Source: a virus | Virus record (IMG/VR): IMGVR_UViG_3300042519_001519 | Coordinates: 1 to 64,000 of that record | Length of the DNA: 64,000 nucleotides | Reading direction: 5' to 3' (one strand) | Shown: positions 1 to 64,000 of the stretch, piece by piece | Layout of the letters: each line of letters opens with the position of its first letter | Position numbering within the stretch: the stretch's first letter is position 1 | Notes under the pieces: model-generated | Databases searched by the model: none | Told to the model about the DNA's origin: nothing | The model's input: the letters and a program-made list of their open reading frames with translations, nothing else | Translations under genes and position numbers: made by a program

Positions 1-2019
1 TTGGCAGTAAACGGAACTAACGGAAGATTATTTACAGTATCTGACGACTTATCTGATTCTTTATTCTCAGTAAATACTATAGCAGGACTTCCAGTAATAG
101 AAGCTTTTGCCGATAATAGAGTAAACATAGGACAGTACGGAGCAGAAGCTATTAGAGTATCAGGATCACGAGCCTTCATAACAGGTTCGTTATTTGGTAC
201 AGCTTCTTATGCGACTTTTGCACAAACACCAACAGTAACAGGAGCAACAGGAGTAATCGGAGTAAGCGGAGCTACAGGACCGATAGGTGTAACAGGAGCA
301 ACCGGACCAATTGGAGTAAGCGGAGCTACTGGAGTAATAGGAGTATCTGGAGCAACAGGCGTAATAGGAGTATCTGGAGCAACAGGCGTAATAGGAGTAA
401 GTGGTGCAACCGGAGTAGTAGGTGTAAGTGGAGCTACTGGAGTAATAGGTGTAAGTGGAGCAACAGGAGTAGTCGGGGTATCTGGGGCAACTGGGGTAAT
501 AGGTGTAAGTGGAGCTACTGGAACAGTAGGGGTAACCGGTGCAACAGGGCCAGCAGCAGGATCAGCAAACCAAGTAGTATACAAAAATAGTTCAAACGTT
601 GCAGCAGGATCATCTAATTTAACATTTGATGGAACTACATTATTTGGAACACAATTCAGTGCACCAGCTCTAAGTGCAGGAAGCTCAGGAAACTTAAACA
701 CAGACTTTAACAATACACCAGCAAATACTTTTAGGTACCAAGGAGATCAAGCTAGTTTAACTAACAGTCCAGGAAATACTTGGTGGTTCTACCAAAATAT
801 GAGACATAGTAATGCGTCAAACTATTGGGGAACACAAGTAGCATGGGGTTGGGAGGATAACGCAAATAAATTAGCAACAAGAAATATAACCGGAGGTTCT
901 TTTGGATCTTGGGTATATTACTTAAACAGTGCTAACTATAACTCATACGCACCGACTCTAACAGGAACAGGAGCATCAGGTAACTGGGGTATTAATATAA
1001 CAGGAAATGCAGGTACAGCTACTACTGCAGGTGTAATTGCATACTCACCTAACAGAACAGATGGAACAGCATACCCAGTTTTATGGGGAGCTGGATCTAC
1101 AACTACTCAGGCGTATTCTGCAGCAGCAGTTACTATTCAATCTAGCACAGGTACATTAAACGCAACTACTTTAGCAGCAACAACTCAAATCACTGCACCA
1201 ATATTCTACGAGACTGGCACCACATCATATTATGTAGATCCAGCAAGTACATCTAGATTATTTCAGTTGGAAGTATATGAAAAAGTTCGAGCTGGGAACG
1301 GTTATGCAGGAGAGCCAACATTCACATTCACAGGAGATACCAATACAGGTATGTATAACATATCAGCAGATGTATTAGGATTCTCAACAGCTGGAACTGC
1401 TAGAATGGCAATTCATGACAACGGAAAAGTATCTGTAAATAATACTGATAATACATTAGGGCAATTCTCAGTAAATAATAATGCATCAGTTACATCATAT
1501 AATACAACATTTCGTATGCTTGAGGGAGCTACTTTTAAAAATGATACTATACTTGGCTGGAATGTAGCAGGACAATATTCATTTTTTGGTAACTATCAGA
1601 ACTTTCCGTTAATACTTAGAACAAACGATCAAAATAGAGTTTGGATTACTGCTGGTGGCGCTATGGGATTAGGTATAACACCTACCAATACTGCCGGTAG
1701 ATTTGAAGCCTCAAATGATATAGTAGCTTATTCTACTTCAGATAAAAGATGGAAAAATAATATTGTAAAAATAGATTCTCCATTAGAAAAAATATCTCAA
1801 ATTAGTGGAGTTGAATTTGATTGGATAGAAGATGAACCATTCCATGGTAATAAAGGACATGATGTTGGAGTTATTGCTCAAGAAATTGAACTAGTAATAC
1901 CAGAAGCAGTTCAAACTAGAGAAAGTGGAATGAAAGCTGTTCAATATGATAAAATTATACCTTTATTAATTGAAGCTATAAAAGAATTGCAAAAAGAAAT
2001 TAAAGAATTAAAAAAATAA
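1..2019 (+). CDS. Tail fibre protein with Gly-X-Y repeats and C-terminal S74 chaperone domain (5' end outside window)
   Basis: Receptor-binding fibre on the virion. The reading frame is open from base 1 with no convincing start, so the gene probably begins upstream. Residues 81-179 are eleven 9-residue units of the type GATGVIGVS, i.e. collagen-like Gly-X-Y triplets, encoded by an imperfect 27-bp tandem repeat. A long Ser/Thr/Asn-rich shaft follows. The last ~100 residues, starting near SDKRWKNN (about residue 580), look like a peptidase_S74 intramolecular chaperone; this family trimerises the fibre and then cuts itself off at a Ser-Lys dyad. A short C-terminal coiled coil ends the protein. 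The tail genes downstream fit a fibre role. Confidence 0.85.
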
Positions 2020-2031
2020 AAAATAAATGTT

Positions 2032-3252
2032 ATGAGTAATGCATCTTGCGGGATAGCAACGGTTATTATAGGTAGAGAATTTTCATTAACACCTCTACTA
2101 AGTTATTTTAAAAATGTAGAAGTACCTGAGAATATAGATGTGAATCTGTATATAGTATTAGGATGCGATGCAGACTTTGAAATATTGGTAAAAGATAGAA
2201 TTAAAGAGTTAGAATTAAGTAGTAAATATAATAACATTTCTTATATAAAAGGAGTTTCAAAATGCTATTCTGATTTGAGTTGGAATGAATGGGAAACATT
2301 TACAAGACAACAAGACCCAGAAAAAAAACATAGAGCTGCATTAGAGAATATTGAGATAGGATTAGATGCTGCAAAAAATGAAACATACGTTCATTTTGTA
2401 GATGACGATACAATACCGCCAGTTAATGCTTTAGAAGATTTATTAAAATCTTATCAGAGTATTAATAATTGCGGAATAGCAAGTGGTATTTATTTTAATA
2501 AGACTTGGGTAGAGCCTACAATAGCAGTACGGAAAGTAGAAACATCTAGAAGAATAGTAGGAAGTTTTAAGAAAGAGACTTGGAAAGGATGTTCTATTGA
2601 TGATTTAGCAATTGAAAATTATCAAGATGTAGGATTTGTAGGAAATGGATGCATGTTGTTATCAGGTAGTGATGTAAAAAAAATAATACCCCTACCTAAG
2701 TGGCATGAGGATGGAGATGATATAGCACCACCGGATTTTATAATATGTAGACGAATTAGAAGATTAGGTAAAATAATATCCATAGTTCCATCTGTTATAG
2801 CTGAGCATTTAGATCAATCAGGTGAACCAGTAGGACTTACATTAAAGTATTTAGAGAATATAAAAAACTCAACAGGTACTTTAAAATGCCTAGTTACACA
2901 TTATAGTAAGTATCTGAATTATGAAATACTAAGTAAACAGTATGATAAAATATTAGTTATCTACTATACTGAAACTCATAAGGAAGTACCAAGCAAATTA
3001 TATAACCTCAGTAATATAGAAATTATAAAGAGGAGTATAAAAGAAACTTGTAACAAATACTCAGATATTAGGAACTACAAGGAAATTAGAGGAGAGACTA
3101 TGCAGTATGATATTTTAGAAGAAATGCATAATTTTATTAAAGATAAATTTAACTATGTAATATACTACTATAACATATTAGGTAATGTAATAACAAAAAT
3201 ACCTTTACTAGACAGTAGAAATTTAAAAAAATTATTGAATACAAAACCATGA
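2032..3252 (+). CDS. Glycosyltransferase family 2-like protein (GT-A fold)
   Basis: Probable nucleotide-sugar-dependent glycosyltransferase of 406 aa. The N-terminal ~270 residues have the GT-A layout: an opening beta strand (ATVIIGREFS) and a metal-binding acidic motif, FVDDDT, near residue 124. The later stretch KWHEDGDDIAPPDF could supply the acceptor-side acidic residues. The last ~130 residues are unlike the fold and of unknown role. The gene starts 12 nt after the fibre gene and overlaps the next gene by 4 nt (ATGA). Its place suggests sugar decoration of fibres or of the host surface, which is inference. Family assignment is moderately sure; substrate unknown. Confidence 0.6.
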   Translation: MSNASCGIATVIIGREFSLTPLLSYFKNVEVPENIDVNLYIVLGCDADFEILVKDRIKELELSSKYNNISYIKGVSKCYSDLSWNEWETFTRQQDPEKKHRAALENIEIGLDAAKNETYVHFVDDDTIPPVNALEDLLKSYQSINNCGIASGIYFNKTWVEPTIAVRKVETSRRIVGSFKKETWKGCSIDDLAIENYQDVGFVGNGCMLLSGSDVKKIIPLPKWHEDGDDIAPPDFIICRRIRRLGKIISIVPSVIAEHLDQSGEPVGLTLKYLENIKNSTGTLKCLVTHYSKYLNYEILSKQYDKILVIYYTETHKEVPSKLYNLSNIEIIKRSIKETCNKYSDIRNYKEIRGETMQYDILEEMHNFIKDKFNYVIYYYNILGNVITKIPLLDSRNLKKLLNTKP

Positions 3253-3500
3253 ATGAACAAATTAGGTTATCAGAAGAAGAAATAGGAGTAAGTAGTACTC
3301 TTTATAAAAAAAGAATTGAATATTTGATTAAGCTAGGTGAAGTGAAACTTGCAGAAATTACTAATGAAAAAATTACTGAAGAGACTTACTTTAACCTACT
3401 GGAGTTAAACACAAGAGAAATTCAGTTTAAAGAATTACTAACTGAAAGATATGGAATAGGATCTATTGATTCAGCTACAGGATACTATATAAAAAAATAG
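3249..3500 (+). CDS. Small helical protein, paralogue of the gene at 5320
   Basis: Unrecognised 83-aa protein, rich in Glu/Lys and predicted to be mostly helical. It ends in ERYGIGSIDSATGYYIKK, which matches the end of the 90-aa product at 5320 (AYGKGSIDLEKGEF): both share YGxGSID followed by a Gly. The two are therefore probably duplicated genes. Overlap with the glycosyltransferase stop (ATGA) implies translational coupling. The position between fibre and sheath genes suggests a virion or assembly role, but nothing in the sequence proves it. Confidence 0.65.
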   Translation: MNEQIRLSEEEIGVSSTLYKKRIEYLIKLGEVKLAEITNEKITEETYFNLLELNTREIQFKELLTERYGIGSIDSATGYYIKK

Positions 3501-3521
3501 AAACAGCTAATAGAGTAAATT

Positions 3522-3845
3522 ATGACTTATACTTGGAAAGTAACAGGAGTTAAAACAGTAGATACAGGAGATGTAACAGACGCAGTTATACAGACCTATT
3601 GGGAAAAAACAGGAACTGATGAAAACGGAAATGAAGCAACATTTACAGGAGCAACACCATTTCCGCAATCTACAATTAATTCAGAAACGTTTGTACCATA
3701 TACAGAATTAACAGAAGAAATTGTACTAGGATGGATTCAAGCTGTTGTTGTAGGTTCTTACGAAGAACACGTAAATGATCAAATACAAAAACAAATTGAC
3801 GCTAAGGCTATTAAAACACCAGGACTTCCTTGGGCATCTGAATAA
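3522..3845 (+). CDS. Small phage protein, paralogue of the gene at 4858
   Basis: Unrecognised 107-aa protein. It opens with TYTWKVTGVKTVDTG and carries GTDENGNEATFTGAT. The product at 4858 has the same plan (FNWTISAVER, then GTDENG..AETYGAT, then an aromatic-Pro stretch and a GW motif), so the two are paralogues. This kind of short beta-rich protein is common beside tail-fibre genes in marine and Bacteroidetes myophages (from memory). A fibre-associated or fibre-assembly role is possible but unproven. Confidence 0.65.
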   Translation: MTYTWKVTGVKTVDTGDVTDAVIQTYWEKTGTDENGNEATFTGATPFPQSTINSETFVPYTELTEEIVLGWIQAVVVGSYEEHVNDQIQKQIDAKAIKTPGLPWASE

Positions 3846-3869
3846 ACTAATAAATTAAAAGTAAAGTAA

Positions 3870-4277
3870 ATGGCATTACCAGCTAGTGGAGTATTAAGCT
3901 TCTCAACAATAGCAACAGAGTTAGCAACAGCCCCGCCATTCTCTCTAAGAAGTATGTCTTCAATAGCAGGATTTTCTACTCCTGATGCTGTAAGTGAGTT
4001 TTATGGATACGGTGCTGTGACTTATACATACCTTAATAACTATGCTGCAGGAGATCCTTGTAACTATGACTATTGGGAGATCTATTTAGGAAGTGATGGG
4101 ATATACTACAGGTTTGATGGAGCATATTACGACCCAATGTATAATTATACAGACCTCTGGTACGAATACCTATATTATGAACCATTATTTCCTGCTGATA
4201 TATACCAAGAATGGGAGATTAATTCAGCCTCAACAGTATTGACAAGTAATGGAAATGTAGCAGTTAACTGTTTTTAA
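3870..4277 (+). CDS. Probable virion protein with LPASG...SF N-terminal motif
   Basis: A 135-aa protein of unknown function. Its first ~50 residues (MALPASGVLSFSTIATEL, then SLRSMSSIAGF, then FYGYG) match a pattern I recall from many phage tail and fibre-region proteins, in which an amphipathic stretch precedes AGF..PD..S.FYGY. The rest is very rich in Tyr, Asp and Asn, which suits an extracellular beta-structured or binding segment. No enzyme motif is visible. It lies between the two duplicated small-gene pairs and is probably co-transcribed with them. Confidence 0.55.
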   Translation: MALPASGVLSFSTIATELATAPPFSLRSMSSIAGFSTPDAVSEFYGYGAVTYTYLNNYAAGDPCNYDYWEIYLGSDGIYYRFDGAYYDPMYNYTDLWYEYLYYEPLFPADIYQEWEINSASTVLTSNGNVAVNCF

Positions 4278-4283
4278 GTAAAG

Positions 4284-4835
4284 ATGAAAGAGAAAATAGA
4301 GCCATATACAATTGAAGGTCAAGGAGTAGCTACAGAAGCTTTAGTTGAAATACAAAGTCGGTTTACAACACAAGACAAAGCAGTAATCTACTACGATTTA
4401 AGAGATAAAACTCAGACAAGTACTGTACGCGTACTCACCACAGGTGAAATACTTACTCTACCTTATAAAATACTATCTTATCAAAAAATAACAGTTACAG
4501 GAGATGATCGTGCCGCTATTGGAGCAGATGCAACATTTGCATCAAATATAGTATTTAGAGAGAGAACAGATGTAGTAAAAAGATCAAGTTCGACTGCTAT
4601 TATGGTAGGAATATCTTATGGTGATTCAAAAGAAGCTTGTATGAATTTCATTAATGGAAAAACAAAAGTATTTTATATAGATAATGAAGACTTCAGTCTT
4701 GCTACTCTACTGGCCGAAGACGAAGGTATGACTATGGGAGTAAAAGATGCAGTATATATCGCCGGCGATTCAATAATCAGGTACTGGAAAGGAGATGGTT
4801 TTGATCAGGAATTCCTAGACGTTTGTGAAGAGTAA
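4284..4835 (+). CDS. Hypothetical protein of the fibre-sheath interval
   Basis: Unrecognised 183-aa protein. The composition is mixed alpha/beta with no membrane segment, signal peptide or known catalytic motif. It begins six bases after the previous stop and sits in a tight run of small genes before the sheath gene, so a structural or assembly role is likely by position only. The acidic C-terminus (FDQEFLDVCEE) is the only striking feature. Confidence 0.6.
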   Translation: MKEKIEPYTIEGQGVATEALVEIQSRFTTQDKAVIYYDLRDKTQTSTVRVLTTGEILTLPYKILSYQKITVTGDDRAAIGADATFASNIVFRERTDVVKRSSSTAIMVGISYGDSKEACMNFINGKTKVFYIDNEDFSLATLLAEDEGMTMGVKDAVYIAGDSIIRYWKGDGFDQEFLDVCEE

Positions 4836-4857
4836 TAATAAAAACAAATAAAAACAA

Positions 4858-5274
4858 ATGACAACATTTAATTGGACAATCTCTGCAGTAGAGAGAGAAG
4901 TAAACCTAGACGGTTTAGAAAACGTAATTAAAACAATTCACTGGAGGTACAAAGGTACAGACGAAAACGGTGTAACAGCTGAAACTTATGGAGCAACCGC
5001 TATTGGAAATCCAAACCCCGAAAGCTTCACACCTTGGGAAGAAGTATCAGACCCAGTAGCAATTGGATGGTTAGAGGATATAATGAATACAACACCGGCG
5101 CTAATGCCAGAAGGAGCAGAGACAAGCCCTACTACGTTAGAGAGACTACAAGCAAATATCGAAGCACAAATTGCACTACTTGTTGCACCTAAAACAATTA
5201 CAGGTCCTTTATATAGCGCACCAGTTGTAGAGGGAGTAGTAGGAGAAGAAGTAGTGTTGGATACTCAAGAATAA
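4858..5274 (+). CDS. Small phage protein, longer paralogue of the gene at 3522
   Basis: A 138-aa protein of unknown function. It shares with the 3522 product the opening FNWTISAVER, the core motif GTDENGVTAETYGAT and a C-terminal helix before a short tail (AQIALLVAPKTITGP against KQIDAKAIKTPGLP). It is extended by an acidic Val/Glu-rich end. The 3249/3522 pair and the 4858/5320 pair contain the same two families in opposite order, which points to duplication with rearrangement. Confidence 0.65.
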   Translation: MTTFNWTISAVEREVNLDGLENVIKTIHWRYKGTDENGVTAETYGATAIGNPNPESFTPWEEVSDPVAIGWLEDIMNTTPALMPEGAETSPTTLERLQANIEAQIALLVAPKTITGPLYSAPVVEGVVGEEVVLDTQE

Positions 5275-5287
5275 ATTACTATATTAT
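5257..5287 (+). promoter_or_regulatory. Predicted promoter TTG-N20-TATATTAT
   Basis: TTG at 5257-5259 and box TATATTAT at 5280-5287, spaced by exactly 20 nt as in 17 other sites of this window. It lies in the end of the 4858 gene and would start transcription about 30 nt before the gene at 5320. Confidence 0.5.
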
Positions 5288-5319
5288 AGTATTAATCGAT
5301 TAACATAAAAATAAGTTTC

Positions 5320-5592
5320 ATGGAAAACAAAAAATTAACACAAGAAGAGTTACAACAAATTGAAGCAGTAAAACAAAAAAGCCAAGCAGTTGTACAAGAA
5401 TTAGGTCAGATTGAATTATTAAAATTAAATCTAAAGAGTAGAAGAGAAAGTGTACTTGCTTTTTTAGAAGAATTAAAACAAGAAGAAAAAGCATTGGCTG
5501 AAGCATTAGAAACTGCTTACGGAAAAGGTTCAATTGATCTTGAAAAAGGAGAATTCACACCTCTAGTAGAAGAAGTAGAAGTAGCAGAATAA
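5320..5592 (+). CDS. Small coiled-coil protein, paralogue of the gene at 3249
   Basis: A 90-aa protein, almost entirely a Glu/Lys/Gln-rich helix with heptad character (likely coiled coil), ending in AYGKGSIDLEKGEFTPL. The end matches the 3249 product. It has its own upstream promoter and a hairpin terminator just after its stop, so it may form a short transcription unit of its own before the sheath gene. Function unknown. Confidence 0.65.
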   Translation: MENKKLTQEELQQIEAVKQKSQAVVQELGQIELLKLNLKSRRESVLAFLEELKQEEKALAEALETAYGKGSIDLEKGEFTPLVEEVEVAE

Positions 5593-5617
5593 TTACTGTA
5601 AAAAGTAAGAGGAATAT

Positions 5618-5642
5618 AAGGAGGGTTTTGACTCTCCTTTCC
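5618..5642 (+). terminator. Hairpin terminator
   Basis: AAGGAG (5618-5623) pairs with CTCCTT (5634-5639) and is followed by a T/C run. A second hairpin, TTAGAG (5649-5654) with CTCTAA (5665-5670), follows. It separates the small-gene run from the tail sheath gene. Confidence 0.5.
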
Positions 5643-5700
5643 TATTTATTAGAGAATATAGAACCTCTAATCATATAAGATGGTTATCGAAATCCCAAGA

Positions 5701-5708
5701 TATTTATA
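5701..5708 (+). promoter_or_regulatory. TATTTATA motif, possible late promoter of the tail sheath gene
   Basis: TATTTATA lies 33 nt before the sheath start and is followed by ATAAATTAAAAC. The same octamer precedes the tube, tape measure and other tail or envelope genes at similar distances. It is the reverse complement of the T4 late promoter TATAAATA; function not proven. Confidence 0.35.
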
Positions 5709-5733
5709 ATAAATTAAAACAAATTAAATAAAC

Positions 5734-7857
5734 ATGGCAGAATCAATTATCTCTCCAGGAGTATTTACAAGAGAAAACGACCTTTCTTTTATACAACCAG
5801 CACCGGTAGCGGTAGGAGCAGCATTTATTGGACCAACAGTTAAAGGGCCTGTAGAAATGCCTACAGTAGTAACTTCTTATAATGATTATGTAAGAAAGTT
5901 CGGAGTAACTTTCGCCTCAGGTTCAGACAAATTCGAATATTTAACTTCATTAGCCGTTAAGAATTACTTCTCTCAAGGAGGTAATACAGCCTTAATCACT
6001 AGAGTCGTAGACCACATTGGCCCTGATTACTCAGAAGCACAAAGTACAAACATTGCTTCTAACAAAGTAACAGGAGTAAATAGAGCAACTGGATCAGGAA
6101 CTTTAACAAATGACATTGCAGTCAATCAAGAGTTTAAAGTACAGTACGGAACAGCAGCTTATAGATTTATTCCAGCAGGTACCCCACTTCCAGCAGATAG
6201 TGGAACAGGTAATGTATACTTCTTCCAATCAGGTTCAACAATTGCAGCAACAGTAACTAGCTTAGCAGCAGAAATTAACAATGCAATCCCAGGAGTATTA
6301 CAAGCAACAGGATCAGGAGCAAATTTACTTTTAAGCGGATCAGTAGCTGGTACTTTAAGAAATGGAATTACATTCTTTACAGGATCTATTACAGACTCTA
6401 CCGTATCATCAAGCTTATTCACAATAGCAGGAGGTACAGACGCAGCAGCTTCTTCTTTCCCATTCTCAATTAATACAATAGGTAAAGGAGCTATTTACAA
6501 CAACTCTCCTCTAGCAACAGATGCAGGAGCTCAAAACTCTGACGGATCTTTAGTATCAGGTTCAGAAGATAACTTAAGATGGGAAATCACAAATGTAAAT
6601 AACTCTAGAGGTACTTTTACATTATCAATAAGAAGAGGAGACGATAGTACAAATACTAAAGTAATCTTAGAAACGTTTAACAACCTTTCATTAGATCCAG
6701 CTTCAGATGATTATATCGAGAAAAGAATCGGTAGTCAATATACAACAATTGGTACAGACGGAAGTTCAACATTTTTAAGACTAGTAGGAGATTATCCAAA
6801 TAGATCAAACTTTATTAGAGTAAGTGCAGTAAATTTACCTACAATTAACTACCTAGGAAACGACGGAGTATCAGTTAATGCAGATGCAGCAGGACTTTCT
6901 TACTCAGCATCTTTACCGCAAGCAGTTTCTGGAGCATTTCATAGTGCAGGAGGTACAATTATAGCAGGAGCTAACTTCTTTAAAAACATAGACGCTCAAA
7001 CACAGGGATTAATAGCAGGAGATTATACAGATGCAATTGCATTATTAGAGAATAGAGATGATTATCAATTCAATGTAATAACAGCACCAGGAGTAACTAC
7101 AGCAGATCACTCAACAGTAACAGACGCACTTATCTCTTTAGCAGAAAATAGAGGAGATTGTATTGCAGTAGTAGACTTAGTAGGATATGAATCTACACTT
7201 TCTCAAGTAACAGATGAAGCAGCAGTATTAAATAGTTCTTACGCAGCATCTTACTGGCCTTGGTTACAAACTAAATCAGCTACAGGTAAGAATGAATGGA
7301 TACCAGCTTCAGTTGTAATACCAGGAGTTTATACATTCACAGATGCAGCTTCAGCACCATGGTTTGCACCAGCAGGACTTGTAAGAGGAGGTATTCCAGG
7401 AGTAATTCAAGCACAAAGAAGATTAACAAAAGGAGAAAGAGATACTTTATACTCAGGAAAAGTAAATCCAATTGCTTCTTTCCCAGGAACAGGTATATCA
7501 GTATTCGGACAAAAAACATTACAAACAAAAGCTTCAGCTTTAGATAGAGTAAACGTTAGACGTTTGTTAATAGAACTTAAGAAGTTCATTGGTGACCAAG
7601 CTAAAAACTTAGTATTCGAACAAAATACTATTGCAACAAGAAATAAATTCTTAGCGACGGTTAATCCTTACTTAGAATCAGTAGTACAAAGACAAGGTCT
7701 TTATGCATACAGAGTAGTAATGGACGAATCTAACAACTCAGCAGATGTAGTTGATAGAAATCAATTAGTAGGACAAATCTACATTCAACCAGCTAAAACA
7801 ATTGAATTCGTAGTATTAGACTTCACAATTGAACCAACAGGAGCAACGTTTGTATAA
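5734..7857 (+). CDS. Contractile tail sheath protein (T4 gp18-like)
   Basis: A 707-aa sheath subunit that polymerises round the tail tube and contracts at infection. The N-terminus SIISPGVFTRENDLSF followed by GAAFIGPTVKGP is the classic sheath start, and the C-terminal part (LIELKKFIGDQAKNLVFEQN, then a stretch ending in VLDFTIEPTGATFV) has the conserved sheath core. The middle (about 100-450) is a large, variable Ser/Thr/Gly-rich insertion. It is followed 45 nt later by the tube gene, the normal sheath-tube order of contractile tails. A TATTTATA motif 33 nt upstream may be its late promoter. Confidence 0.93.
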   Translation: MAESIISPGVFTRENDLSFIQPAPVAVGAAFIGPTVKGPVEMPTVVTSYNDYVRKFGVTFASGSDKFEYLTSLAVKNYFSQGGNTALITRVVDHIGPDYSEAQSTNIASNKVTGVNRATGSGTLTNDIAVNQEFKVQYGTAAYRFIPAGTPLPADSGTGNVYFFQSGSTIAATVTSLAAEINNAIPGVLQATGSGANLLLSGSVAGTLRNGITFFTGSITDSTVSSSLFTIAGGTDAAASSFPFSINTIGKGAIYNNSPLATDAGAQNSDGSLVSGSEDNLRWEITNVNNSRGTFTLSIRRGDDSTNTKVILETFNNLSLDPASDDYIEKRIGSQYTTIGTDGSSTFLRLVGDYPNRSNFIRVSAVNLPTINYLGNDGVSVNADAAGLSYSASLPQAVSGAFHSAGGTIIAGANFFKNIDAQTQGLIAGDYTDAIALLENRDDYQFNVITAPGVTTADHSTVTDALISLAENRGDCIAVVDLVGYESTLSQVTDEAAVLNSSYAASYWPWLQTKSATGKNEWIPASVVIPGVYTFTDAASAPWFAPAGLVRGGIPGVIQAQRRLTKGERDTLYSGKVNPIASFPGTGISVFGQKTLQTKASALDRVNVRRLLIELKKFIGDQAKNLVFEQNTIATRNKFLATVNPYLESVVQRQGLYAYRVVMDESNNSADVVDRNQLVGQIYIQPAKTIEFVVLDFTIEPTGATFV

Positions 7858-7873
7858 TATTTAGAAACACAGA

Positions 7874-7881
7874 TATTTATA
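7874..7881 (+). promoter_or_regulatory. TATTTATA motif upstream of the tube gene
   Basis: The octamer lies 29 nt before the tail tube start, in the same context as at 5701. Candidate late promoter or processing site. Confidence 0.3.
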
Positions 7882-7902
7882 ATTAAATAAGTAAACAATA
7901 AA

Positions 7903-8391
7903 ATGGCAGTATTAGATCCAAACGAAATAATGTTCAGAGCCTTCGAACCAATGGTTCAGCACAGGTTCGTAATGTACATAGACAATATCCCAGCATTCAT
8001 GATTAAAAACGTGAAAGCTCCTAACTTTCAAGATTCTATGATCAAACTTGATCACATTAACTCTTACAGAAAAATAAGAGGAAAAAGAGAGTGGCAGGAT
8101 ATGGATATGACTTTATACTCACCAATCACACCTTCAGGGGCTCAAGCAGTAATGGAATGGGCTCGTTTAGGATATGAATCAGTAACAGGTAGAGCTGGAT
8201 ATTCAGATTTCTATAAGAAAGATTTAACTTTAAACATTCTAGGTCCTGTAGGAGATATCGTAGGGGAATGGATTATCAAAGGAGCTTTCTTAACAAAAGG
8301 AGATTTTGGACAATTTGACTGGACTTCTGCTGACGGAGTAGTAGAGATAGGAATTTCAATTGCAATGGATTATTGTGTATTAAATTACTAA
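7903..8391 (+). CDS. Tail tube protein (T4 gp19-like)
   Basis: A 162-aa protein forming the inner tail tube. The length equals T4 gp19 (163 aa). The sequence HRFVMYIDNIPAFMIKNVKAPNF, then ITPSGAQAVMEWARL and AFLTKGDFGQFDWTSADGVVEIGISIAMDYCVLNY, fits the gp19/T6SS-tube fold of two orthogonal beta sheets. It directly follows the sheath gene and is closed by a strong terminator, so sheath and tube probably form one late unit. Confidence 0.92.
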   Translation: MAVLDPNEIMFRAFEPMVQHRFVMYIDNIPAFMIKNVKAPNFQDSMIKLDHINSYRKIRGKREWQDMDMTLYSPITPSGAQAVMEWARLGYESVTGRAGYSDFYKKDLTLNILGPVGDIVGEWIIKGAFLTKGDFGQFDWTSADGVVEIGISIAMDYCVLNY

Positions 8392-8413
8392 TAACCACTC
8401 AAATAAAATTAAC

Positions 8414-8444
8414 AAGCCTGGCAGTAGCCGGGCTTTGTTGTTTT
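8414..8444 (+). terminator. Rho-independent terminator after the tail tube gene
   Basis: AAGCCTGGC (8414-8422), loop AGTA, GCCGGGCTT (8427-8435), then T-rich sequence. Nine base pairs with one G-T wobble. Confidence 0.8.
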
Positions 8445-8468
8445 AAAAAAGTTTTTTTCATATATTTA
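8438..8468 (+). promoter_or_regulatory. Predicted promoter TTG-N20-TATATTTA for the baseplate operon
   Basis: TTG at 8438-8440 and TATATTTA at 8461-8468, preceded by TTCA, with the standard 20-nt gap. The box also contains TATTTATA (8463-8470). The expected start is about 28 nt before the gene at 8501. Confidence 0.6.
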
Positions 8469-8500
8469 TATATAGAAAAAGTTACTAACAAATAAAATTT

Positions 8501-9241
8501 ATGGAACAAAAGCAAAAATTTCCTACCGAAATGGTAGAATTACCATCAAGAGGGTTACTCTATCCTAAAGATTCTGCATTAGCAGAAGGTAAAATCGAGA
8601 TGAAATACATGACAGCTCGTGAGGAAGATATTCTAACAAATCAAAACTACATACAACAAGGAGTAGTTATTGATAAATTACTACAATCTCTTATTGTAAC
8701 TCCAATCAACTACGGAGATCTTTTATTAGGAGATAAGAATGCAATTCTAGTTGCTTCTAGGGTATTAGGGTACGGTAAAGATTATGAATTTGAATACAAA
8801 GGACGAAAAGAAGTAGTTGATCTTGCAGAATTAAAAACTAAAGAAATTAATTACGATGCTCTTAAGGGAGGTAAAAATGAATTTGCATATATAATGCCAT
8901 CTTCAAGTACCAATGTTACTTTCAAATTACTTACTCACGCAGATGAGCAATTTATCGATCAAGAAGTAAAAGGATTAAAAAAATTAACAAAAGATGCTTC
9001 TCCGGAATTATCTACAAGATTGAAAAGAATAATTACTTCTGTAGAAGGAGATTCAACACCTAAAGCAATTAGAGATTTTGTCGATAATTACTTATTAGCA
9101 AGAGACTCTAGAGCATTTAGAGAACACATTAGACAGGTACAACCGGATGTTGACTTAAAATTCTTCCCAGAAGATGGACCTGAAGGAGGGGTAGATATCC
9201 CAATTGGGGTTAGCTTTCTTTGGCCTGACGCCGGAATATAG
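8501..9241 (+). CDS. Baseplate hub protein (T4 gp26-like)
   Basis: A 246-aa protein resembling the gp26 baseplate-hub family. The opening FPTEMVELPSRGLLYPKDS (family hallmark VELPSxGxLYP) and the closing IPIGVSFLWPDAGI (an aromatic-Trp-Pro end) are typical of what I recall of the family in cyanophage- and T4-like genomes. It probably helps assemble the central hub of the baseplate. Its 3' end overlaps the next, +1-shifted frame by 38 nt. It is first in the operon behind the 8438 promoter. Confidence 0.7.
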   Translation: MEQKQKFPTEMVELPSRGLLYPKDSALAEGKIEMKYMTAREEDILTNQNYIQQGVVIDKLLQSLIVTPINYGDLLLGDKNAILVASRVLGYGKDYEFEYKGRKEVVDLAELKTKEINYDALKGGKNEFAYIMPSSSTNVTFKLLTHADEQFIDQEVKGLKKLTKDASPELSTRLKRIITSVEGDSTPKAIRDFVDNYLLARDSRAFREHIRQVQPDVDLKFFPEDGPEGGVDIPIGVSFLWPDAGI

Positions 9242-9470
9242 AGCCGGGTTATTTGCTCAACTACATGACATAGTTTTTAACGGACAAGGAGGGTACTCTT
9301 TCGATACAGTATACGAGTTTCCGATATGGTTAAGAAAGTATATTCATAGAACTATGGTAGAACATTATCAAAAACAGAATAAGGAACAGCAGCAGCAATC
9401 CGGTAAGGCATCGGTATTGCAAAACGGACATATAAAAGCACCGGATTATAGTACAAAAGCTTCTAGATAA
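9204..9470 (+). CDS. Baseplate hub assembly protein, gp51-like (overlapping frame, possible frameshift product)
   Basis: An 88-aa frame. The core, TPEYRAGLFAQLHDIVFNGQ followed by VYEFPIWLRKYIHRTM, resembles the small gp51-type hub-assembly protein that follows gp26 in T4-like phages. There is no ATG before the conserved core. The only starts are TTG at 9204 or later non-ATG codons, all inside or just after the gp26-like gene. Either translation starts at TTG, or a +1 frameshift near 9230-9241 fuses it to the upstream protein. The C-terminus is Gln-rich and poorly ordered. Confidence 0.5.
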   Translation: MGLAFFGLTPEYRAGLFAQLHDIVFNGQGGYSFDTVYEFPIWLRKYIHRTMVEHYQKQNKEQQQQSGKASVLQNGHIKAPDYSTKASR

Positions 9471-9483
9471 TAGAAGCTTTAGC

Positions 9484-9491
9484 TATTTATA
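9484..9491 (+). promoter_or_regulatory. TATTTATA motif upstream of the tape measure gene
   Basis: The octamer lies 24 nt before the start codon at 9508, in the same context as upstream of the sheath and tube genes. Confidence 0.3.
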
Positions 9492-9507
9492 TTAAAATCT
9501 TTATTGA

Positions 9508-12500
9508 ATGTCAGATCAATACGAAAATAAAAATGCCGGGGAATTAAGAGACATTCTTAAGTCCATAACAGGGGAACTTTCTAAACAGAGAACTATACAA
9601 GCTGAATCAGCAGCAGAGTATAGAAAAATGGATAGTATTGCAAGGAACCTTCAGGACACTTCTATGGGGATAAGTAATCTGACTTCTGAAGAGTTAGACA
9701 AACTTAGATCAAAAAACCAAAACCATATAAAGGAGTTACAGTACCAAGCTGAAAGACTAGCTAGACAAAAGATAGGTTTAGGGTTTGAAGGAAAAATAAC
9801 TGCAGAAACTATAGAAAGGTTAAAGTACCTAGATAAGTTATCAATACAGGAAGAGGCAATCTTACGAGCAGCAGCTGATCATTTTGAAATTGAAAAATCA
9901 CTTACAGCAGAGGTAGAAGATCAGTATAAAAAAAGACTGGCATTTGAAAAGCAAGTAAGTAACTCATTAGGAGTTAGTGGAGCAATCATAGGTGGTATAG
10001 ATGGGATAATGAGTAAACTGGGAATGAACTCAGGAATATTCAAAGACTCTATAGAAGAATCTAAGAAAGCAATGCAAGAGGCTGCAGAAGCAGCAGCAAG
10101 AAATGGAGAGCATATAAGTAAGACCGCTATCATGATGAAAGGCTTAGGTCCCTTAGCTTCCGGCTTTGGAAAAGCTCTTTTAGATCCATTAACAATAATT
10201 ACAGCAATATTAGACGGATTCTTCCGAGTAAATAAAGCATCTGTAGAAGTACAACAGTTAACAGGTCAATACGAAACATCTATTGCAGGAGTTAATGATA
10301 GATTAGCAACATCAGCACAATTTTTACAAACCGCAGCAGAACTAACAAAACAGTTAGGAGTATCCGCAACTCTAGTATTTGCACCAGATCAAATAGCACA
10401 ATTAGCAGAAGCTAAAAATTTATTAGGACTTTCAGCCGAACAAGCAGGTAGAATGGGAATCTTAATGAAGACTACCGGAAAGTCTGCAGATCAAGTAGGA
10501 CAAGGAATTTACGATACAGTAAATGCGTATAATGGAGCAAATCGAGCAGGAATAGCGCACGGAGTAGTGTTACAGGATGTACTAGGTGCTTCAGATAGTA
10601 TAACAGCTTCTTTAGGAAATAGTGAGAAGAAGATAGGAGCTGCAGCAGTAGCGGCAAGAGGATTAGGATTAAGTCTAAGCGAAGTAGATGAAATTGCAGG
10701 AAGCTTTCTTAATTTTGAAGATTCTATATCTGCAGAATTAGAAGCACAATTACTTACCGGGAAAAACTTAAACCTATCTAAAGCAAGAGAACTTGCATTG
10801 AATAACGACCTAGAAGGAGTAGCTAATGAACTAAAGAAGAACGGAGCATCAGCAGCAGAGTACGCTGGTATGAACCGTCTTGAACAAGAAAGTTTAGCTA
10901 AAGCATTAGGAATGTCCAGAGATCAACTTGCTAAAAGCGTACTAACGCAAGAAGCAATGAAGAACATGACTGACGAGCAAATAGCAAAAGCAAGAGGAGT
11001 TACTTTAGAGCAGTCAAAAGCAATGGATGTTCAAGAAAAGATGCAAGTAGGTATGCAAAAATTAGCAGAAGCATTTGCCCCAGTCTTGGATGTAGTTGTT
11101 AATTTAGTAGATGCATTGATGTTTGTAATAACACCTGTAGCAAAGCTTATTGCAATGGTAGTAGGAAACCCTATAGGAAAAGCAATACTTCTAGCAGTAG
11201 TAGCAGCTAATTTCTTAGGAGTAGCAGTATCGGGAGTAGGGAAAGCTTTTGGATCAATGTACCAGTTAGGAGCAAAAGCTCTAACAGGTATAACAAGTTT
11301 ATTTAAAAGTGGAGGATTAAAATCCGCTTTAGGAGGCCTTAAAGATAATTTAACAGGAGGATTTAAAGGAGGAGCTGGAGGCTTAAAAGATAAGATAATG
11401 GGTCCAGCAGCTGATAAGACGAAAAGTCTTGCAGGAGATGCCGGAGGAGCAGACGCAAAGAAAGGTGGAGGAATAAAAGGATTTTTAAAAGGACTAGGAG
11501 ATGGTTTAGCCAGTATGGGTAAACAAATGGGCGATATAATAAAAGGAGCAATAGCATTAGGAATTGCAGGAGTTGCAATAGCAGGAGGATTAGCAATTGC
11601 TATGATGATTATTAAAGATGTTGATCCCGCTAAGATGTTAGCATTTACAGGATCAATAGCTATGTTAGGGCTTACTTTAGCCATTATGGGTAAGATAGGA
11701 GGTAACGTTATACAAGGAGCCTTAGCTTTAGGAATAGTCGCTCTAGCTTTAATACCAGCAGCATATGCATTCAGTTTATTAAAAGATGTAGATACAGATA
11801 AGATTATAGCATTCTCAATAGCAGTACCTTTATTAGCTCTTGCAGCAGCAGGTTTAGGATTCTTACTAACGCCAATTGCTATGGGAGCATTAGCATTAGC
11901 AGCTTTAGGAGTTGGATTAATGGCAGTAGGAGCAGGGTTTATGGTGTTAACAGCTGGACAAGCAGGCTTTGGCCTATTCAACCAGTTACTAGATACTATG
12001 GCAGACAAAGGAGTAGCAGCAGGACTAGGATTAGGAGCAACAGGAATAGGGATGGGGCTACTAGGAGCAGCAGGATTCCTTGCATTCCCAGGAATGTTAT
12101 TAGCAGCAGTCGCAATGAGTGCGATGATTATACCACTAACACTACTAAGCGCAGTCGCATCAGCCGGAGTACTTCCAATACTAGCAACAACCTTAATGCA
12201 AATAGCAGCCGCAGCACCAGGATTATTAGGAGTTGGAATGGCTTTATTTAGTATAGCAGCAGGATTAGGAGCAGTAGCCCTAGCAGGAGTTCTGGCAATA
12301 CCGGCAATCGGAGGAGCAGTAATGCTTGCAGCAGTATCACCAGCATTAGTATCTTTAGCAGAAGCTTTTGGAATGGGAGGAGATAGTGCAGGAGAAGCTA
12401 AAGGAAAATCAGAGGAAGGATCTATGGCAGTAGTAGAAGCTAAATTAACAGAACTTATAGCAGTAGTAAAAGCAGGAGGAAATGTATACTTAGATTCTAA

Positions 12501-12546
12501 CAAAGTCGGTAGAGCACAAGTACTCGGAAGTTATAAATCTTCATAA
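9508..12546 (+). CDS. Tail length tape measure protein
   Basis: A 1012-aa protein that sets tail length and is probably injected with the DNA. Residues 1-160 are charged helix or coiled coil; the middle is Ala-rich helix with repeated LGxSxxxA stretches. From about 540 to 960 there is a long series of hydrophobic Ala/Gly/Leu/Ile segments, the usual pattern of tape measures that insert into the membrane. Gly/Lys-rich linkers (about 600-680) separate the parts. It lies between tube/hub genes and baseplate genes, as expected. The antisense strand stays open over much of it because of the Ala/Gly codons; that is an artefact. Confidence 0.88.
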   Translation: MSDQYENKNAGELRDILKSITGELSKQRTIQAESAAEYRKMDSIARNLQDTSMGISNLTSEELDKLRSKNQNHIKELQYQAERLARQKIGLGFEGKITAETIERLKYLDKLSIQEEAILRAAADHFEIEKSLTAEVEDQYKKRLAFEKQVSNSLGVSGAIIGGIDGIMSKLGMNSGIFKDSIEESKKAMQEAAEAAARNGEHISKTAIMMKGLGPLASGFGKALLDPLTIITAILDGFFRVNKASVEVQQLTGQYETSIAGVNDRLATSAQFLQTAAELTKQLGVSATLVFAPDQIAQLAEAKNLLGLSAEQAGRMGILMKTTGKSADQVGQGIYDTVNAYNGANRAGIAHGVVLQDVLGASDSITASLGNSEKKIGAAAVAARGLGLSLSEVDEIAGSFLNFEDSISAELEAQLLTGKNLNLSKARELALNNDLEGVANELKKNGASAAEYAGMNRLEQESLAKALGMSRDQLAKSVLTQEAMKNMTDEQIAKARGVTLEQSKAMDVQEKMQVGMQKLAEAFAPVLDVVVNLVDALMFVITPVAKLIAMVVGNPIGKAILLAVVAANFLGVAVSGVGKAFGSMYQLGAKALTGITSLFKSGGLKSALGGLKDNLTGGFKGGAGGLKDKIMGPAADKTKSLAGDAGGADAKKGGGIKGFLKGLGDGLASMGKQMGDIIKGAIALGIAGVAIAGGLAIAMMIIKDVDPAKMLAFTGSIAMLGLTLAIMGKIGGNVIQGALALGIVALALIPAAYAFSLLKDVDTDKIIAFSIAVPLLALAAAGLGFLLTPIAMGALALAALGVGLMAVGAGFMVLTAGQAGFGLFNQLLDTMADKGVAAGLGLGATGIGMGLLGAAGFLAFPGMLLAAVAMSAMIIPLTLLSAVASAGVLPILATTLMQIAAAAPGLLGVGMALFSIAAGLGAVALAGVLAIPAIGGAVMLAAVSPALVSLAEAFGMGGDSAGEAKGKSEEGSMAVVEAKLTELIAVVKAGGNVYLDSNKVGRAQVLGSYKSS

Positions 12547-12552
12547 ATAAAC

Positions 12553-12560
12553 TATTTATA
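12553..12560 (+). promoter_or_regulatory. TATTTATA motif upstream of the gene at 12580
   Basis: The octamer, followed by ATAAATTAAAAC, lies 27 nt before the next start. The surroundings are nearly identical to the site before the sheath gene (5701). Confidence 0.35.
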
Positions 12561-12579
12561 ATAAATTAAAACAATTAAT

Positions 12580-12804
12580 ATGGGACTATTAGACTTATTA
12601 CCATCGTCAAACTTAGGATTACAGGGATCTACACCAGCAACAATTGCAAGTGCTAATCCAAATTCAACACTACACAATCAATCATCAATCAATAACACAC
12701 CAGCGATTGATCAATCTCCTTCTGCTTTAGACTTAGACGGACAAATACCAGTAGTGTCTCCATCAGGACAAGGACTTCCTTACATGAGTAACCTACCAGG
12801 ATAA
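12580..12804 (+). CDS. Short Asn/Ser/Pro-rich tail protein
   Basis: A 74-aa protein of low complexity: Asn, Ser, Pro, Thr and Gln dominate, with no hydrophobic core, so it is probably disordered. It opens MGLLDLLPSSNLGLQGSTP and ends in GQGLPYMSNLPG. It is first after a TATTTATA motif and only 7 nt before the baseplate gene at 12812, so co-expression is likely. No family recognised; perhaps a small structural adaptor. Confidence 0.55.
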   Translation: MGLLDLLPSSNLGLQGSTPATIASANPNSTLHNQSSINNTPAIDQSPSALDLDGQIPVVSPSGQGLPYMSNLPG

Positions 12805-12811
12805 AAATTAA

Positions 12812-14962
12812 ATGGCAAACGGACTATTAAATCTCCAGACAGACCTTAAAAGTCTCCGTTATGGAAGCGATAAACCCTACATTACTAAGGATATAAACAA
12901 CCCTCCTTCTAGTAATCAAACGGGTATGCAAATAACTAAGCGTATAGATGACACTTCCCGTATTGCCCAAATGCTTATTGACCGTCCTGGATTAAAGTAC
13001 CTAGGAAACGAAGCTTTACTTCAACAGGTAAATGTTGGAGATAAAATAAGAAAAGCAAAAGATAAAGGTAAGAGTACAGTAGGGGCTGTTTTACAGCAAG
13101 CTGGAAATACTTTAGTAAATACAGTTAAAATTGCAGGTTCAACTCTTGCACAAGTTCCAGTAAATGGAACAGGTACGCATTTCTTAAAAGGATTTAGAAC
13201 AGATACATACTTAAGACCAGATCCAGAAGGAGTAAAACCATCAGGCTTTGCTCAATTTTTTGGAGCAGGAGGAGTAGAAGGAGCACCTTACGCACTTAGT
13301 GGGAAAGAGGTTCCTATGTATATCAATTCAGATATATACGACCAAAAGACAGGAGAGTTAATTACAGGTAGTAAATTTGGATATGATGAAAAAATAAACA
13401 AACCAATTCCTCAAGGTGAAAATAGAACATATTCACAAGGGGATGGAATTATTATACAAGATAACGAAGGTCAAGAAGGCTGGAAACCTTGGTCATCACT
13501 TTCAGTAACATCAAGTCTAGTTTCTAGAGACGATACAAAACTATTAAAAGATAGTAAATACGATTCTGACGATACTAAAGACAGAGATAAGCAATCAAGA
13601 TATTTAGCAGAAGAAGGAAAACCAGTACCAGTAGGTCCTGTTCAGAAATTTGCAAATGGAAATCCACAGCAAAATCAAACAACAGCACAGACAGGTTCCT
13701 TAAACAGTCTACCAAACTCAGTAGACTACACAGACCTTATTGCTTCAAAAGATACAATACAGAGTATTGCAGCTTCGGCATTACAGTTAGGAAATAAGTA
13801 TAAAGATAGATCAACTTTCACAGGTGTAAACACTCAAGACAATGTAAATAGTGTAGCAGCAGGTACTCCAATAAAAGTAAGTAAACAAGCAGGTATAAGA
13901 AATACAACTCTAGCATCAGGAAGTATGCCAGGGGGTAGTTTAATTAACTCAGGAGAATATGCCGCACCAATTGCTGAAACCACAGTACCTTCCTCAAGTA
14001 AGTATACAGACGGAGCAACTTATACCGGAACAAATACACAGAGTAATATTAACAGTGCAAATGAAGGCGGTTTTATTACAGTAACTGATAAAGTAAATAC
14101 TGAACAGACTTATAAAGTAGAAGGAAGTATACCTCTATCAGGAAAAGAAGATAATAAAGTTGTTGATGAGAATAGTGTTAATAGAAATGTAAGTGACTTT
14201 AGAACAGGTCCAACTTCTTTTGCATACGGCAGTCCTACTATCAATAAAGAAACAAGAGTTAATTTAGGTAACCAAGGTAAGAATATAGGAAAAGTTAGCT
14301 ACAGTAATATAGATCCAGATAAAGTAGATCAATTAAATGCTTTACAGGAGAGTGAAACTAGAATAGATGGAACAAGCGCAGCAAGAGATTTAGCTAAATT
14401 CTACTTTGAAATAATAACACCAGACAATGTAGATGACGGTGATGGTACCTTTCTACACTTTAGAGCACATATTGACAGTATAGATGATAGTTACTCAGGA
14501 GACTGGGATTCACATCAATATGTAGGTAGAGCAGAAGAGTTCTTTACATACAAAGGATTTAAAAGAGATATATCAGTAGGGTTTAAAATATCAGCTCAAT
14601 CTAGAGCAGAGATGAAACCTCTTTACAGAAAAATGGTATACCTAGCCTCAGCTACAGCACCAACTTATGGAGGTGGGTCAAAATTTATGAGGGGTACGCT
14701 TGTTAAATTGTCAATTGGTTCGTATTTTAGTCAAATACCGGGGATAATAACCTCTGTTAAGTATACATGGAATCCAGACTATATGTGGGAAATAGCAATG
14801 CAAAACCCAGAAGGCGGAGTAGATGATGATCAGCAAGAGTTACCAATGACTTTAGACTGTAGCATTTCATTTAAACCAATTCACAATTTTGCTCCACAAA
14901 CAGGATTACATCATTACTTTACAAGTCCAGCACCATTAAACGGATCAAAACCGTTTTTTTAA
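12812..14962 (+). CDS. Baseplate / tail-tube junction protein (gp48/gp54-like)
   Basis: A 716-aa structural protein. The N-terminus (GLLNLQTDLKSLRYGSDKPY) resembles baseplate-tube proteins. The middle ~300 residues are a low-complexity Asn/Ser/Thr linker with repeats around KYKDRSTFTGVNTQDNVNS and KYTDGATYTGTNTQSNINS. The last ~200 residues (from YFEIITPDN) look like a tube-type fold, with FFTYKGFKRDISVGFKISAQ, RAEMKPLYRKM and FMRGTLVKLSIGSYFSQIPG, as in proteins that nucleate the tube on the baseplate. The neighbours are the tape measure and the gp53-like gene. The family call is by motif memory, moderately sure. Confidence 0.6.
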   Translation: MANGLLNLQTDLKSLRYGSDKPYITKDINNPPSSNQTGMQITKRIDDTSRIAQMLIDRPGLKYLGNEALLQQVNVGDKIRKAKDKGKSTVGAVLQQAGNTLVNTVKIAGSTLAQVPVNGTGTHFLKGFRTDTYLRPDPEGVKPSGFAQFFGAGGVEGAPYALSGKEVPMYINSDIYDQKTGELITGSKFGYDEKINKPIPQGENRTYSQGDGIIIQDNEGQEGWKPWSSLSVTSSLVSRDDTKLLKDSKYDSDDTKDRDKQSRYLAEEGKPVPVGPVQKFANGNPQQNQTTAQTGSLNSLPNSVDYTDLIASKDTIQSIAASALQLGNKYKDRSTFTGVNTQDNVNSVAAGTPIKVSKQAGIRNTTLASGSMPGGSLINSGEYAAPIAETTVPSSSKYTDGATYTGTNTQSNINSANEGGFITVTDKVNTEQTYKVEGSIPLSGKEDNKVVDENSVNRNVSDFRTGPTSFAYGSPTINKETRVNLGNQGKNIGKVSYSNIDPDKVDQLNALQESETRIDGTSAARDLAKFYFEIITPDNVDDGDGTFLHFRAHIDSIDDSYSGDWDSHQYVGRAEEFFTYKGFKRDISVGFKISAQSRAEMKPLYRKMVYLASATAPTYGGGSKFMRGTLVKLSIGSYFSQIPGIITSVKYTWNPDYMWEIAMQNPEGGVDDDQQELPMTLDCSISFKPIHNFAPQTGLHHYFTSPAPLNGSKPFF

Positions 14963-14971
14963 AAAAAATAA

Positions 14972-15277
14972 ATGGCAGATAGATATAAAAATATAAAAGA
15001 GGTAATAACTTCAGATAACGTAAGGTATAGGTTAAATGCTATATACCCTGAAATACCTTTATCTCAAGATGACTATTATGTTATCTCCACAGGAGGTGAC
15101 AGGTATGATACACTAGCTCAGCAATTTTACAAAGACCATACTCTATGGTGGATAATTGCATCTGCAAATAATTCAGAAAGAGCCTCTCTAATAGTAGAGC
15201 CAGGCGTACAGTTACGAATTCCCGCTAATAAAGAATATATATTACAATTATATAGTGAGGTAAATAAATCAAGGTAA
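14972..15277 (+). CDS. Baseplate wedge protein with LysM-like domain (gp53-like)
   Basis: A 101-aa protein. It carries the conserved pattern STGGDRYDTLAQQFYKDHTL followed by WWIIASANN and GVQLRIPA, a LysM-type fold found in T4 gp53 and P2 gpX-like proteins. It glues baseplate wedges together rather than binding peptidoglycan enzymatically. It abuts the next gene (its last base is the first base of the following ATG). Short for T4 gp53 (196 aa) but complete as a LysM module. Confidence 0.75.
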   Translation: MADRYKNIKEVITSDNVRYRLNAIYPEIPLSQDDYYVISTGGDRYDTLAQQFYKDHTLWWIIASANNSERASLIVEPGVQLRIPANKEYILQLYSEVNKSR

Positions 15278-18084
15278 TGGGATTAGAAGTAGGAACAGGC
15301 ATAAGCCCAGGAATCGCAGAACAGCTCGAAGCAAGAAAAAAAGTCATAGGTAAAACAAAAGATAGAACCAATGACGACTTAATGTACATGAACAGTAAGA
15401 CTGGATGGGTAAAATTATCTTCCGGTGTTAATACATTAACTGATGATGAAGTAGCTCAACTTAGAATACAGAAAGGCAGACTTACAATAAAAGGAGACGA
15501 TACATTAGCAAAAGAAAATGTGCTTTTTGGAGGTATAATGAAACCAGGGGGAGGTCTACGACAAGGGATAGACACCTCAGGAAATGTAAACACAAATAGT
15601 GCATACTTACTAAGACCTAGTATGGGATTTAGACCTATGGGAGGTATAACATCCATGACAGTAAAGTCAAAGAATACTTACGGTACCTTAAGAGAAGCAG
15701 ATGTTAAATTTTCTGTATGGTCTTTAGAAGAGTTTGAAGTAATGGAAAGACTTTATCTACGACCAGGATTTACAATGCTACTTGAATGGGGACATTCTCT
15801 TTATATTAATAATGATACTACATTAGAGAAAACAATTAAGACAATAAGCCCAGACTTATTTTTTAAGAAAGGTTTAGAAATGTCTAAAATTACAGATGAA
15901 ATAAAAAAAATAAGACAAGAGAGTGATTACAATTACGAAGGAATGATTGGGTATTGTAAAAACTTTTCTTGGAATTATAACTCAAACGGAGGGTACGACT
16001 GTAGTGTAAGTATAATATCAACAGGAGAGATACTAGAATCAGCACCGGTAAAACTCTCCCCAGGTAATTTAATACCTAAAGATGAAATGGATTCTGCAAC
16101 TAGTGATGAAGGTAAGGAACAGAGAAAAAGTATCTTCCACTACTTCTTACAAAAACTAGCATTACTAAAACAAGGTGTAGTCGGTAAAGAAACCCTTGCC
16201 AGCGAAGCACCATCATTAGCTGCCCCGCTACAAGACTTTATAGTATTTTGGGCAGCTGTTGAAATAGATGATAGTTGGCTTTGGGATACAGAGGCACCGA
16301 TGCATTGGGTACCGCTGGCACTTATCTTAGATATATACAATAATTTTGTAGCGATAAAAGATCTTACAAAAACACCGGGTACTCCAAATGCTACTATGTG
16401 TAAGTTTAATACAGATATTAAGAAATCCACAAAGTTTATAACAGGTCCTAAGCACTTTTCACCGGATCCGTTGGTATGTGTAATACTGGCTCCAAACGAC
16501 GAAGGGTTAGGCGTACTGCCTTTTATACACGGAGCTACCCAAGGTCTGCCAGCGGAAATAACTAGTGATGTACTTAATATATATATTAACTCTCTATACC
16601 TAAAAAGCAAGTTTGATGAAGCTTTGGATACAGATGGAAAGTTTAACAAAAGTATGTCCGATGTATTGAAGAGTATTCTAGATGGAGTATCTACAGCACT
16701 GGGAGGTATAAATGATTTTGATATAGCATACGATGATGAAGATCAAGGAGGAACTTTTTACGTAATTGATAGAAACTTAACACCAGAAACCAAACCACCT
16801 GCAGAATTAACACTAGTAGGGGTTAACAGTATCTATAAAGAAATAAGTATTAGTAGTAAAATTAGTAACGAGACTTCCTCTCAAATTGCTATTGCTGCAC
16901 AAGGGACAACACAGAACTATTCTGAAAATGTGGAGAACATGTTAAAATGGAATCCAGGTATTGTAGATAGGGTTGTAGTAACTAAAGATGTTCAAGCTAA
17001 AAATAAAGACGGAGAAGAGGCAGTAAAAGCAGATCAAGAAGAAATTCTACAGGATTGGAAAGACTCTATAAAAACATTCTTTACAGATTTTACAGGAGGA
17101 GGATATGATAAAGACGAGTTAGAAGCTGTAAAAACAGAACACGCTCACTATACTGTAGAAAACGTAACAAGAAGACCGGCTTCAGGAACAGATGCAGGAC
17201 CATCTCCAATACCTGTTGAACTTACTCTAAAACTAGACGGTATTGGAGGACTTAGAATAGCATCAACCTTTAGAATATCTCCAGGACTTTTACCTGACAA
17301 GTATAACGGTAAGTTCGGATATATCATAACAGGGGTAGAACACACAATCGGTACCAATAGTGTATGGGAAACCTCAGTAACAACTCAGTTTTATTTATTA
17401 GAACAGTTAAAACAAGAAGCAAGACAACCACAAGTAATTAACCCAACACCGCCACCTTCACCAAAAGCAGTTGGAGCAGCAAATTATACACCACCAGGAC
17501 CAGTACAACCAGGAGAGGACCCAGCACCTATTATTAATCCTAAGAAAGTAGGAGCAGTAGGTTATAATGCATCACCACTTGTTGCAAACTCAAAAACAAA
17601 TGGAGGACAGAATGGTTTACTAAGTCAAACAAATCCTAAACTACTTGTATTTATAGGGGAAACTAGCGGAGCAAGTACTTATTACAAAAACCCTGCTACA
17701 AAAGCACCAGAATACATGTTACATCCAGCAGCTGCTAAAGCATGGAAAGCCTGGAAAGCAGATATGAAAGCTGCAGGAATTTCCTACAGAATGTCCAGTG
17801 CATATAGAAGTAAGGTACACCAAGGAGGATTAAAACCAGGCAGCACTGTAGCAAGCCCAGGATCATCACCACATGGATGGGGAGGAGCATTAGACTTTGG
17901 AAACCTTCATGGAATTGTGAATGGAAGCGGTGATCCAAAGAGAAATCAAGAAGGAAGAAAAACTCCTATCTATAAACAAATGGCAACACTGGGTGCTAAA
18001 CACGGATGGTATAATCCTTGGAGATTATCAGACGTATCAGGTACAGATGAATTATGGCATTTTGAATACTGGGGACCAGCTTAA
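15277..18084 (+). CDS. Large baseplate protein with C-terminal M15 (VanY-like) peptidase domain
   Basis: A 935-aa baseplate or hub protein. Residues 1-700 contain GFRPMGGITSMTVKSKNTYG, WSLEEFEVMERLYLRPG and a long hub-like body. A Pro-rich linker (about 715-765, PTPPPSPKAVG) leads to a peptidase domain of ~160 residues. In it, AYRSKVHQGG, SPHGWGGALDFG (SxHxxGxAxD zinc motif) and DELWHFEYWG (second His) are the expected M15 D-Ala-D-Ala peptidase residues. It would cut cell-wall stem peptides during penetration, taking the place of the lysozyme domain of T4 gp5. It follows directly on the gp53-like gene. Confidence 0.8.
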   Translation: MGLEVGTGISPGIAEQLEARKKVIGKTKDRTNDDLMYMNSKTGWVKLSSGVNTLTDDEVAQLRIQKGRLTIKGDDTLAKENVLFGGIMKPGGGLRQGIDTSGNVNTNSAYLLRPSMGFRPMGGITSMTVKSKNTYGTLREADVKFSVWSLEEFEVMERLYLRPGFTMLLEWGHSLYINNDTTLEKTIKTISPDLFFKKGLEMSKITDEIKKIRQESDYNYEGMIGYCKNFSWNYNSNGGYDCSVSIISTGEILESAPVKLSPGNLIPKDEMDSATSDEGKEQRKSIFHYFLQKLALLKQGVVGKETLASEAPSLAAPLQDFIVFWAAVEIDDSWLWDTEAPMHWVPLALILDIYNNFVAIKDLTKTPGTPNATMCKFNTDIKKSTKFITGPKHFSPDPLVCVILAPNDEGLGVLPFIHGATQGLPAEITSDVLNIYINSLYLKSKFDEALDTDGKFNKSMSDVLKSILDGVSTALGGINDFDIAYDDEDQGGTFYVIDRNLTPETKPPAELTLVGVNSIYKEISISSKISNETSSQIAIAAQGTTQNYSENVENMLKWNPGIVDRVVVTKDVQAKNKDGEEAVKADQEEILQDWKDSIKTFFTDFTGGGYDKDELEAVKTEHAHYTVENVTRRPASGTDAGPSPIPVELTLKLDGIGGLRIASTFRISPGLLPDKYNGKFGYIITGVEHTIGTNSVWETSVTTQFYLLEQLKQEARQPQVINPTPPPSPKAVGAANYTPPGPVQPGEDPAPIINPKKVGAVGYNASPLVANSKTNGGQNGLLSQTNPKLLVFIGETSGASTYYKNPATKAPEYMLHPAAAKAWKAWKADMKAAGISYRMSSAYRSKVHQGGLKPGSTVASPGSSPHGWGGALDFGNLHGIVNGSGDPKRNQEGRKTPIYKQMATLGAKHGWYNPWRLSDVSGTDELWHFEYWGPA

Positions 18085-18096
18085 TAATATACCACA

Positions 18097-19071
18097 ATGG
18101 CAAACATAGAAGTAAAAAGCTTTACATACAGAACATACCTTGAAGGTATGGACCCTGTTATAGAGGTGTACGCAGATGGGGCATTTGTAAGAAAAGAAGT
18201 ATGGTCAGGAGTAAATTTTAATATAGATTCCGCAAAAGGACATGTTTCTAGAACAGTAGAAAATTTTGGAGCATTAGGAAAAGGTAATGTAAATTTTTAT
18301 AAATTAGCACCACCACCACCTCCGCCTCCAACACCGGAAATAGTACCACCACCACCACCACCGGAGCCACCACCAGCACCGGATAGAAAAAAGAAAGGAT
18401 CTTGGTACTTACCAAAATCTAGATATAGAAAACCTAAATCAACTAACGGAGGAGAATTTGTTATTAAATCTACAAAAGAACCATACACAGGGAGTTATAT
18501 AGAGACTTTCAAGAAAAAATACTATGCAGGGAGCTCTCCAGAGCAAATGGGTGAGGAGTTAGAAAAGGTAAGAGATAGAGGAGATTTTGACTTATTGGGG
18601 GAAGCTTTTGCAACCCTAAGTCCATTACTACTCAAGGCACTGAAAGGAGGAGTAATTAGAAAAAAACCAACCACAAGTGAAGTAGTATTAGGAGAGGTAA
18701 AAAGATACTTTACACAAGATCCGGTAACAAATAAAATTGTAGAATTAACAAAACCGGATTATGTAGAGCTTAAAAAACAATTACCAAATAGGAAATATGC
18801 AGAAGTGAATTGGAAGATACAAGGTCCTGCAGAAGATATAATGTTTGGAAATTATAAATACGAAGGAGCAGCAACTAAGAATCTAAATACTATAGTAGCA
18901 CTGGAAAAACAAATGCCAGGAATTACTAGAGTTGTAAGAGACTTTGCATACCTTGTACCGCCAACACGTCCAAGTCAACTATTCATACCAGACACACTTT
19001 CAGCAACAGTAAAAGATCCTCTGATAGAATTAGAAAATTACCGAAAAGCAAATTTCGATACAAAAGAATAA
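18097..19071 (+). CDS. Virion protein with polyproline linker
   Basis: A 324-aa protein of unknown function. The N-terminal ~65 residues (IEVKSFTYRTYLEG onward) look like a small beta domain. Residues ~70-95 are a polyproline stretch in two runs separated by TPEIV. A basic segment and a helical C-terminal domain of ~180 residues follow. The final ~40 residues include VPPTRPSQLFIP. As last gene of the baseplate operon, before a strong terminator, it is probably a structural tail component with a stiff spacer. Confidence 0.6.
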   Translation: MANIEVKSFTYRTYLEGMDPVIEVYADGAFVRKEVWSGVNFNIDSAKGHVSRTVENFGALGKGNVNFYKLAPPPPPPPTPEIVPPPPPPEPPPAPDRKKKGSWYLPKSRYRKPKSTNGGEFVIKSTKEPYTGSYIETFKKKYYAGSSPEQMGEELEKVRDRGDFDLLGEAFATLSPLLLKALKGGVIRKKPTTSEVVLGEVKRYFTQDPVTNKIVELTKPDYVELKKQLPNRKYAEVNWKIQGPAEDIMFGNYKYEGAATKNLNTIVALEKQMPGITRVVRDFAYLVPPTRPSQLFIPDTLSATVKDPLIELENYRKANFDTKE

Positions 19072-19075
19072 AAAT

Positions 19076-19103
19076 AAGGCTTGCTTTTGCAGGCCTTTTT
19101 TCT
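19076..19103 (+). terminator. Terminator of the baseplate operon, inside the next promoter
   Basis: AAGGCTTGC (19076-19084), loop TTTT, GCAGGCCTT (19089-19097), then a T run. The -33 TTG of the following promoter is part of the 5' arm. Confidence 0.8.
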
Positions 19104-19111
19104 TATATTAA
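19081..19111 (+). promoter_or_regulatory. Predicted promoter TTG-N20-TATATTAA for the DNA polymerase gene
   Basis: TTG at 19081-19083, TATATTAA at 19104-19111, preceded by TTCT. The terminator hairpin of the upstream operon lies within its spacer. Expected start about 12 nt before the ATG at 19129. Confidence 0.6.
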
Positions 19112-19128
19112 AGAAAAGGTTATAGAAA

Positions 19129-20454
19129 ATGTTTTATATAGTAGAGACAGAGGAGCAAATACAGCTTCTAAAAAATTTAGGAAGGAAAGGAGGGTATGTA
19201 GAAGTCATTTCTTCAAATGATAACTACCATCCACTTCTTACAACTACTGTAGCAATCTACTTAAGACCCTTAGATCATCCAGAAGGATACATTATTCCAA
19301 TAAGCCATGACGAAGGATTAAACTTATCAAAAGATTGTGTCTCTGACATACTAAAAGAATACACAACCCTTTATACGTTTGATAAGAAAGAATTGATGTA
19401 CCACTTTATATTAAAGGATGTTATAGATCTTTCCCTACTTTATTCAATGACTTCTTACAATAGACTTGAACTTCCAAGATCTAATTCAACTTGCAATTGG
19501 TATTACAATCGCTTTCATGATTTTAAAGAAATAAATGCTATAATTCCAATATCAAAGCTATTTGAAAAATGTGAGGAGAATTATAAGTCATTACAAAAGA
19601 TATTGCAGATTGCAATACCCAATGGCTTTGATTTCTATAATAAAACTGCAACGTCTGTTTTCTTTATGATTGAGAGAGCTGGACTGAGAATAACCTATCA
19701 ATCTTTTCTAGAATTGTTTAAACCAAACAATCCTGTATATAGTATTGATAACAATATTATATATACTTCGTATAATTTATATAATACAACTTCTCGTCCA
19801 ACAAATGCTTTTAATTCAGTAAATTTTGCTGCAATACCAAAAGCACCTGAATTTAGAAAAGCAATTATTCCTCAGAACGATGTATTTGTAGAAATGGACT
19901 TTGATGGATATCATTTAAGACTATTATGCGAACAAATAGGTTATGAATTAACAGATGAATCCGCACACGTTCAATTGGCTAGACTGTACTTCGGTAAAGA
20001 TGAAATAGCTGAAGATGAATATGCGAAAGCAAAACAAATTAACTTCCATGCCATTTACGGAAAGATTCCACCTGAGTATGCTTTCTTAGAAATCTTCGAT
20101 AAGATTCAGAATTATATAAACGGTCTTTGGAAGCAATTTAAAGAACAAGGATATGTAGAAGATCCAATATCAGGAAAAAGATTTACACAAGATCTTCCAG
20201 AGATGCATCCGCAGAAGCTTATGAACTATATGATGCAGAGCTTGGAAACCTCAAGAAATATTCTTATATTAAAAGATGTGCTTATGTTTCTTCAAGATAA
20301 GAAGAGCAGTTTAGCACTCTATACTTATGATGCTTTTGTATTTGACTTTGATAAATCAGACAGCAAGGAAACACTAGAATCTTTAGAAAAAATAATGAAC
20401 CAGGGAGGAAAATACCCTATAAAGTTCAAATACAGTAGTAACTTAGTTTTATAA
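19129..20454 (+). CDS. Divergent family A (Pol I-like) DNA polymerase
   Basis: A 441-aa polymerase, short beside bacterial Pol I (~900 aa). TSRPTNAFNSVNFAAIPK (about 221-238) matches the Pol A 'RP..NLQNIP' stretch. Motif A is VEMDFDGYHLRLL, with the first catalytic Asp at 257 but His where Pol A has Glu. Motif B, AKQINFHAIYG (301-311), keeps the O-helix Lys, Phe, Tyr and Gly. Motif C is LYTYDAFVFD, keeping the Asp (401) while the usual His-Asp-Glu became Tyr-Asp-Ala. The N-terminal ~150 residues may be a relic exonuclease domain without clear catalytic acids. The neighbours are SSB, recombinase and helicase. Confidence 0.8.
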   Translation: MFYIVETEEQIQLLKNLGRKGGYVEVISSNDNYHPLLTTTVAIYLRPLDHPEGYIIPISHDEGLNLSKDCVSDILKEYTTLYTFDKKELMYHFILKDVIDLSLLYSMTSYNRLELPRSNSTCNWYYNRFHDFKEINAIIPISKLFEKCEENYKSLQKILQIAIPNGFDFYNKTATSVFFMIERAGLRITYQSFLELFKPNNPVYSIDNNIIYTSYNLYNTTSRPTNAFNSVNFAAIPKAPEFRKAIIPQNDVFVEMDFDGYHLRLLCEQIGYELTDESAHVQLARLYFGKDEIAEDEYAKAKQINFHAIYGKIPPEYAFLEIFDKIQNYINGLWKQFKEQGYVEDPISGKRFTQDLPEMHPQKLMNYMMQSLETSRNILILKDVLMFLQDKKSSLALYTYDAFVFDFDKSDSKETLESLEKIMNQGGKYPIKFKYSSNLVL

Positions 20455-20464
20455 AATAAAAACC

Positions 20465-20472
20465 TATTTATA
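20465..20472 (+). promoter_or_regulatory. TATTTATA motif just before the gene at 20474
   Basis: The octamer ends 1 nt before the ATG at 20474, much closer than at the tail genes, so a promoter role here would need a later start codon. Listed as a copy of the motif only. Confidence 0.2.
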
Positions 20473-20473
20473 A

Positions 20474-20929
20474 ATGATACAAAATAATGTAGCGCCAACA
20501 ATATTCGATTATGACATCGAGTATAATTTTAATGCAGCCGACATGAGCAATAAGTTATTTTGTACTTTTTCTTCTGAACAACAACTAGAAGGTATATTAA
20601 GTACAATACAGACCAAATACAAGATCATTTATAACAAAATTTTCGTTCTTTATTCAAAGAGCCAAGATGAATATATCTGTACATATAATGTAGAATTTGG
20701 AAACGTTTCTAATTTCTTAGAAAATACTATCTTAGTACATAGAAAAAAAGAATCAAACACCCTATACACAATCAATTCACTAAATCGTCTAATAGAGTCT
20801 TTAAACGGAGGAGTATTAGATACAAGCTTTAAAGTAGATTGGAATGACTATCAAAACTGCATACTATTAACAAAAGGTGCAGAACTAAAAAGAGTCAACA
20901 CAAAATTATTTAGAATTATAGAACTATAG
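20474..20929 (+). CDS. Conserved hypothetical protein of the replication module
   Basis: A 151-aa protein of unknown function. It is mixed alpha/beta with no signal or membrane segment. The C-terminal half (LYTINSLNRLIESLNGGVLD followed by VDWNDYQNCILLTKGAELKRVNT) is the most motif-like part and looks conserved in character. It sits 20 nt after the polymerase gene and before a promoter, so it shares the polymerase transcript. A replication- or nucleic-acid-related role is inferred from position only. Confidence 0.6.
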   Translation: MIQNNVAPTIFDYDIEYNFNAADMSNKLFCTFSSEQQLEGILSTIQTKYKIIYNKIFVLYSKSQDEYICTYNVEFGNVSNFLENTILVHRKKESNTLYTINSLNRLIESLNGGVLDTSFKVDWNDYQNCILLTKGAELKRVNTKLFRIIEL

Positions 20930-20960
20930 TTGGAATATCCAATTATATTTCTTATATTAT
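20930..20960 (+). promoter_or_regulatory. Predicted promoter TTG-N20-TATATTAT for the SSB-UvsX operon
   Basis: TTG at 20930-20932 and TATATTAT at 20953-20960, preceded by TTCT. A small hairpin TTGGA-ATA-TCCAA covers the -33 region. Confidence 0.6.
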
Positions 20961-20995
20961 ATAGATAAAAGTTTTAATTAAAAATCAGTTACATT

Positions 20996-21847
20996 ATGGA
21001 CATTAATGCTATCAAAGCTAAACTGGCCGCTTTAAACAGCACCGGAAATCAAGACCGTGAAAAAGTAGACTTCGACAAAATCTATTGGAGACCTGCAAAC
21101 GGAAAATCAACAATTAGAATCGTTCCTTCAGCTTTTAATGCTGCAGATCCTTTCACAGAATTGAAACTGCACTACAACATTGGGAAGTTCCCTATGATGT
21201 CATTGTCGAATTACGGCAAACAAGATCCAATCGAAGAATTTGTAAAAGAGTTAAGAAAGACTTCTGATAAAGACAACTGGTCATTATCTGGAAAGTTATC
21301 TCCTAAGTCAAGATTTTTTGCTCCTGTTATTGTAAGAGGTGAAGAAGAAAAAGGAGTTCGTCTTTGGTCATTCGGAGTAAACATCTACAAAGCATTACTT
21401 GCTTTAGCAGAAGATGAAGACATTGGAGATTTTACAGACGTAATGAGCGGATGGGATATGGTTGTAGAAAATACACCAGCAGCAGGACCAGGTCAATTCC
21501 CAACAACTACAGTTCGTATTAAACCTAAACAAACAACATTGTCAGATGATAATACTAAAGTTGACTTGTGGTTAAAAGAACAACCAAATGCTTTAGAAGT
21601 ACAAACTCAGTACGACTACGAATACATCAAGAAAAAATTACAAGAGTACCTTAACCCAGGAGAAGAAGTTGCTACACCAGCAAACATTCCAGCAGAATCA
21701 ATTGCACCAGCAACTCCGGTTGCAGTAGTGGCAGAAGAAACTGATCTATCAGCAACTTTAGGAAATCATAAAACAGATTTCACTTTAGAGACTGCAGTAG
21801 AGGGTAACAAAAGTACAGTAAATAAATTTGACGAATTATTTAACTAA
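20996..21847 (+). CDS. Single-stranded DNA-binding protein (T4 gp32-like)
   Basis: A 283-aa helix-destabilising protein that coats ssDNA in replication and recombination. The gp32 layout is clear: a short basic N-terminal arm for cooperativity (MDINAIKAKLAALNS), a core with IYWRPANGKSTIRIVPS and RFFAPVIVRGEEEKGVRLW, then a flexible Ala/Pro/Glu-rich linker and an acidic tip (KFDELFN) that in gp32 docks partner proteins. T4 gp32 is 301 aa. It has its own promoter and lies directly upstream of UvsX, its usual partner. Confidence 0.85.
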   Translation: MDINAIKAKLAALNSTGNQDREKVDFDKIYWRPANGKSTIRIVPSAFNAADPFTELKLHYNIGKFPMMSLSNYGKQDPIEEFVKELRKTSDKDNWSLSGKLSPKSRFFAPVIVRGEEEKGVRLWSFGVNIYKALLALAEDEDIGDFTDVMSGWDMVVENTPAAGPGQFPTTTVRIKPKQTTLSDDNTKVDLWLKEQPNALEVQTQYDYEYIKKKLQEYLNPGEEVATPANIPAESIAPATPVAVVAEETDLSATLGNHKTDFTLETAVEGNKSTVNKFDELFN

Positions 21848-21849
21848 TA

Positions 21850-22929
21850 ATGGCAGTTAAAAAAACAGCCCCTAAAACCGCTAGCGAGATAATCAAAGGC
21901 GGTTTCAGTCTTGATAACTTTAAGAAAAACAAAGGATTTAGTAATTCTTCTGTAAAATTTAAAGAACAAGACTGGATTAAAGTCTCAGATGCTTTTACTG
22001 AAGTAACATCTCTCAAAGGAATTCCTATGGGACATATTACTCTCTTAAGAGGACATTCTGATACAGGTAAAACTACTCTATTACTAGAAGCAGCCGTTGA
22101 AGCACAAAAGCAACAGATACTTCCAGTATTCATTATTACTGAGATGAAATGGTCATGGCCTCATGCTCAAATGATGGGTCTTCAAGTTGAAGAAGTAGTT
22201 GATCAAGAGACAGGAGAAATAACTGACTACAAAGGATTTTTCTTATACGCAGATAGAGGAACTCTAAACACGATAGAAGACGTAGCAGTTTACATATTAG
22301 ACTTAATCGATGAACAGAAGAAAGGAAATCTTCCTTATGATCTACTATTCTTATGGGATTCAGTTGGATCAGTTCCAAGTGATTTATCAGTAAGGTCGAA
22401 TAAGAATAATAATGAATGGAATGCCGGAGCAATGTCTACTCAATTTGGAAATAACGTAAATCAAAAGATTATGTTATCAAGAAAAGAAGCAAGTAAGTAT
22501 ACAAATACTCTAGTAGCAATTAACAAAGTCTGGACTGCAAAACCTGAACATCCAATGGGTCAACCTCGATTGGAGAATAAAGGAGGAAAGACAATGTGGT
22601 ATGACGCAACAGTCATCATTACATTTGGAAACATTACCAACTCAGGTACTTCTAAAATTAAAGCTGTAAACAAAGGAAAGGAATATGAATTTGCTAAAAG
22701 AACAAAAGTTCAGATAGAGAAGAATCATATCGATGGAGTACAGTCAAGAGGAGCTATCATTATGACAAGTCATGGATTTATTGCAGACGATAAGAAAGCA
22801 ATTGATGCATATAAAGACGCACATAAAGGATCTTGGGCTAATACTTTAGGGTCAACAGACTTTACAGTAACAATAGAAGCCGAAGTAGGAGAAGATGTAA
22901 GAACCGATATGGAAATGCTCGATGAGTAA
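21850..22929 (+). CDS. uvsX: UvsX/RecA-like recombinase
   Basis: A 359-aa ATP-dependent strand-exchange protein used for recombination-dependent replication. Walker A is GHSDTGKTT (residues 68-76) and Walker B is LLFLWDSVGSVPSD; further RecA-fold parts are FIITEMKWSWPHAQ and NTLVAINKVW. The length is close to T4 UvsX (391 aa). It starts two bases after the SSB stop and overlaps the exonuclease gene by 8 nt, indicating tight co-expression. Confidence 0.85.
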   Translation: MAVKKTAPKTASEIIKGGFSLDNFKKNKGFSNSSVKFKEQDWIKVSDAFTEVTSLKGIPMGHITLLRGHSDTGKTTLLLEAAVEAQKQQILPVFIITEMKWSWPHAQMMGLQVEEVVDQETGEITDYKGFFLYADRGTLNTIEDVAVYILDLIDEQKKGNLPYDLLFLWDSVGSVPSDLSVRSNKNNNEWNAGAMSTQFGNNVNQKIMLSRKEASKYTNTLVAINKVWTAKPEHPMGQPRLENKGGKTMWYDATVIITFGNITNSGTSKIKAVNKGKEYEFAKRTKVQIEKNHIDGVQSRGAIIMTSHGFIADDKKAIDAYKDAHKGSWANTLGSTDFTVTIEAEVGEDVRTDMEMLDE

Positions 22930-23944
22930 TTATTTAGACATCCTAAATAAAATCGAAAAAAAACCAGACAGGAAACTAAACGACCATGTTTTGATTGTAG
23001 ATAGTATGAATACCTTTATAAGGTCTTTTGCAATGCTACAGTCTATGAATCCACAAGGCCATCACACTGGTGGTCTTGTTGGTTTTTTAAGGTCACTGGG
23101 TTTTCTAAATAGAACAATTGACCCTACTAGAATCATTTGCGTATTTGACGGACAAGCTTCCTCTTCAAGTAGAAAGAGTATTGATCCTGAATACAAAGCA
23201 AATAGAAATATTAAGAGGATTACCAATTGGGAAATATTCGATGATAAAGATGATGAATTCCAGAGCATGACAATGCAAATGGGACGATTGGTTGAGTACC
23301 TACAATGTTTACCTCTTACTCTAATCTCTATTGATAAGATAGAAGCAGATGATACTATATCCTATCTAGCTCAGAAATTTGGAGCTAATGGTAAAAAGGT
23401 AACAATTGTTTCTTCTGATAAAGATTTTTTACAGATAGTGGACGAAAATATAGAAGTTTATTCCCCTATTAAGAAAAAAACCTATGGAAAAAAAGAGGTA
23501 CAGGAAGAAGTAGGAGTACTTCCTGCGAATTATTTAATCATGAAAGCACTTCTAGGAGATAACTCAGACAACCTGACAGGTATAAAAGGGTTAGGACCTA
23601 AGACATTACTAAAAGAATTTCCAGGACTAGTAAAGCATCCTTTATTTGAATTAAAAGATATTCATAAAATTTGTACAGAAAAATTACAGACTAAGAAAAT
23701 ATTTGCACAAATACTGTATGATTGGAATAAAGTAAAAACTAACTATGAATTAATGAATCTTTTAGAGCCAAGGTTGGGAGATTACGAAATAGTTCATATA
23801 TTAGATAAGATAAGAGAGCCAATACCTGCTCTACAGGTTGTTACTTTTTTAAACATGTTAGAGGCGGATCAAATCGAAGCTCTAAACAAAAACGTTGAAG
23901 GATGGCTTGAAATATTTAGACCGCTTTCAACATATAAAAAATAA
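22922..23944 (+). CDS. 5'-3' exonuclease / flap nuclease (T4 RNase H-like)
   Basis: A 340-aa FEN-family nuclease, expected to remove RNA primers and flaps on the lagging strand. Seen: LIVDSMNTFIRSF (first metal-site Asp), ICVFDGQASSSSR, KIEADDTISYLAQ, VSSDKDFLQIV (PIN-domain acidic residues) and the helix-turn-helix GDNSDNLTGIKGLGPKTLLK that binds the DNA duplex. T4 RNase H is 305 aa. It overlaps UvsX by 8 nt and precedes the helicase. Confidence 0.88.
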   Translation: MSNYLDILNKIEKKPDRKLNDHVLIVDSMNTFIRSFAMLQSMNPQGHHTGGLVGFLRSLGFLNRTIDPTRIICVFDGQASSSSRKSIDPEYKANRNIKRITNWEIFDDKDDEFQSMTMQMGRLVEYLQCLPLTLISIDKIEADDTISYLAQKFGANGKKVTIVSSDKDFLQIVDENIEVYSPIKKKTYGKKEVQEEVGVLPANYLIMKALLGDNSDNLTGIKGLGPKTLLKEFPGLVKHPLFELKDIHKICTEKLQTKKIFAQILYDWNKVKTNYELMNLLEPRLGDYEIVHILDKIREPIPALQVVTFLNMLEADQIEALNKNVEGWLEIFRPLSTYKK

Positions 23945-23964
23945 GTTATAATAAAATAAGTTAC

Positions 23965-25317
23965 ATGACATCATTAGCAAAATTATCTTCTTACGGAAAA
24001 GGGTTCCAATTAAAAGTATTGGGAGCATTATTAACAGACAAAAAATTCTTGCTTAACACAAGAGATTTATTACGACCAGATTATTTTGATTCAGATGCTC
24101 ACAAATGGATTCTAGAAACTACTATTAAGTATTATGATAAGTATCATACTACAATTTCTTTAGAGGCATTAAAAATCGAATTACAGAAAGTAGAGAATGA
24201 TATTCTACAAGTAGCAGTTAAATCAGAATTGAGAAATTGTTATGAAGCAACTCAGGAAGATTTAGCATACGTTGTAGAAGAATTTACTACCTTTGCCAAG
24301 AACCAAGAACTTAAAGCAGCATTATTAAACTCAGCAGATCTTTTAAACCAAGGAGACTTTGATGGAATCAGAGGATTGATTGAAAGAGCTATGAGAGCTG
24401 GTATGGATAAGAATATGGGTCATGAGTATAATAAGGATGTAGAGAGCCGTTATAGAGAGAACTACAGACCAACTATTCCAACACCTTGGCCGATTATGAA
24501 TGAGACTATTGGAGGAGGATTCGGACCTGGAGATTTAATTATTATGTTTGGTAACCCTGGAGGAGGAAAGTCTTGGACGATGGTTGCAGCAGCAGCACAT
24601 GCAGTACTAATGGGTTATAATGTAAATTACTATACTTTAGAACTTGGAGAGGATTATGTAGGTAAACGCTTTGACTGCTACTTTACAGGTTACGGAATTG
24701 AAGAAGTAAATAAGCATAGAGGAGAAGTAGAAAAAATTGTAGGTAAGTTAAAAGGAAAACTTATCGTAAAGGAATATCCACCAAAAGGAGCTTCAATTAA
24801 TACAATTAAATCTCATATTCAGAAATGTATGGATATGGATCACAAACCAGATATGATTGTTATTGACTATGTCGATTATTTAAAAGCACCTTCGAAATCT
24901 CGTTTCACAGAGAGAAAAGATGAAATAGATGACGTATTCATTGCAACGAAAGGATTAGCTAAGGAACTTCAAATACCTATTCTAACACCATCTCAAGTTA
25001 ATAGAATGGGTGCTAAGGATTCTGTTATTGAAGGAGACAAAGCAGCAGGTTCTTACGACAAGATGATGGTAGCAGATGTTTGTTTATCTCTATCGAGAAT
25101 GAAAGAAGATAAAGTTTTAGGAACAGGAAGAATTCACGTAATGAAGAACAGATATGGAATGGACGGTATGACTTGGGATGCTAAAGTTGATACAAATAAT
25201 GGACATATTGAGATCTTAGGGCACATGTTAATCGACGAATCAGGTGACAAACCAAGAGGGAGTTACAAAGATATTGCCAATAAGTTCTTCGAATTAGAAT
25301 CTCAAGTTCCAGGATAA
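23965..25317 (+). CDS. Replicative DNA helicase (DnaB / T4 gp41-like)
   Basis: A 450-aa hexameric helicase that unwinds DNA at the fork. An N-terminal helical domain (1-150) resembles DnaB-N. The RecA-like domain has GGGFGPGDLIIMFGNPGG with Walker A GNPGGGKS (196-203), DMIVIDYVDYLKAP (Walker B), and PSQVNRMGAKDS followed by DVCLSLSR (the DnaB motif 4 region). No fused primase domain is present, as in gp41, so a primase should be encoded elsewhere. The neighbours are replication genes. Confidence 0.88.
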   Translation: MTSLAKLSSYGKGFQLKVLGALLTDKKFLLNTRDLLRPDYFDSDAHKWILETTIKYYDKYHTTISLEALKIELQKVENDILQVAVKSELRNCYEATQEDLAYVVEEFTTFAKNQELKAALLNSADLLNQGDFDGIRGLIERAMRAGMDKNMGHEYNKDVESRYRENYRPTIPTPWPIMNETIGGGFGPGDLIIMFGNPGGGKSWTMVAAAAHAVLMGYNVNYYTLELGEDYVGKRFDCYFTGYGIEEVNKHRGEVEKIVGKLKGKLIVKEYPPKGASINTIKSHIQKCMDMDHKPDMIVIDYVDYLKAPSKSRFTERKDEIDDVFIATKGLAKELQIPILTPSQVNRMGAKDSVIEGDKAAGSYDKMMVADVCLSLSRMKEDKVLGTGRIHVMKNRYGMDGMTWDAKVDTNNGHIEILGHMLIDESGDKPRGSYKDIANKFFELESQVPG

Positions 25318-25371
25318 AAGCCTATTTATTTCTACAGCCATAATCTATAACAAATATTAAAAAAAGCCGAT

Positions 25372-26349
25372 ATGAGTCTAAAAGACGAACGCATAGTTTA
25401 TAAACCATTTGAATACCCACAAGCACACGATTACTGGCTTAAAGCGCACCAAGCGCACTGGTTACATACAGAAGTTCCAATGTCACAAGACGTAACAGAT
25501 TGGAATTCAAACCTTAAACCGCACGAAAAAAACCTTATAGGAGGAATCCTAAAAGGCTTTGCTCAAACAGAAACAGTTGTAAATGATTACTGGACATCTT
25601 TAGTAACAAAATGGTTTAGAAAACCAGAAGTTATTATGATGGCAGTTACTTTTGGAGCTTTCGAAACAATCCATGCTGAAGCATATGCTTTACTAAACGA
25701 ACAATTAGGATTAGATAATTTTGCAGAATTCTTAGAAGACGAATCAACTGCAGCTAAAATTCAATCTTTAATGGATGTTAGAGATGGAAATGCAGGAGAA
25801 ACAGATTGGCATGAAGCAGCTAGATCTCTAGCAATATTCTCAGCATTTACTGAAGGAGTAAATTTATTCTCTTCTTTTGCAGTATTGTTATCATTTAAAA
25901 TGAGAAACAAGCTAAAAGGAGTAGGGCAGATAGTTGAATGGTCTGTAAGAGATGAATCACTTCACTCAGAAGCAGGATGTTGGTTATTCAGAACTTTAAT
26001 GGAAGAATATCCAGAATTAAAAACAGAAAGACTTATCAACGATATTAGAGAAGCGGCAACGCTTGCTTTAGAATTAGAATTCAATTTTATTGATAAAGTA
26101 TTTGAAATGGGAGATTTAGAAAACTTATCTAAAAACGAACTAAAAAACTTTATTAAACACAGAGTAAATACTAAGATGGGAGATTTAGGATTAAAACCAT
26201 TAATACCTTCAGATCAAATCGATAAAGGAGCTTTAAAACAAATGTTATGGTTTGATGCTGTAGTAGCAGGAAAACAGCATACAGATTTTTTCGCATCAAG
26301 AGTAACAAATTATGCTAAAGGGCATATGGATTGGGACAACGCATTTTAA
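25372..26349 (+). CDS. nrdB: Ribonucleotide reductase class I beta subunit (NrdB)
   Basis: A 325-aa ferritin-like subunit that houses the metal cofactor and radical for dNTP synthesis. Visible ligand motifs: GFAQTETVVNDYW (first acidic ligand), FETIHAEAY (ExxH with the radical-site Tyr four residues after His), FTEGVNLFSSF, and RDESLHSEAG (second ExxH). The length matches short NrdB proteins. The alpha-subunit gene starts 10 nt downstream, giving a phage nrdB-nrdA operon that supplies dNTPs for replication. Confidence 0.92.
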   Translation: MSLKDERIVYKPFEYPQAHDYWLKAHQAHWLHTEVPMSQDVTDWNSNLKPHEKNLIGGILKGFAQTETVVNDYWTSLVTKWFRKPEVIMMAVTFGAFETIHAEAYALLNEQLGLDNFAEFLEDESTAAKIQSLMDVRDGNAGETDWHEAARSLAIFSAFTEGVNLFSSFAVLLSFKMRNKLKGVGQIVEWSVRDESLHSEAGCWLFRTLMEEYPELKTERLINDIREAATLALELEFNFIDKVFEMGDLENLSKNELKNFIKHRVNTKMGDLGLKPLIPSDQIDKGALKQMLWFDAVVAGKQHTDFFASRVTNYAKGHMDWDNAF

Positions 26350-26358
26350 TTTAATTTT

Positions 26359-28068
26359 ATGGGAGTAGATTACAGTACCTGGAAACCAGGTGTAGATTAT
26401 CCGGAATGGATGAATGAAGTATCTTTGGCTACAATTTCAAATGGTTATTTATTACCTGATGAAAATCCAAAGAAAGCTTACAAAAGAGTTGCTGATGCAG
26501 TAGCTAAGAGATTAGATCGTCCTGATCTAGCAAATAAATTTTACAAGTACATGTGGAAGGGTTGGTTAAACCTAGCTTCACCTGTATTATCAAACACTGG
26601 AACTGACAAAGGACTTCCAATCTCATGTTTCGGTATAGATACTCCTGATTCAATCAGAGGTATAGGATTAACTAATGCAGAACTAATGAGACTTACTTCT
26701 TTAGGAGGAGGAGTTGGAATTGGATTAGGAAGAGTTAGAGGAAGAGGAAAGAAGATCGCAAATGGCGATACAGGTAACTCAGAAGGAATTGTGCCTTGGG
26801 CTAAGATCTATGATTCAACTATCATTGCTACAAATCAAGGATCAGTTCGTAGAGGAGCAGCTTCTGTAAACTTAGATATTAATCACGAAGACATAAAAGA
26901 GTTTTTACGTATTAGAAGACCTCAAGGAGATCCAAACCGTCAGTGTTTAAATTTACACCAATGTGTTTCTATTGATGATAAGTTTATGCAGAGATTAGAG
27001 CATAGAGATCCAGAGGCAATGGAATTATGGGTTGAGATTTTAAAGTCAAGAGTTGAGACAGGAGAGCCTTATCTTATGTTTAAGGATAACGTTAACAACG
27101 CTAATCCACAGGCATACGTAAAAAACAACTTAGATGTAACAATGACTAATATCTGTTCAGAGATTGCATTACATACTGACGAAGAGCATTCATTTGTTTG
27201 TTGTTTATCTTCTTTGAATATTACAAGATACGATGAGTGGAAAGATACTGACTTAGTTGAAACAGCAATCTATTTCTTAGACGGAGTATTAGAAGAATTT
27301 TTAGTTAAGACAAATGGTAAAGATTCTATGATTAGAGCACACCGTTCTGCTAAAAAAGGAAGAGCATTAGGATTAGGAGTATTAGGATGGCATTCATTCT
27401 TACAATCAAAAGGATTACCATTTAATTCAATCGCATCTACTTCTTGGACAAATAGAATATTTGCACAGATTAAAACACAAGCAGAAGCAGCTTCTAGAAA
27501 ATTAGCTGAAGAGTATGGTGAACCAATCTGGTGTAAAGGAACAGGAATGAGAAATACGCATTTAATTGCTATTGCTCCAACAGTATCCAATTCAACAATC
27601 TCAGGAGGAGTATCAGCAGGTATTGAACCAATTCCAGCAAACGTTTATACTTTTAATTCATCTAAAGGAACTTTTATTAGAAAGAATCCAGTATTAGAAA
27701 AGTATTTAGAAGACAAAGGACATAATACAGAAGAGGTATGGCAACAAATTTTAAAAGATAGAGGATCAATTGCAAATCTACCTGAAGACATTATGCCGTT
27801 TGACGATAAAGAAGTATTCTTAACATTTGCAGAAATAAATCAATTGGCTTTAGTAGAACAGGCTTCAGTAAGACAGAAGTATGTTGACCAGGCTCAATCA
27901 TTAAACTTAGCATTCGATCCGGGAGATAGTCCTAAATTTATAAACCTTGTTCACCAGACAGCTTGGAAACTTGGATTAAAAACGTTATATTATCTAAGAA
28001 CCGATTCTGTCATAAACGGAGATATTGGAAGTAGAACTTCTGAAGACTGTTTAAGCTGTGATGGATAA
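26359..28068 (+). CDS. nrdA: Ribonucleotide reductase class I alpha subunit (NrdA), short form
   Basis: The catalytic subunit, 569 aa against ~750 in E. coli. Active-site elements are present: LPISCFGIDTPDS (redox Cys), NICSEIALHT (Asn, thiyl Cys and Glu), FVCCLSSLNI (second redox Cys), TLYYLRTDS (radical-transfer Tyr pair) and a C-terminal SEDCLSCDG CxxC for thioredoxin-type reduction. The N-terminal ATP-cone is missing, so the usual dATP shut-off of overall activity is probably absent. The phage also encodes a thioredoxin (36100) that could recycle it. Confidence 0.92.
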   Translation: MGVDYSTWKPGVDYPEWMNEVSLATISNGYLLPDENPKKAYKRVADAVAKRLDRPDLANKFYKYMWKGWLNLASPVLSNTGTDKGLPISCFGIDTPDSIRGIGLTNAELMRLTSLGGGVGIGLGRVRGRGKKIANGDTGNSEGIVPWAKIYDSTIIATNQGSVRRGAASVNLDINHEDIKEFLRIRRPQGDPNRQCLNLHQCVSIDDKFMQRLEHRDPEAMELWVEILKSRVETGEPYLMFKDNVNNANPQAYVKNNLDVTMTNICSEIALHTDEEHSFVCCLSSLNITRYDEWKDTDLVETAIYFLDGVLEEFLVKTNGKDSMIRAHRSAKKGRALGLGVLGWHSFLQSKGLPFNSIASTSWTNRIFAQIKTQAEAASRKLAEEYGEPIWCKGTGMRNTHLIAIAPTVSNSTISGGVSAGIEPIPANVYTFNSSKGTFIRKNPVLEKYLEDKGHNTEEVWQQILKDRGSIANLPEDIMPFDDKEVFLTFAEINQLALVEQASVRQKYVDQAQSLNLAFDPGDSPKFINLVHQTAWKLGLKTLYYLRTDSVINGDIGSRTSEDCLSCDG

Positions 28069-28079
28069 AAAATAAAAAT

Positions 28080-28535
28080 ATGACACTATTAATTATTTCA
28101 CTATTTCTAGCAGTTGTAATTTTTCTACTAACAGTAAAGCTAAAAGACTATGTAGAAGAAGTAGCGCAATTGAGAAAACAAATTGAAGAAACAGCTGCAG
28201 CTCATATAATTGAGAAAGCAAAAGTAAAAAAAGATTCAACATTTAGATCTTCAGCAGTTAACTGGGGTAAAACAATTGAACACTTTGTTCCGTTTATGAC
28301 AAAGTTCCCTATACCGGCAGAAGATGTAGTATTCCTAGGAATGCCAATCGACTATGTAGGGTTTACTAACACAGAGAGTAAAACCAAATGTGAGGTACAT
28401 TTCATTGAAGTAAAATCAGGAAATGCATTTTTAATGGGAAAACAAAAGAATATTAAAAAAGCAATTCAAGAAGGAAGAGTTCACTGGCATGAAATTGCAG
28501 TAGATGGAAACCGAGTAGAGATCACGGAAGAATAG
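28080..28535 (+). CDS. Membrane-anchored Holliday-junction-resolvase-like nuclease
   Basis: A 151-aa protein. It opens with a hydrophobic helix (TLLIISLFLAVVIFLL), then a short coiled coil and a PD-(D/E)XK-type nuclease domain: RSSAVNWGKTIEHFVPF, then VFLGMPIDYVGF and HFIEVKSGNAF (the E-V-K catalytic core). This arrangement matches the small 'endonuclease related to archaeal Holliday junction resolvase' family that I know with an N-terminal membrane segment. It could resolve or trim branched phage DNA at the membrane. It follows nrdA by 11 nt. Confidence 0.7.
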   Translation: MTLLIISLFLAVVIFLLTVKLKDYVEEVAQLRKQIEETAAAHIIEKAKVKKDSTFRSSAVNWGKTIEHFVPFMTKFPIPAEDVVFLGMPIDYVGFTNTESKTKCEVHFIEVKSGNAFLMGKQKNIKKAIQEGRVHWHEIAVDGNRVEITEE

Positions 28536-28536
28536 C

Positions 28537-28544
28537 TATTTATA
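28537..28544 (+). promoter_or_regulatory. TATTTATA motif before the lectin-dockerin gene
   Basis: The octamer lies 12 nt before the ATG at 28549, at the border between the nucleotide-metabolism genes and the envelope block. Confidence 0.25.
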
Positions 28545-28548
28545 TGAA

Positions 28549-29547
28549 ATGAATATATTAGCCAAAATAGTAAAAATGTTATACCCTCTACTAATACTAG
28601 GGGGTATTTTATCTACGTACGGTCAAACCTTTACGCACTCTGGTTATATCTATGGATCAAACGCTACAGGTATACAAGGAGTACAGGTGCAGTTATATAG
28701 TAGAACAACACCTACTTTAACAGGATTTACAAACCAGCAAAATTATAACGGACATTCCTATTATAGATCAACAAGTTCAATGACATGGACAGCTGCAAGA
28801 CAGGCTTGTGCTAATATGGGAGGATATTTAGTAACTGTAACTACAGCAGCTGAAAATAACTTTATATTTAACTTATGGTCTGATGGATGGATAGGATTAA
28901 CAGATGAAGTAGTAGAAGGCCAATGGAGATGGGTAACAGGAGAGCCGTACACTTGGGGAAACTGGAACTCAGGAGAACCTAATAATTCAAATAATGAAGA
29001 TTATACTCAATTTGTAGGAAACGGTAAATGGAATGATTTACCAAATACATCTTTACCGTATGTATTAGAATTTGACTATATAGTGACTTTTACACCCTGG
29101 ACTTTGGTAACAACAGCAACAACAGATGTAACAGGGAGATATGTATTTTCAACACCAACAAATCCTTCTGTAGAATATTACATAACTTTTACTCCTCCAA
29201 CCCTACCTACATTGCAAATAAGTGATGCACAGATTTCAAACACTGTAACTCTAGGATCACTGGCTTTAAAGAGTAGAGACTATTTTAGATTTGATGTTAA
29301 TAATGATGGTAGAGTAACAATATCAGATACTTATTCAATATTTGCTAGAAGAAACGGAATATTTACATCCTTTCCAGCATCCCCTCCAGACAGTAGAATA
29401 TTTACAACAACTCAATGGAGTACAATTAATGCAAGTACAACAAACCTGAAAGCAACATTTCCAGGGGTACAGACAATTACAATTAATACACCTGTATCGG
29501 GTGGAGTTTCTTCTTACTATATTACTAGACTAGGGTATAGCAACTAA
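28549..29547 (+). CDS. Secreted C-type lectin protein with dockerin-like C-terminus
   Basis: A 332-aa secreted protein. A signal peptide (about 1-25, ending LSTYGQ) is followed by the start of a carboxypeptidase-regulatory-like beta domain (HSGYIYGSNATGIQGVQVQL). This is interrupted by a C-type lectin domain (about 60-180: SMTWTAARQACANMGGYLVT, GWIGLTDE, WRWVTGEPYTWGNW, GKWNDLP) and then resumes (TTDVTGRYVFSTPT). The C-terminal ~90 residues begin FDVNNDGRVTISD, a dockerin-like Ca-binding loop, and are homologous to the C-terminus of the next protein. Likely role: a surface carbohydrate- or protein-binding component that docks on cohesin-like partners (inference). Confidence 0.75.
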   Translation: MNILAKIVKMLYPLLILGGILSTYGQTFTHSGYIYGSNATGIQGVQVQLYSRTTPTLTGFTNQQNYNGHSYYRSTSSMTWTAARQACANMGGYLVTVTTAAENNFIFNLWSDGWIGLTDEVVEGQWRWVTGEPYTWGNWNSGEPNNSNNEDYTQFVGNGKWNDLPNTSLPYVLEFDYIVTFTPWTLVTTATTDVTGRYVFSTPTNPSVEYYITFTPPTLPTLQISDAQISNTVTLGSLALKSRDYFRFDVNNDGRVTISDTYSIFARRNGIFTSFPASPPDSRIFTTTQWSTINASTTNLKATFPGVQTITINTPVSGGVSSYYITRLGYSN

Positions 29548-29556
29548 AATCAGTAC

Positions 29557-29564
29557 TATTTATA
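29557..29564 (+). promoter_or_regulatory. TATTTATA motif before the cohesin-like gene
   Basis: The octamer lies 69 nt before the ATG at 29626. The leader holds a hairpin GTGC-ATAA-GCAC (about 29577-29588). Confidence 0.25.
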
Positions 29565-29625
29565 AAAGGTATGAGAGTGCATAAGCACCCGGTTGTGAAA
29601 TAAAAATAACTTAAAAACAAAAGAA

Positions 29626-30717
29626 ATGAAAAAATTACTTTTAGTATTGAGTTTAGTTTTAGTATCATTAACAGGATTTGCACAAACTATCGCACCTGAT
29701 GCTACTAAGCCTTACTTAATATTTGACGCTAGTTACAACCTGGCACCACTTGGAGCAACACCTACAAACGTTGCAATTTATTATGATAATGCTGGTTCTA
29801 CAGCTATCAAAGCAGTACAGTACAGATTTTGGTACGACAAAAACGTATTTGCTTCTCCTACAGTGACTTACACTGGAACTGAAGCAAACAATTATTTCCA
29901 AACATTAGTAAATGCTACTGAAGGAAATGTAACAGTTACATGGGTTTACACAGGAGCAGATGCTGCTTTCAATATTGCTGACGGAGCAATGTTCAACGTA
30001 GCTTTACCATTTAAAGCAGGTTATACAAACGGTGCAGTAACAGCAATGGCGTTTACAGGAGCGACAGCTTACCCGGCTTACGGTACTCTAGCAAATGGAA
30101 CTGATACTACACTAGGATTACATAATTACGGAGGAGCGTTCACAGAACCAGTATTTAACTATGCTGCTACATTCTTAAATGATCCAACCAACCCAGCTTC
30201 AGACGTTCCAGTAATATTACAAAAATCTTCAAACGGAACAACTTGGGTAGATGTAATGACAGTTAATACAGCAACTACAACAGGAGTAGCATCATTCACA
30301 ACTAACTTAGATCAAAACTACTGGCAAATTAGAGTAAAAGTAGCACCAGGATTAACAGCACCAGGAGCATTAGCAGCAGCAGATGCAAATATGATTGCTC
30401 AAATCGCTACAGGAATACAAGCTCCAACTGGAACTCAATTCTATACTGCTAACCCTAACCAAGCAAATGGAATAACAATTTCAGATTCATATACAGTATT
30501 CTCTAGATTGGCTCAAGGTTTATCAGTTTACCCAAACACACCTGATTTACTATTCTTTACAGAAGCTCAATACAACACTATTGCAGCAGCTACAACAGAT
30601 CAGTCAGCAACAATTCCAGGGGTAGCAACATTCTTATCAGCTAACATTAACAATACAACAGCAGCCAATTACTATCTTCTAGTATTAGGAGACGCAAACG
30701 GAACAGGACGCAACTAA
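29626..30717 (+). CDS. Secreted cohesin-like protein with dockerin-like C-terminus
   Basis: A 363-aa protein. The clear signal peptide MKKLLLVLSLVLVSLTGFAQ is followed by a beta-sandwich of ~130 residues (YNLAPLGATPTNVAIYYDNA, then AVQYRFWYDKNVF), similar in style to cohesin domains. A second beta region follows. The C-terminal ~90 residues (NGITISDSYTVFSRLAQGLS to the end) align with the end of the preceding lectin protein (GRVTISDTYSIFARRNGIFT), including SDxYxxFxR and the later IPGV/FPGV stretch. It stops one base before the next ATG. It probably assembles with its neighbours outside the cell. Confidence 0.7.
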   Translation: MKKLLLVLSLVLVSLTGFAQTIAPDATKPYLIFDASYNLAPLGATPTNVAIYYDNAGSTAIKAVQYRFWYDKNVFASPTVTYTGTEANNYFQTLVNATEGNVTVTWVYTGADAAFNIADGAMFNVALPFKAGYTNGAVTAMAFTGATAYPAYGTLANGTDTTLGLHNYGGAFTEPVFNYAATFLNDPTNPASDVPVILQKSSNGTTWVDVMTVNTATTTGVASFTTNLDQNYWQIRVKVAPGLTAPGALAAADANMIAQIATGIQAPTGTQFYTANPNQANGITISDSYTVFSRLAQGLSVYPNTPDLLFFTEAQYNTIAAATTDQSATIPGVATFLSANINNTTAANYYLLVLGDANGTGRN

Positions 30718-30718
30718 T

Positions 30719-31450
30719 ATGCTACGCTATATAATCATAGCACTGTTATCAATAAATTCACTCTATTCCCAGGTACAATTTCAAGTGCCTGGGATTACAG
30801 TGTCTCCGTCTAATACCATAGATCTACCTGTAGCTATTCTAACAAATGGAAATGCAGTAGGGAGTTTAGAATTTGCTTTAAATTACGATCAAAGCATTTT
30901 ACAATTCTCAGAAATAATTTTATCTGAAAAAGCACAAACCTGGTTAACCTATACAATGGATACCGGAAGTGGAAAAGTAAGATGGGGAGGATATGATAGA
31001 ACACATGGACAGCATACTGTAACAGCTCCAACAGAATTATTCATATTAAAATTTACAGTACTTAATCCTAACTGGACTACAACTCCTATAACCGTAGGAA
31101 GAAAGACAGCTGGAAATGTACAAGGGTGGGATATCGCTGTAACTAATACAGATGGTTATATCAACTATAATAGGTATGCAGCTCCTTTAGATGAAGATGG
31201 AATTCACGGAAAAGTATATCCAGTACCTACAGATGGAATTATAACAATGGAGATGTCTTTACCAGTGAGTGGAGATTATGAAATTGCAGTTTACGACATG
31301 GGAGGAAATCAACTAAGTATAAAGAAAGAACGTTTTGCAAAAGGACCGAATACTACTTATGGAGATCTAACTGCTTACCCAAGTGGTAACTATTTATTAA
31401 ATATAAGAAGTAAGAACTTCGCAAAAACATTTAAAGTAATAAAAAAATAA
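30719..31450 (+). CDS. Secreted cohesin-domain protein with T9SS-type sorting domain
   Basis: A 243-aa protein. A signal peptide (MLRYIIIALLSINSLYSQ) is followed by a cohesin-like domain of ~140 residues: VSPSNTIDLPVAILTNGNAV, then GSLEFALNYDQSILQFSEI, the usual cohesin strand pattern. The C-terminal ~75 residues (KVYPVPTDGIITMEMSLP, GDYEIAVYDMGGNQL, AYPSGNYLLNIRSKNFAKTF, KVIKK) have the features of a type A T9SS C-terminal sorting domain. That domain would send it through the host type IX system to the cell surface. The dockerin-like ends of the two upstream proteins are natural partner candidates. Confidence 0.78.
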   Translation: MLRYIIIALLSINSLYSQVQFQVPGITVSPSNTIDLPVAILTNGNAVGSLEFALNYDQSILQFSEIILSEKAQTWLTYTMDTGSGKVRWGGYDRTHGQHTVTAPTELFILKFTVLNPNWTTTPITVGRKTAGNVQGWDIAVTNTDGYINYNRYAAPLDEDGIHGKVYPVPTDGIITMEMSLPVSGDYEIAVYDMGGNQLSIKKERFAKGPNTTYGDLTAYPSGNYLLNIRSKNFAKTFKVIKK

Positions 31451-31453
31451 GCT

Positions 31454-31777
31454 ATGTCAGAAGAAACAAACAACGAAGGTGGATTATCAGGATTGAAAAA
31501 AACCTTAATCGGAACTCTAACTACAGTAATCGGTGGAGCAGGTATTTGGGTATCAACAACTTTATTCGGAGGTCACTCAGAAGATAAAGAAGAAGTGAAA
31601 ACAGAACAAGTAGCACCAGCACCAGCAGCAGCACCTGTCATTAATGTTAATTTGGAGAACAACAACACCAACCAACAAAAACAACAATCAAACAACTCTA
31701 ATTCAGCTAAAGCCGCTCCTGCTCCAGTTCAACAAGCAGCACCAGCACCAGCTCCTGCTCAAAAAGAATCTTGGTAA
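31454..31777 (+). CDS. Single-span membrane protein with Ala/Pro/Gln/Asn-rich tail
   Basis: A 107-aa protein. A short cytoplasmic N-terminus (MSEETNNEGG) leads to one hydrophobic Gly/Thr-rich segment (LIGTLTTVIGGAGIWVST, about 18-35). The remaining ~70 residues are low complexity: Ala-Pro repeats, then Asn/Gln-rich VNLENNNTNQQKQQSNN, then more Ala-Pro. It starts 3 nt after the T9SS gene. It could be a holin-type or scaffold protein, but no family is recognisable. Confidence 0.55.
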   Translation: MSEETNNEGGLSGLKKTLIGTLTTVIGGAGIWVSTTLFGGHSEDKEEVKTEQVAPAPAAAPVINVNLENNNTNQQKQQSNNSNSAKAAPAPVQQAAPAPAPAQKESW

Positions 31778-31780
31778 TAG

Positions 31781-32050
31781 ATGGAAGAGACAAAAGGGTT
31801 CATGGATACATTCCTGTCTAAACTAAAGGAACAGTCTTTTACTATAATAGTTATGGTAGGAATAATCTGGTACCAGGGAGTGATGATGGAAGAAAGAGTT
31901 GCCTATTGGCAAAAACTCTATGAGGCTCAAAAGGCTTATATTGAGGAAACTACTAAAGAAGATAAAGCAATTTTATTAGAAAGAGTAAAAGATTTAACAG
32001 ATCAAAGAGAAAAGTATATAGAAGATTTATTAATACAAAAAAATAAATAA
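31781..32050 (+). CDS. Membrane-anchored coiled-coil protein
   Basis: An 89-aa protein. After ~18 polar residues a hydrophobic helix (FTIIVMVGIIWYQGVMM) is followed by ~50 residues of charged coiled coil (RVAYWQKLYEAQKAYIEETT onward). The layout is that of small inner-membrane phage proteins such as spanin-type or holin-accessory proteins, but no lipobox or second spanin partner is clear. It is coupled closely to its neighbours (2-3 nt gaps). Confidence 0.55.
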   Translation: MEETKGFMDTFLSKLKEQSFTIIVMVGIIWYQGVMMEERVAYWQKLYEAQKAYIEETTKEDKAILLERVKDLTDQREKYIEDLLIQKNK

Positions 32051-32052
32051 AA

Positions 32053-33036
32053 ATGGCAGACGAAACAATCGGAGTTGTAGTAGGTAACGAACAAGCAGGT
32101 GCATCAGCAGAAGCACACGCGGGAACAGAAGTAACAGATACATCAGTATCAGCAAATGCCGGAGTATCAGCCGAGGCTCATGCCAATGTAGAAAATACAA
32201 CCGAAGTTGTAGAAGGAGTAGATATTAATTCAGAAGCACACGCTACAGCAGAAGCATCAGTAGAAGCACAAGCACAAGCAGGATGGGATGGACATGACGC
32301 TTCAGCATCAGCTGGAGTAACAGCTGAAGTAAAAGTAGAGGTAGAAGCTTCAACAGAAGTAGAAACTGATTACGGAACAGCAGGAGTACATGCCGGAGCA
32401 TATGCAGAAGCACATGCAGGAGTAGAAGCAAATGCTTCAATAGGAGAACATGGAGCTGAAGCTAACGCAGGAGCATCAGTGGGAACATCAGTAGGAGTAG
32501 AAGCAGGAGTAACAGCACAATCAGGTGATGTATCAGCAGAAGCAAATGCAGGAGTATCTGTAGGGGTACAAGCAGGAGCAGAAGTTGGAGGTGGAGCTAC
32601 TTACGATGATGGAGCTATCACATTAGGAGTTGAAGGTGAATTAGCACTTTTAGTTGGTGTAGATGTAGACGCATCAGTAACTATAGATGTATCGGATGAA
32701 GTAGAAGCAGCTAAAGCAGCGGCAGAAGAAGCGGCTAAAGCAGCAGCAGATTTATTAGCATCTCAAGAAGCAGCTGAAGCACAACGTGTAGCAGAAGAAA
32801 CAGCAGCAGAAACAAAACGTGTAGCAGATGAAGCAGCTAGAGTATTAGCAGAACAAGCTGCAGCAACTGAGAGAAGATTAGCTGAAGAAGCAGCAGCAGC
32901 TCAAAGAGAATTAGAAAGACAAGCAAGAGAAGCTCAAGACGTACTTGATAGAAAAGCAAGAGAAGCTCAAGATGCACTTAATAATGCAGGTAAAGCAATA
33001 GAAAAAAGTAAAGCTAATCCAAGAAATTGGTTCTAA
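32053..33036 (+). CDS. Ala/Gly/Val-rich repeat protein with C-terminal coiled coil
   Basis: A 327-aa protein. Residues ~10-215 are built of short degenerate repeats such as AGASAEAHAG, AGVSAEAHAN and AEANAGVSVG, alternating small and acidic residues with recurring His. Residues ~215-320 are an Ala/Glu/Arg-rich coiled coil (EEAAKAAADLLASQEAAEAQ). There is no signal peptide. Such repeats suggest an extended beta structure or a disordered fibre, held together by the coiled coil. Function unknown; it could be a virion fibre or a cytoplasmic scaffold. It overlaps the next ATG by one base. Confidence 0.6.
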   Translation: MADETIGVVVGNEQAGASAEAHAGTEVTDTSVSANAGVSAEAHANVENTTEVVEGVDINSEAHATAEASVEAQAQAGWDGHDASASAGVTAEVKVEVEASTEVETDYGTAGVHAGAYAEAHAGVEANASIGEHGAEANAGASVGTSVGVEAGVTAQSGDVSAEANAGVSVGVQAGAEVGGGATYDDGAITLGVEGELALLVGVDVDASVTIDVSDEVEAAKAAAEEAAKAAADLLASQEAAEAQRVAEETAAETKRVADEAARVLAEQAAATERRLAEEAAAAQRELERQAREAQDVLDRKAREAQDALNNAGKAIEKSKANPRNWF

Positions 33037-33749
33037 TGGTAAGAAAATTAATATTTATACTATTTTTATTAGCAAGCATAATAGGCTCTGCTCAAAAAGT
33101 AGGGTCTGTTAAAACTGAAGTCTACCAAGCCGATTTTGAAAAGAAGCAATCATTAGAGGTTGTATCTGATTATAGCGGAGACATAGTCATCCCTATTCAG
33201 ATCCTTAAGATTGGTATCAATGAGGAATTATATGAAATGTACCCTGAACTAAAAGATAAAAGAGTTGGTTTAGGAGTATCAAATATAGTATTAGAGTATT
33301 TAGAGTCCACAAATAGATTTAAGTTTACAGAAGACAGAGAAGAAATAAAACAAAAAATGATTGCTCAACACATAGCTTCAGCTAAGGGTATATCAGAAAA
33401 TAAAATAGAAGTTAAAGGAAATGTTATATTAGCAAAGTATTTTGTTTATATAGAAGTCTATGATTTCAGCATAGGTGAGGATGAAGAAGTTTCAACCTCT
33501 GGAGCTGAGATAAGACAAAAAACAATATTAGGGTTACAAGTAAGATTTGTGGATGCACAGAGCGGTGAAATAATTACTGGATCAGGATCCGGTGAAGCAG
33601 TTACAGTGAAGAAGGCAAGCTTATTAGATGGACTCGACGATATTAAATTTAATCAATCAACAATCGGAGTATCTACCAAAAAGTCATTAGAAACTGCCTC
33701 TTCAAGAGTAGTATCAAAAATGATTAAAAAGGGGATATTTCCGAACTAA
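33036..33749 (+). CDS. CsgG-like outer-membrane secretion protein
   Basis: A 237-aa protein. The start ATG at 33036 overlaps the previous stop (TAATG) and gives a clean signal peptide, MVRKLIFILFLLASIIGSAQ. The mature part has the CsgG/curli-transport pattern: VGLGVSNIVLEYLESTNRFK, EEIKQKMIAQHIASAKG, VILAKYFVYIEVYDF, LGLQVRFVDAQSGEIITGSG and SRVVSKMIKKG. CsgG forms a nonameric outer-membrane export channel for curli subunits. Here the usual lipobox Cys is not obvious. It lies between the repeat protein and a barrel protein, so it may export or anchor phage-encoded envelope proteins (inference). Confidence 0.65.
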   Translation: MVRKLIFILFLLASIIGSAQKVGSVKTEVYQADFEKKQSLEVVSDYSGDIVIPIQILKIGINEELYEMYPELKDKRVGLGVSNIVLEYLESTNRFKFTEDREEIKQKMIAQHIASAKGISENKIEVKGNVILAKYFVYIEVYDFSIGEDEEVSTSGAEIRQKTILGLQVRFVDAQSGEIITGSGSGEAVTVKKASLLDGLDDIKFNQSTIGVSTKKSLETASSRVVSKMIKKGIFPN

Positions 33750-35179
33750 TGAAAAAATGGATTTCTTTATTTATATTCTTTGCTTTCCTACAGGCTTCAG
33801 CCCAGTACAGCTACACCTATACAGATCCGTGTACACTACAATCCAAGAGCGTATTCGTACCTGCTGGGGGAAATGTAATGGTAAACTACTTTGATAACCA
33901 TAATACATTTTCTGCAAATGACTTCTCCTCAGGAGTCTTCGATAACTGGATAACTCTAGTATCTCAACAAAATTCAAACTCACCTTGTGAATCAGTAACT
34001 ACAGCTATTGTAAATAGTATAACCAATGTAACAGTTGCTAACACATTAACTGTTGTTACAAATGTAATATCAGTAACAAACGTAGCTCAATCCATAGCGA
34101 CCATAGGAGGATCTATGGGAAGCTCTATGACAGCTACAGCCGGAGGCGTAACAAACTCTTCACAAAGTGAAGGAGGTAGTACTAACCAAAACTCAAAAGA
34201 TGAAAAAAAATCCGATTCAAATACCAATTCAGGAACAAATACAGGAACTACTGGAACAAGCCCAACAGGTAACCAAAGTCAAGGAGGCCAAACCACTTCT
34301 AACCCTTCTGGAGGAACACCTACAGGATCTTCAACAGGAACACCTCAACAAGGAGGAGAAACTACAAGTCCAAATCAACCAGCTTCAACAGGAGGTTCAT
34401 CGTCTGAGTCGTCTGTAGAAGGTTCAAGCGGTGGAGGAAGTAATTTAGCTAACTCTTTATCCAACTCTGTAGATGGAGGATCATCTGACGGAGGAAGTTC
34501 AGGCGGTGGAGGAACATCAGGCGGTGGTAAAAAATCTAATAATGCAGCTAAAAGTGTAGGAAGTTTAATTGCCTCAGGAGATATAGTAGCTATTGCCAAT
34601 ACTGATCAAACTCAGAACTTTAGATTTGTAGGAAGTATAACTCATGCCAATACTAGAGGAACTAGAATCAAAGGAGTATTATTCAATTATACCTCAGGAG
34701 TTAATAACTTAAATGTTACTTTTTATAAATCCTGGATTAATAAATCTAAAAAATTAAACACAGTAGGAGCTCAATCCATTATGATGGATTTTGATAAAAA
34801 TTTCTTTAGTACAACGACAGTATTAGAATCATATAAAGTAAGTAACAAACTAACAGGAATGTTTGGTGTCAATTTTACAGCAGGTAAAATGGGAGAAAGA
34901 GCTTTATTGAATCTATCAGCTGTAGGTGGAGCACATAGTAGTTTTAAACTAAGCGATAGAGTTAGTACTAGCGTACTTGTATTAGGAGTATACTCTCCAT
35001 TCACTCAGTTCTACGAAGGTAAATGGTGGGATGCTGGCATAATAGTAGTACCATTTAATTCATGGGATTTAAAAATAACTAAGACATTTAAGTTTAATGT
35101 AAGTTTTACAGGAGTATACGAAGCAGGTAAAGAATTTTTAAATTACCAAATATTAACAGGTGGTAAATTGACATTTTAA
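33749..35179 (+). CDS. Outer-membrane-barrel-like protein with Ser/Gly/Thr linker
   Basis: A 476-aa protein. The signal peptide MKKWISLFIFFAFLQASAQ is followed by an N-terminal domain with two Cys (CTLQSK, SPCESVTT). Residues ~140-270 are a low-complexity Ser/Gly/Thr/Asn linker. The last ~210 residues are a series of amphipathic beta strands (FRFVGSITHANTRGTR, LNVTFYKSWINKSKKL, LKITKTFKFNVSFTGVYEAG) ending in GGKLTF; a terminal Phe is typical of outer-membrane barrels. It starts on the last base of the CsgG-like gene. Probably inserted in the host outer membrane. Confidence 0.65.
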   Translation: MKKWISLFIFFAFLQASAQYSYTYTDPCTLQSKSVFVPAGGNVMVNYFDNHNTFSANDFSSGVFDNWITLVSQQNSNSPCESVTTAIVNSITNVTVANTLTVVTNVISVTNVAQSIATIGGSMGSSMTATAGGVTNSSQSEGGSTNQNSKDEKKSDSNTNSGTNTGTTGTSPTGNQSQGGQTTSNPSGGTPTGSSTGTPQQGGETTSPNQPASTGGSSSESSVEGSSGGGSNLANSLSNSVDGGSSDGGSSGGGGTSGGGKKSNNAAKSVGSLIASGDIVAIANTDQTQNFRFVGSITHANTRGTRIKGVLFNYTSGVNNLNVTFYKSWINKSKKLNTVGAQSIMMDFDKNFFSTTTVLESYKVSNKLTGMFGVNFTAGKMGERALLNLSAVGGAHSSFKLSDRVSTSVLVLGVYSPFTQFYEGKWWDAGIIVVPFNSWDLKITKTFKFNVSFTGVYEAGKEFLNYQILTGGKLTF

Positions 35180-35181
35180 TT

Positions 35182-35250
35182 ATGAAAAAATTAAATCAAT
35201 TATTTGAAAGGTTTTACGATAAGGTATCAAATTTCCTTTTTGGAAGATAA
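35182..35250 (+). CDS. Tiny amphipathic peptide gene
   Basis: A 22-codon frame, MKKLNQLFERFYDKVSNFLF and two more residues, starting 2 nt after the barrel gene and ending 14 nt before the next start. The peptide is strongly amphipathic. The tight spacing is the only support. Confidence 0.3.
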   Translation: MKKLNQLFERFYDKVSNFLFGR

Positions 35251-35264
35251 AACAGTTTAGTATT

Positions 35265-35720
35265 ATGAAAAAATTATTTTTATTATTAGCATTAGTATTT
35301 TTAGTATCAGCTGATACAACTACTAAGGAATGTTATAAAGTAACAAAAGTGTCTTCACAAGTTGAAGCACCTGAAATGAAAAAAGAAAGAGTTGTATTCG
35401 GAATTAAACAAATGACAGAAGAAATTCTATCTGAAAAGCATGACATATGTGAAGATGGAACTCCAGTAGAAGTAGAAGTACTATCAGTTGAAGCACCTTC
35501 CACAAATACATCTTTAGGTCCATTCTCTAAAACTAAAAAAATTACTATTGTAAAATTAAGACTTATAATAGGAAAAGAGGAATACTGGGGTCAAGGAGAA
35601 GCAAACGTAACAGTTCAATCAACATTCTTAGATTTGAACGACGATAACTTACCATTTAACAAGACTGCATTCTCAGGAGCAGTTAAAAAAGCTTTAGTAG
35701 AAGCTGTTGGAGAAATGTAA
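35265..35720 (+). CDS. Periplasmic protein of unknown function
   Basis: A 151-aa protein with a signal peptide (MKKLFLLLALVFLVSADT). The mature part begins with two Cys-containing segments (KECYKVTKVS, KHDICEDGTP) and is otherwise beta-rich with a helical C-terminus (FSGAVKKALVEAVGEM). It could be a small partner of the CsgG-like or barrel proteins just upstream. No family recognised. It ends the envelope block; a promoter for the next gene lies in its last codons. Confidence 0.6.
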   Translation: MKKLFLLLALVFLVSADTTTKECYKVTKVSSQVEAPEMKKERVVFGIKQMTEEILSEKHDICEDGTPVEVEVLSVEAPSTNTSLGPFSKTKKITIVKLRLIIGKEEYWGQGEANVTVQSTFLDLNDDNLPFNKTAFSGAVKKALVEAVGEM

Positions 35721-35737
35721 AAAATTTCGTATCTTTA
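35707..35737 (+). promoter_or_regulatory. Predicted promoter TTG-N20-TATCTTTA (leaderless gene)
   Basis: TTG at 35707-35709 and TATCTTTA at 35730-35737, preceded by TTCG. The ATG at 35742 is 12 nt after the first base of the box, so the transcript should start at or next to the start codon. Confidence 0.55.
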
Positions 35738-35741
35738 AGAT

Positions 35742-35945
35742 ATGGAAGAATTCACTTTTAAATTTAGAGGAAAGACATACCGACTTACAGACAAGTGGGA
35801 GGAAACCTGTGTGAATGATTCTAAAGTTTTTCAGATACAGCAATTCAAATATGTAGACAAAGTAGGTGATTATGTTACTATGGAAAATAGAATAAATAAT
35901 CAGATAATGCTTGGATACCTGGAAGAAATTTCGTATATTAAATAA
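35742..35945 (+). CDS. Small hypothetical protein, probably leaderless
   Basis: A 67-aa protein with alternating hydrophobic and polar residues (FTFKFRGKTYRLTDKWEE), probably a small beta fold. There is no signal or membrane segment. The start codon coincides with the predicted transcription start, so the mRNA likely lacks a 5' leader. A promoter for the next gene lies in its last 35 nt. Function unknown. Confidence 0.55.
   Translation: MEEFTFKFRGKTYRLTDKWEETCVNDSKVFQIQQFKYVDKVGDYVTMENRINNQIMLGYLEEISYIK
35911..35941 (+). promoter_or_regulatory. Predicted promoter TTG-N20-TATATTAA
   Basis: TTG at 35911-35913 and TATATTAA at 35934-35941, preceded by TTCG. It would drive the small gene at 35964 and the thioredoxin gene. 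Confidence 0.6.
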
Positions 35946-35963
35946 TAATCAAAAATCAAATTT

Positions 35964-36119
35964 ATGTCTAAAAATTCAGCAAAGAGTATCTATACTCAAC
36001 TAATGGAATGGATTCCTACACTGAACCGTCCAAAACAAGCCGTAGAACAATCATCAACTAAATTCAGCAAAGCTGATCACTACAAATCAAAAGGAGCATA
36101 TGGCAAAGCAGGTAATTAA
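35964..36119 (+). CDS. Small basic protein overlapping the thioredoxin start
   Basis: A 51-aa protein beginning MSKNSAKSIYTQLMEWIPTL and ending SKGAYGKAGN: basic, Ser/Lys-rich, with one amphipathic stretch containing two Trp/Pro-type hydrophobic residues. It begins about 18 nt after the predicted transcription start of the 35911 promoter. Its last 20 nt overlap the thioredoxin gene in another frame, so translation of the two is probably coupled. Function unknown. Confidence 0.5.
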   Translation: MSKNSAKSIYTQLMEWIPTLNRPKQAVEQSSTKFSKADHYKSKGAYGKAGN

Positions 36120-36366
36120 ATTTTTCGCCGATTGGTGTGGACCTTGTAAGATCTACGGACCATCTTTTACTCAAGTGAGAGAAGAATTAGAAAGTGATGA
36201 GATTACTTTCTTAGAAATTAATGTTGAAAATGATCCTGAAAATTTAGCAGGTGAATACGGAGTAAGAGGAATTCCTCATACGGTAGTTGTACAAGAGGGA
36301 GTAGAACCAAAAGCTGCATCCGGAAGACTAGGAGTAGAAGAATTAAAAGAATTTATTTTAAACTAA
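36100..36366 (+). CDS. Thioredoxin
   Basis: An 88-aa thioredoxin, a little shorter than E. coli TrxA (109 aa). The active site ADWCGPCKIYGPSF (Cys-Gly-Pro-Cys) is intact. The cis-Pro loop VRGIPHTVVVQ and the C-terminal helix EELKEFIL are present. It likely reduces the phage ribonucleotide reductase, whose alpha subunit ends in CxxC, as T4 NrdC does. It overlaps the end of the preceding small gene. Confidence 0.92.
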   Translation: MAKQVIKFFADWCGPCKIYGPSFTQVREELESDEITFLEINVENDPENLAGEYGVRGIPHTVVVQEGVEPKAASGRLGVEELKEFILN

Positions 36367-36378
36367 AAACTAAAACAA

Positions 36379-36687
36379 ATGTTACGTAATCCAAACACAA
36401 TACCAGCAGGTGATACAGTTATCGAGGATCCAATCATGGAGCCATTCTTCATTACGCATTCTTCATCAGGAGGATATACAGTTTACGAAAGAGTAAACAG
36501 AGGTAAAGATGATAAAGCATATCTGAGAACTGTATGCTATCCAGCCACATTCAATTATGCATTGAGAGCTGTTTCAAAAGAGCTATTAAGTTTTAATAGT
36601 AACAAGCACTTTAAGACAATAAAGGAATATATTGAAACTTGGGACTCTATTGAGCAAAGTATGAAGACAATGACTACTATCGGATAA
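36379..36687 (+). CDS. Conserved small phage protein
   Basis: A 102-aa protein. The pattern PFFITHSSSGGYTVYERVNR, then YPATFNYALRAVSKELLSF and IKEYIETWDSI resembles small proteins common in phages in which an 'xYTVxE' strand pair precedes an 'xALxxI...L...SLKEYI' helical half. The function of those proteins is unknown to me. It lies between thioredoxin and a small membrane protein in the 35911 transcript. Confidence 0.55.
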   Translation: MLRNPNTIPAGDTVIEDPIMEPFFITHSSSGGYTVYERVNRGKDDKAYLRTVCYPATFNYALRAVSKELLSFNSNKHFKTIKEYIETWDSIEQSMKTMTTIG

Positions 36688-36697
36688 GAAAGAGAAT

Positions 36698-36847
36698 ATG
36701 GTAGAGACATTTAGACATGCGATGGGACTATGTGGAGAGCATTGGCACCCTAATTTATTAAATATTTCTGCATTTTCTGTTGCCTTCGGAGGAAGTATTT
36801 CATATATTAAGTATAAAATAAAATCATTATGGAAGAAGCAGGATTAA
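36698..36847 (+). CDS. Small membrane protein
   Basis: A 49-aa protein starting MVETFRHAMGLCGEHWHPNL, with one hydrophobic helix (LLNISAFSVAFGGSISYI) and a basic end (KYKIKSLWKKQD). It starts 10 nt after the preceding stop. Its 3' part overlaps a promoter (36780-36810) and the first codons of the next gene in another frame. Role unknown. Confidence 0.45.
   Translation: MVETFRHAMGLCGEHWHPNLLNISAFSVAFGGSISYIKYKIKSLWKKQD
36780..36810 (+). promoter_or_regulatory. Predicted promoter TTG-N20-TATATTAA
   Basis: TTG at 36780-36782 and TATATTAA at 36803-36810, preceded by TTCA. A CTTC-GGAG-GAAG hairpin fills the spacer. It would drive 36829 and queC. Confidence 0.6.
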
Positions 36848-37032
36848 TATCGTTATACGATTATTTAGGTTATGCAGCCGGGGGTGAATTAGGTAAACAG
36901 GTAGCTACAGCTGCTGCTAAGTCTAAAGAGAAGATTGGCAAAAGAGCAATCAGCAATACTCGATATAAAGGAGAAGTATTGTTATACCGTAGAGAGTTCT
37001 TACAAGAGTATTTTAAAACTCAACAACTATAG
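36829..37032 (+). CDS. Small hypothetical protein upstream of queC
   Basis: A 67-aa basic protein (GLISLYDYLGYAAGGELGKQ, then SKEKIGKRAISNTRYKG and an aromatic end). There is no signal or membrane segment, although the first half is weakly hydrophobic. It has its own promoter. Its stop codon is the first part of a small hairpin that precedes queC, so the two genes form one unit. Function unknown. Confidence 0.55.
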   Translation: MEEAGLISLYDYLGYAAGGELGKQVATAAAKSKEKIGKRAISNTRYKGEVLLYRREFLQEYFKTQQL

Positions 37033-37061
37033 CGTTTGCCTATACGCTTAAAATACCTGGC
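37031..37061 (+). promoter_or_regulatory. Hairpin-type H-pseudoknot candidate in the queC leader
   Basis: AGCGT (37031-37035) pairs with ACGCT (37044-37048). The loop GCC (37038-37040) can pair with GGC (37059-37061) across an A-rich stretch, the topology of a class I preQ1 riboswitch. However the loop is shorter (8 nt) than in known examples and the consensus is not met. Confidence 0.2.
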
Positions 37062-37080
37062 TTATTTAAAATTATAAATT

Positions 37081-37971
37081 ATGTCTAAAAAACATGTTGT
37101 AGTATCCTTAAGTGGAGGAATGGACTCAAGTACATTATTACTTAGATGTCTAAAAGAGTATGATAGTGTAACAGCTATCTCATTTGACTATGGTCAAAAA
37201 CACAGAGTAGAGCTAGATAGAGCTCAATCATTGGTGAATTATATAAATTCAAACGATTCTATTGAAGCTAATGGAAGTAATTACATATTTTACCCAAAAG
37301 TAAACTATCGCCAAATCAAACTAGACGGATTAGTTGACTTACTAGATTCAGCTTTAGTAACTGGAGGTGAAGATGTACCAGAAGGTCACTATGCAGAAGA
37401 TAATATGAAAGCAACAGTTGTTCCTAACAGAAACAAAATATTTGCTTCTATTACTCAAGCAATAGCTTTATCAGTTGCTCAAAGAACAGGTGAATTTTGT
37501 AGTATTGCTTTAGGTATTCACGCTGGAGATCATGCAATTTATCCTGATTGTAGACAAGAATTCCGTGATGCTGATGATTATGCATTTAGAATAGGAAATT
37601 GGGGAGCTGAAAATGTAGGGTATTTTACACCTTACTTGAAAGGAGATAAATTTACTATCTTACAAGACGGAGAAGTATTATGTGAAGAATTAGGATTAAA
37701 TTTTGATGAAGTTTATAAAAGAACTAACACATCTTATAAACCAATTTGGATACCTGGACCTGAAAGTAACTCAAGAGTAGAAGAAACACTTAGAACTAAA
37801 TTTGGAGAATGGTACTCAGATTATAAATCAGCTTCATCAGTTGAAAGAGTAGAAGCATTTATTAAATTAGGAAGAAAAGATCCAGCTCCTTATGCAGACG
37901 AAACAGGACCAGTAACATGGGAACATGTGGTAGCAGAGGTAACAAAAGTATTAGATAACCATAACAATTAA
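37081..37971 (+). CDS. queC: 7-cyano-7-deazaguanine synthase (QueC-like), zinc site lost
   Basis: A 296-aa enzyme for ATP-dependent conversion of 7-carboxy-7-deazaguanine to preQ0. It has the N-type PP-loop SLSGGMDSSTLL, SFDYGQKHRVELDRAQ, VPNRNKIFASI and IALGIHAGDHAIYPDCR, all QueC hallmarks. Bacterial QueC (~225 aa) then has four zinc Cys (SCY...CGxCxxC). Here this region reads TNTSYKPIWIPGPESNSRVE, with every Cys replaced. A longer C-terminal tail is present. It should act with FolE, QueD, QueE and QueF encoded at 57-64 kb to make a modified guanine for phage DNA. Confidence 0.85.
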   Translation: MSKKHVVVSLSGGMDSSTLLLRCLKEYDSVTAISFDYGQKHRVELDRAQSLVNYINSNDSIEANGSNYIFYPKVNYRQIKLDGLVDLLDSALVTGGEDVPEGHYAEDNMKATVVPNRNKIFASITQAIALSVAQRTGEFCSIALGIHAGDHAIYPDCRQEFRDADDYAFRIGNWGAENVGYFTPYLKGDKFTILQDGEVLCEELGLNFDEVYKRTNTSYKPIWIPGPESNSRVEETLRTKFGEWYSDYKSASSVERVEAFIKLGRKDPAPYADETGPVTWEHVVAEVTKVLDNHNN

Positions 37972-37975
37972 GATT

Positions 37976-38446
37976 ATGAACGAAACAAACAGCAACTGGC
38001 TGACAAACAATCCTTGTAATATAACTACAACAGGAATAACAACAGGAACATCCACTATAAACGGATACTCAGGAACAACAATATCCGGAAATTCTACAAC
38101 ACATATAAACGGAACAGTAGGAATGGGATGTATTAATCCTTCAGAAAAACTTACAATATCGGGAACAAACTTTAACCAAGGATTAACCCTACAAGGAAAT
38201 TCAACAATTAATTATTCAACAAATCAAATTCAAAATAACATGGCACCAAGACAAGTACAAGTAGCAGTATTCACAATCACAAGAGATGTAGATACAAATG
38301 AAATCAATTCAACAACATTTGTAAAAGAATTATGGGTTGAGCAAAAAAACGGAACATCAATCGATTTAATTGTTGCAAAAAAATTAGATAAAGATTTTGA
38401 TCCTGAATTTACAATTATTAAAGTACTTTCAACAGTATCTTTTTAA
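37976..38446 (+). CDS. Thr/Asn/Gly-rich fibre-like protein
   Basis: A 156-aa protein. The first half is a Thr/Ser/Gly/Asn-rich beta-repeat (TTGITTGTSTINGYSGTTIS) with GMGCINPSEKLTISGTNFNQ, which resembles the repeating units of long tail fibres and fibre-like surface proteins of Flavobacteria (V/MGxxxPSEKLxxxG). The second half (PRQVQVAVFTITRDVDTNEI onward) is a compact beta domain. It has no signal peptide and no S74 domain. It might be an accessory fibre piece, oddly placed next to queC. Confidence 0.5.
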   Translation: MNETNSNWLTNNPCNITTTGITTGTSTINGYSGTTISGNSTTHINGTVGMGCINPSEKLTISGTNFNQGLTLQGNSTINYSTNQIQNNMAPRQVQVAVFTITRDVDTNEINSTTFVKELWVEQKNGTSIDLIVAKKLDKDFDPEFTIIKVLSTVSF

Positions 38447-38454
38447 TAAAAAAG

Positions 38455-38485
38455 TTGCTCAATTGAATTAAAGTTCGTATCTTTA
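38455..38485 (+). promoter_or_regulatory. Predicted promoter TTG-N20-TATCTTTA for the lipoprotein gene
   Basis: TTG at 38455-38457 and TATCTTTA at 38478-38485, preceded by TTCG. Expected start about 25 nt before the ATG at 38515. Confidence 0.65.
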
Positions 38486-38514
38486 AGTATTATTAATAAC
38501 AAAAGAAAGTAAAA

Positions 38515-38715
38515 ATGAAAAAAGTATTTTTAGTATTAGCATTAGTATCAGCAGTATTAGTGTCTTGTAAAAAAGTAGAAGCACCTGCAAGATTAACAAC
38601 AGTAGACTCAACAGCAGTAGTAGTTGATTCAGCATCAGTTGATACAACAGAAGAAGGTGCAATCATTGAAACTGAAAAAGTTCAGGATTCAATCGACGCT
38701 GCAACCACAAAGTAA
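38515..38715 (+). CDS. Small lipoprotein
   Basis: A 66-aa protein. The first 20 residues form a lipoprotein signal (FLVLALVSAVLVSC, lipobox Cys at 18). The mature part, ~48 residues, is Thr/Val/Asp/Glu-rich and probably unstructured. It would be acylated and anchored in the host envelope, with export fate set by host rules. It has its own host-type promoter, which suggests early or steady expression. By analogy with phage lipoproteins such as T5 Llp, superinfection exclusion is possible, but only as inference. Confidence 0.7.
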   Translation: MKKVFLVLALVSAVLVSCKKVEAPARLTTVDSTAVVVDSASVDTTEEGAIIETEKVQDSIDAATTK

Positions 38716-38927
38716 AACACACCCCAGTAGATAGGTCCGCCAAGAAAGTCTTTAAACAACGTGGGAACTGCGGCTCTCCCAATGTGGCTGGAATGTTTTA
38801 AAATTACCAATGCTCGCTGTTAATTGAGAAGTAGAGTGTATTAATTTCCGAACAAGGGTTTATAGTAGGAAGGCGTCACTTATTGCACTCAATCAGAAAC
38901 CCTGAAAGACCAAGGTTGGTAAAAAAA
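38716..38927 (+). ncRNA. Structured non-coding region with H-type pseudoknot
   Basis: Over 200 nt without a gene after the lipoprotein. Stems seen by eye: TGGGA/TCCCA (38762-66 / 38777-81). Two interleaved stems form a pseudoknot: GAGTGTA/TGCACTC (38834-40 / 38884-90, one wobble) and AGGGTTT/AAACCCT (38855-61 / 38897-903). It runs directly into the tRNA-like element at 38928. No open frame of note. Probably a structured RNA processed from the lipoprotein transcript. Confidence 0.4.
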
Positions 38928-39014
38928 GAATCGGTTAGTGTCAACGGGAAAGTTCCTGCTAGGGTTAACATGGACGATAAGTCTGGATGAGGGTTCGAAT
39001 CCCTCACCGATTCC
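38928..39014 (+). ncRNA. tRNA-like element with normal T arm but no normal anticodon arm
   Basis: GAATCGGT (38928-35) pairs with ACCGATTC (39006-13), an 8-bp acceptor-like stem. The T arm GAGGG-TTCGAAT-CCCTC is perfect and ends directly against it. The ~53 nt between cannot be folded by eye into a normal D arm plus a 5-bp/7-nt anticodon arm (possible pieces: TAGTG/TGCTA, GGAC/GTCT). It is not an ordinary tRNA; a degenerate tRNA or a tRNA-like end of the upstream structured RNA. Confidence 0.4.
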
Positions 39015-39024
39015 AAATTTTAAG

Positions 39025-39038
39025 ATTACCGTTCTTTG
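39025..39038. repeat. Left arm of a perfect 14-bp inverted repeat
   Basis: ATTACCGTTCTTTG at 39025-39038 is the exact reverse complement of CAAAGAACGGTAAT at 39373-39386. The two arms bracket the gene at 39057. Confidence 0.8.
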
Positions 39039-39056
39039 AATTTAAAAAACAAAACT

Positions 39057-39365
39057 ATGGAACAAATTTTAGCATTTGTTTTAGGTGTTAGTATAGCTCT
39101 TCTTGTATGGGGAGTTGTGGTAGCGTTTAAGACAGTAAAGAAAGTAAAGCAGATTGAACAAAAGATTGCAGGACATCAAGAGTGGATTCAAAGAAACGAT
39201 GAGATGGTGAATCGTAGAATAGATCAAGAAGTTGATCGAACAAATAATGTCTTCAATGACTGTATCAGACATACAGATTCAAGAGTAGATAAATTAGAAC
39301 AAAAACTTACATCAATTGACAGAAACGGATGTGAGCCAGTTAAAGACAAGTTATTAAAAGGATAA
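39057..39365 (+). CDS. Membrane-anchored coiled-coil protein
   Basis: A 102-aa protein. The ATG at 39057 is preferred over an upstream TTG because it leads directly into the N-terminal membrane helix (MEQILAFVLGVSIALLVWGV). The rest is charged helix with heptads (VKKVKQIEQKIAGHQEWIQR onward) and one late Cys. It could be a spanin-like or membrane scaffold protein; no partner is clear. The gene is flanked by a perfect 14-bp inverted repeat. Confidence 0.6.
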   Translation: MEQILAFVLGVSIALLVWGVVVAFKTVKKVKQIEQKIAGHQEWIQRNDEMVNRRIDQEVDRTNNVFNDCIRHTDSRVDKLEQKLTSIDRNGCEPVKDKLLKG

Positions 39366-39372
39366 ATTAACC

Positions 39373-39386
39373 CAAAGAACGGTAAT
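39373..39386. repeat. Right arm of the 14-bp inverted repeat
   Basis: CAAAGAACGGTAAT, complementary to 39025-39038. It ends just before the proposed ATT start codon of the SGNH-like gene at 39388. Confidence 0.8.
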
Positions 39387-39387
39387 T

Positions 39388-39879
39388 ATTAAAAAACTAT
39401 TATACATAATATATTTCATCCCATTACTATGCTATTCTCAGAATATCATAATAGGAGACTCACAAACACCTTACATTGATAAAAATTCAAATAAGGTAGA
39501 AAAAGTAAGCTCTTTATGGAAGGGAGGGATAGGAGTTGATAAATTGACCTCAATGGTTTCAAATTATAAAACATCTCCTAAAGTAAAAAATATAATTTTA
39601 TGTATAGGAACAAATAACAATTTCCGAACAGGAAATATTAAAGAATTATTCAAAGCAGTAAAGAAAACTTTTCCAAATGCTACCATTTATGTAATAAAAG
39701 GATCATGGGGTTGGGGAGGAAACAAAAGAATAACAGAAGAAAAAGTAAATAATTATTACAAACAATACGAAAAAGAAGGAGGAATCATAATAAATCCAGC
39801 AATAGGAAGAAATGAACCTCACCAGAATTTAACAGTTTATAAAACAATAGGACAACAATTGGATAATATTTTAAAATAA
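39388..39879 (+). CDS. Secreted SGNH/GDSL-hydrolase-like protein, apparent ATT start
   Basis: The frame is open far upstream of its first ATG (39553). Read from ATT at 39388 it gives (M)KKLLYIIYFIPLLCYSQ, a textbook signal peptide, followed at once by NIIIGDSQTPYID (SGNH block I, catalytic Ser). Later come NIILCIGTNN (block III Asn) and NEPHQNLTVYKTIG (candidate catalytic His). The total is 163 aa. Neither ATG nor GTG exists near the signal peptide; TTG at 39544 would delete the catalytic Ser. It is probably a periplasmic esterase or lipase-type enzyme, perhaps deacetylating surface glycans (inference). Confidence 0.6.
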   Translation: MKKLLYIIYFIPLLCYSQNIIIGDSQTPYIDKNSNKVEKVSSLWKGGIGVDKLTSMVSNYKTSPKVKNIILCIGTNNNFRTGNIKELFKAVKKTFPNATIYVIKGSWGWGGNKRITEEKVNNYYKQYEKEGGIIINPAIGRNEPHQNLTVYKTIGQQLDNILK

Positions 39880-39891
39880 TTTATTTAATAG

Positions 39892-39922
39892 TTGGTTTGG
39901 AAAGGAAAAGTTCATATATTTA
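39892..39922 (+). promoter_or_regulatory. Predicted promoter TTG-N20-TATATTTA
   Basis: TTG at 39892-39894 and TATATTTA at 39915-39922, preceded by TTCA. It drives the small gene at 39941; a terminator follows at 40115. Confidence 0.6.
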
Positions 39923-39940
39923 TATATAGAAACAAATAAA

Positions 39941-40081
39941 ATGAAAGCACAACAAAACATACATCAACTTAATCTTACAGCGCAGAGAGCCATTAGTATA
40001 TGGTCGGATTCGTTATGTGGAGATGTGATTGTAGGCTTTACGTATAATAACGAACCGAAAAAAGGCAAGACCGGGGTATGA
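39941..40081 (+). CDS. Small hypothetical protein between promoter and terminator
   Basis: A 46-aa protein beginning MKAQQNIHQLNLTAQRAISI and ending NNEPKKGKTGV. It has its own promoter (39892) about 14 nt upstream of its leader and its own terminator (40115), so it forms a single-gene unit just before the tRNA array. No family recognised. Isolated small genes with host-type promoters are often early host-takeover factors, which is only a suggestion here. Confidence 0.5.
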   Translation: MKAQQNIHQLNLTAQRAISIWSDSLCGDVIVGFTYNNEPKKGKTGV

Positions 40082-40114
40082 TATAATTAACTTATACATA
40101 TAAATTCTAATAAG

Positions 40115-40149
40115 AACCCGGATCAAATAAAAAAGATTCGGGTTTTTTA
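40115..40149 (+). terminator. Strong rho-independent terminator before the tRNA array
   Basis: AACCCGGATC (40115-24) pairs with GATTCGGGTT (40135-44), ten pairs with one wobble, followed by TTTT. Confidence 0.85.
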
Positions 40150-40160
40150 TTTAAAAAAAG

Positions 40161-40191
40161 TTGCTAGAAAGAATTAAAGATCGTATCTTTA
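40161..40191 (+). promoter_or_regulatory. Predicted promoter TTG-N20-TATCTTTA of the tRNA array
   Basis: TTG at 40161-40163 and TATCTTTA at 40184-40191, preceded by ATCG. The expected start is ~45 nt before the first tRNA. No other promoter of this type is seen until 43297. Confidence 0.65.
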
Positions 40192-40241
40192 GGTATATAA
40201 ATAAAGAATAAGAGTTCATTGACATATTGGATAAAGCATAA

Positions 40242-40325
40242 GGAAGGCGGCCGAATGGACGAGGAGCTTGTCTTGAAAACAAGTAGCGGGTAACACCGTT
40301 GTGGGTTCGATTCCCATGTCTTCCT
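40242..40325 (+). tRNA. tRNA-Ser(UGA)
   Basis: Acceptor GGAAGGC/GTCTTCC, anticodon loop CTTGAAA on stem CTTGT/ACAAG, long variable arm (class II), T loop TTCGATT. Confidence 0.92.
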
Positions 40326-40331
40326 CAATAT

Positions 40332-40403
40332 TGGCTTATAGTGTAACGGTTAGCACAAAACACTTTGACTGTTTTAGTCTAGGTTCGAATCCTAGTAAGC
40401 CAA
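40332..40403 (+). tRNA. tRNA-Gln(UUG)
   Basis: Acceptor TGGCTTA/TAAGCCA, anticodon loop CTTTGAC on AAACA/TGTTT, T arm CTAGG-TTCGAAT-CCTAG. Confidence 0.93.
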
Positions 40404-40412
40404 CAATAATTT

Positions 40413-40488
40413 CGGGTAGTAGAGGAGTCTGGTTTATCTCGCTGGCCTTGGACGCTAGAGCACGCAGGTTCGAATCCTGCTTACCCGA
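40413..40488 (+). tRNA. tRNA-Pro(UGG)
   Basis: Acceptor CGGGTAG/TTACCCG, anticodon loop CTTGGAC on CTGGC/GCTAG, T arm GCAGG-TTCGAAT-CCTGC. Confidence 0.92.
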
Positions 40489-40494
40489 CGAATT

Positions 40495-40566
40495 GCCCCT
40501 ATAACTTAACGGCTAAAGTACTATACTTTTAATATAGGAATCCAAGTTCGATTCTTGGTGGGGGTA
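40495..40566 (+). tRNA. tRNA-Lys(UUU)
   Basis: Acceptor GCCCCTA/TGGGGGT, anticodon loop CTTTTAA on CTATA/TATAG, T loop TTCGATT. Confidence 0.93.
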
Positions 40567-40571
40567 CAAAA

Positions 40572-40664
40572 GCTACATACACAACCTTACAATCTCTCAG
40601 TTAAAAGCTGTTGTAAGATCAAGTAATAAGCCAATATGCTTGTTAGTTGTGATCAGGTGTAGCA
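40572..40664 (+). ncRNA. Non-tRNA structured element inside the array
   Basis: GCTACAT (40572-78) pairs with GTGTAGC (40657-63), followed by A and C as in the true tRNAs. Inside are CACAAC/GTTGTG (40580-85 / 40646-51), CTTACAA/TTGTAAG (40586-92 / 40611-17) and AAGC/GCTT. There is no TTCRA T loop and no 5-bp/7-nt anticodon arm. Tightly structured RNA of unknown role. Confidence 0.45.
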
Positions 40665-40667
40665 CCA

Positions 40668-40738
40668 GCCTCGTTGGCGTAATGGGAGCGTATTTCTTTT
40701 ACATGGAAATGGCAGTAGTTCGATTCTACTACGAGGTA
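40668..40738 (+). tRNA. tRNA-Val(UAC)
   Basis: Acceptor GCCTCGT/ACGAGGT, anticodon loop TTTACAT on TTTCT/GGAAA, T arm AGTAG-TTCGATT-CTACT. Confidence 0.88.
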
Positions 40739-40750
40739 CAAAATTCTGGG

Positions 40751-40832
40751 TAGCAAGTAAAATACCGGCAAGTATTTTCAAGTCTATATGGAGTCTATTA
40801 TGAGTTATTAATTTGCCGATGAAAGCTTGTTA
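40751..40832 (+). ncRNA. Pseudoknotted RNA element inside the array
   Basis: TAGCAAG (40751-57) closes with CTTGTTA (40826-32). A perfect hairpin AAAATAC/GTATTTT (40759-65 / 4072-78 of the same hundred, i.e. 40772-78) has loop CGGCAA (40766-71), fully complementary to TTGCCG (40813-18). Nested plus loop-to-downstream pairing makes a pseudoknot. Confidence 0.45.
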
Positions 40833-40837
40833 TAGTT

Positions 40838-40909
40838 TCGTTCTTGGTAGATTGGTGACTACGCTGCCCGCGGAGGGTGGAGAAGCAGGTTCGATTCCTG
40901 TAGAATGAT
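40838..40909 (+). tRNA. tRNA with abnormal anticodon loop, isotype unclear
   Basis: Acceptor TCGTTCT/AGAATGA, D arm GTAG/CTAC and T arm GCAGG-TTCGATT-CCTGT are normal. The anticodon arm CTGCC-CGCGGAG-GGTGG has wobble pairs and lacks the invariant U33; read rigidly the anticodon is CGG, but a 6-bp stem with a 5-nt loop is equally possible. Possibly decayed or repurposed. Confidence 0.55.
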
Positions 40910-40915
40910 CAAATT

Positions 40916-40996
40916 GGGATGCTTCAGTCACTGGTGTGATAAGCGGTCTGTAAAATCGTTCTGTAAGAAGGTGTGGTTCGATTCCACAGTGTCCCA
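40916..40996 (+). tRNA. tRNA-Tyr(GUA)
   Basis: Acceptor GGGATGC/GTGTCCC (two wobbles), anticodon loop CTGTAAA, class II variable arm, T arm TGTGG-TTCGATT-CCACA. Confidence 0.9.
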
Positions 40997-41015
40997 CAAA
41001 TATGGAATAACATCG

Positions 41016-41053
41016 CTCCCGTAATGCCATGGCTTGTATACGAGTGACGGGAG
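41016..41053 (+). other. Spacer hairpin between tRNA-Tyr and tRNA-Phe
   Basis: CTCCCGT (41016-22) pairs with ACGGGAG (41047-53), seven perfect pairs round a 24-nt loop. Confidence 0.5.
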
Positions 41054-41058
41054 ACAAT

Positions 41059-41131
41059 GGACCTTTGGTATAGCTGGTGCGTACGCTAGTCTGAAGAACT
41101 AGAGGAGTAGGTTCGATTCCTACAGGGTCCA
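41059..41131 (+). tRNA. tRNA-Phe(GAA)
   Basis: Acceptor GGACCTT/AGGGTCC, anticodon loop CTGAAGA on CTAGT/ACTAG, T arm GTAGG-TTCGATT-CCTAC. Confidence 0.93.
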
Positions 41132-41132
41132 C

Positions 41133-41170
41133 GAAGTAGAGAGGTATGGGTTCGAGTCCCATCCGGGCCG
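41133..41170 (+). pseudogene. 3' half of a tRNA (remnant)
   Basis: T arm ATGGG-TTCGAGT-CCCAT and acceptor strand CCGGGCC (41163-69) with no matching 5' half upstream. The stretch GAAG..AGAGAGG resembles the anticodon-to-T-arm part of the neighbouring tRNA-Phe. Confidence 0.5.
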
Positions 41171-41175
41171 TTAGC

Positions 41176-41208
41176 GGCGCGGTAGTATAACGGTAGTAAC
41201 GCTTTCTT
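41176..41208 (+). pseudogene. 5' half of a tRNA (remnant)
   Basis: GGCGCGG (41176-82), TA, a D arm with GG in its loop (GTATAACGGTAGTA), then GCTTTCTTGG running into tRNA-Asn. Its acceptor strand would pair 6/7 with the 3' half located just upstream (41163-69). Confidence 0.45.
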
Positions 41209-41280
41209 GGGTTTGTCGTATAACGGCTATTACGGATGACTGTTAATCATCTTATGAAGGTTCGATTCCTTCCAGGCCCG
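41209..41280 (+). tRNA. tRNA-Asn(GUU)
   Basis: Acceptor GGGTTTG/CAGGCCC, anticodon loop CTGTTAA on GATGA/TCATC, T arm GAAGG-TTCGATT-CCTTC. Confidence 0.93.
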
Positions 41281-41286
41281 CAAAAT

Positions 41287-41360
41287 AGGTAATTAGCTCA
41301 ATTGGTTAGAGCACTCGCCTGATACGTGAGAGGTTATAGGTTCGATTCCTATATTACCTA
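41287..41360 (+). tRNA. tRNA-Ile(GAU)
   Basis: Acceptor AGGTAAT/ATTACCT, anticodon loop CTGATAC on CTCGC/GTGAG, T arm ATAGG-TTCGATT-CCTAT. Confidence 0.93.
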
Positions 41361-41365
41361 CAAAG

Positions 41366-41448
41366 GGAAAGTAAATCAACTAGGAGTTGAGACCGCTTGC
41401 TAAGCGTATCGTGCCTTCGGGCATGGGGTTCGATACCTCTGCTTTCCT
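41366..41448 (+). tRNA. tRNA-Ser(GCU)
   Basis: Acceptor GGAAAGT/GCTTTCC, anticodon loop TTGCTAA on a stem paired mainly at three inner positions, long variable arm GTGCC-TTCG-GGCAT, T loop TTCGATA. Confidence 0.85.
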
Positions 41449-41579
41449 CAAAAAAACCTCCTCACCGTCCTCACAACGCATCTAAGGAATGCAGGAGAAG
41501 GAAGTACGAACGGGGCCCCGTGGTAAGACACATTAAAATCAGATAGTACAGCGATAGGGTAAGAGGTTCCCTATCAACT
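41449..41579 (+). other. Structured spacer without tRNA
   Basis: No gene is seen. It contains GCAT/ATGC, a perfect 12-bp GC-rich palindrome ACGGGGCCCCGT (41510-21) and a 7-bp hairpin GATAGGG/CCCTATC (41553-59 / 41569-75). Confidence 0.4.
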
Positions 41580-41648
41580 ACCGACTTGATCTAGGATCGA
41601 GAATATCTCATAAGTATTCTCAGACAAGAGCGTAACTTGTAGTCGGTA
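41580..41648 (+). ncRNA. tRNA-like cloverleaf with CAU anticodon loop and non-standard T and D arms
   Basis: ACCGACT (41580-86) pairs with AGTCGGT (41641-47), then A and C. D-like arm GATC-TAG-GATC. Anticodon-like arm of 8 bp, GAGAATAT/GTATTCTC, with loop CTCATAA (anticodon CAT at 41609-11). T-like arm ACAAG-AGCGTAA-CTTGT directly against the acceptor. The geometry is exactly tRNA-like, but there is no TTCRA T loop and no GG in the D loop. Confidence 0.55.
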
Positions 41649-41765
41649 CTAAATTATATGGGTAGGTAGGAAGTTAAGAAACGTTTCTCAAAAAACGACT
41701 TAATGAGGTAAAGCGTTAGAGTAGTAAAATTGAGTAAGCGTTATTAAAGTAGTATAATTTTATAT
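41649..41765 (+). other. Spacer with direct repeat
   Basis: No gene seen. It contains two similar copies of AAGCGTTA..AGTAGTA.AATT (about 41713-41760) and weak hairpins. Confidence 0.3.
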
Positions 41766-41837
41766 GGTGTTCGAAGCTTTTTAGTGAAGCGCAAGACTGT
41801 GAATCTTGAGAAGACGGGGCGGTACCGTCCTTACACC
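41766..41837 (+). tRNA. tRNA-His(GUG) with unusual T loop
   Basis: Extra G at position -1, opposite C73, as required for His. Anticodon loop CTGTGAA on CAAGA/TCTTG, D arm GCTT/AAGC. The acceptor has two mismatches near its base. The T loop is GGCGGTA instead of TTCRANN. Confidence 0.8.
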
Positions 41838-41843
41838 CAACAT

Positions 41844-41923
41844 GCCTCTGTGGTGAAATAGGTAAACACACCAGGCTTAAAACTTGGCGCTCAGGCTTGC
41901 TGGTTCGACTCCAGTCAGGGGTA
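41844..41923 (+). tRNA. tRNA-Leu(UAA)
   Basis: Acceptor GCCTCTG/CAGGGGT, anticodon loop CTTAAAA on CCAGG/CTTGG, class II variable arm, T loop TTCGACT. Confidence 0.92.
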
Positions 41924-41930
41924 CAAAAAA

Positions 41931-42008
41931 ATCGCTGATGTCCTCTTTAATTGTTCGACATTGAAGATGTGTAATGATATAAACATCGTAGGTTAAGCGA
42001 TATCCTAC
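41931..42008 (+). ncRNA. Non-tRNA structured element
   Basis: ATCGCT (41931-36) pairs with AGCGAT (41996-42001). Inner arms ATGTC/GACAT (41938-42 / 41957-61) and GATGT/ACATC (41966-70 / 41983-87). GTAGG/CCTAC (41988-92 / 42004-08) encloses AGCGAT, so the closing stem and this hairpin form a pseudoknot or alternatives. Confidence 0.4.
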
Positions 42009-42012
42009 AACT

Positions 42013-42084
42013 GGTCTTATAGTTTAATTGGAAAAACTTATCGCTACGAACGATAGAACGTAGGTTCGACTCCTACTAAGACCT
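42013..42084 (+). tRNA. tRNA-Arg(ACG)
   Basis: Acceptor GGTCTTA/TAAGACC, anticodon loop CTACGAA on TATCG/CGATA, T arm GTAGG-TTCGACT-CCTAC. A34 would need deamination to inosine by host TadA to read all CGN. Confidence 0.92.
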
Positions 42085-42085
42085 C

Positions 42086-42240
42086 AAAATATAATTACAA
42101 AGCGTAGGTAAGAAGACGTGGAGAGACGTTGCGCAAGGGTACACACTAAGGATAAGTATTTATACTCAACTCTCTAAGGGTGTGTGAAGCACTAAGAAAT
42201 TAGATCCCAGATTCCTGATAAAACTTACTAATTATATTTT
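42086..42240 (+). ncRNA. 155-nt element closed by a perfect 12-bp stem
   Basis: AAAATATAATTA (42086-97) is exactly complementary to TAATTATATTTT (42229-40). Inside are AGTAT-TT-ATACT and an ACACAC/GTGTGT pairing. No tRNA and no open frame of note. Structured RNA of unknown role. Confidence 0.45.
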
Positions 42241-42244
42241 AACC

Positions 42245-42316
42245 GCCCTATTAGTTAAACGGATATAACGAATCTCTTCTAAAGATTAATTCTAGGTTCG
42301 ATTCCTGGATGGGGTA
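42245..42316 (+). tRNA. tRNA-Arg(UCU)
   Basis: Acceptor GCCCTAT/ATGGGGT, anticodon loop CTTCTAA on AATCT/AGATT, T arm CTAGG-TTCGATT-CCTGG. Confidence 0.92.
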
Positions 42317-42322
42317 CAACAA

Positions 42323-42393
42323 GCGGGTCACAGACAAGGTGTCGGTACGGTCTCCAAAACTGCTACGGGTAGGTTCGATTCCTACGGTCTGCG
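42323..42393 (+). tRNA. tRNA-Trp(CCA)
   Basis: Acceptor GCGGGTC/GGTCTGC (wobble-rich), anticodon loop CTCCAAA, T arm GTAGG-TTCGATT-CCTAC. Confidence 0.88.
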
Positions 42394-42407
42394 CAAAATT
42401 ATTAATT

Positions 42408-42457
42408 ATGAAAAAGAAATTCGATGCTCATTAGGTTTATTAACCTAAAATTTGAGC
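42408..42457 (+). promoter_or_regulatory. Eight-codon leader frame ending in a strong hairpin
   Basis: The frame MKKKFDAH stops (TAG) inside a hairpin built of GCTCA/TGAGC and TTAGGTT/AACCTAA round TATT, immediately upstream of the gene at 42461. It looks like an attenuator or translational control element; unproven. Confidence 0.3.
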
Positions 42458-42460
42458 AAG

Positions 42461-42643
42461 ATGAGAATCAAAAACTATACTCAGAAAGAGTATAAAAAAG
42501 AAAAAAGAAAACAATCCAAAGATGGTGGAATGTGGTTTGAAGACTATTGGAGTAAATGTAAATCCGGAATATGGGCCTTCAAGTACAGAGAGTACCGTAC
42601 TTGGAAGTACAACAGAAAAACACAGTATAAACCTTTAAATTAA
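42461..42643 (+). CDS. Small basic protein inside the tRNA array
   Basis: A 60-aa protein starting at ATG 42461 (chosen over a TTG that lies in the preceding hairpin). Very Lys/Arg/Trp/Tyr-rich: MRIKNYTQKEYKKEKRKQSK, then GGMWFEDYWSKCKSGIWAF. The high positive charge suggests nucleic-acid or ribosome binding. It is followed 5 nt later by the HNH gene. No family recognised. Confidence 0.5.
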   Translation: MRIKNYTQKEYKKEKRKQSKDGGMWFEDYWSKCKSGIWAFKYREYRTWKYNRKTQYKPLN

Positions 42644-42648
42644 AAATC

Positions 42649-43155
42649 ATGAGTAAGTATCAAAAAGCACTAGTAGTGGATGCAAGCTTTACAGCAAGAT
42701 CAGTTATAAGTACCGAACGAGCGTTCGTGATTTTTTATAAGGGTAATGCTGAAGTAGTAGCAGAGCATCCAGAAACATTTAGTTTAATTAATCCTGAACT
42801 AACCATTTACAAACCTTCTATTATTAGAGTAGCTAAGTATGTAAAACAAAACATTCAAAAAGTACCTCTAACAAGAGAGAATATTTACCGAAGAGATAAT
42901 TATGAATGTGTTTATTGTGGTAGTTCAAATCAAAGAATATTAACACTTGACCATGTTATCCCTCAATCAAAAGGAGGAAAAGATGCTTGGGATAATTTAG
43001 TAACAGCTTGTAGACCATGTAATCATGAGAAAGCAGATTTAACATTAGAGGAATATGGTAAGGAAATTCCAGAACCAAAAAGACCTCATTATTTAATGTT
43101 AATGAGAAGTATGACATACATACCTAAAGAATGGGAAACATTTTTATTCTTTTAA
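42649..43155 (+). CDS. HNH endonuclease
   Basis: A 168-aa nuclease of the McrA-like HNH type. Residues ~90-140 contain NIYRRDNYECVYCGSS (first zinc CxxC), LTLDHVIPQSKGGKDAWDNL (catalytic Asp-His and the Gly-Gly turn) and TACRPCNHEKADLTLEEY (second zinc CxxC and catalytic His/Asn). The ~80-residue N-terminal part is unrecognised. HNH enzymes in phages are often homing-type or packaging-related. Its location inside a tRNA array suggests a free-standing homing nuclease or an array-remodelling factor (inference). Confidence 0.88.
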   Translation: MSKYQKALVVDASFTARSVISTERAFVIFYKGNAEVVAEHPETFSLINPELTIYKPSIIRVAKYVKQNIQKVPLTRENIYRRDNYECVYCGSSNQRILTLDHVIPQSKGGKDAWDNLVTACRPCNHEKADLTLEEYGKEIPEPKRPHYLMLMRSMTYIPKEWETFLFF

Positions 43156-43158
43156 ATA

Positions 43159-43314
43159 ATGGAAGAGTGGAAGCCAGGATATTATGATAAATGGGAGAAT
43201 TTTATTCCTTATGATAAAAAATGGTATTGTAATGAAAATAAAAGAATCCATCAATCAGAAAAGGAAAAAAATAATTGTAAGTATTGCAATAAAGGTTTGG
43301 AAAACCAGAAATAG
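43159..43314 (+). CDS. Small Cys-containing protein
   Basis: A 51-aa protein starting 3 nt after the HNH stop (MEEWKPGYYDKWENFIPYDK). It has three Cys: one in KKWYCNEN and two in NCKYCNKGLENQ, hinting at a partial zinc finger. It is charged and aromatic. The promoter for the second tRNA block begins inside its last codons. Function unknown. Confidence 0.45.
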   Translation: MEEWKPGYYDKWENFIPYDKKWYCNENKRIHQSEKEKNNCKYCNKGLENQK

Positions 43315-43327
43315 TTTCATATATTAA
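43297..43327 (+). promoter_or_regulatory. Predicted promoter TTG-N20-TATATTAA of the second tRNA block
   Basis: TTG at 43297-43299 and TATATTAA at 43320-43327, preceded by TTCA. The first RNA element starts about 17 nt after the expected transcription start. Confidence 0.6.
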
Positions 43328-43348
43328 GGTATAAGAAAGTAAAATATA

Positions 43349-43420
43349 TCACCTACTACAAAACGGCGCGCGAAACAATAGAATCCCGACTTGTACTGTC
43401 TGGAAGGTCAGGCTAGGTGA
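43349..43420 (+). ncRNA. Non-tRNA structured element at the head of the second block
   Basis: TCACCTA (43349-55) pairs with TAGGTGA (43414-20), followed by A. An internal arm CCGAC-TTGTACT-GTCTG looks like an anticodon arm with one mismatch. There is no T-loop consensus. Confidence 0.35.
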
Positions 43421-43424
43421 AAAT

Positions 43425-43495
43425 GGGCAGTTGGCCGATTGGTTAGGCACAGGATTGCAAACTCTGTTAGGTTGGTTCGATTCCAACACTGCCCT
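43425..43495 (+). tRNA. tRNA-Cys(GCA)
   Basis: Acceptor GGGCAGT/ACTGCCC, anticodon loop TTGCAAA on CAGGA/CTCTG (inner A-C mismatch), T arm GTTGG-TTCGATT-CCAAC. Confidence 0.9.
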
Positions 43496-43590
43496 CATTT
43501 AAGGTTCGACCCTCTACCAAATGTGTTACACCCACAAATGGACAACGAGAGGGAGCTACCGATTGATAAGTGGCCGCACATGCGGCAAAT
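43496..43590 (+). other. Spacer with two hairpins
   Basis: No gene. CCCTCT/AGAGGG (about 43510 and 43547) and GCCGC-ACAT-GCGGC (43573-86). AAGG-TTCGACC near 43501 looks like a T-arm remnant. Confidence 0.35.
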
Positions 43591-43664
43591 GCCCGAGTGG
43601 TGGAATTGGCAGACACGGCGGCCTTAGAAGTCGTAAACTGAGAGTTCGAGTCTCTCCTTGGGTA
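43591..43664 (+). tRNA. tRNA-Leu(UAG)
   Basis: Acceptor GCCCGAG/CTTGGGT, anticodon loop CTTAGAA on GCGGC/GTCGT, short variable arm for a Leu tRNA, T arm GAGAG-TTCGAGT-CTCTC. Confidence 0.88.
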
Positions 43665-43666
43665 CA

Positions 43667-43736
43667 AATTAGAGTTAGCTTATAGTAAAGCAGCAGGGGC
43701 TAACCTGCAGAACGGATACGAAAACCGGCTCTAATT
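43667..43736 (+). ncRNA. Cloverleaf-like RNA without T-loop consensus
   Basis: AATTAGAG (43667-74) pairs with CTCTAATT (43729-36). Three arms: GCTT-ATAGTA-AAGC (43678-91), GCAGG-GGCTAA-CCTGC (43693-708) and CGG-ATACGAAAA-CCG (43713-27). tRNA-like arm order, but a 6-nt middle loop and no TTCRA. Confidence 0.45.
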
Positions 43737-43740
43737 ATCT

Positions 43741-43814
43741 GCTTCTGACGCACAAATGGTGGTGCACCGGATTTGTAACCCAGAATAGAGTCGGTTCGAT
43801 CCCGTCCAGAAGCT
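43741..43814 (+). tRNA. tRNA-Thr(UGU)
   Basis: Acceptor GCTTCTG/CAGAAGC, D arm GCAC/GTGC, anticodon loop TTTGTAA on an imperfect stem, T loop TTCGATC. Confidence 0.88.
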
Positions 43815-43819
43815 CAACT

Positions 43820-43891
43820 GCGACTATCGTATAATGGTCATTACTTCAGACTTCCAATCTGAAGATGAGAGTTCGATTCTCTCTAGTCGCT
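43820..43891 (+). tRNA. tRNA-Gly(UCC)
   Basis: Acceptor GCGACTA/TAGTCGC, anticodon loop CTTCCAA on TCAGA/TCTGA, T arm GAGAG-TTCGATT-CTCTC. Confidence 0.93.
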
Positions 43892-43899
43892 CAGGGGTG

Positions 43900-43938
43900 T
43901 GTAGGAGCCCAAGAGTATGTGATGAGCATACGCCTACA
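43900..43938 (+). other. Spacer stem-loop between tRNA-Gly and tRNA-Glu
   Basis: TGTAGG/CCTACA (43900-05 / 43933-38) encloses GTATG-TGATGAG-CATAC (5 bp, 7-nt loop). Confidence 0.4.
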
Positions 43939-43942
43939 ATTT

Positions 43943-44014
43943 GCTGCCATCGTCTAACGGCTAGGACCTATGGTTTTCATCCATAAAATCGGAGTTCGAT
44001 TCTCCGTGGCAGTA
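43943..44014 (+). tRNA. tRNA-Glu(UUC)
   Basis: Acceptor GCTGCCA/TGGCAGT, anticodon loop TTTTCAT on TATGG/CCATA, T arm CGGAG-TTCGATT-CTCCG. Confidence 0.93.
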
Positions 44015-44019
44015 CAAAA

Positions 44020-44091
44020 GGGGCTATAGTGAAATTGGCATCACGATAGATTTGCATTCTGTTATTCCGGGTTCGAATCCCGGTAGCTCCA
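44020..44091 (+). tRNA. tRNA-Ala(UGC)
   Basis: Acceptor GGGGCTA/TAGCTCC, anticodon loop TTTGCAT on ATAGA/TCTGT, T arm CCGGG-TTCGAAT-CCCGG. Confidence 0.92.
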
Positions 44092-44096
44092 CAAAA

Positions 44097-44168
44097 GGTC
44101 TATTCGTTCAACGGCTAGGATACTACCCTGTCACGGTAGGGATGAGAGTTCGATTCTCTCATAGACCG
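44097..44168 (+). tRNA. tRNA-Asp(GUC)
   Basis: Acceptor GGTCTAT/ATAGACC, anticodon loop CTGTCAC on CTACC/GGTAG, T arm GAGAG-TTCGATT-CTCTC. Confidence 0.93.
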
Positions 44169-44177
44169 CTTATAAAC

Positions 44178-44247
44178 TGCGTTAAAGTGTAAAGGTTGCA
44201 TCCCGGTCTCATAAGCCGGGGGGGTGGTTCGAGTCCACGCTACGCTA
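44178..44247 (+). tRNA. tRNA-Met(CAU), possibly initiator-like
   Basis: Anticodon loop CTCATAA on CCGGT/GCCGG, T loop TTCGAGT. The acceptor TGCGTTA/CTACGCT lacks a 1-72 pair (T-T), a feature that marks initiator tRNAs, but two inner mismatches also occur. Could also be an Ile2 (lysidine) tRNA. Confidence 0.75.
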
Positions 44248-44253
44248 CAAATT

Positions 44254-44327
44254 GTCCTTTTAGCTCAGATGGTGAGAGCAGCTCGCTCATAACGAGAAGG
44301 TCACAGGTTCGAGCCCTGTATAGGACA
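44254..44327 (+). tRNA. tRNA-Met(CAU), elongator-like
   Basis: Acceptor GTCCTTT/ATAGGAC (one mismatch), D arm GCTC/GAGC, anticodon loop CTCATAA, T arm ACAGG-TTCGAGC-CCTGT. Confidence 0.88.
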
Positions 44328-44373
44328 CTAAATTTTATCCACTATGAGGTCAATTCCTTCGTCTCCAATGTAG

Positions 44374-44389
44374 GTTAGCTATTGCTAAC
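44374..44389 (+). promoter_or_regulatory. Hairpin directly before the ATG at 44392
   Basis: GTTAGC-TATT-GCTAAC, six perfect pairs ending 2 nt before the start codon. It may block ribosome access or end the tRNA transcript (no U run). Confidence 0.35.
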
Positions 44390-44391
44390 TT

Positions 44392-44625
44392 ATGACTCAG
44401 AAATTGAGAATTTGGAGAGTAGTCCCAACCAGCATGACTGGTGTTCAGGCTCCCACGTTTTTTGTAGAAACTACAGAAAATGGTAGAGAAGAAGCAGAAA
44501 AATCTGCAAACCTACAAGCAAGACAAAAATCTCGCTTGGGTAAGTTTAACAATTGGTATTTTGATTTAACAAGAATGAATGTCAGAGTAGACAGACATGG
44601 GAGGTATATCAAACATCACCAATAA
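44392..44625 (+). CDS. Hypothetical protein after the tRNA array
   Basis: A 77-aa basic protein (IWRVVPTSMTGVQAPTFFVE, then AEKSANLQARQKSRLGKFNN, then RVDRHGRYIKHH). There is no signal or membrane segment. Its start codon sits at the foot of a 6-bp hairpin. A terminator hairpin/promoter pair follows. Function unknown; the many Arg/Lys/Gln residues would suit RNA binding, but this is a guess. Confidence 0.5.
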   Translation: MTQKLRIWRVVPTSMTGVQAPTFFVETTENGREEAEKSANLQARQKSRLGKFNNWYFDLTRMNVRVDRHGRYIKHHQ

Positions 44626-44637
44626 GAAATATTCGGA

Positions 44638-44663
44638 GAAAGGTTTGGAAACCTGAACCTTTC
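44638..44663 (+). terminator. Terminator hairpin overlapping the next promoter
   Basis: GAAAGGTT (44638-45) pairs with AACCTTTC (44656-63), followed by TTCTTAT. Confidence 0.65.
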
Positions 44664-44675
44664 TTCTTATATTAA
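44645..44675 (+). promoter_or_regulatory. Predicted promoter TTG-N20-TATATTAA
   Basis: TTG at 44645-44647 and TATATTAA at 44668-44675, preceded by TTCT. Drives the genes at 44693 and 44924. Confidence 0.6.
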
Positions 44676-44692
44676 ATAAAAATAAAGGTAAT

Positions 44693-44908
44693 ATGGTCTG
44701 GTCTGTATTTAGTATTGAAGTAAAAGAGCAATTAGCATGGACAATACATACTAGACTATTTATGGGCGATCTATCTAATATAGATCTTACAACAGATTGG
44801 AGATTTTGTGATGTTAAAGGAAAAAGAAGGAATTGTATATTCTTAGGTTTTATTGACAACCCAGAATTTCCATTAAAAGAACCAATAAAAACATATAGAA
44901 ATAATTAA
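44693..44908 (+). CDS. Small hypothetical protein
   Basis: A 71-aa protein starting MVWSVFSIEVKEQLAWTIHT, with a mixed core (WRFCDVKGKRRNCIFLGFID) containing two Cys, and a short basic end. It is expressed from its own promoter, with the ATG ~13 nt after the expected transcription start, followed by the coiled-coil gene. No family recognised. Confidence 0.5.
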   Translation: MVWSVFSIEVKEQLAWTIHTRLFMGDLSNIDLTTDWRFCDVKGKRRNCIFLGFIDNPEFPLKEPIKTYRNN

Positions 44909-44923
44909 ATAAAAATCATAGTT

Positions 44924-45835
44924 ATGAAAAATTCGTTATCTACAAAAGGGTTATCAATGTCTCAAGCACAATCAATCTCAAACTTGTGCAATCAACGTTC
45001 AAAAGATATTACAGCGAAATTGGCTGATATCAATAACGTTTCTAAAGAACTAGTAATAGGTTCAGAAACCTATGTAGAGACTAATGGGAATCCTATCCCA
45101 GTAAACGTAGTTGAGCTATTAACTGCTAAGGCAAGATTATCTGCCACTCAAGCTTTCTTGATGGAGAATATCAAAGCAAAGGATGAATTGATTACTAAAA
45201 TCAAATTTGAAAAGTATAACTACGAGGTTGAATCTCCAGAGAGACCAAAACTAATCTCAGAAGTAATTCCAACAGAAGTGGATGAAGATTTTGGTTGGGA
45301 TACTTTATCTACAGCCGAATACAACGAATACCTAGAGGCAGAAGCTTATGCTTCACATATCGGACAATTCATCCATAAAGGAGGAAAATTGGATAAGTTG
45401 AGAGGAGAACTTCCTACCATTAAAACTTTAGAGTTTATGGAAATAGAAGTAGGAAAGAAAACTCCTATGAAAGTATCTATTCACCATACAGCAGAACAAT
45501 TGCTTTCAGTTCATGAACAATTAGCAGCTCTTCATAGAGGATTTGAACAAAGAGTAAATTACTTTAAATCTAAAGTAAAAAATGCTACTACTTCTGAGAA
45601 TGCTAGAATTCAGAAAGAGAGAGGTATCATTCAAGCAAGAGTGAATAACGAGAATGCAGAAGCTGCAAACAATTATAAGTTAGCTTATGATAAGTGGTCT
45701 GGAGAGGAACGTCAAGCACAACACGAGTTTGAAGAAAAACGTCAAGCAAGAATCCAAGAAGCTGTCAATTTAAAAATTGAAGTAGCAGAAAGATTCCAGG
45801 ACGTAGTAGATGAATTCTTGAATCAACTAAAATAA
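44924..45835 (+). CDS. Long coiled-coil protein
   Basis: A 303-aa soluble protein, mostly charged helix. Two coiled-coil stretches are evident (about 20-110 and 190-300; e.g. RIQKERGIIQARVNNENAEA), with a small mixed region between (DEDFGWDTLSTAEYNEYLEA, HKGGKLDKLRGELPTIKTLE). Such proteins are frequent in large phages but have no known activity. Its mRNA runs on into the structured RNA region at 45838. Confidence 0.6.
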   Translation: MKNSLSTKGLSMSQAQSISNLCNQRSKDITAKLADINNVSKELVIGSETYVETNGNPIPVNVVELLTAKARLSATQAFLMENIKAKDELITKIKFEKYNYEVESPERPKLISEVIPTEVDEDFGWDTLSTAEYNEYLEAEAYASHIGQFIHKGGKLDKLRGELPTIKTLEFMEIEVGKKTPMKVSIHHTAEQLLSVHEQLAALHRGFEQRVNYFKSKVKNATTSENARIQKERGIIQARVNNENAEAANNYKLAYDKWSGEERQAQHEFEEKRQARIQEAVNLKIEVAERFQDVVDEFLNQLK

Positions 45836-45837
45836 TT

Positions 45838-46150
45838 TGGTGCTAAGGAGGTAAGCACAAGCCGATCCTCCAAAGCTTTATGCTGGGATAGTAGAGTTTT
45901 AAATATAAACTATATGATATATGTAATCATCTACAGACTAAACGGCCATGGGCCCTTTAAAACTCGCTTCCCTACAACTTAAACCAAACTGAGATAGAAC
46001 TCAACAGCTAGACATGTTACTCTTGAGGGAGACTAAAAGTGGCTAGCGACTCTAAGACTTAGTTTTTGTCCTTGCCCTTGTGGTAGTGGAAGGTTTTTGA
46101 CTTTGATTTTGCATTTGACCTAGGCTATATGCTTTACATCCCAGCAACAT
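45838..46150 (+). ncRNA. Orphan structured RNA of about 310 nt
   Basis: A gene-free stretch. 5' end: an H-type pseudoknot, GTGCT/AGCAC (45840-44 / 45854-58) interleaved with GGAGG/CCTCC (45847-51 / 45867-71). A perfect 9-bp stem TGCTGGGAT/ATCCCAGCA (45881-89 / 46138-46) closes the remaining ~265 nt. Inside it, GAGTTTTAAA pairs perfectly with TTTAAAACTC (45894-903 / 45956-65). A terminator follows at 46171. No T loop, so not tmRNA; no known family recognised. Confidence 0.55.
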
Positions 46151-46170
46151 TTTTTTAAAAATAATTAACA

Positions 46171-46194
46171 AAAAGCTTGCTTAGGCAGGCTTTT
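46171..46194 (+). terminator. Terminator of the structured-RNA transcript, overlapping the next promoter
   Basis: AAAAGCTTGC (46171-80), loop TTAG, GCAGGCTTTT (46185-94); ten pairs with one wobble. Confidence 0.8.
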
Positions 46195-46207
46195 ATTCGT
46201 ATATTTA
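46177..46207 (+). promoter_or_regulatory. Predicted promoter TTG-N20-TATATTTA
   Basis: TTG at 46177-46179 (inside the terminator stem) and TATATTTA at 46200-46207, preceded by TTCG. Drives the operon from 46225. Confidence 0.65.
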
Positions 46208-46224
46208 GGTATAGAAAAAAGATT

Positions 46225-46467
46225 ATGAAAGATGCATTAGGAATAGAGATTCAAATAGGACAGCGATACGGATACTCCAGAAATGAAAATGGATTTACTT
46301 ATGTACGAATAGGTACTATAAGTAAGGTAAATGAAAAGACAGTAACAATGGATGTAGAGATTACAAAGAGAGCATTATACAGTGCAGACTTGGTAATAGA
46401 TTCTACATCAAGTAAAAAAATATCAATAAAAGGAAATATGTTATTCCCAGTTAATACAATAGATTAA
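46225..46467 (+). CDS. Small beta-barrel-type hypothetical protein
   Basis: An 80-aa protein. The ATG at 46225 is chosen because longer in-frame starts lie upstream of the predicted transcription start. The sequence IEIQIGQRYGYSRNENGFTY, then VRIGTISKVNEKTVTMDVEI suggests a small SH3/KOW-like barrel. It ends one base before the metallophosphoesterase gene. Function unknown. Confidence 0.55.
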   Translation: MKDALGIEIQIGQRYGYSRNENGFTYVRIGTISKVNEKTVTMDVEITKRALYSADLVIDSTSSKKISIKGNMLFPVNTID

Positions 46468-46468
46468 A

Positions 46469-47119
46469 ATGAAACTAGTATTAGAAAAAGGACAGCAATT
46501 GTTCTTTACATCAGACACACATTACTCACACTCAAACATTTGTAGTGCTACTACAAACTGGTCAGTGAATGATGGATATGCTCGTAAGTTTGATTCATTG
46601 GAAGATATGAACCAAAGACTAGTTGATAACATTAACAACATGGTCGGTGAAGATGATATCTTAATCCATTTAGGTGACTGGTCATTTGGAGGATTTGATA
46701 AGATTGAAGAATTCAGAAGTCAAATCAACTGTAAAAACATTCACTTGACATTTGGAAACCATGATCATCACATCGAAAGAAACAAAGAGGGAGTACAAAA
46801 ACTATTCTCTTCAGTACAAAACTATTTGAGATTAGAAGTACAAAGACCAATCAATAAAGCAACAACTGAAAAGTTTATTTTCGTTTGTATGCACTATCCA
46901 ATAGCGTCATGGCATGATATGAACCAAGGAGTAATTCACTTGCATGGCCACGTTCATTTACCTTCACACCTAAGAATAGCAGAAGGTAAGGCAATGGATG
47001 TTGGAGTAGATGGAAATGGTTTAGAGCCTTTATCATTAGATGAAATAGTAGAATTGATGAAAGATCGTCCAGTTAAAAAATTAGCTTTACCAAAGGATCA
47101 TCACGAAAAGAGAATTTAA
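46469..47119 (+). CDS. Metallophosphoesterase
   Basis: A 216-aa calcineurin-like phosphoesterase. All metal-binding motifs are visible: FFTSDTHYSHSNI (DxH), LIHLGDWSFGG (GD), LTFGNHDHHI (GNHD), FVCMHYPIAS (H) and LHGHVHLPSH (GHxH). Substrates of this family range from cyclic nucleotides to phosphoproteins and RNA ends. The nearby P-loop kinase and RNA ligase suggest processing of RNA termini (inference). Confidence 0.85.
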   Translation: MKLVLEKGQQLFFTSDTHYSHSNICSATTNWSVNDGYARKFDSLEDMNQRLVDNINNMVGEDDILIHLGDWSFGGFDKIEEFRSQINCKNIHLTFGNHDHHIERNKEGVQKLFSSVQNYLRLEVQRPINKATTEKFIFVCMHYPIASWHDMNQGVIHLHGHVHLPSHLRIAEGKAMDVGVDGNGLEPLSLDEIVELMKDRPVKKLALPKDHHEKRI

Positions 47120-47120
47120 T

Positions 47121-47336
47121 ATGAATATAATATACTCATACAGTCCACAAAAGGTTAAAGAACCTCAATGGTATAAATTTTATAATACTGAAGAGTTTAA
47201 CATAACTACTCAGAGAGATTATACAGCAAGAGCTGCATCTAGGTTAGATCTAATACCAGAACCTAAATGTTTTACTCAAGAGTTTTTACGTAAACATGGA
47301 GACCATAGTAATATGATGTTAAAAAAGAAAATATGA
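47121..47336 (+). CDS. Small hypothetical protein
   Basis: A 71-aa protein (MNIIYSYSPQKVKEPQWYKF, then TQRDYTARAASRLDLIPEPK). Basic and probably soluble. It begins one base after the phosphoesterase stop and overlaps the kinase start by 4 nt (ATGA), so it is part of the putative RNA-repair cassette. No family recognised. Confidence 0.5.
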   Translation: MNIIYSYSPQKVKEPQWYKFYNTEEFNITTQRDYTARAASRLDLIPEPKCFTQEFLRKHGDHSNMMLKKKI

Positions 47337-47740
47337 AAGAGTTATTTTTATTAAGAGGATTACCTGGATCAGGTAAATCAACATTAGCAGAATCTTTAAC
47401 AGGAGGATCTTTTTTTGAAGCAGATCTTTTTTTCTTAGATGAGAAAGGAGAGTATAGATTTGATGCTTCTAAATTAAAAGACGCTCATAAGTGGTGCCAA
47501 GATCGTGTAGAAGCTATTATGAAAGGATTTGGAGCACATATACACCCAGCAAACAGGATTGTAGTGTCGAATACATTCACTCAGGAATGGGAAATGCAAC
47601 CATACTTTGATCTAGCAGAAAAATACAGATACAGAGTTTATTCTTTGATTGTAGAAAATAGACATGGAGGAGTAAACGAGCATGGAGTCCCAGAAGAAAA
47701 ATTAGTACAAATGAAAAATAGATTCGAAATAAAATTATAA
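47333..47740 (+). CDS. P-loop kinase (polynucleotide-kinase-like)
   Basis: A 135-aa AAA_33-type kinase. The N-terminus FLLRGLPGSGKSTLAESL is Walker A, as in T4 PNK (GxPGSGKS). SNTFTQEWEMQPYFDLAEKY, then YRVYSLIVEN, fits the PNK-like lid and strand. Only the kinase domain is present; the 3'-phosphatase of T4 PNK is missing, but a metallophosphoesterase is encoded nearby. It sits 100 nt before an RNA ligase, so 5'-end phosphorylation for RNA repair is a reasonable role. Confidence 0.7.
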   Translation: MKELFLLRGLPGSGKSTLAESLTGGSFFEADLFFLDEKGEYRFDASKLKDAHKWCQDRVEAIMKGFGAHIHPANRIVVSNTFTQEWEMQPYFDLAEKYRYRVYSLIVENRHGGVNEHGVPEEKLVQMKNRFEIKL

Positions 47741-47743
47741 GAA

Positions 47744-47836
47744 ATGGAATTTTGGAAAGTATGGTTAATAGTAGTGTCTTTATGGTACATAGGTTTTAAA
47801 TTGCATGATATTTTAAATGAACTTAAAAAGAAATAA
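47744..47836 (+). CDS. Very small membrane peptide
   Basis: A 30-aa frame (MEFWKVWLIVVSLWYIGFKL and a Lys-rich end) with one membrane helix, spaced 3 nt from each neighbour in the kinase-ligase operon. Tight packing supports it being a real gene. Function unknown. Confidence 0.45.
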   Translation: MEFWKVWLIVVSLWYIGFKLHDILNELKKK

Positions 47837-47839
47837 AAA

Positions 47840-48967
47840 ATGGAAAATCAAAATAGTGTTTGCTTTGTAGCAACAATCAAAGAAGTAAAAGCAATCGAAG
47901 GAGCTGACAACATCGAACAAGTAGTTGTTGGAGGATGGAATGCTATTACCAAAAAAGGTGAATTTAAAGAAGGTGACTTAACAGTTATTGCAACTACGGA
48001 TGCAGTAATTCCAGAAGCATTTTCTGAAAAAATGGGAGTTACTTCTTATCTAAGAAAAGGAGGTAGAGTAAGAACTGTAAAATTAAGAGGAGTTTATTCT
48101 GAATGTCTAATCATTCCAACCAAATACATTCCAGGATATGGAGACAGATACCAAGATGGAGATGACATGATGGAAAAATTTGGTATTGTAAAATACGAAC
48201 CACCAGTTAAGCAAATTCAACTTGCTTCAGGTAGAAAAATTAAATGGAGAGACAATCAAAACTTCCATATCTACTACAAATTCCCAAACCTTAAAAACGT
48301 AGCAGGAATGTTTACTGAAGAAGATTTAGTAGAAATTACTAGAAAGGTTCACGGTACAAATGCTAGATACGGTATTGTAAAGAAAGGTAAATTATCATTC
48401 TGGGATAAAGTAAAAAAATTCTTTAGACTAGCTGATGAATGGATTGACTATGAATACATTTATGGATCTCATAACTGTGAAAAAGGAAGTGACTCTCAAG
48501 GATTCTATTCAACTGATGTTTGGAGAACAATCGCTGAAAAGTATAACATCAAAGAAAAACTTTGGAGTTATATTAAAAACAGAAATATTGAAATAGGTGA
48601 AGGTATTATCCTATACGGAGAGATTTACGGAGCAGGTATTCAGAAAAACTATGACTATGGTTTGACTGATATTGAGTTTGCAGGGTTTGATGTGAAACTT
48701 AAAGGAGAATACGTAAGTACATATGATGCTTGGGTTTTAATTGAAAACCATTTAAAATTACCTTATGTAGAGGTTTTACATTATGGGGATTGGACACAAG
48801 AAATCCAAGATAAATTTACATTCAACAACTTCATTGAAGGAACTAAAGTACCACATGAAGGAATTGTAATTAAATACTTCACCGGTGAACGTCAAAAGGT
48901 AGCAAAGGTAATCAATCCAGACTATTTGATCTACGGAGAGAAGAATGATGTAGGAGATTCTCACTAA
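47840..48967 (+). CDS. RNA ligase (DRB0094 / Rnl5-like)
   Basis: A 375-aa ATP-dependent RNA ligase. The N-terminal ~120 residues form an OB-type module (VCFVATIKEVKAIEGADNIE, then GGWNAITKKGEFKEGD), as in the Deinococcus RNA ligase type. The nucleotidyltransferase domain has KVHGTNAR (motif I, nucleotidyl Lys ~169), GIILYGEIYGAG (motif IIIa), HEGIVIKYF (motif IV) and QKVAKVINPDY (motif V). It seals nicked RNA, for example tRNAs cut by host anticodon nucleases. The adjacent kinase, phosphoesterases and the tRNA array support an RNA-repair role. Confidence 0.88.
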   Translation: MENQNSVCFVATIKEVKAIEGADNIEQVVVGGWNAITKKGEFKEGDLTVIATTDAVIPEAFSEKMGVTSYLRKGGRVRTVKLRGVYSECLIIPTKYIPGYGDRYQDGDDMMEKFGIVKYEPPVKQIQLASGRKIKWRDNQNFHIYYKFPNLKNVAGMFTEEDLVEITRKVHGTNARYGIVKKGKLSFWDKVKKFFRLADEWIDYEYIYGSHNCEKGSDSQGFYSTDVWRTIAEKYNIKEKLWSYIKNRNIEIGEGIILYGEIYGAGIQKNYDYGLTDIEFAGFDVKLKGEYVSTYDAWVLIENHLKLPYVEVLHYGDWTQEIQDKFTFNNFIEGTKVPHEGIVIKYFTGERQKVAKVINPDYLIYGEKNDVGDSH

Positions 48968-48977
48968 AATAATTGTT

Positions 48978-49003
48978 AAAAGAGTTGCTAGTTCAACTCT
49001 TTT
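48978..49003 (+). terminator. Terminator after the RNA ligase, overlapping the next promoter
   Basis: AAAAGAGTTG (48978-87), loop CTAGTT, CAACTCTTTT (48994-49003); ten perfect pairs, then T run. Confidence 0.85.
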
Positions 49004-49015
49004 TTCATATATTTA
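48985..49015 (+). promoter_or_regulatory. Predicted promoter TTG-N20-TATATTTA for the endolysin gene
   Basis: TTG at 48985-48987 (in the terminator stem) and TATATTTA at 49008-49015, preceded by TTCA. Confidence 0.65.
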
Positions 49016-49040
49016 GGTATAATAATTAAACAAAAAGGTT

Positions 49041-49601
49041 ATGTATTACAAATTTAATGAACAGACACTGTTACCAGAAAAAGTTAAATTGACCAACAAG
49101 TCATTACTAGGATTCGGAGCAGCAGTAGGATTACTATTAGTATTTGGATTTACATCTAATCCAGCTAATGAAGTACAGAATCTTTCTCAGGAAGAGAAAT
49201 TGATTGTAGTTAGAGAATATAACGAGTTTAGTGAGACTAAACTAATTGAAAAGATTACAGAGTTAAATTTTAAGTATCCTTATATTATTTTAGCACAAGC
49301 TAAATTAGAATCAGGGCATTTTAAATCAACTATCTTTCTAGAGAACAATAACATGTTCGGTATGAAAGAAGCTAAGTTAAGAGCTAATTTAGCAAAAGGA
49401 ACAAATAGAGGTCATGCCTATTATGAAACATGGCAAGAATCAGTTATCGATTATGCTTTATACTATTCATCTTACTTAAGAAGTATTAAAACTGAAGGAG
49501 AGTATTTTGAATACTTAAGACAGAATTATGCTGAGGATTTAACTTACGTTCAGAGATTAAAAGAGATAATTAAAAAAGAAGAATTAAAAAATAAATTCTA
49601 G
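49041..49601 (+). CDS. Glucosaminidase-type endolysin with N-terminal membrane anchor
   Basis: A 186-aa peptidoglycan hydrolase. Residues ~24-42 (LLGFGAAVGLLLVFGFTS) form a signal-anchor-like helix. The catalytic domain (about 65-180) shows the FlgJ/glucosaminidase pattern: IILAQAKLESGHFKSTIF (catalytic Glu in ESGxF), NNNMFGMKEA and GHAYYETWQESVIDYALYYS. The membrane anchor suggests holin-independent export of the SAR type, or function from the periplasmic face. It has its own host-type promoter. Confidence 0.85.
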   Translation: MYYKFNEQTLLPEKVKLTNKSLLGFGAAVGLLLVFGFTSNPANEVQNLSQEEKLIVVREYNEFSETKLIEKITELNFKYPYIILAQAKLESGHFKSTIFLENNNMFGMKEAKLRANLAKGTNRGHAYYETWQESVIDYALYYSSYLRSIKTEGEYFEYLRQNYAEDLTYVQRLKEIIKKEELKNKF

Positions 49602-49602
49602 T

Positions 49603-50220
49603 ATGGAAGATTTTTTTGAAGATTTAAAAAACCAACCAAGACCAAACTTCTTTAGAAGAATATGGCTGTGGTGGGAGCATGACGGAAAGTATTATCACAA
49701 ATACTTCATACAAGGAGTAAAGAACATTGTCTATTGGTTTCCAATCATCTGGAAAGACAGAAATTGGGATGGACATTACATCTATGAAATAATGAAGCAT
49801 AAATTGAAAGCTCAAGCCAATTATATCGGTAGAAGAGATTTTCATACAAGAGCACAACAAGACGCTCGTAGAATGAGACTATGTGTTAAATTAATTAAAG
49901 CATGTCAGGAAGAGCCTTACTCAATGGAGTATATGGATTACCATAAAGACAGAGTTTGGTTTACTGATTGTGAAGACAGACCAGGATCATCTTTATATAA
50001 TTCAGAAGAGGTATGGGAAAATTATGATGAGTTCTTTAAAAAGTATCCTTTAGTTTATAAAAGAGTATTAAAAGGTGAAGGGCCATTTACTCTAGATGGT
50101 AGAGATGAATCTGAAATGAAAAGAATCATTGCAATGAGCATTGCACATATAAATCAAGATAGGGCAAGAAAATTGCTATTTAAAATAATGGAAGAAAATA
50201 TTGAAGGATGGTGGGATTAG
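49603..50220 (+). CDS. Conserved phage hypothetical protein
   Basis: A 205-aa, very aromatic and charged soluble protein. The pattern KNIVYWFPIIWKDRNWDGHY followed by IYEIMKHKLKAQANYIGRRD is one I recall from many large phages (xWKDRDWD..Y..xxLxxKL), where its function is unknown. It starts 1 nt after the endolysin and overlaps the next small membrane gene. Confidence 0.6.
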   Translation: MEDFFEDLKNQPRPNFFRRIWLWWEHDGKYYHKYFIQGVKNIVYWFPIIWKDRNWDGHYIYEIMKHKLKAQANYIGRRDFHTRAQQDARRMRLCVKLIKACQEEPYSMEYMDYHKDRVWFTDCEDRPGSSLYNSEEVWENYDEFFKKYPLVYKRVLKGEGPFTLDGRDESEMKRIIAMSIAHINQDRARKLLFKIMEENIEGWWD

Positions 50221-50360
50221 TAATAGTATCAGTAGTAGCAGCAGCTTTTATAATAGCAGTAGGACTGTGGGTAGAAGGAATTGATTACATGAATACAAAT
50301 CATCCAGACTACAAAGGAGAAGATTTATTTAACGAAGAAAAAGAAGATGCTAAGACATAG
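50208..50360 (+). CDS. Small membrane protein
   Basis: A 50-aa protein: an N-terminal membrane helix (MVGLVIVSVVAAAFIIAVGL) followed by an acidic 28-residue tail (DYMNTNHPDYKGEDLFNEEK). It overlaps both neighbours (13 nt and 14 nt). It could be a lysis accessory or inner-membrane protein. No family recognised. Confidence 0.5.
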   Translation: MVGLVIVSVVAAAFIIAVGLWVEGIDYMNTNHPDYKGEDLFNEEKEDAKT

Positions 50361-50757
50361 AATATACTTAGACGACGTAAGAACACCAGTTGATCCAACT
50401 TGGATCGTGGTAAGAAATTACGAAGAGTTTGTACAAAAGGTACAAGACTTAGGACTGGAAAACATTGATATAATTTCATTAGATCACGATTTAGGACCTT
50501 CGGCAATGGCTGAATGGCACTCAAACGTGTATCACAATTATGAATTAAATTATGATAACATTGAAGAGAAAACTGGAATGGATTGCACTAAATGGCTGGT
50601 GGATAAATGGTTGGACGGAGCTCCTGTTGTTGATGTTGTAATACATTCTGCAAATGCTGTGGGGAGTGCTAACATGATGGGGTACATAAACAACTACAGA
50701 CATATCCACAGATTACCTCAGAATTGTGTAAGAGTACAAATTGAACATACAGTATAA
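50347..50757 (+). CDS. Cyclic-phosphate-processing receiver (cREC)-like domain protein
   Basis: A 136-aa protein built as a single receiver-like domain: RIYLDDVRTPVDPTWIVVRN, DIISLDHDLGPSA, TKWLVDKWLDGAPVVDVVIH and SANAVGSANMMGYI. The YLDDxRxP...SLDHDLG...HSAN signature matches the cREC family, predicted from genomic context to act on cyclic phosphates at RNA ends. That fits the RNA ligase and kinase encoded 2-3 kb upstream. Enzymatic activity in this family is, to my knowledge, inferred rather than well proven. Confidence 0.7.
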   Translation: MLRHRIYLDDVRTPVDPTWIVVRNYEEFVQKVQDLGLENIDIISLDHDLGPSAMAEWHSNVYHNYELNYDNIEEKTGMDCTKWLVDKWLDGAPVVDVVIHSANAVGSANMMGYINNYRHIHRLPQNCVRVQIEHTV

Positions 50758-50760
50758 GTT

Positions 50761-51117
50761 ATGATAGGAGGAGCACAACCAAAAGTATTACTAACTCAAA
50801 CTGAGGAAGGTACATTTGATCTAGATGAAGCATTTAAGTCCATATTTGGTAAAGAATTAAAACCAAACTACAAATTAGTAAGAGAAAGAGACGGTCTAAC
50901 TAAAACATCAGTAGGAGTAAAATGGTTAGAGTTTAACGAGGAAGGAAGGTATAAAGCAGACTTTGAAGACATTGCTGTTGGAAGAAGTTTATTAATGTCT
51001 CCATTCGGACCTTCATTTACTTGGCAAACAACTCTAGTAACAGAGATTGTAGAGCAAAGAGAAGATTATATTAAATTTAATACAGAAAATAGTAACTACG
51101 AATTATTTAAAATATAG
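50761..51117 (+). CDS. Hypothetical protein
   Basis: A 118-aa soluble protein with no recognised motif. It opens MIGGAQPKVLLTQTEEGTFD and later has SPFGPSFTWQTTLVTEIVEQ. Probably a small beta-rich protein. Its position 3 nt from both neighbours shows it belongs to the same operon as the cREC-like gene. Confidence 0.5.
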   Translation: MIGGAQPKVLLTQTEEGTFDLDEAFKSIFGKELKPNYKLVRERDGLTKTSVGVKWLEFNEEGRYKADFEDIAVGRSLLMSPFGPSFTWQTTLVTEIVEQREDYIKFNTENSNYELFKI

Positions 51118-51120
51118 ATT

Positions 51121-51351
51121 ATGATTTGGATATTATTACTTTACGTTTTACCACTAGTACTTAGTATGTTAGTGGCATATTTCCTAATAAAAAAAGAAGG
51201 AGGGTCAGTAAAAGACTTTTTAGAACCACTTCCTTTTTTATTCATTCCTATAATGAACATTGCAGCCTTAGGAGCAGGGTTAGTTATTTTTATTGAGAAA
51301 TTTTTAGAAGAAGATGAATCTTGGCAAAACTTTAAAAACAAAAAACTATAA
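51121..51351 (+). CDS. Small two-span membrane protein
   Basis: A 76-aa protein with two hydrophobic segments (WILLLYVLPLVLSMLVAYFL and FLFIPIMNIAALGAGLVIFI) joined by a short basic loop, and a charged C-terminus. The layout fits a class II holin, but small membrane proteins are common in phages, so this stays a suggestion. The last base overlaps the next ATG. Confidence 0.5.
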   Translation: MIWILLLYVLPLVLSMLVAYFLIKKEGGSVKDFLEPLPFLFIPIMNIAALGAGLVIFIEKFLEEDESWQNFKNKKL

Positions 51352-52067
51352 TGAGAATAACAGTACTATCAGACACACATACAAGACATGGATTGATTCC
51401 TATGGAAGATTTACCTGGAGGTGATCTTCTTATTCATGCTGGAGACATAATGAATTCAGGGTACAACAAGAACGACATCTGGGATTTCTGTCATTGGTTC
51501 CAATCTCTAAAGCAATACCAAGACAAAGTATTCATAGCAGGTAACCACGATCGAATGTTTGAAAATCATCCTGAGGATGTAAAGGAATGGGTAGACAAGT
51601 TTGGAGATATAATCTATCTTCAAGATGATGACTTAGTACTATACGGAGATGGTCCAAATGGAGATTCTCCTCAAGACAATATTCGCATTTACGGATCACC
51701 TTGGCAACCGGAATTCTATTCTTGGGCATTCAATTTACCAAAAAATGGAATTGAAATAGCAGGTAAGTGGGAAGGTATTCCTGACAACACAGACATCTTG
51801 GTTACACATGGTCCTTCATTTGGAACTCTAGATACAGTAGCAGGAAGACCTTGGGACGGATTAGGATGCGAATTGTTAGCTCAAAGAATTGAAATTATTA
51901 AACCAAAGATCCATGTATGTGGACATATTCATTCAGGATATGGTTATGAGTTTAAAAATGGTACTCACTTCTTTAATGCATCAGTATTGGATGAGGCTTA
52001 CGAGTACACTCAAAAGCCAATGACGTTTGATTGGGACAAGGAAACAAATACAGTAAAATTTATTTAA
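51351..52067 (+). CDS. Metallophosphoesterase (second copy type)
   Basis: A 238-aa calcineurin-like phosphoesterase. Motifs: ITVLSDTHTRHGL (DxH), LIHAGDIMNSG (GD), VFIAGNHDRMF (GNHD), ILVTHGPSFGTLD (H) and HVCGHIHSGYG (GHxH). It resembles the small MPPED-like/YfcE-type enzymes more than the 46469 gene. The substrate is unknown; a role in nucleotide or RNA-end phosphate removal is possible next to cREC and RNA-repair genes. Confidence 0.85.
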   Translation: MRITVLSDTHTRHGLIPMEDLPGGDLLIHAGDIMNSGYNKNDIWDFCHWFQSLKQYQDKVFIAGNHDRMFENHPEDVKEWVDKFGDIIYLQDDDLVLYGDGPNGDSPQDNIRIYGSPWQPEFYSWAFNLPKNGIEIAGKWEGIPDNTDILVTHGPSFGTLDTVAGRPWDGLGCELLAQRIEIIKPKIHVCGHIHSGYGYEFKNGTHFFNASVLDEAYEYTQKPMTFDWDKETNTVKFI

Positions 52068-52073
52068 GAAAAG

Positions 52074-52104
52074 TTGGCTCTTCGGAGCCTTTTTCTTATC
52101 TTTA
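52074..52104 (+). promoter_or_regulatory. Predicted promoter TTG-N20-TATCTTTA
   Basis: TTG at 52074-52076 and TATCTTTA at 52097-52104, preceded by TTCT; the spacer is the terminator hairpin. Expected start ~14 nt before the ATG at 52123. Confidence 0.65.
52076..52094 (+). terminator. Terminator with UUCG tetraloop
   Basis: GGCTC-TTCG-GAGCC (52076-52089) and TTTTT. The core is the same as at 61046. Confidence 0.8.
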
Positions 52105-52122
52105 AGTATAATTAAAAAGGTT

Positions 52123-52359
52123 ATGGAAGATCAAGGTACATTATTAGAACAAGCATCATTTATATTCTCACAAGATGCTAATTGTTTATCAGACAGGGAT
52201 GAGTATGAATCTTTAGAGATAGAAGCACGTTCAAGTATAGGAATTGATAGAGACGAGGATTGTTTCTTTATACTAAAAACAGACAAATGGTCAGTAGGTT
52301 CAATAGAGGAACTAGAAACATTATTTGATAGAATAAAACAAGTAGTAATTAAAAAATAA
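52123..52359 (+). CDS. Small acidic hypothetical protein
   Basis: A 78-aa acidic protein (MEDQGTLLEQASFIFSQDAN, then DRDEYESLEIEARSSIGIDR). It is first gene of an operon of small unknown proteins reaching to ~54.8 kb. Early-type promoter and tiny size suggest a host-interaction role, but nothing specific is seen. Confidence 0.5.
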   Translation: MEDQGTLLEQASFIFSQDANCLSDRDEYESLEIEARSSIGIDRDEDCFFILKTDKWSVGSIEELETLFDRIKQVVIKK

Positions 52360-52364
52360 AGGTT

Positions 52365-52712
52365 ATGATATTCAAAAGATTTTTCAAGTACACACCAACA
52401 CAGCAAGAGCAACAATTCATAGATATTGTTACTAAATTATTAGCACATCCTAAAACATCTTTAAGGATGACACCTCTAACAGATAAGTATTTTCTTATCA
52501 ATGAGCAGAAACATTACTATGTTTTGCTAAAAGAGAATGGAATTCAGATTACTAACTCTAAGTTTTCTTTTGCAAAGTCTTTGCATTCAAAAGCTTATGA
52601 TATGATCATAAAAATAATTCATGCTCACATGGAAGAGAATAGACAAGCCTTAGAAGACAAACTATTTGTAAATGAAACAAATATGCTGGATACAGTATTA
52701 ACAAGCTTATAG
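52365..52712 (+). CDS. Hypothetical protein
   Basis: A 115-aa soluble helical/beta protein starting MIFKRFFKYTPTQQEQQFID. A YFLINEQKHYYVLLKENGIQ strand pair and a C-terminal helical part are visible. No known motif. It is 5 nt after its neighbour in the small-gene operon. Confidence 0.5.
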   Translation: MIFKRFFKYTPTQQEQQFIDIVTKLLAHPKTSLRMTPLTDKYFLINEQKHYYVLLKENGIQITNSKFSFAKSLHSKAYDMIIKIIHAHMEENRQALEDKLFVNETNMLDTVLTSL

Positions 52713-52714
52713 TA

Positions 52715-53044
52715 ATGCAAAGACTTGAAAAATATTCTGAGAGATTTGATAATGATAAATCTCCAATAGGCAACTCAGATACTTGGGGTAAGAGGTTAGT
52801 TGAAGATAAAAATCCTTACATAGGATCATTTCTTCTTAAGAATGGATTTTCAAAAGATGTACTTGATAACAATGTATACCATAATCTAGAATGCATTATA
52901 ACAGTTCTAGATGAATGCTATCAGATTGACTTTGATCATCCAGAGTATGGAGCTGTTTCAACCTACACAGACTCCTATTCAATTATACATTTAGTAGGAA
53001 TTTTAACCTGGAATGATTTAATAGATAGAAATTATATAAAATGA
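52715..53044 (+). CDS. Hypothetical protein
   Basis: A 109-aa acidic protein with no signal, membrane segment or known motif (SPIGNSDTWGKRLVEDKNPY, DYSIDFD-like acidic patches). It overlaps the next start by 4 nt (ATGA). Function unknown. Confidence 0.5.
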   Translation: MQRLEKYSERFDNDKSPIGNSDTWGKRLVEDKNPYIGSFLLKNGFSKDVLDNNVYHNLECIITVLDECYQIDFDHPEYGAVSTYTDSYSIIHLVGILTWNDLIDRNYIK

Positions 53045-53259
53045 AAAAAACATTATTGACAGTGACGGTGAATGGAAATGAAATTGCATTTGTAAAAGAT
53101 AGAGAACATTATTTTATTCATTGGGGAGAACAAGGAAAGCCTAGAGCAGTAAAGAAGATAACAACTCCAACTGGAAGAAAGCCTTCACAAAAATCAGCAC
53201 ACAGACAGTTCCTAGAAGCAGTAAAAGCGACTAAAGTATTAAAATTCAGCAGACTATAA
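53041..53259 (+). CDS. Small basic protein
   Basis: A 72-aa basic protein: an N-terminal beta hairpin (LLTVTVNGNEIAFVKDREHY) then a Lys/Arg-rich stretch (GRKPSQKSAHRQFLEAVKAT). The charge suits nucleic-acid binding. It is coupled to both neighbours by overlaps of 4 nt and 1 nt. Confidence 0.5.
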   Translation: MKKTLLTVTVNGNEIAFVKDREHYFIHWGEQGKPRAVKKITTPTGRKPSQKSAHRQFLEAVKATKVLKFSRL

Positions 53260-53453
53260 TGGCAGCACTAACAGATAATAAGTACGATGTATACAATTGG
53301 ATAGAAAAAGTAATTGATTCTTGTACTACTTATTTTCATTTTAAGAGTGTAGATGCTCTTATAACAAACTTCGATAGAGTATATGATGATTGGGAATTAA
53401 CAGGAAAATTATTAGTTTACTCAAGTCATAAATACTATAAAACAAAAAGATAA
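53259..53453 (+). CDS. Small hypothetical protein
   Basis: A 64-aa aromatic-rich protein (KYDVYNWIEKVIDSCTTYFH, then VYDDWELTGKLLVYSSHKYY). No known motif. Starts on the last base of the preceding stop; ends immediately before the next ATG. Confidence 0.45.
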   Translation: MAALTDNKYDVYNWIEKVIDSCTTYFHFKSVDALITNFDRVYDDWELTGKLLVYSSHKYYKTKR

Positions 53454-53768
53454 ATGAGAGCACAGAAGATAAAAGTAAATAAGATTATCAAGGAGTATAA
53501 AGAAGCAACCAATAGAGAAATTTGGGAAGGAGTTAGAGATAATTTTACTTTTGGATTCATAGGAGCAACTCTAGTAGTATTCATTGCAACAAAGACAGAC
53601 CTTGCAGTATTGCTAGGATATCTAGCCTACTACTTCTTTGTAGGTAAAATAGTTAACCGTCCAAAGTACGTAACAGATTTAGGAAAGCTAATAGTATTTC
53701 CATTCCCTTCAGCACTTGGAGCATTTACCGGGTATAAATTAAGTTACATTTTATTACAGTACATATGA
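53454..53768 (+). CDS. Small membrane protein
   Basis: A 104-aa protein: a basic N-terminal 30 residues, then two or three hydrophobic segments (FIGATLVVFIATKTDLAVLL, GYLAYYFFVGKIV, ALGAFTGYKLSYILL). It overlaps another membrane-protein gene by 4 nt, and the two may form a complex. Function unknown. Confidence 0.5.
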   Translation: MRAQKIKVNKIIKEYKEATNREIWEGVRDNFTFGFIGATLVVFIATKTDLAVLLGYLAYYFFVGKIVNRPKYVTDLGKLIVFPFPSALGAFTGYKLSYILLQYI

Positions 53769-54103
53769 ATTTTATAATAGGTTTTAGCTTTGGAGTACTA
53801 GCACAAATACTTACATTTGTTCAACTACAGGGACAATTCAGATGGGAATGGTTCAAGCAACATCCATGGGCAGTTTCATTGATGGGAGTACCAATCTCAT
53901 TTCTTTATATTATGTCTGTAAAGTATATGGTATCACATTTTGGAGGAGAGTTATGGCCTTCAAGACTAATGGGATTCTCAATCGGAGCAATAGTATTTAG
54001 TTACATGGCACATTTATGGTTTCAAGAACCATTCACCCTTAAGACACTTATATGTCTTGGATTAGCTTTTGCAATAATGATGGTTCAATTATTTTGGAAA
54101 TGA
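53765..54103 (+). CDS. Multi-span membrane protein
   Basis: A 112-aa protein with about four hydrophobic segments (FIIGFSFGVLAQILTFVQ, WAVSLMGVPISFLYIMS, LMGFSIGAIVFSYMAHLWF, LICLGLAFAIMMVQLFW). Start and stop overlap the neighbours by 4 nt each. It could form an inner-membrane pair with the preceding gene. No family recognised. Confidence 0.5.
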   Translation: MNFIIGFSFGVLAQILTFVQLQGQFRWEWFKQHPWAVSLMGVPISFLYIMSVKYMVSHFGGELWPSRLMGFSIGAIVFSYMAHLWFQEPFTLKTLICLGLAFAIMMVQLFWK

Positions 54104-54330
54104 TACAACTTAAATCTACAGACAGAATACATGGAGTATATGAGGTGTATTTTAGTGAAAAAAGAATAGGTACCTTCCTTATACAGGAGGATGGATACTA
54201 CGGATTCTATACAGAAAGTGACTCTGGATACTGGAGTTCATATGCTTTAAGGCTTATAGCAGATAAGTTAGATGAAATGAATAAAAAGTGGGATGATCAA
54301 GTAAAAAAAGATATAGGTAATGGAAAGTAA
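54100..54330 (+). CDS. Small hypothetical protein
   Basis: A 76-aa protein. The ATG at 54100 overlaps the preceding stop (ATGA) and is preferred to a longer start inside the membrane-protein gene. Beta-rich start (MIQLKSTDRIHGVYEVYFSE) and a charged helical end. Overlaps the next gene by 11 nt. Function unknown. Confidence 0.5.
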   Translation: MIQLKSTDRIHGVYEVYFSEKRIGTFLIQEDGYYGFYTESDSGYWSSYALRLIADKLDEMNKKWDDQVKKDIGNGK

Positions 54331-54769
54331 ATTAGAAACATGTCATCACTGCGGTGAAGAAAAAGAAAATTGCTATCACGGATTTATAACAATGTGTATC
54401 CCTATTCCTGAAATGGAAGAAAAGATTAATAAGTGGAATCTGATTGATGCTTATAAAAGCTACGAAAAGGAATGGATGTTAGAAAATCCTCCATTTGCTG
54501 GTCCTTATACTGATACTTGCCTAACTCAGGAAGAATTTAATAGTAAAATAAAAACAGACTCAGAATTTTCACTGGAATGGTTTACCAATAAATGGTTTAA
54601 CAATTTAGAAAGAGAAGATCTTACTGAGGAAGAACTAGAAGAACTAGATAAGCTTTCTTTATATGATCAGATGTTAAACAGTATTGGAAGAGGAGTTCAA
54701 TGTAATGACTGCGGAAAGAAAGAATCAGAGCTTTATGAAAAATATTACCCAAAACATTTGGTACCTTAA
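54320..54769 (+). CDS. Zinc-finger-like hypothetical protein
   Basis: A 149-aa acidic protein with a Cys pair at each end: ETCHHCGEEKENCYHG at the start and VQCNDCGKKESELYEKYYPK near the end. These CxxC pairs probably bind one zinc ion or two. The acidic middle (KWFNNLEREDLTEEELEELD) is helical. Last gene of the small-gene operon. Function unknown. Confidence 0.55.
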   Translation: MESKLETCHHCGEEKENCYHGFITMCIPIPEMEEKINKWNLIDAYKSYEKEWMLENPPFAGPYTDTCLTQEEFNSKIKTDSEFSLEWFTNKWFNNLEREDLTEEELEELDKLSLYDQMLNSIGRGVQCNDCGKKESELYEKYYPKHLVP

Positions 54770-54788
54770 AATAAATTTACTATATTAA
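54758..54788 (+). promoter_or_regulatory. Predicted promoter TTG-N20-TATATTAA (leaderless gene)
   Basis: TTG at 54758-54760 and TATATTAA at 54781-54788. The ATG at 54794 lies 13 nt after the first base of the box, i.e. at about +1. Confidence 0.55.
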
Positions 54789-54793
54789 AAACT

Positions 54794-56464
54794 ATGAATA
54801 ATAAATTTACATTCCACGTATTAGGACTTCCTCATACAATCACTAATAGAGAATTTGTAGCATGTGCTTATACACAAAAGGCTTGGAAATTCTGTAAGAT
54901 GATGGGGGAAAGAGGGCATACTATCTACCATTACGGACATGAGGAGAGCGACGCTCCATATGCGGAAAACGTAACAGTTATCACCAATAAGGTATGGAAA
55001 AAAGTATACGGTACTCATGACTATAAATCTAAATTCTTTAAATATAATGTAGAGGATGAAGCCTATCAAACCTTCTATAAAAATGCTATAAAGGAAATAG
55101 GAAAGAGAAAACAGAAGAATGATTTCATTTTACCATTCTGGGGGTCAGGAGTAAGGCCGGTATGTGACGGACATCCAGATTTAATAACTGTTGAACCAGG
55201 AATAGGCTATGCAGGAGGGCATTGGGCAAATTGGAAAGTATTTGAATCTTATGCAATCTACCATGCATACTACGGACTGATGGGAGTGAATTATTGCGAT
55301 ATGAAAAACTACGAAGTAGTAATTCCAAACTACTTCGACCTCTCTGATTTTGAATTTAGCGATAAAAAAGAAGATTACTTTCTTTATTTAGGAAGAGTCT
55401 TTGACGGAAAAGGAGTTAATATAGCAATCCAGGTTACTGAACACTTAGGGTATAAATTAAAGATAGCAGGACAGATTGACGCCGATGGACCTTATAAGGA
55501 TGGAAAGTTTCCTCCTCATGTAGAGTTTGTAGGGTATGCTGGAACCGAAAAGAGAAAAGAACTGATGAAGAGTGCAAAAGGATGCTTCCTACCTTCACAA
55601 TATGTTGAACCATTTGGAGGAGTTCAAATAGAAAATTTACTATCAGGAACACCAACAATTACCTCAGACTGGGGAGCCTTTGCAGAGAATAATATAAACG
55701 GAGTAACTGGTTACAGATGTAGAACGTTTGATGATTACTTGCAGGCAACTATAAAAATTAACAACGGAGAAATAGATTACAAGACTTGTAGAGAGTATGG
55801 AGAAAAGTTTTCATTAGAGAATGTAGCTCCTATGTACGAAAAATATTTTAAAGATATTTTAAATGTTTATGAAGGAGAAGGATGGTATCAAACAGATATT
55901 CCTAGAGGGAAGACTGATGCTTTCAATTATACAAATATGGAGGAAGAAGAAAAGCCATTTGCAGATAATCTAGCTAAGTGGATTAAAAAGTATTACAATC
56001 CTAAAAAAGTAGTCGATGTAGGTTGCGGGAGTGGGACTTATGTAAGGTCCTTAAGAAAAGAAAAAATTGATGCTATTGGGTACGATATTAACGATGTAGT
56101 AGAAGATCAGGACTTTCTCTTTAAAAAGAGTATCTTTGACCTAAACCATAAATCAGAACTAATTATCTGCCTGGAAGTAGCCGAGCACATAGAGACAGAA
56201 CACAACGACAGTATTGTTGAAAAGTTATACGAAAACCTTAAACCAGGAGGTACTTTAATCTTCACAGCAGCACATCCAGGACAGCAAGGAATAGGTCATA
56301 TAAACTGTCAAACAAAAGACTACTGGTGGGAGAAGTTTGCAGAAAAAGGATTAGTCCGAGATTTAAAAGCAGAGAAGGATTGGGAAGATTATTTTGATCA
56401 AGGAAGAGAGTACATGGGATGGTTCCGTATGAACAAGCTCTTTTTAACTAGAGTAGGATCATAA
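54794..56464 (+). CDS. Fusion of a GT-B glycosyltransferase and a SAM methyltransferase
   Basis: A 556-aa two-domain protein. Residues 1-370 look like a family-4-type glycosyltransferase: FLYLGRVFDGKGVNIAIQVT (start of the donor domain), HVEFVGYAGTEKRKELMKSA, then GCFLPSQYVEPFGGVQIENL (E(x7)E-like donor motif) and LSGTPTITSDWGAFAEN. Residues ~395-550 are a class I methyltransferase: KKVVDVGCGSGTYVRSLRKE (motif I), GYDINDV, LIICLEVAEHIE and ENLKPGGTLIFTAAHPG. It may build a methylated sugar on phage DNA bases, fibres or host glycan. The start codon coincides with the predicted transcription start. Confidence 0.8.
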   Translation: MNNKFTFHVLGLPHTITNREFVACAYTQKAWKFCKMMGERGHTIYHYGHEESDAPYAENVTVITNKVWKKVYGTHDYKSKFFKYNVEDEAYQTFYKNAIKEIGKRKQKNDFILPFWGSGVRPVCDGHPDLITVEPGIGYAGGHWANWKVFESYAIYHAYYGLMGVNYCDMKNYEVVIPNYFDLSDFEFSDKKEDYFLYLGRVFDGKGVNIAIQVTEHLGYKLKIAGQIDADGPYKDGKFPPHVEFVGYAGTEKRKELMKSAKGCFLPSQYVEPFGGVQIENLLSGTPTITSDWGAFAENNINGVTGYRCRTFDDYLQATIKINNGEIDYKTCREYGEKFSLENVAPMYEKYFKDILNVYEGEGWYQTDIPRGKTDAFNYTNMEEEEKPFADNLAKWIKKYYNPKKVVDVGCGSGTYVRSLRKEKIDAIGYDINDVVEDQDFLFKKSIFDLNHKSELIICLEVAEHIETEHNDSIVEKLYENLKPGGTLIFTAAHPGQQGIGHINCQTKDYWWEKFAEKGLVRDLKAEKDWEDYFDQGREYMGWFRMNKLFLTRVGS

Positions 56465-56476
56465 AAAGATATTTCT

Positions 56477-56484
56477 TATATTTA
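56477..56484 (+). promoter_or_regulatory. Weak promoter box TATATTTA and GTCGTAG leader
   Basis: The box TATATTTA lacks a TTG at the expected place (TAG at 56454-56). The leader carries GTCGTAG at 56503-09, 29 nt before the ATG, also present in the folE leader at 60091. Confidence 0.35.
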
Positions 56485-56531
56485 TTAACATATAACAACA
56501 GTGTCGTAGCACCACTTTAAAAACACACCTT

Positions 56532-56855
56532 ATGGCAACATATTTTAAGAAGCCTTCCATAGAGAAAGCAGAACAATCGGTTATAATGGATAGAGTTCTA
56601 GAACAAAAAAAGAAAGAACTCTCACCAGGAGATTTCAAAACCTATGCAAACTTTACTACTCAGCAAGAACTGCTTGAAGAAGCAACTAGAAGAAATCTAT
56701 TAGCAATTCCAGATCCAAAACTACATCAACAAATTTCATTTATCAAATCCGGTATAAGAATACTTGGATACTTTCTATTACCTTTTAATCTTTTATTAGG
56801 AGCTGGAGTATTAATTTTAAGTGAAATAGTTGGAATTTACGAAGAATTAGTTTAA
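56532..56855 (+). CDS. Hypothetical protein with C-terminal membrane segment
   Basis: A 107-aa protein: ~75 charged residues (YFKKPSIEKAEQSVIMDRVL, then SPGDFKTYANFTTQQELLEE) and one C-terminal hydrophobic stretch (ILGYFLLPFNLLLGAGVLIL). Its 5' leader shares the motif GTCGTAG and downstream spacing with that of folE (60121), suggesting common control. Function unknown. Confidence 0.5.
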   Translation: MATYFKKPSIEKAEQSVIMDRVLEQKKKELSPGDFKTYANFTTQQELLEEATRRNLLAIPDPKLHQQISFIKSGIRILGYFLLPFNLLLGAGVLILSEIVGIYEELV

Positions 56856-56864
56856 ATTAGAGTT

Positions 56865-57014
56865 ATGAGAGAGGTGAACGATCACGTAAAAGAAGCTTTA
56901 GGTATAAAGCCTAAGAAGAGATTTAAGAAAGACTACACAAAAGCATTTGTATGGATAGGGCTTGCTCTAATCACAATTGCTATATGGACAACAATTTACA
57001 ATTTAATATTTTAA
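56865..57014 (+). CDS. Small tail-anchored membrane protein
   Basis: A 49-aa protein: a basic first half (MREVNDHVKEALGIKPKKRF) and a C-terminal membrane helix (FVWIGLALITIAIWTTIYNL). It lies 9 nt after the preceding membrane protein and 3 nt before queD. Function unknown. Confidence 0.5.
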   Translation: MREVNDHVKEALGIKPKKRFKKDYTKAFVWIGLALITIAIWTTIYNLIF

Positions 57015-57017
57015 CAA

Positions 57018-57479
57018 ATGAAATTTCAAGCAACAAAACTATTTGACGGCTACTCAGCATGCTTTCGACAATGGAAAGCAGAGGGTACACATTGCAGATT
57101 TCTTCACGGCTATGCCGTATCATTCCGAGTATGGTTCGAAGGAGAACTAGACGAAAGAAACTGGGTATGGGACTTCGGAGGAATGAAAAGAGCTAAAGGA
57201 AACATCGAAGGATATTCTCCAAAAGCATTTTTCGATTACCTATTAGATCATACAACTATTGTAGCAGAGGATGATCCTTATATGGATACATTTAAACAAA
57301 TGCATAACGACGGCGTTATACAGTTAAGAATACTTCCTGCTACAGGATGTGAACGATTTGCAGAATACTTACATTTAAAAATCAATACATTTTTACTTGA
57401 AGAAACAAACAGTAGAGTAAGAGCTACTAAGGTAGAAGTTTACGAACATGAAAGGAACTCAGCATCTTATGGTGAGTAA
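57018..57479 (+). CDS. queD: 6-carboxy-tetrahydropterin synthase (QueD / PTPS family)
   Basis: A 153-aa enzyme converting dihydroneopterin triphosphate to CPH4, the second step of 7-deazaguanine synthesis. Family features: FDGYSACFRQWKAEGTHCRF followed by LHGYAVSFRVWFEGELD (catalytic Cys and zinc His of the HGY motif), VWDFGGMKRA (usual VxDFxxLK) and LPATGCERFAEYLHLKI (usual PTxENxA). The length is normal for the family. It belongs with queE (57793), folE (60121), queC (37081) and queF (63811). Confidence 0.8.
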   Translation: MKFQATKLFDGYSACFRQWKAEGTHCRFLHGYAVSFRVWFEGELDERNWVWDFGGMKRAKGNIEGYSPKAFFDYLLDHTTIVAEDDPYMDTFKQMHNDGVIQLRILPATGCERFAEYLHLKINTFLLEETNSRVRATKVEVYEHERNSASYGE

Positions 57480-57600
57480 GCCTAACTTAACAATGGACGA
57501 GTTTCATCAGTACTTACAAAATGTAATAGACTCTAAATTAGATCTAAGACAGAAAGTAGTAGCGGTAGAAAGGTATATAAAACAAATAACAGGAAGATGA
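57469..57600 (+). CDS. Small helical protein between queD and the gene at 57597
   Basis: A 43-aa frame (MVSKPNLTMDEFHQYLQNVI, then DLRQKVVAVERYIKQITGR) that overlaps queD by 11 nt and the next gene by 4 nt. Mostly helical and charged. The double overlap supports translation. Function unknown. Confidence 0.45.
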   Translation: MVSKPNLTMDEFHQYLQNVIDSKLDLRQKVVAVERYIKQITGR

Positions 57601-57791
57601 AACTGAGTGAAATAATTTACCTAGCAACAAAAGCATTCGATAAAGGATGGGACTTTGAAACTCTAAAGTACGGAGATGATTTGTATGGAAAGGAAAAATA
57701 TGCTTCTGAAGTATGGGAGTATGTAGAAGAGCTGCAAGAAATAGGAAGAACTGAATTTTACATAAAATATTGTCAATACAATTTATATTAA
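57597..57791 (+). CDS. Small hypothetical protein before queE
   Basis: A 64-aa protein (MKLSEIIYLATKAFDKGWDF, then YASEVWEYVEELQEIGRTEF), acidic-aromatic and helical. It is coupled to its upstream neighbour by an ATGA overlap and ends one base before queE. Possibly an accessory of the modification pathway by position only. Confidence 0.5.
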   Translation: MKLSEIIYLATKAFDKGWDFETLKYGDDLYGKEKYASEVWEYVEELQEIGRTEFYIKYCQYNLY

Positions 57792-57792
57792 G

Positions 57793-58566
57793 ATGAAAAG
57801 AATAGAAGATTATAACAAAACACTTCCCATTGTAGAGCTTTATACAGCAGTACAATCAGAAGGAAGTAGAGCAGGTTATCCAACCGTAGTAATCAGAACA
57901 ACAGGCTGTACTCACAGATGTTGGTTTGGTGATGGTGGATGGTGCGATTCTTGGTACACAAGTATACATCCTGAAAAAGGACATATCAGTTTTCAAGATA
58001 TTATTAACATGTATGATGCCAATCCCCACATCACAGAGATGATGCTAACAGGAGGATCACCAACAATGCATCCAGCATTAGTAAACGAATTAACACATTT
58101 TGCACATGAAAGAAATATTTTCATTACGATTGAGACCGAAGGAAGTCATTTTCTTGAGACAGATTACCCAATTAATCTATTATCAATCTCCCCTAAGTTC
58201 AGTAATTCTGTCCCTAAGGTTGGCATTGCAACACCTCAAGGAGACATTACAGATGAGAAAATGATTAAACAGCATAACAAGCTAAGATTAAACTACGATG
58301 CAATATCCAAATCAATCTCTTATCATTCAGACTACCATTTAAAACCGGTATGGGATGGAGAGGATCAAGAAGCATTAAAAGAGATTATGAATTGTATTAA
58401 AATGCTAGACATACCAGAAGATAAAGTATGGTTCATGCCAGCAGGAGATTCAAGAGAAGCTTTATTCAAATCATATCCAAAAATGTTTGATTGGGTTAGA
58501 GATAACGGTTATAGATTGACCTGGAGACCTCACATCATTGCATTTGAAGACCAAAGAGAAGTGTAA
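57793..58566 (+). CDS. queE: 7-carboxy-7-deazaguanine synthase (QueE, radical SAM)
   Basis: A 257-aa enzyme of the third step (CPH4 to CDG). Start: LPIVELYTAVQSEGSRAGYP and VVIRTTGCTHRCWFGDGGWC. The 4Fe-4S Cys are spaced CX3CX7C, not the standard CX3CX2C, a QueE-type variation. MMLTGGSPTMHP is the GGE-like SAM motif, with Ser in place of Glu. IETEGSHFL, LLSISPKFSNSVP and KPVWDGED follow QueE strands, and the end WRPHIIAF fits the family. Product used by QueC. Confidence 0.85.
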   Translation: MKRIEDYNKTLPIVELYTAVQSEGSRAGYPTVVIRTTGCTHRCWFGDGGWCDSWYTSIHPEKGHISFQDIINMYDANPHITEMMLTGGSPTMHPALVNELTHFAHERNIFITIETEGSHFLETDYPINLLSISPKFSNSVPKVGIATPQGDITDEKMIKQHNKLRLNYDAISKSISYHSDYHLKPVWDGEDQEALKEIMNCIKMLDIPEDKVWFMPAGDSREALFKSYPKMFDWVRDNGYRLTWRPHIIAFEDQREV

Positions 58567-58567
58567 G

Positions 58568-58759
58568 ATGGCAGTAAAAAGAGCAACAGAGTTTGAAGTA
58601 CTAACAGTATTTCATACACTATGGAAAAGTAGAGGGCTTGAAGCAGCAACAGTAAAAAGACTTTTAAAGGAAGAGTTTGATTTAGAACTAACAGTTCTAG
58701 CAAACGGAGAAATATCAGCACAATCACCAGACGGAAAAACTAAATATACAATTAAATAA
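58568..58759 (+). CDS. Small hypothetical protein
   Basis: A 63-aa protein; the ATG at 58568 directly follows the queE stop and replaces longer starts inside queE. It reads MAVKRATEFEVLTVFHTLWK, then VKRLLKEEFDLELTVLANGE, a helix followed by a beta pair. Function unknown. Confidence 0.5.
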   Translation: MAVKRATEFEVLTVFHTLWKSRGLEAATVKRLLKEEFDLELTVLANGEISAQSPDGKTKYTIK

Positions 58760-58771
58760 AAAAACAAAGTT

Positions 58772-59065
58772 ATGACATTAAAAGATCTAATCGATTTAGC
58801 AGGGGATAGAGAACTATCAAAATCATATCCAAAAGCAGATGGCCTTTACATCTGGGATTATAAGTTACAATTCAATCAAGACCTTAATTTAGAGCTAGTA
58901 TTAATACCAAGTGACTCAGGTAAGACAGGATTTAAAGATAAAGTATCTATCGAAGAATTAGTAAATTACGTATTGGAGTCAACAGATCCAGAAGTATCAG
59001 GAGACGAAGTTATCTCACAACTACAAATTGTAGACGTGGAAGGAATTACAATCGCAAAGGTATAG
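58772..59065 (+). CDS. Hypothetical protein
   Basis: A 97-aa acidic alpha/beta protein (LKDLIDLAGDRELSKSYPKA, then YKLQFNQDLNLELVLIPSDS). No known motif, signal or membrane helix. One base separates it from the secreted nuclease gene. Confidence 0.5.
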   Translation: MTLKDLIDLAGDRELSKSYPKADGLYIWDYKLQFNQDLNLELVLIPSDSGKTGFKDKVSIEELVNYVLESTDPEVSGDEVISQLQIVDVEGITIAKV

Positions 59066-59066
59066 T

Positions 59067-59651
59067 ATGAAGAAGTTTTTATTATTACTCTTACTTCCGT
59101 TATTAGGGTTTGGACAGTTAAGAGATAGCGTTTATGTAAAGACAGACATATACGAGGTAATGTATTCAGAGACATTAGAGCAACCATTGTGGGTAAAGTA
59201 CCAAGTACTGTGCACTGGAGTAGGAGCATCTAGAAAAGGAATGGATTTCTATAAAGATAAAACAATTCATACCTCAGATGAAAAAGACTATGCATTCAAT
59301 ATCTACGACAAAGGACATTGTGCACCAGCAGCTGACTTTAACTGTACTAGAGAAATGTTATTTAAAACATTCTCATACCTAAACTGTACTCTTCAAAATG
59401 AAAGACTAAATAGAGTTCATTGGAGACTATTAGAAGACTATGAAAGACTTTTAGCCTTTTCAGAAGGACCAGTCAACGTTGAAATAAAAATAGTATTTGA
59501 TAAAAATCCCAGACGAGTTCCGGCAGGTGCAGCTATTCCTACGGCTTTCTATAAGATTATCAAAACTAAGAGTAAGACAATTGCTTTTTACTTTCTAAAT
59601 GAAGCACCAAAGAAAGCAACGTTTGTAGATTATCAAGTAAAAATTAAATAG
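59067..59651 (+). CDS. Secreted DNA/RNA non-specific endonuclease (NUC1 family)
   Basis: A 194-aa nuclease with an evident signal peptide (MKKFLLLLLLPLLGFGQ). The beta-beta-alpha-Me core is clear: YDKGHCAPAADFNCTREMLF, a variant of the DRGH catalytic motif with Lys for Arg, then TFSYLNCTLQNERLNRVHWR with the metal-binding Asn and conserved N..W. Family members (e.g. Serratia nuclease) cut ss and ds DNA and RNA. Export would place it in the periplasm, where it could destroy incoming competitor DNA or released nucleic acid. Four Cys may form disulfides there. Confidence 0.85.
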   Translation: MKKFLLLLLLPLLGFGQLRDSVYVKTDIYEVMYSETLEQPLWVKYQVLCTGVGASRKGMDFYKDKTIHTSDEKDYAFNIYDKGHCAPAADFNCTREMLFKTFSYLNCTLQNERLNRVHWRLLEDYERLLAFSEGPVNVEIKIVFDKNPRRVPAGAAIPTAFYKIIKTKSKTIAFYFLNEAPKKATFVDYQVKIK

Positions 59652-59653
59652 TT

Positions 59654-60049
59654 ATGGCACTAAAAATAGGAAATAAAGTTTATTTAAGCTGGGATGATAT
59701 CAACATCTTAGTAGAAGATTTAGCAAATACAATAGCAGCATCAGGAGCAGAGATTAAATCGATAACAGGTATTCAAAGAGGAGGATTAATACCAGCAGTA
59801 ATGATCTCCCACAAGCTCCACATACCTTACGTTAGTAGAATAAATAAAGATACTTTGGTAGTAGATGATATTTGTGATACAGGAGAGACGTTAAAAAATA
59901 CTATTGGAATGTATACTGCAACGCTTCATTACAAACCAACAGCAATCTTTACTCCAGACTTCTACTCAAAAGAAGTAGGAACAGAGTGGATTGTATACCC
60001 TTGGGAAAGAAATGACTCAGAAACTATTCAAGATTATTTGAAAAAATAG
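59654..60049 (+). CDS. Phosphoribosyltransferase
   Basis: A 131-aa PRTase of the purine-salvage type. The PRPP motif LVVDDICDTGETLKNT is perfect, and the earlier ITGIQRGGLIPAVMIS fits the PPi loop. YPWERND near the end matches xanthine/hypoxanthine-type proteins (VYPWE). Short but complete for phage XPRT-like enzymes. It may recycle a base or feed nucleotide pools for the modification pathway. It lies between the secreted nuclease and folE. Confidence 0.8.
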   Translation: MALKIGNKVYLSWDDINILVEDLANTIAASGAEIKSITGIQRGGLIPAVMISHKLHIPYVSRINKDTLVVDDICDTGETLKNTIGMYTATLHYKPTAIFTPDFYSKEVGTEWIVYPWERNDSETIQDYLKK

Positions 60050-60080
60050 TTGCAGGATAAAGTAAAAAATGTTATATTAA
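60050..60080 (+). promoter_or_regulatory. Predicted promoter TTG-N20-TATATTAA for folE, with GTCGTAG leader
   Basis: TTG at 60050-60052 and TATATTAA at 60073-60080. The leader has hairpin GGAG-TCGTAGAAC-CTCC (60088-60104) with GTCGTAG at 60091-97, 30 nt before the ATG. Confidence 0.6.
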
Positions 60081-60120
60081 ATAAAACGGAGTCGTAGAAC
60101 CTCCATAAAAACAATCTTAT

Positions 60121-60828
60121 ATGTCAAATAAAAAATTTATCGACGGTACAGAATTAGTACAAGCCGGATTCGCTAATGGTATTTCCTCTCAATTGGCAAA
60201 AAAACAACTAACAGAAGGTCCAGAAGCAAGATTAACTGAAGTAGAAAAGCAACACATCATTGAAGATGCAGCAGAAGCTTTCGGACAATTCCTTTCAGCT
60301 TTAGGATGTGATTGGCAGAATGATCCAAATTCATCTGATACTCCTAAAAGAGTTGCAAAAGCATACGTAAACGATTTATGGGCAGGTCGATTTGAACCAC
60401 TAACAAGAATTACAGCATTCCCTTCTGATGGTTATGATGGAATAGTACAAGAGAGTAATATACCAGTTACCTCAATGTGCTCACATCACCACCAAACAAT
60501 TTCAGGAGAGGTAAGTATAGCTTATGTTCCTTCAGCAGATGGAAAGGTAGTTGGGCTTTCAAAATTAAATCGAATTGTAGAGCAGTTTGCTAGACGTGGA
60601 GCTATTCAAGAGCAGTTAACAGTTGCAATTCATAATGCAGTAGATAAAATCTGTGAAGGTAATCTAGGAGTAGCAGTAGCAATTTCAGCAACACATAACT
60701 GTGTATCGTGTAGAGGGATTAAACATCAGGGAGCTTCAATGCAAACAGCAAAGTTAACAGGGTGTTTCTTAGATGAAGCATCAGCAAGAGCAGAATTCTA
60801 TACAAATATTAAACTTGGAAAAAAATAA
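60121..60828 (+). CDS. folE: GTP cyclohydrolase I (FolE)
   Basis: A 235-aa enzyme making dihydroneopterin triphosphate from GTP, the first step toward 7-deazaguanine. Zinc and catalytic motifs: SNIPVTSMCSHHHQTISGEV (CxHH, here CSHHH), VVGLSKLNRIVEQFARRGAI, QEQLTVAIHNAVD and SATHNCVSCRGIKHQGA (second zinc Cys and catalytic His). The length is about that of E. coli FolE (222 aa). It has its own promoter and a conserved leader hairpin. Confidence 0.93.
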   Translation: MSNKKFIDGTELVQAGFANGISSQLAKKQLTEGPEARLTEVEKQHIIEDAAEAFGQFLSALGCDWQNDPNSSDTPKRVAKAYVNDLWAGRFEPLTRITAFPSDGYDGIVQESNIPVTSMCSHHHQTISGEVSIAYVPSADGKVVGLSKLNRIVEQFARRGAIQEQLTVAIHNAVDKICEGNLGVAVAISATHNCVSCRGIKHQGASMQTAKLTGCFLDEASARAEFYTNIKLGKK

Positions 60829-60843
60829 CTAAAACCAAACATT

Positions 60844-61041
60844 ATGAATTATTGGCAAGTAACTGTGCAATTGGAGCACGAAAATGACCGAGGTCGTATT
60901 CAAAGAGTAAAAGAACTTTATTTAGTAGATGCAATTTCAGCAACAGAAGCTGAAGCAAAGATCTATACAGAGTTCGAAGGAGAGTCTAACTTCGCAGTAG
61001 TAGGAGTTAATCAATCTAAAATTATTAAAGTAATTGAATAA
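60844..61041 (+). CDS. DUF4494-like protein
   Basis: A 65-aa protein: MNYWQVTVQLEHENDRGRIQ, then VKELYLVDAISATEAEAKIY. The YLVDAxSxTEAEA signature is the one I associate with DUF4494, small proteins seen in Bacteroidetes and their phages, function unknown. It shares the folE transcript and is followed by a terminator. Confidence 0.65.
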   Translation: MNYWQVTVQLEHENDRGRIQRVKELYLVDAISATEAEAKIYTEFEGESNFAVVGVNQSKIIKVIE

Positions 61042-61045
61042 TAAG

Positions 61046-61067
61046 TTGGCTCTTCGGAGCCAATTTC
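61046..61067 (+). terminator. Terminator with UUCG loop, overlapping the next promoter
   Basis: TTGGCTC-TTCG-GAGCCAA (61046-61063), seven perfect pairs, then TTTC. Confidence 0.8.
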
Positions 61068-61076
61068 TTATATTAA
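61046..61076 (+). promoter_or_regulatory. Predicted promoter TTG-N20-TATATTAA
   Basis: TTG at 61046-61048 is the first part of the terminator stem; TATATTAA at 61069-61076, preceded by TTCT. Drives the operon 61094 to the window end. Confidence 0.65.
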
Positions 61077-61093
61077 TAAAAAAGTAAAAAGTT

Positions 61094-61606
61094 ATGATTA
61101 CAGATCCAAAAGTACCTTTTATTGATGAGGTAGAGGAATTTAATGCCGTAATGGGTAAACCTAATAACTATGAACCAACTATCCCCGAAAGAAAAGAATG
61201 GGAATTTGTATACAATTTCATCCTTGAGGAATTGGAAGAATATAGAGAAGCTTGCGAAGCAGGAGACATCGTTGAGGTTCTGGATGCTTTGTGCGATATT
61301 ACTTATGTTGCCACTGGGAACGGTACTATGTTACATGGCCTTAAGGATAAGATATGGCCAGCATATCAAGAAGTTCAAGCTTCAAATCTATCAAAAGCTT
61401 GCCAAACAGAAGAAGACGCTAAAGCAACTGTCATTCAGAGATCGAGTGAGCAAGGTGAGGAGTGTCATTACGAAAAAGTTGGAGAGTATTACGTTGTTTA
61501 TAGAACAAGAGATAGAAAAGTAATGAAGAATGTAAATTACTTCCGACCAGATCTTTCTCAGTTTTTTACTCAAGAGCAGTTAAGTAAATTTAATAGAATT
61601 AAATAA
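61094..61606 (+). CDS. MazG-like nucleotide pyrophosphohydrolase
   Basis: A 170-aa protein with the all-alpha NTP-PPase pattern: FILEELEEYREACEAGD (ExxE), then EVLDALCDITYVATG (ExxD-type metal site). The N-terminus DEVEEFNAVMGKP resembles phage MazG-like proteins (often preceded by VxxFHxxxG). It may hydrolyse dNTPs to dNMPs, clearing unmodified dGTP or (p)ppGpp-like signals; specificity is not visible. A C-terminal ~60 residues are unassigned. First gene of the dpdA-queF operon. Confidence 0.75.
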   Translation: MITDPKVPFIDEVEEFNAVMGKPNNYEPTIPERKEWEFVYNFILEELEEYREACEAGDIVEVLDALCDITYVATGNGTMLHGLKDKIWPAYQEVQASNLSKACQTEEDAKATVIQRSSEQGEECHYEKVGEYYVVYRTRDRKVMKNVNYFRPDLSQFFTQEQLSKFNRIK

Positions 61607-61809
61607 TGCAAGCAGCACTAGACCATTTAGAAAAGCATAAAGTGTTTATTGATACTTTAGGTATAGATATGATTCCTTTATCAGAGGCATATAAAGCAGT
61701 TGAGAAGTCTATCGATAGTCAACTGGCAGAAGTTATGGAAACATTACAAGCACAGTTAGGAGGATTAGTAGAAGATTTACAAGATATAACACCAGAAGAT
61801 AATGATTAA
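61606..61809 (+). CDS. Small acidic helical protein
   Basis: A 67-aa protein (MQAALDHLEKHKVFIDTLGI, then VEKSIDSQLAEVMETLQAQL) ending in acidic DITPEDND. Starts on the last base of the MazG-like gene and overlaps the DpdA-like gene by 8 nt. Possibly a partner of one of these enzymes; function unknown. Confidence 0.5.
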   Translation: MQAALDHLEKHKVFIDTLGIDMIPLSEAYKAVEKSIDSQLAEVMETLQAQLGGLVEDLQDITPEDND

Positions 61810-62596
61810 GATAGCACACGAATCACCGAAGAGTATCTTTAAAGAAGTACAGAAGTATACTGACTATGATTATGCATTAGTGCATTTATTTGAAGAAGAT
61901 CCAGAATACTTAAAACAGTTTCAAGATGCTAAAGAAGCAGGTAGAGAAATTATTTTAGATAATTCTATCTTTGAATTAGAAGAAGCTTTTGATGCAGAGA
62001 AGTTTGCAGGCTGGGTATTAGAATTAAAGCCAGATTGGTATATAGTTCCGGATGCTTTAGAGGATGCAAAGAAGACTGTACAGCAAATGACAGAATGGAA
62101 TAACAAGTATAAAAATCTTCCAGGAAAGAAAATAGGAGTTGTTCAAGGAAAGACTTACAGTCAAATTAAGACTTGTTATGAGTATATGGATAAGATTGCA
62201 AATGTAGATATGATTGCAATTTCATTCGACTACTCGTACTATACAAATACTATTTCACATCCTAACAAGTATGTTAGTTGGATGCTAGGAAGGGTTAAGC
62301 TACTAGGAGATCTATTGAGAGACGGTGTTATAAACGAAGAGAAGAAGCATCACCTATTGGGATGTGGATTACCTCAAGAGTTTTCTTTCTACTCAGACTA
62401 TAAATGGATCTATTCTTTAGATACTTCTAATCCAGTTGTACATGGTATAAAAGGAGTTGAGTATAGAGCAGATGGATTATGGTCAAAAGAGTCTCAAAAG
62501 TTATTTGAATTAATCAACTACGTACCGGAAGATACGAATATGATTCTTCAGAACATTCATAAATTCAGATGGTTTGCAAATGGACGCAAAGTATAA
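61802..62596 (+). CDS. dpdA: DpdA-like 7-deazaguanine DNA transglycosylase (TGT superfamily)
   Basis: A 264-aa protein proposed to exchange guanine in phage DNA for a 7-deazaguanine base. It reads ILDNSIFELEEAFDAEKFAG, KPDWYIVPDALEDAKKTVQQ, KKIGVVQGKTYSQIKTCYEY and VDMIAISFDYSYY, a (beta/alpha)8 pattern shared with tRNA-guanine transglycosylases, where the D(N)S and SFD acidic residues act in catalysis. The shorter length and missing zinc Cys cluster fit phage DpdA types rather than bacterial Tgt. Its company with FolE, QueD, QueE, QueC and QueF strongly supports the call. Confidence 0.75.
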   Translation: MIKIAHESPKSIFKEVQKYTDYDYALVHLFEEDPEYLKQFQDAKEAGREIILDNSIFELEEAFDAEKFAGWVLELKPDWYIVPDALEDAKKTVQQMTEWNNKYKNLPGKKIGVVQGKTYSQIKTCYEYMDKIANVDMIAISFDYSYYTNTISHPNKYVSWMLGRVKLLGDLLRDGVINEEKKHHLLGCGLPQEFSFYSDYKWIYSLDTSNPVVHGIKGVEYRADGLWSKESQKLFELINYVPEDTNMILQNIHKFRWFANGRKV

Positions 62597-62762
62597 GATA
62601 GGGGAAATGGTTATTATAAATCTCGATAATGAGATTATAGATGCCGAAGTATTTGGAATAGTAGACAGTAATTCAGGAGGAAAACCTTCGTACAGTTTAA
62701 GAGTGAAAGGAAATTTTATCTTTATGAATGAGGATAGAATAATAAGTATATCACATGAATAG
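62580..62762 (+). CDS. Small beta-barrel-like protein
   Basis: A 60-aa protein. The ATG at 62580 overlaps the dpdA end by 17 nt and gives MDAKYKIGEMVIINLDNEII, then VFGIVDSNSGGKPSYSLRVK, a KOW/SH3-like barrel pattern (xxGxxVxxxx...I.DA.V.GI). Overlaps the formyltransferase gene by 8 nt. Function unknown. Confidence 0.5.
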   Translation: MDAKYKIGEMVIINLDNEIIDAEVFGIVDSNSGGKPSYSLRVKGNFIFMNEDRIISISHE

Positions 62763-63282
62763 ACCTTGGATAGCATTCTTTAGTCAAACAGGATCAGAGA
62801 TCGTAGAAGTATCAAAGCTACTAGGAAGATGGCCTGACCTTATTATTACAAACGAAAGACCAGAACATCTTAGAAAGATTCATCCTGCTTTAGAAAATAA
62901 GCACTTAATCTTCGTAGACAATAAGCCTTCAGAAGAAGAACTATTTCCTCTATTGGCTCAGTATGATAATGCTTTAGTAACTCTTCATGGATGGTTAAGG
63001 ATTATGCCACCAGGTATTTGTAATCGATTTGAAATCTATAATGGACATCCAGGACTTATAACTCAGTATCCAGAACTAAAAGGAAAAGATCCTCAGCAAA
63101 AAGCTTTTGACTTAGGATTAGAACATTCTGGATGTGTTATTCATAGAGTAACAGAAGGAGTGGATGAAGGAGCTATACTTTTACAGAGACAAGTTTCTAT
63201 AAAAGGGTTGGAAATAGGAGAATTATTTCATATCTTACATAGTATATCAGTAAGTCTTTGGGTAGACTTTTTAAAAAATTAG
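62755..63282 (+). CDS. Formyltransferase-like protein (PurN-type)
   Basis: A 175-aa protein resembling formyl-THF-dependent formyltransferases: ALVTLHGWLRIMPPG, then FEIYNGHPGLITQYPELKGK (Asn-x-His catalytic pair) and GCVIHRVTEGVDEGAILLQR (the family's HxVxxxxDxGxIL motif with the catalytic Asp). It is shorter than bacterial PurN (~212 aa). It may formylate a modified base, a sugar or a purine precursor. Its place between dpdA and queF suggests a link to DNA modification (inference). Confidence 0.75.
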   Translation: MNRPWIAFFSQTGSEIVEVSKLLGRWPDLIITNERPEHLRKIHPALENKHLIFVDNKPSEEELFPLLAQYDNALVTLHGWLRIMPPGICNRFEIYNGHPGLITQYPELKGKDPQQKAFDLGLEHSGCVIHRVTEGVDEGAILLQRQVSIKGLEIGELFHILHSISVSLWVDFLKN

Positions 63283-63284
63283 TT

Positions 63285-63809
63285 ATGAAAAGAATAGCAT
63301 TAGTAGGAGCATCATCAGTAGGGAAGACTACAGTATACGAATTACTTAAAAGTAAATTACCTGAGTATGATTTTATAAATGAATCAACAAGAACGGTTGG
63401 TAGTTATGGATTTCCTATTAATGAAGCAGGAACTTCTGAAACACAGCTTGCTATTTCTTCTTTCCATTTAGAGGCATTATTAGCTACTAAAGATGTAATA
63501 CTTGATAGATGTTATTTAGATCTATTAGTTTATTCTACTTATATGGATAATTTATCCGATAGTGCTTATACATACATCTTAGATACTTGGTTAAGAGTTA
63601 AAGATCAATATACACATTTTATTTATTTCCCTATTGAATTTGCTTCTGTAGATGATGGAGTAAGGAGTGTAAATGAAGGATGGAGAGAAGCAATTGATAA
63701 GCAGTTTGAAATTAACTTAAAGTCAATTAAGTTTGCTGGAGGAGATTACTTAACAGTAACAGGAAGTCCTAATCAAAGAGTTGAACAAATATTAAACTAT
63801 ATAAAATAA
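63285..63809 (+). CDS. P-loop nucleoside/nucleotide kinase-like protein
   Basis: A 174-aa AAA_28/NadR-type P-loop protein. The ATG at 63285 follows the formyltransferase stop and precedes the strand [20 protein letters not shown] (Walker [10 protein letters not shown]). [14 protein letters not shown] gives a DR-x-x-x-D motif typical of deoxynucleoside kinases, and ESTRT is the usual early E-x-x-R. It may phosphorylate a nucleoside or nucleotide for the DNA-modification or salvage route; substrate unknown. Confidence 0.7.
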
Positions 63810-63810
63810 A

Positions 63811-64000
63811 ATGACACAAGAATTAAATCAAGCAGAAGTTGTAAAGATTGCAGGAAAGCATCTAGGACAAGTAGGTGGAGCAGGATATAGCGATACTTAC
63901 GATCCAAGTCTATTGGTAGAAATTCCACGTTACTTGAATAGAGAAGCGTATGGAATTGACGATAATAACCTTCCATTTGTTGGAGGAGATGTTTGGAATG
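63811..64000 (+). CDS. queF: 7-cyano-7-deazaguanine reductase (QueF), 3' end outside window
   Basis: The first 63 codons of a QueF-like enzyme, cut off by the window edge. The match to the QueF N-terminal region is distinct: [20 protein letters not shown], then [15 protein letters not shown] and [10 protein letters not shown] (E. coli QueF has LGKST.Y...YD.SLL...PR.LNR..LG......PF.G.DIW). QueF uses NADPH to reduce preQ0 to preQ1. The catalytic Cys lies downstream and cannot be seen. It implies that preQ1 is the base, or the precursor of the base, put in phage DNA. Confidence 0.8.

What the first reader, a model, noticed from the sequence alone, without database searches (positions are those of the whole stretch)
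28549..31450. Phage-encoded cohesin/dockerin-like surface complex with a type IX secretion sorting domain
Three adjacent secreted proteins look like matched parts. The first is a C-type lectin protein ending in a dockerin-like domain (DVNNDGRVTISD). The second is a cohesin-like protein ending in a homologous domain (NGITISDSYTVFSR). The third is a cohesin-domain protein ending in what looks like a T9SS sorting domain (KVYPVPTDG...SGNYLLNI...KVIKK). The simplest reading is that the phage uses the host T9SS to display a scaffold on the infected cell and docks lectins on it. Possible roles are receptor masking, aggregation of infected cells or glycan capture. I know of no described phage system of this kind.
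Basis: partly seen in the sequence, partly recalled or inferred. Interest (0 to 1): 0.85.

Follow-up and report, generated by a model that had tools for sequence, protein, structure and literature searches.

The report
Phage-encoded lectin scaffold for host surface
A phage of Flavobacterium-type bacteria carries genes that look like a three-part snap-together chain, with a sugar-binding tip, a linker and an anchor tagged for the host's own export system, which would coat infected cells with a viral adhesin.

Summary
The three ORFs encode (1) a C-type lectin with a dockerin-like C-terminus, (2) a cohesin-fold domain with a homologous dockerin-like C-terminus, and (3) a cohesin with a type A T9SS sorting domain. 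Cohesin (E 6e-8), T9SS tail (1.4e-9) and lectin (2.6e-17) exceed Pfam cut-offs; dockerin does not (0.075), though profiles of these domains hit solved dockerins best. The window is a 76-kb virus record related to cultured Flavobacterium phage immuto. The cassette recurs in many viral contigs. In another phage group proteins 2 and 3 are one natural ~630-aa fusion (Coh-X-Doc-Coh-CTD, 90 unique ORFs), modelled at pLDDT 88 with two clear cohesin folds. Tips are exchanged (C-type, LamG or legume lectin, PA14, GEVED) on a homologous but diverged dockerin-like tail, while the scaffold stays about 90% identical. Best reading: a phage-encoded cohesin-dockerin chain that uses the host T9SS to display a binding tip on infected cells. 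Binding, display and role are inferred. Phage-encoded T9SS cargo is already in print; my searches found no phage cohesin-dockerin assembly in print.

The parts
28549..29547 (+). Tip protein (332 aa): signal-peptide-like start, C-type lectin, X-like module (weak SdrD_B match), dockerin-like C-terminus (Doc1)
28777..29052 (+). C-type lectin domain with EPN and WND motifs (motif meaning recalled)
   Evidence: PF00059 2.6e-17; place; motifs seen in the alignment
29215..29544 (+). Doc1 dockerin-like domain; 12-residue loop DVNNDGRVTISD at 29293-29328
   Evidence: PF00404 only E 0.075; profile A8 hits mostly dockerins in the PDB
29626..30717 (+). Adaptor protein (363 aa): cohesin Coh2 (about 29686-30141), X-like module (about 30142-30348), Doc2 (about 30349-30714)
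   Evidence: boundaries set
30719..31450 (+). Anchor protein (243 aa): cohesin Coh3 (about 30773-31099) plus T9SS type A sorting domain (31214-31447)
   Evidence: PF00963 6e-8, PF18962 1.4e-9; TIGR04183 4.7e-10
31454..31777 (+). Small protein with a hydrophobic stretch, next to the anchor in immuto-like loci
   Evidence: similar-looking gene in L155 by eye
33036..33749 (+). CsgG-like (weak) exported protein; a homologue lies within 3.5 kb downstream of every testable scaffold
   Evidence: 32 of 32 split and 76 of 76 fused; family assignment weak
33749..35179 (+). Putative outer-membrane protein conserved with the cassette (beta-barrel reading is by eye)
35265..35720 (+). Small protein with a signal-peptide-like start (by eye), conserved with the cassette
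28537..28543 (+). TATTTAT motif 12 nt before the tip gene, possible phage regulatory motif
29557..29563 (+). TATTTAT motif 69 nt before the adaptor gene, followed by a short conserved GTGC...GCAC stem

Best explanation
The phage makes a minimal cohesin-dockerin chain for the surface of the infected cell. All three proteins enter the periplasm by signal peptides (inferred from sequence). The anchor crosses the outer membrane through the host type IX system by its type A sorting domain (domain shown, transport inferred). The adaptor's Doc2 binds the anchor's Coh3, because the two are one chain in related phages (inferred). The tip's Doc1 then binds the adaptor's Coh2 (inferred by elimination). 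The result is one lectin-type tip per chain, and tips differ between phages that share the scaffold (difference shown; exchange by recombination inferred). The tip most likely binds bacterial glycans. My guess for the benefit is holding infected cells to neighbours or glycan matrix late in infection (about 40%), ahead of masking receptors against superinfection (about 30%).
For: Domains. Natural fusion Coh2-X-Doc2-Coh3-CTD: 90 unique ORFs, my CTD HMM hitting 88; all 25 scanned hit Por_Secre_tail and 23 hit Cohesin at E up to 0.1. Model of L169:5219-7102 at pLDDT 87.7: cohesins at 24-180 (Z 14.7) and 399-527 (Z 12.4); CipA Coh-X-Doc 3kcp aligned over 27-302. Linkage: anchor next to adaptor 36 of 36; tip gene near in 26 of 27 split and 55 of 55 fused. 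Exactly one T9SS tail place in 12 of 12 large records. Tips: protein 2 of L010, L012 and L015 is 89-91% identical to the window's, while tip N-termini are 18-26%; 97 of 116 tips resemble lectin, LamG, legume-lectin, PA14 or GEVED seeds.
Against: No binding or secretion was measured. Dockerin_1 stays below its cut-off. Comparing the two dockerin repeats gave probability 9.3 for A7 (2 of 100 shuffled controls reached it, maximum 35.4) and 0.5 for A8, like its controls. Repeat 1 lacks the canonical calcium loop. In L010, L012 and L015 Doc1 is itself only 39-53% identical to the window's although Coh2's protein is about 90%, so whole tips differ and tight Doc1-Coh2 co-conservation is not seen. The 3kcp match does not score above single cohesins (rmsd 9.7), and the PorU match of the tail (Z 9.8) is tied with unrelated Ig-like rows (9.4). 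Proteins 1 and 2 have no T9SS tail. In L155 the cassette lies near endolysin and baseplate genes. 19 of 116 tips match only a seed without a recognised module; GEVED is not known to me as a sugar binder. The host's T9SS was not tested.
Confidence: 0.7

Rival explanations
1. Same display complex, but its job is receptor masking or superinfection exclusion: the lectin covers host surface glycans used as receptors by competing or sibling phages.
For: Tip diversity fits receptor diversity; superinfection exclusion or inter-strain competition is what Bellas et al. proposed for Cryophage T9SS cargo. In immuto the tip gene follows replication, RNR and nuclease genes.
Against: The TATTTAT motif before the tip and adaptor genes also precedes the tail sheath gene, hinting at late expression; in L155 the cassette is near endolysin. 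Lectin_C was found in 7 of 12 records, each time only in the tip, so it gives no link to the phage's own tail.
Confidence: 0.3
2. Virion component: the proteins are beta-sandwich decorations of the particle (neck, tail or head fibres).
For: Ig-like domains are common on phages (recalled); proximity to baseplate genes in L155; upstream motif shared with the tail sheath gene.
Against: Signal-peptide-like starts in all three (by eye); T9SS tail above cut-off in 12 of 12 records; specific cohesin matches rank above generic Ig folds.
Confidence: 0.1
3. An envelope or lysis complex with the CsgG-like protein: the chain stays at the outer membrane and helps open or permeabilise it.
For: CsgG-like gene within 3.5 kb downstream of 108 of 108 testable scaffolds; a gated-secretin or pinholin role was proposed for CsgGF of phage Melnitz (PMC9004378, passages).
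Against: Does not explain exchanged lectin modules or the T9SS tail; the CsgG assignment itself is weak.
Confidence: 0.1
4. Captured cellular surface proteins without any Coh-Doc interaction; the domains are only relics.
For: Cohesin and dockerin domains occur outside cellulosomes (recalled); repeat 1 of the dockerin is degenerate; Doc1 diverges while the adaptor stays alike.
Against: The parts are kept together in all testable split and fused loci but one truncated one, and every exchanged tip in A1 still ends in a Doc1 homologue.
Confidence: 0.12

Closest known systems
Cellulosome scaffoldins (CipA Coh-X-Doc; Acetivibrio ScaA/ScaB/ScaC chains)
   Same: Cohesin fold, Coh-X-Doc order, adaptor plus anchoring scaffoldin logic, dockerin-like module on the cargo
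   Different: Phage-encoded; one cohesin per protein in the window; recognised cargo modules are lectin-like rather than enzymes; anchor has a T9SS tail; 10-19% identity in the cohesin alignments
Cryophage T9SS cargo (Bellas et al. 2020, PMC7468147)
   Same: Phage-encoded proteins with T9SS type A sorting domains, variable between related phages, one with PA14
   Different: Reported as three cargo genes (endoglucanase, GH39, PA14); the main text has 0 occurrences of cohesin or dockerin
Phage curli CsgG/CsgF clusters (pelagimyophages PMC7029224; Melnitz PMC9004378)
   Same: Phage-encoded CsgG-type outer-membrane protein; proposed sibling capture by aggregation
   Different: No cohesin-dockerin or T9SS parts in the passages read; SAR11 and OM43 hosts; the relation of our CsgG-like protein is weak

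Membership tests
Cohesin domain | Cohesin profile and fold | tested here: met
   Anchor PF00963 6e-8 above cut-off; 23 of 25 fusions hit PF00963 at E up to 0.1, best 5e-13; folds
Dockerin domain | Dockerin_1 profile above cut-off | tested here: not met
   E 0.075 in the window; best 0.0012 among fusions and 0.0045 among tips
Dockerin domain | Sequence-profile relation to solved dockerins | tested here: met
   Doc2 profile: best of 9 matches is ScaB dockerin 4uyp_B, E 0.0018, across both repeats; Doc1 profile: about 14 of 22 matches are dockerins by my reading, best E 0.0061 with weak single stretches
Dockerin domain | Dockerin fold | tested here: inconclusive
   Helices at 256-266 and 290-300 in the fusion model; 3kcp alignment reaches residue 302 but does not score above cohesin alone
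Dockerin domain | Two duplicated calcium loops | tested here: inconclusive
   Repeat 2 loop canonical in the window's Doc1; repeat 1 degenerate; repeat comparison not clearly above control
Cellulosome | Cognate Coh-Doc binding | not testable with these tools
   No co-folding of separate chains offered, no experiment
Cellulosome | Dockerin-borne polysaccharide-degrading enzymes | tested here: inconclusive
   No catalytic domain above cut-off among tips scanned one by one (20 proteins); 19 of 116 tips without a recognised module
T9SS type A cargo | Sorting domain above curated cut-off | tested here: met
   12 of 12 records
T9SS type A cargo | CTD fold | tested here: inconclusive
   PorU C-terminus Z 9.8, tied with unrelated Ig-like rows at 9.4 (on the fusion model)
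T9SS type A cargo | Conserved lysine near the C-terminus | tested here: met
   K239 and K242 invariant in 25 of 25 anchors; a near-invariant Lys is described in PMC10994853 (passages); I did not align to it
T9SS type A cargo | T9SS-dependent secretion and host T9SS | not testable with these tools
   Host genome not available here
C-type lectin | Lectin_C profile | tested here: met
   PF00059 2.6e-17
CsgG | PF03783 profile or alignment to E. coli CsgG | tested here: inconclusive
   E 0.01 in 1 of 18, 0.045 in 1 of 7 (where other families such as AIM24 0.0054 also appear); hhalign probability 4.2 against 0.15 and 0.16 for two control proteins

The most novel reading that the evidence does not exclude
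Many phages, seemingly of Bacteroidota, build a viral counterpart of the cellulosome: a T9SS-anchored cohesin-dockerin scaffold on the surface of infected cells, into which recombination plugs different lectins, so that the infected cell becomes a programmable sticky or masked particle before lysis.
Probability: 0.55. Interest if true: 0.9.

Novelty: new variant of a known kind. Interest (0 to 1): 0.82.

Why it matters
It would be a viral use of cohesin-dockerin assembly and of the host type IX system to rebuild the surface of an infected cell with modular lectins. It gives a concrete hypothesis for what such phage surface cassettes do and bears on the open question of what phage-encoded CsgG-type proteins are for. 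A cultured phage (immuto on Flavobacterium sp. LMO8) carries the cassette, so it can be tested.

Tried and rejected
First model (protein 2 alone, 34 sequences) had pLDDT 57 and an unreadable C-terminus; the natural fusion replaced it. Profiles A2 and A4 found nothing in PDB sequences; A3 found T9SS-tail-like matches first (5jvk 1.1e-4, at the anchor's tail) and cohesins only at E 0.17-0.23. The dockerin internal repeat was not convincing. CsgG membership stayed weak. The search for host-borne relatives was limited: one scan of genome contigs with two short peptide patterns gave 1 relative among 30 stretches, L069, a MAG contig with RNR genes and cassette in phage order, hence probably phage; of 3 genomes of its phylum, its own included, none had another full-length match; plasmids gave none. 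So absence from bacteria is not established. TATTTAT as a total count is not above chance (29 against 38.6 expected); only its placement is unusual, and one other 7-mer of the same composition (TATATTT, 2 of 3) has as high an intergenic share. Clustering tip N-termini by BLAST merged everything, so seed-based classing was used; the seeds from L054 and L135 are not above a Pfam cut-off (L054 called PA14-like by eye), and three tips rest on the L054 seed alone. The pdb_via list is a second look at Foldseek's hits, so families missing from it are not excluded. A crude regex for signal peptides matched both features in 114 of 127 scaffold ORFs, without a control. Papers: passages were read; one search returned no passage; otherwise I saw only search listings and abstract starts. 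No phage cohesin-dockerin system appeared there; hits beyond the listed rows were not seen.
Full report
OBSERVATION. The window lies in a 76,046-base virus record with a phage tail sheath gene at 5734 and close relatives in Flavobacterium phage immuto (NC_055915, host Flavobacterium sp. LMO8). The three ORFs lie in the same order in immuto, annotated there as lectin C-type domain protein, hypothetical protein and cohesin domain protein. Pfam and NCBIfam support a C-type lectin in ORF 1 and a cohesin plus T9SS sorting domain in ORF 3, above curated cut-offs. ORF 2 has no significant family hit itself, but 7 of 34 homologues hit Cohesin at E up to 0.1, and 49 of its 50 listed structural matches are cohesin or cellulosome-scaffoldin entries, the other being an interaction module of a GH84 enzyme. 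The dockerin-like ends of ORFs 1 and 2 are homologous.

CONSERVATION. Scans of viral contigs gave 28 loci for ORF 3, 44 for ORF 2, 54 with the ORF-2 profile, 48 with the ORF-3 profile, 125 stretches related to the tip profile (80 kept) and 280 to the fusion profile (80 kept). These sets overlap and several loci are the same contig. After collapsing identical scaffold ORFs (near-identical ones remain): 38 split-type adaptors, some cut by contig ends, with the anchor next in 36 of 36 testable, a CsgG-like gene within 3.5 kb in 32 of 32 and a tip gene near in 26 of 27; the miss is L076, a truncated scaffold at a contig end. 90 fused scaffolds: CTD HMM hit in 88, CsgG-like gene in 76 of 76, tip gene near in 55 of 55. 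'Testable' means enough flanking sequence. Of 12 large phage records searched whole, each has exactly one T9SS tail place at E up to 0.01 and matches to the tip profile only at the cassette.

NATURAL FUSION. In a second phage group adaptor and anchor are one chain of about 630 aa, Coh2-X-Doc2-Coh3-CTD. Of 25 scanned, 25 hit Por_Secre_tail and 23 Cohesin at E up to 0.1. The AlphaFold2 model of L169:5219-7102 (66 sequences) has mean pLDDT 87.7. VIA-align, a second look at Foldseek's hits, places the first cohesin at Z 14.7 (rmsd 2.6, 142 aligned) and the second at Z 12.4 (2xdh, rmsd 2.6, 120 aligned). The Coh-X-Doc stretch aligns to CipA 3kcp over residues 27-302 (Z 13.6, rmsd 9.7, 235 aligned), no better than cohesin alone, so the X-Doc part is suggestive only. 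The tail's best row is the PorU C-terminus (Z 9.8, rmsd 2.1, 83 aligned), tied within 1 Z with unrelated Ig-like rows; the sequence profile is the firmer evidence. Foldseek's own list also holds long Ig-like proteins among the cohesins. The best viral structure match is a phage protein titled 'Secretion system C-terminal sorting domain', 42% identical over the whole length; the next two, unnamed, have the lengths of immuto gp014 and gp015. I read the fusion as a hint that Doc2 of the window's adaptor pairs with Coh3 of its anchor; this is inference.

DOCKERIN QUESTION. Pfam Dockerin_1 does not reach its cut-off in the proteins scanned one by one, and its best E-values are 0.0045 among 29 tips and 0.0012 among 25 fusions. 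A profile of Doc2 from fusions gave 9 PDB sequence matches; the first three are from cellulosome or amylosome proteins, ScaB dockerin 4uyp_B leading (E 0.0018, aligned over both repeats), then 4uyq (0.077) and R. bromii Amy16 (0.09; that this stretch is its dockerin is my reading). Of the other six, one is a dockerin (5m2s, 0.7) and five are unrelated (0.57-2). A profile of Doc1 gave 22 matches, about 14 of them dockerins by my reading, best E 0.0061 but weak for each single stretch; an endonuclease/exonuclease/phosphatase protein (0.018), EF-hand proteins and unrelated ones also appear. The second loop of the window's Doc1 (DVNNDGRVTISD) is canonical; repeat 1 is degenerate, and the duplication test was unconvincing. 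So: dockerin-like with fair support, not a formal member by Pfam.

TIPS. Among 116 unique full-length tips, by similarity to seeds: C-type lectin 46, C-type lectin plus LamG 7, GEVED 25, PA14 or PA14-like 18, legume lectin 1, and 19 resembling a seed of L008 with no recognised module (seeds mostly named, some below a cut-off). The sample is biased by capped lists and shared ancestry. Protein 2 can be 89-91% identical while the tip N-terminus is 18-26% and Doc1 39-53% (L010, L012, L015), so whole tips with a homologous but diverged tail seem to be exchanged. L008 carries two tip genes. The window's lectin keeps EPN and WND motifs (meaning recalled). Lectin_C was found in 7 of 12 records, each time inside the tip ORF.

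CONTEXT AND TIMING. Upstream in immuto are RNR and nuclease genes. Downstream in immuto-like loci are a small protein, the CsgG-like protein, a putative outer-membrane protein and another small protein; in the more distant split loci shown the first small protein was not detected (output partly cut). In L155 of the fused group the endolysin lies about 1.1 kb and baseplate wedge genes about 7.8 kb after the tip gene. TATTTAT on the plus strand is intergenic in 10 of 17 cases within the first 36 kb, where intergenic DNA is 4.2% (my own gene list; a gene at 12588 was estimated), including before the tail sheath, tip and adaptor genes; it recurs before tip and adaptor in immuto. This hints at late expression only.

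MECHANISM. Shown by sequence or model: domains, order, fusion, linkage, tip differences. Inferred: export, T9SS transport, Doc-Coh pairing, sugar binding, benefit. Open: how tip and adaptor cross the outer membrane (carried with the anchor, through the CsgG-like protein, or released at lysis).

PRIOR ART. Bellas et al. (PMC7468147, passages) report three T9SS-tagged genes in Cryophage and suggest competition or superinfection exclusion. PMC6949934 (passages) notes T9SS sorting domains beside BACON repeats in gut phages. PMC7029224 (passages) reports phage CsgG/CsgF and 'sibling capture'; PMC9004378 (passages) saw no clumping and favours a lysis role. T9SS type A substrates are carried by PorV and released or linked to lipopolysaccharide (PMC10994853, passages). 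My searches listed no description of a phage cohesin-dockerin assembly; the library holds open-licence papers only.

I lowered two structural claims (CTD fold, dockerin fold) to inconclusive and added that Doc1 diverges with the tip.

VERDICT. Real, conserved and widespread; a phage-encoded cohesin-dockerin display chain is the best reading (0.7); its benefit to the phage is unsettled.

Noticed in passing
window 5701, 7874, 8463, 9484, 25323, 28537, 29557: TATTTAT lies just before gene starts, including the tail sheath gene: 10 of 17 plus-strand copies in the first 36 kb are intergenic, where intergenic DNA is 4.2%. Candidate phage regulatory motif.
   Followed up: partly
window 29564-29600: Short stem (GTGC...GCAC, with GTGT...ACAC variants) before the adaptor gene in immuto-like loci; not seen in the more distant split group.
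   Followed up: partly
window 32053-33036: Ala/Glu/Val-rich repetitive protein, present in some cassettes (L001-L004, L017 in part, L019, L025) and not detected in many others.
   Followed up: no
window 54794-56464: One ORF matches both a glycosyltransferase (phrog_3408, 8.5e-172) and methyltransferase families; a QueE-like gene follows at 57793.
   Followed up: no
L124 (308,574-base viral contig): A jumbo-size viral contig carries the fused cassette.
   Followed up: no
L018 7951-8676: The anchor ORF has an in-frame stop after residue 136 in this contig.
   Followed up: no
L069 (MAG contig JAAEPJ010000011.1): A bacterial MAG contig holds phage-like RNR genes plus the cassette, so it is probably phage DNA binned with a bacterium.
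   Followed up: yes
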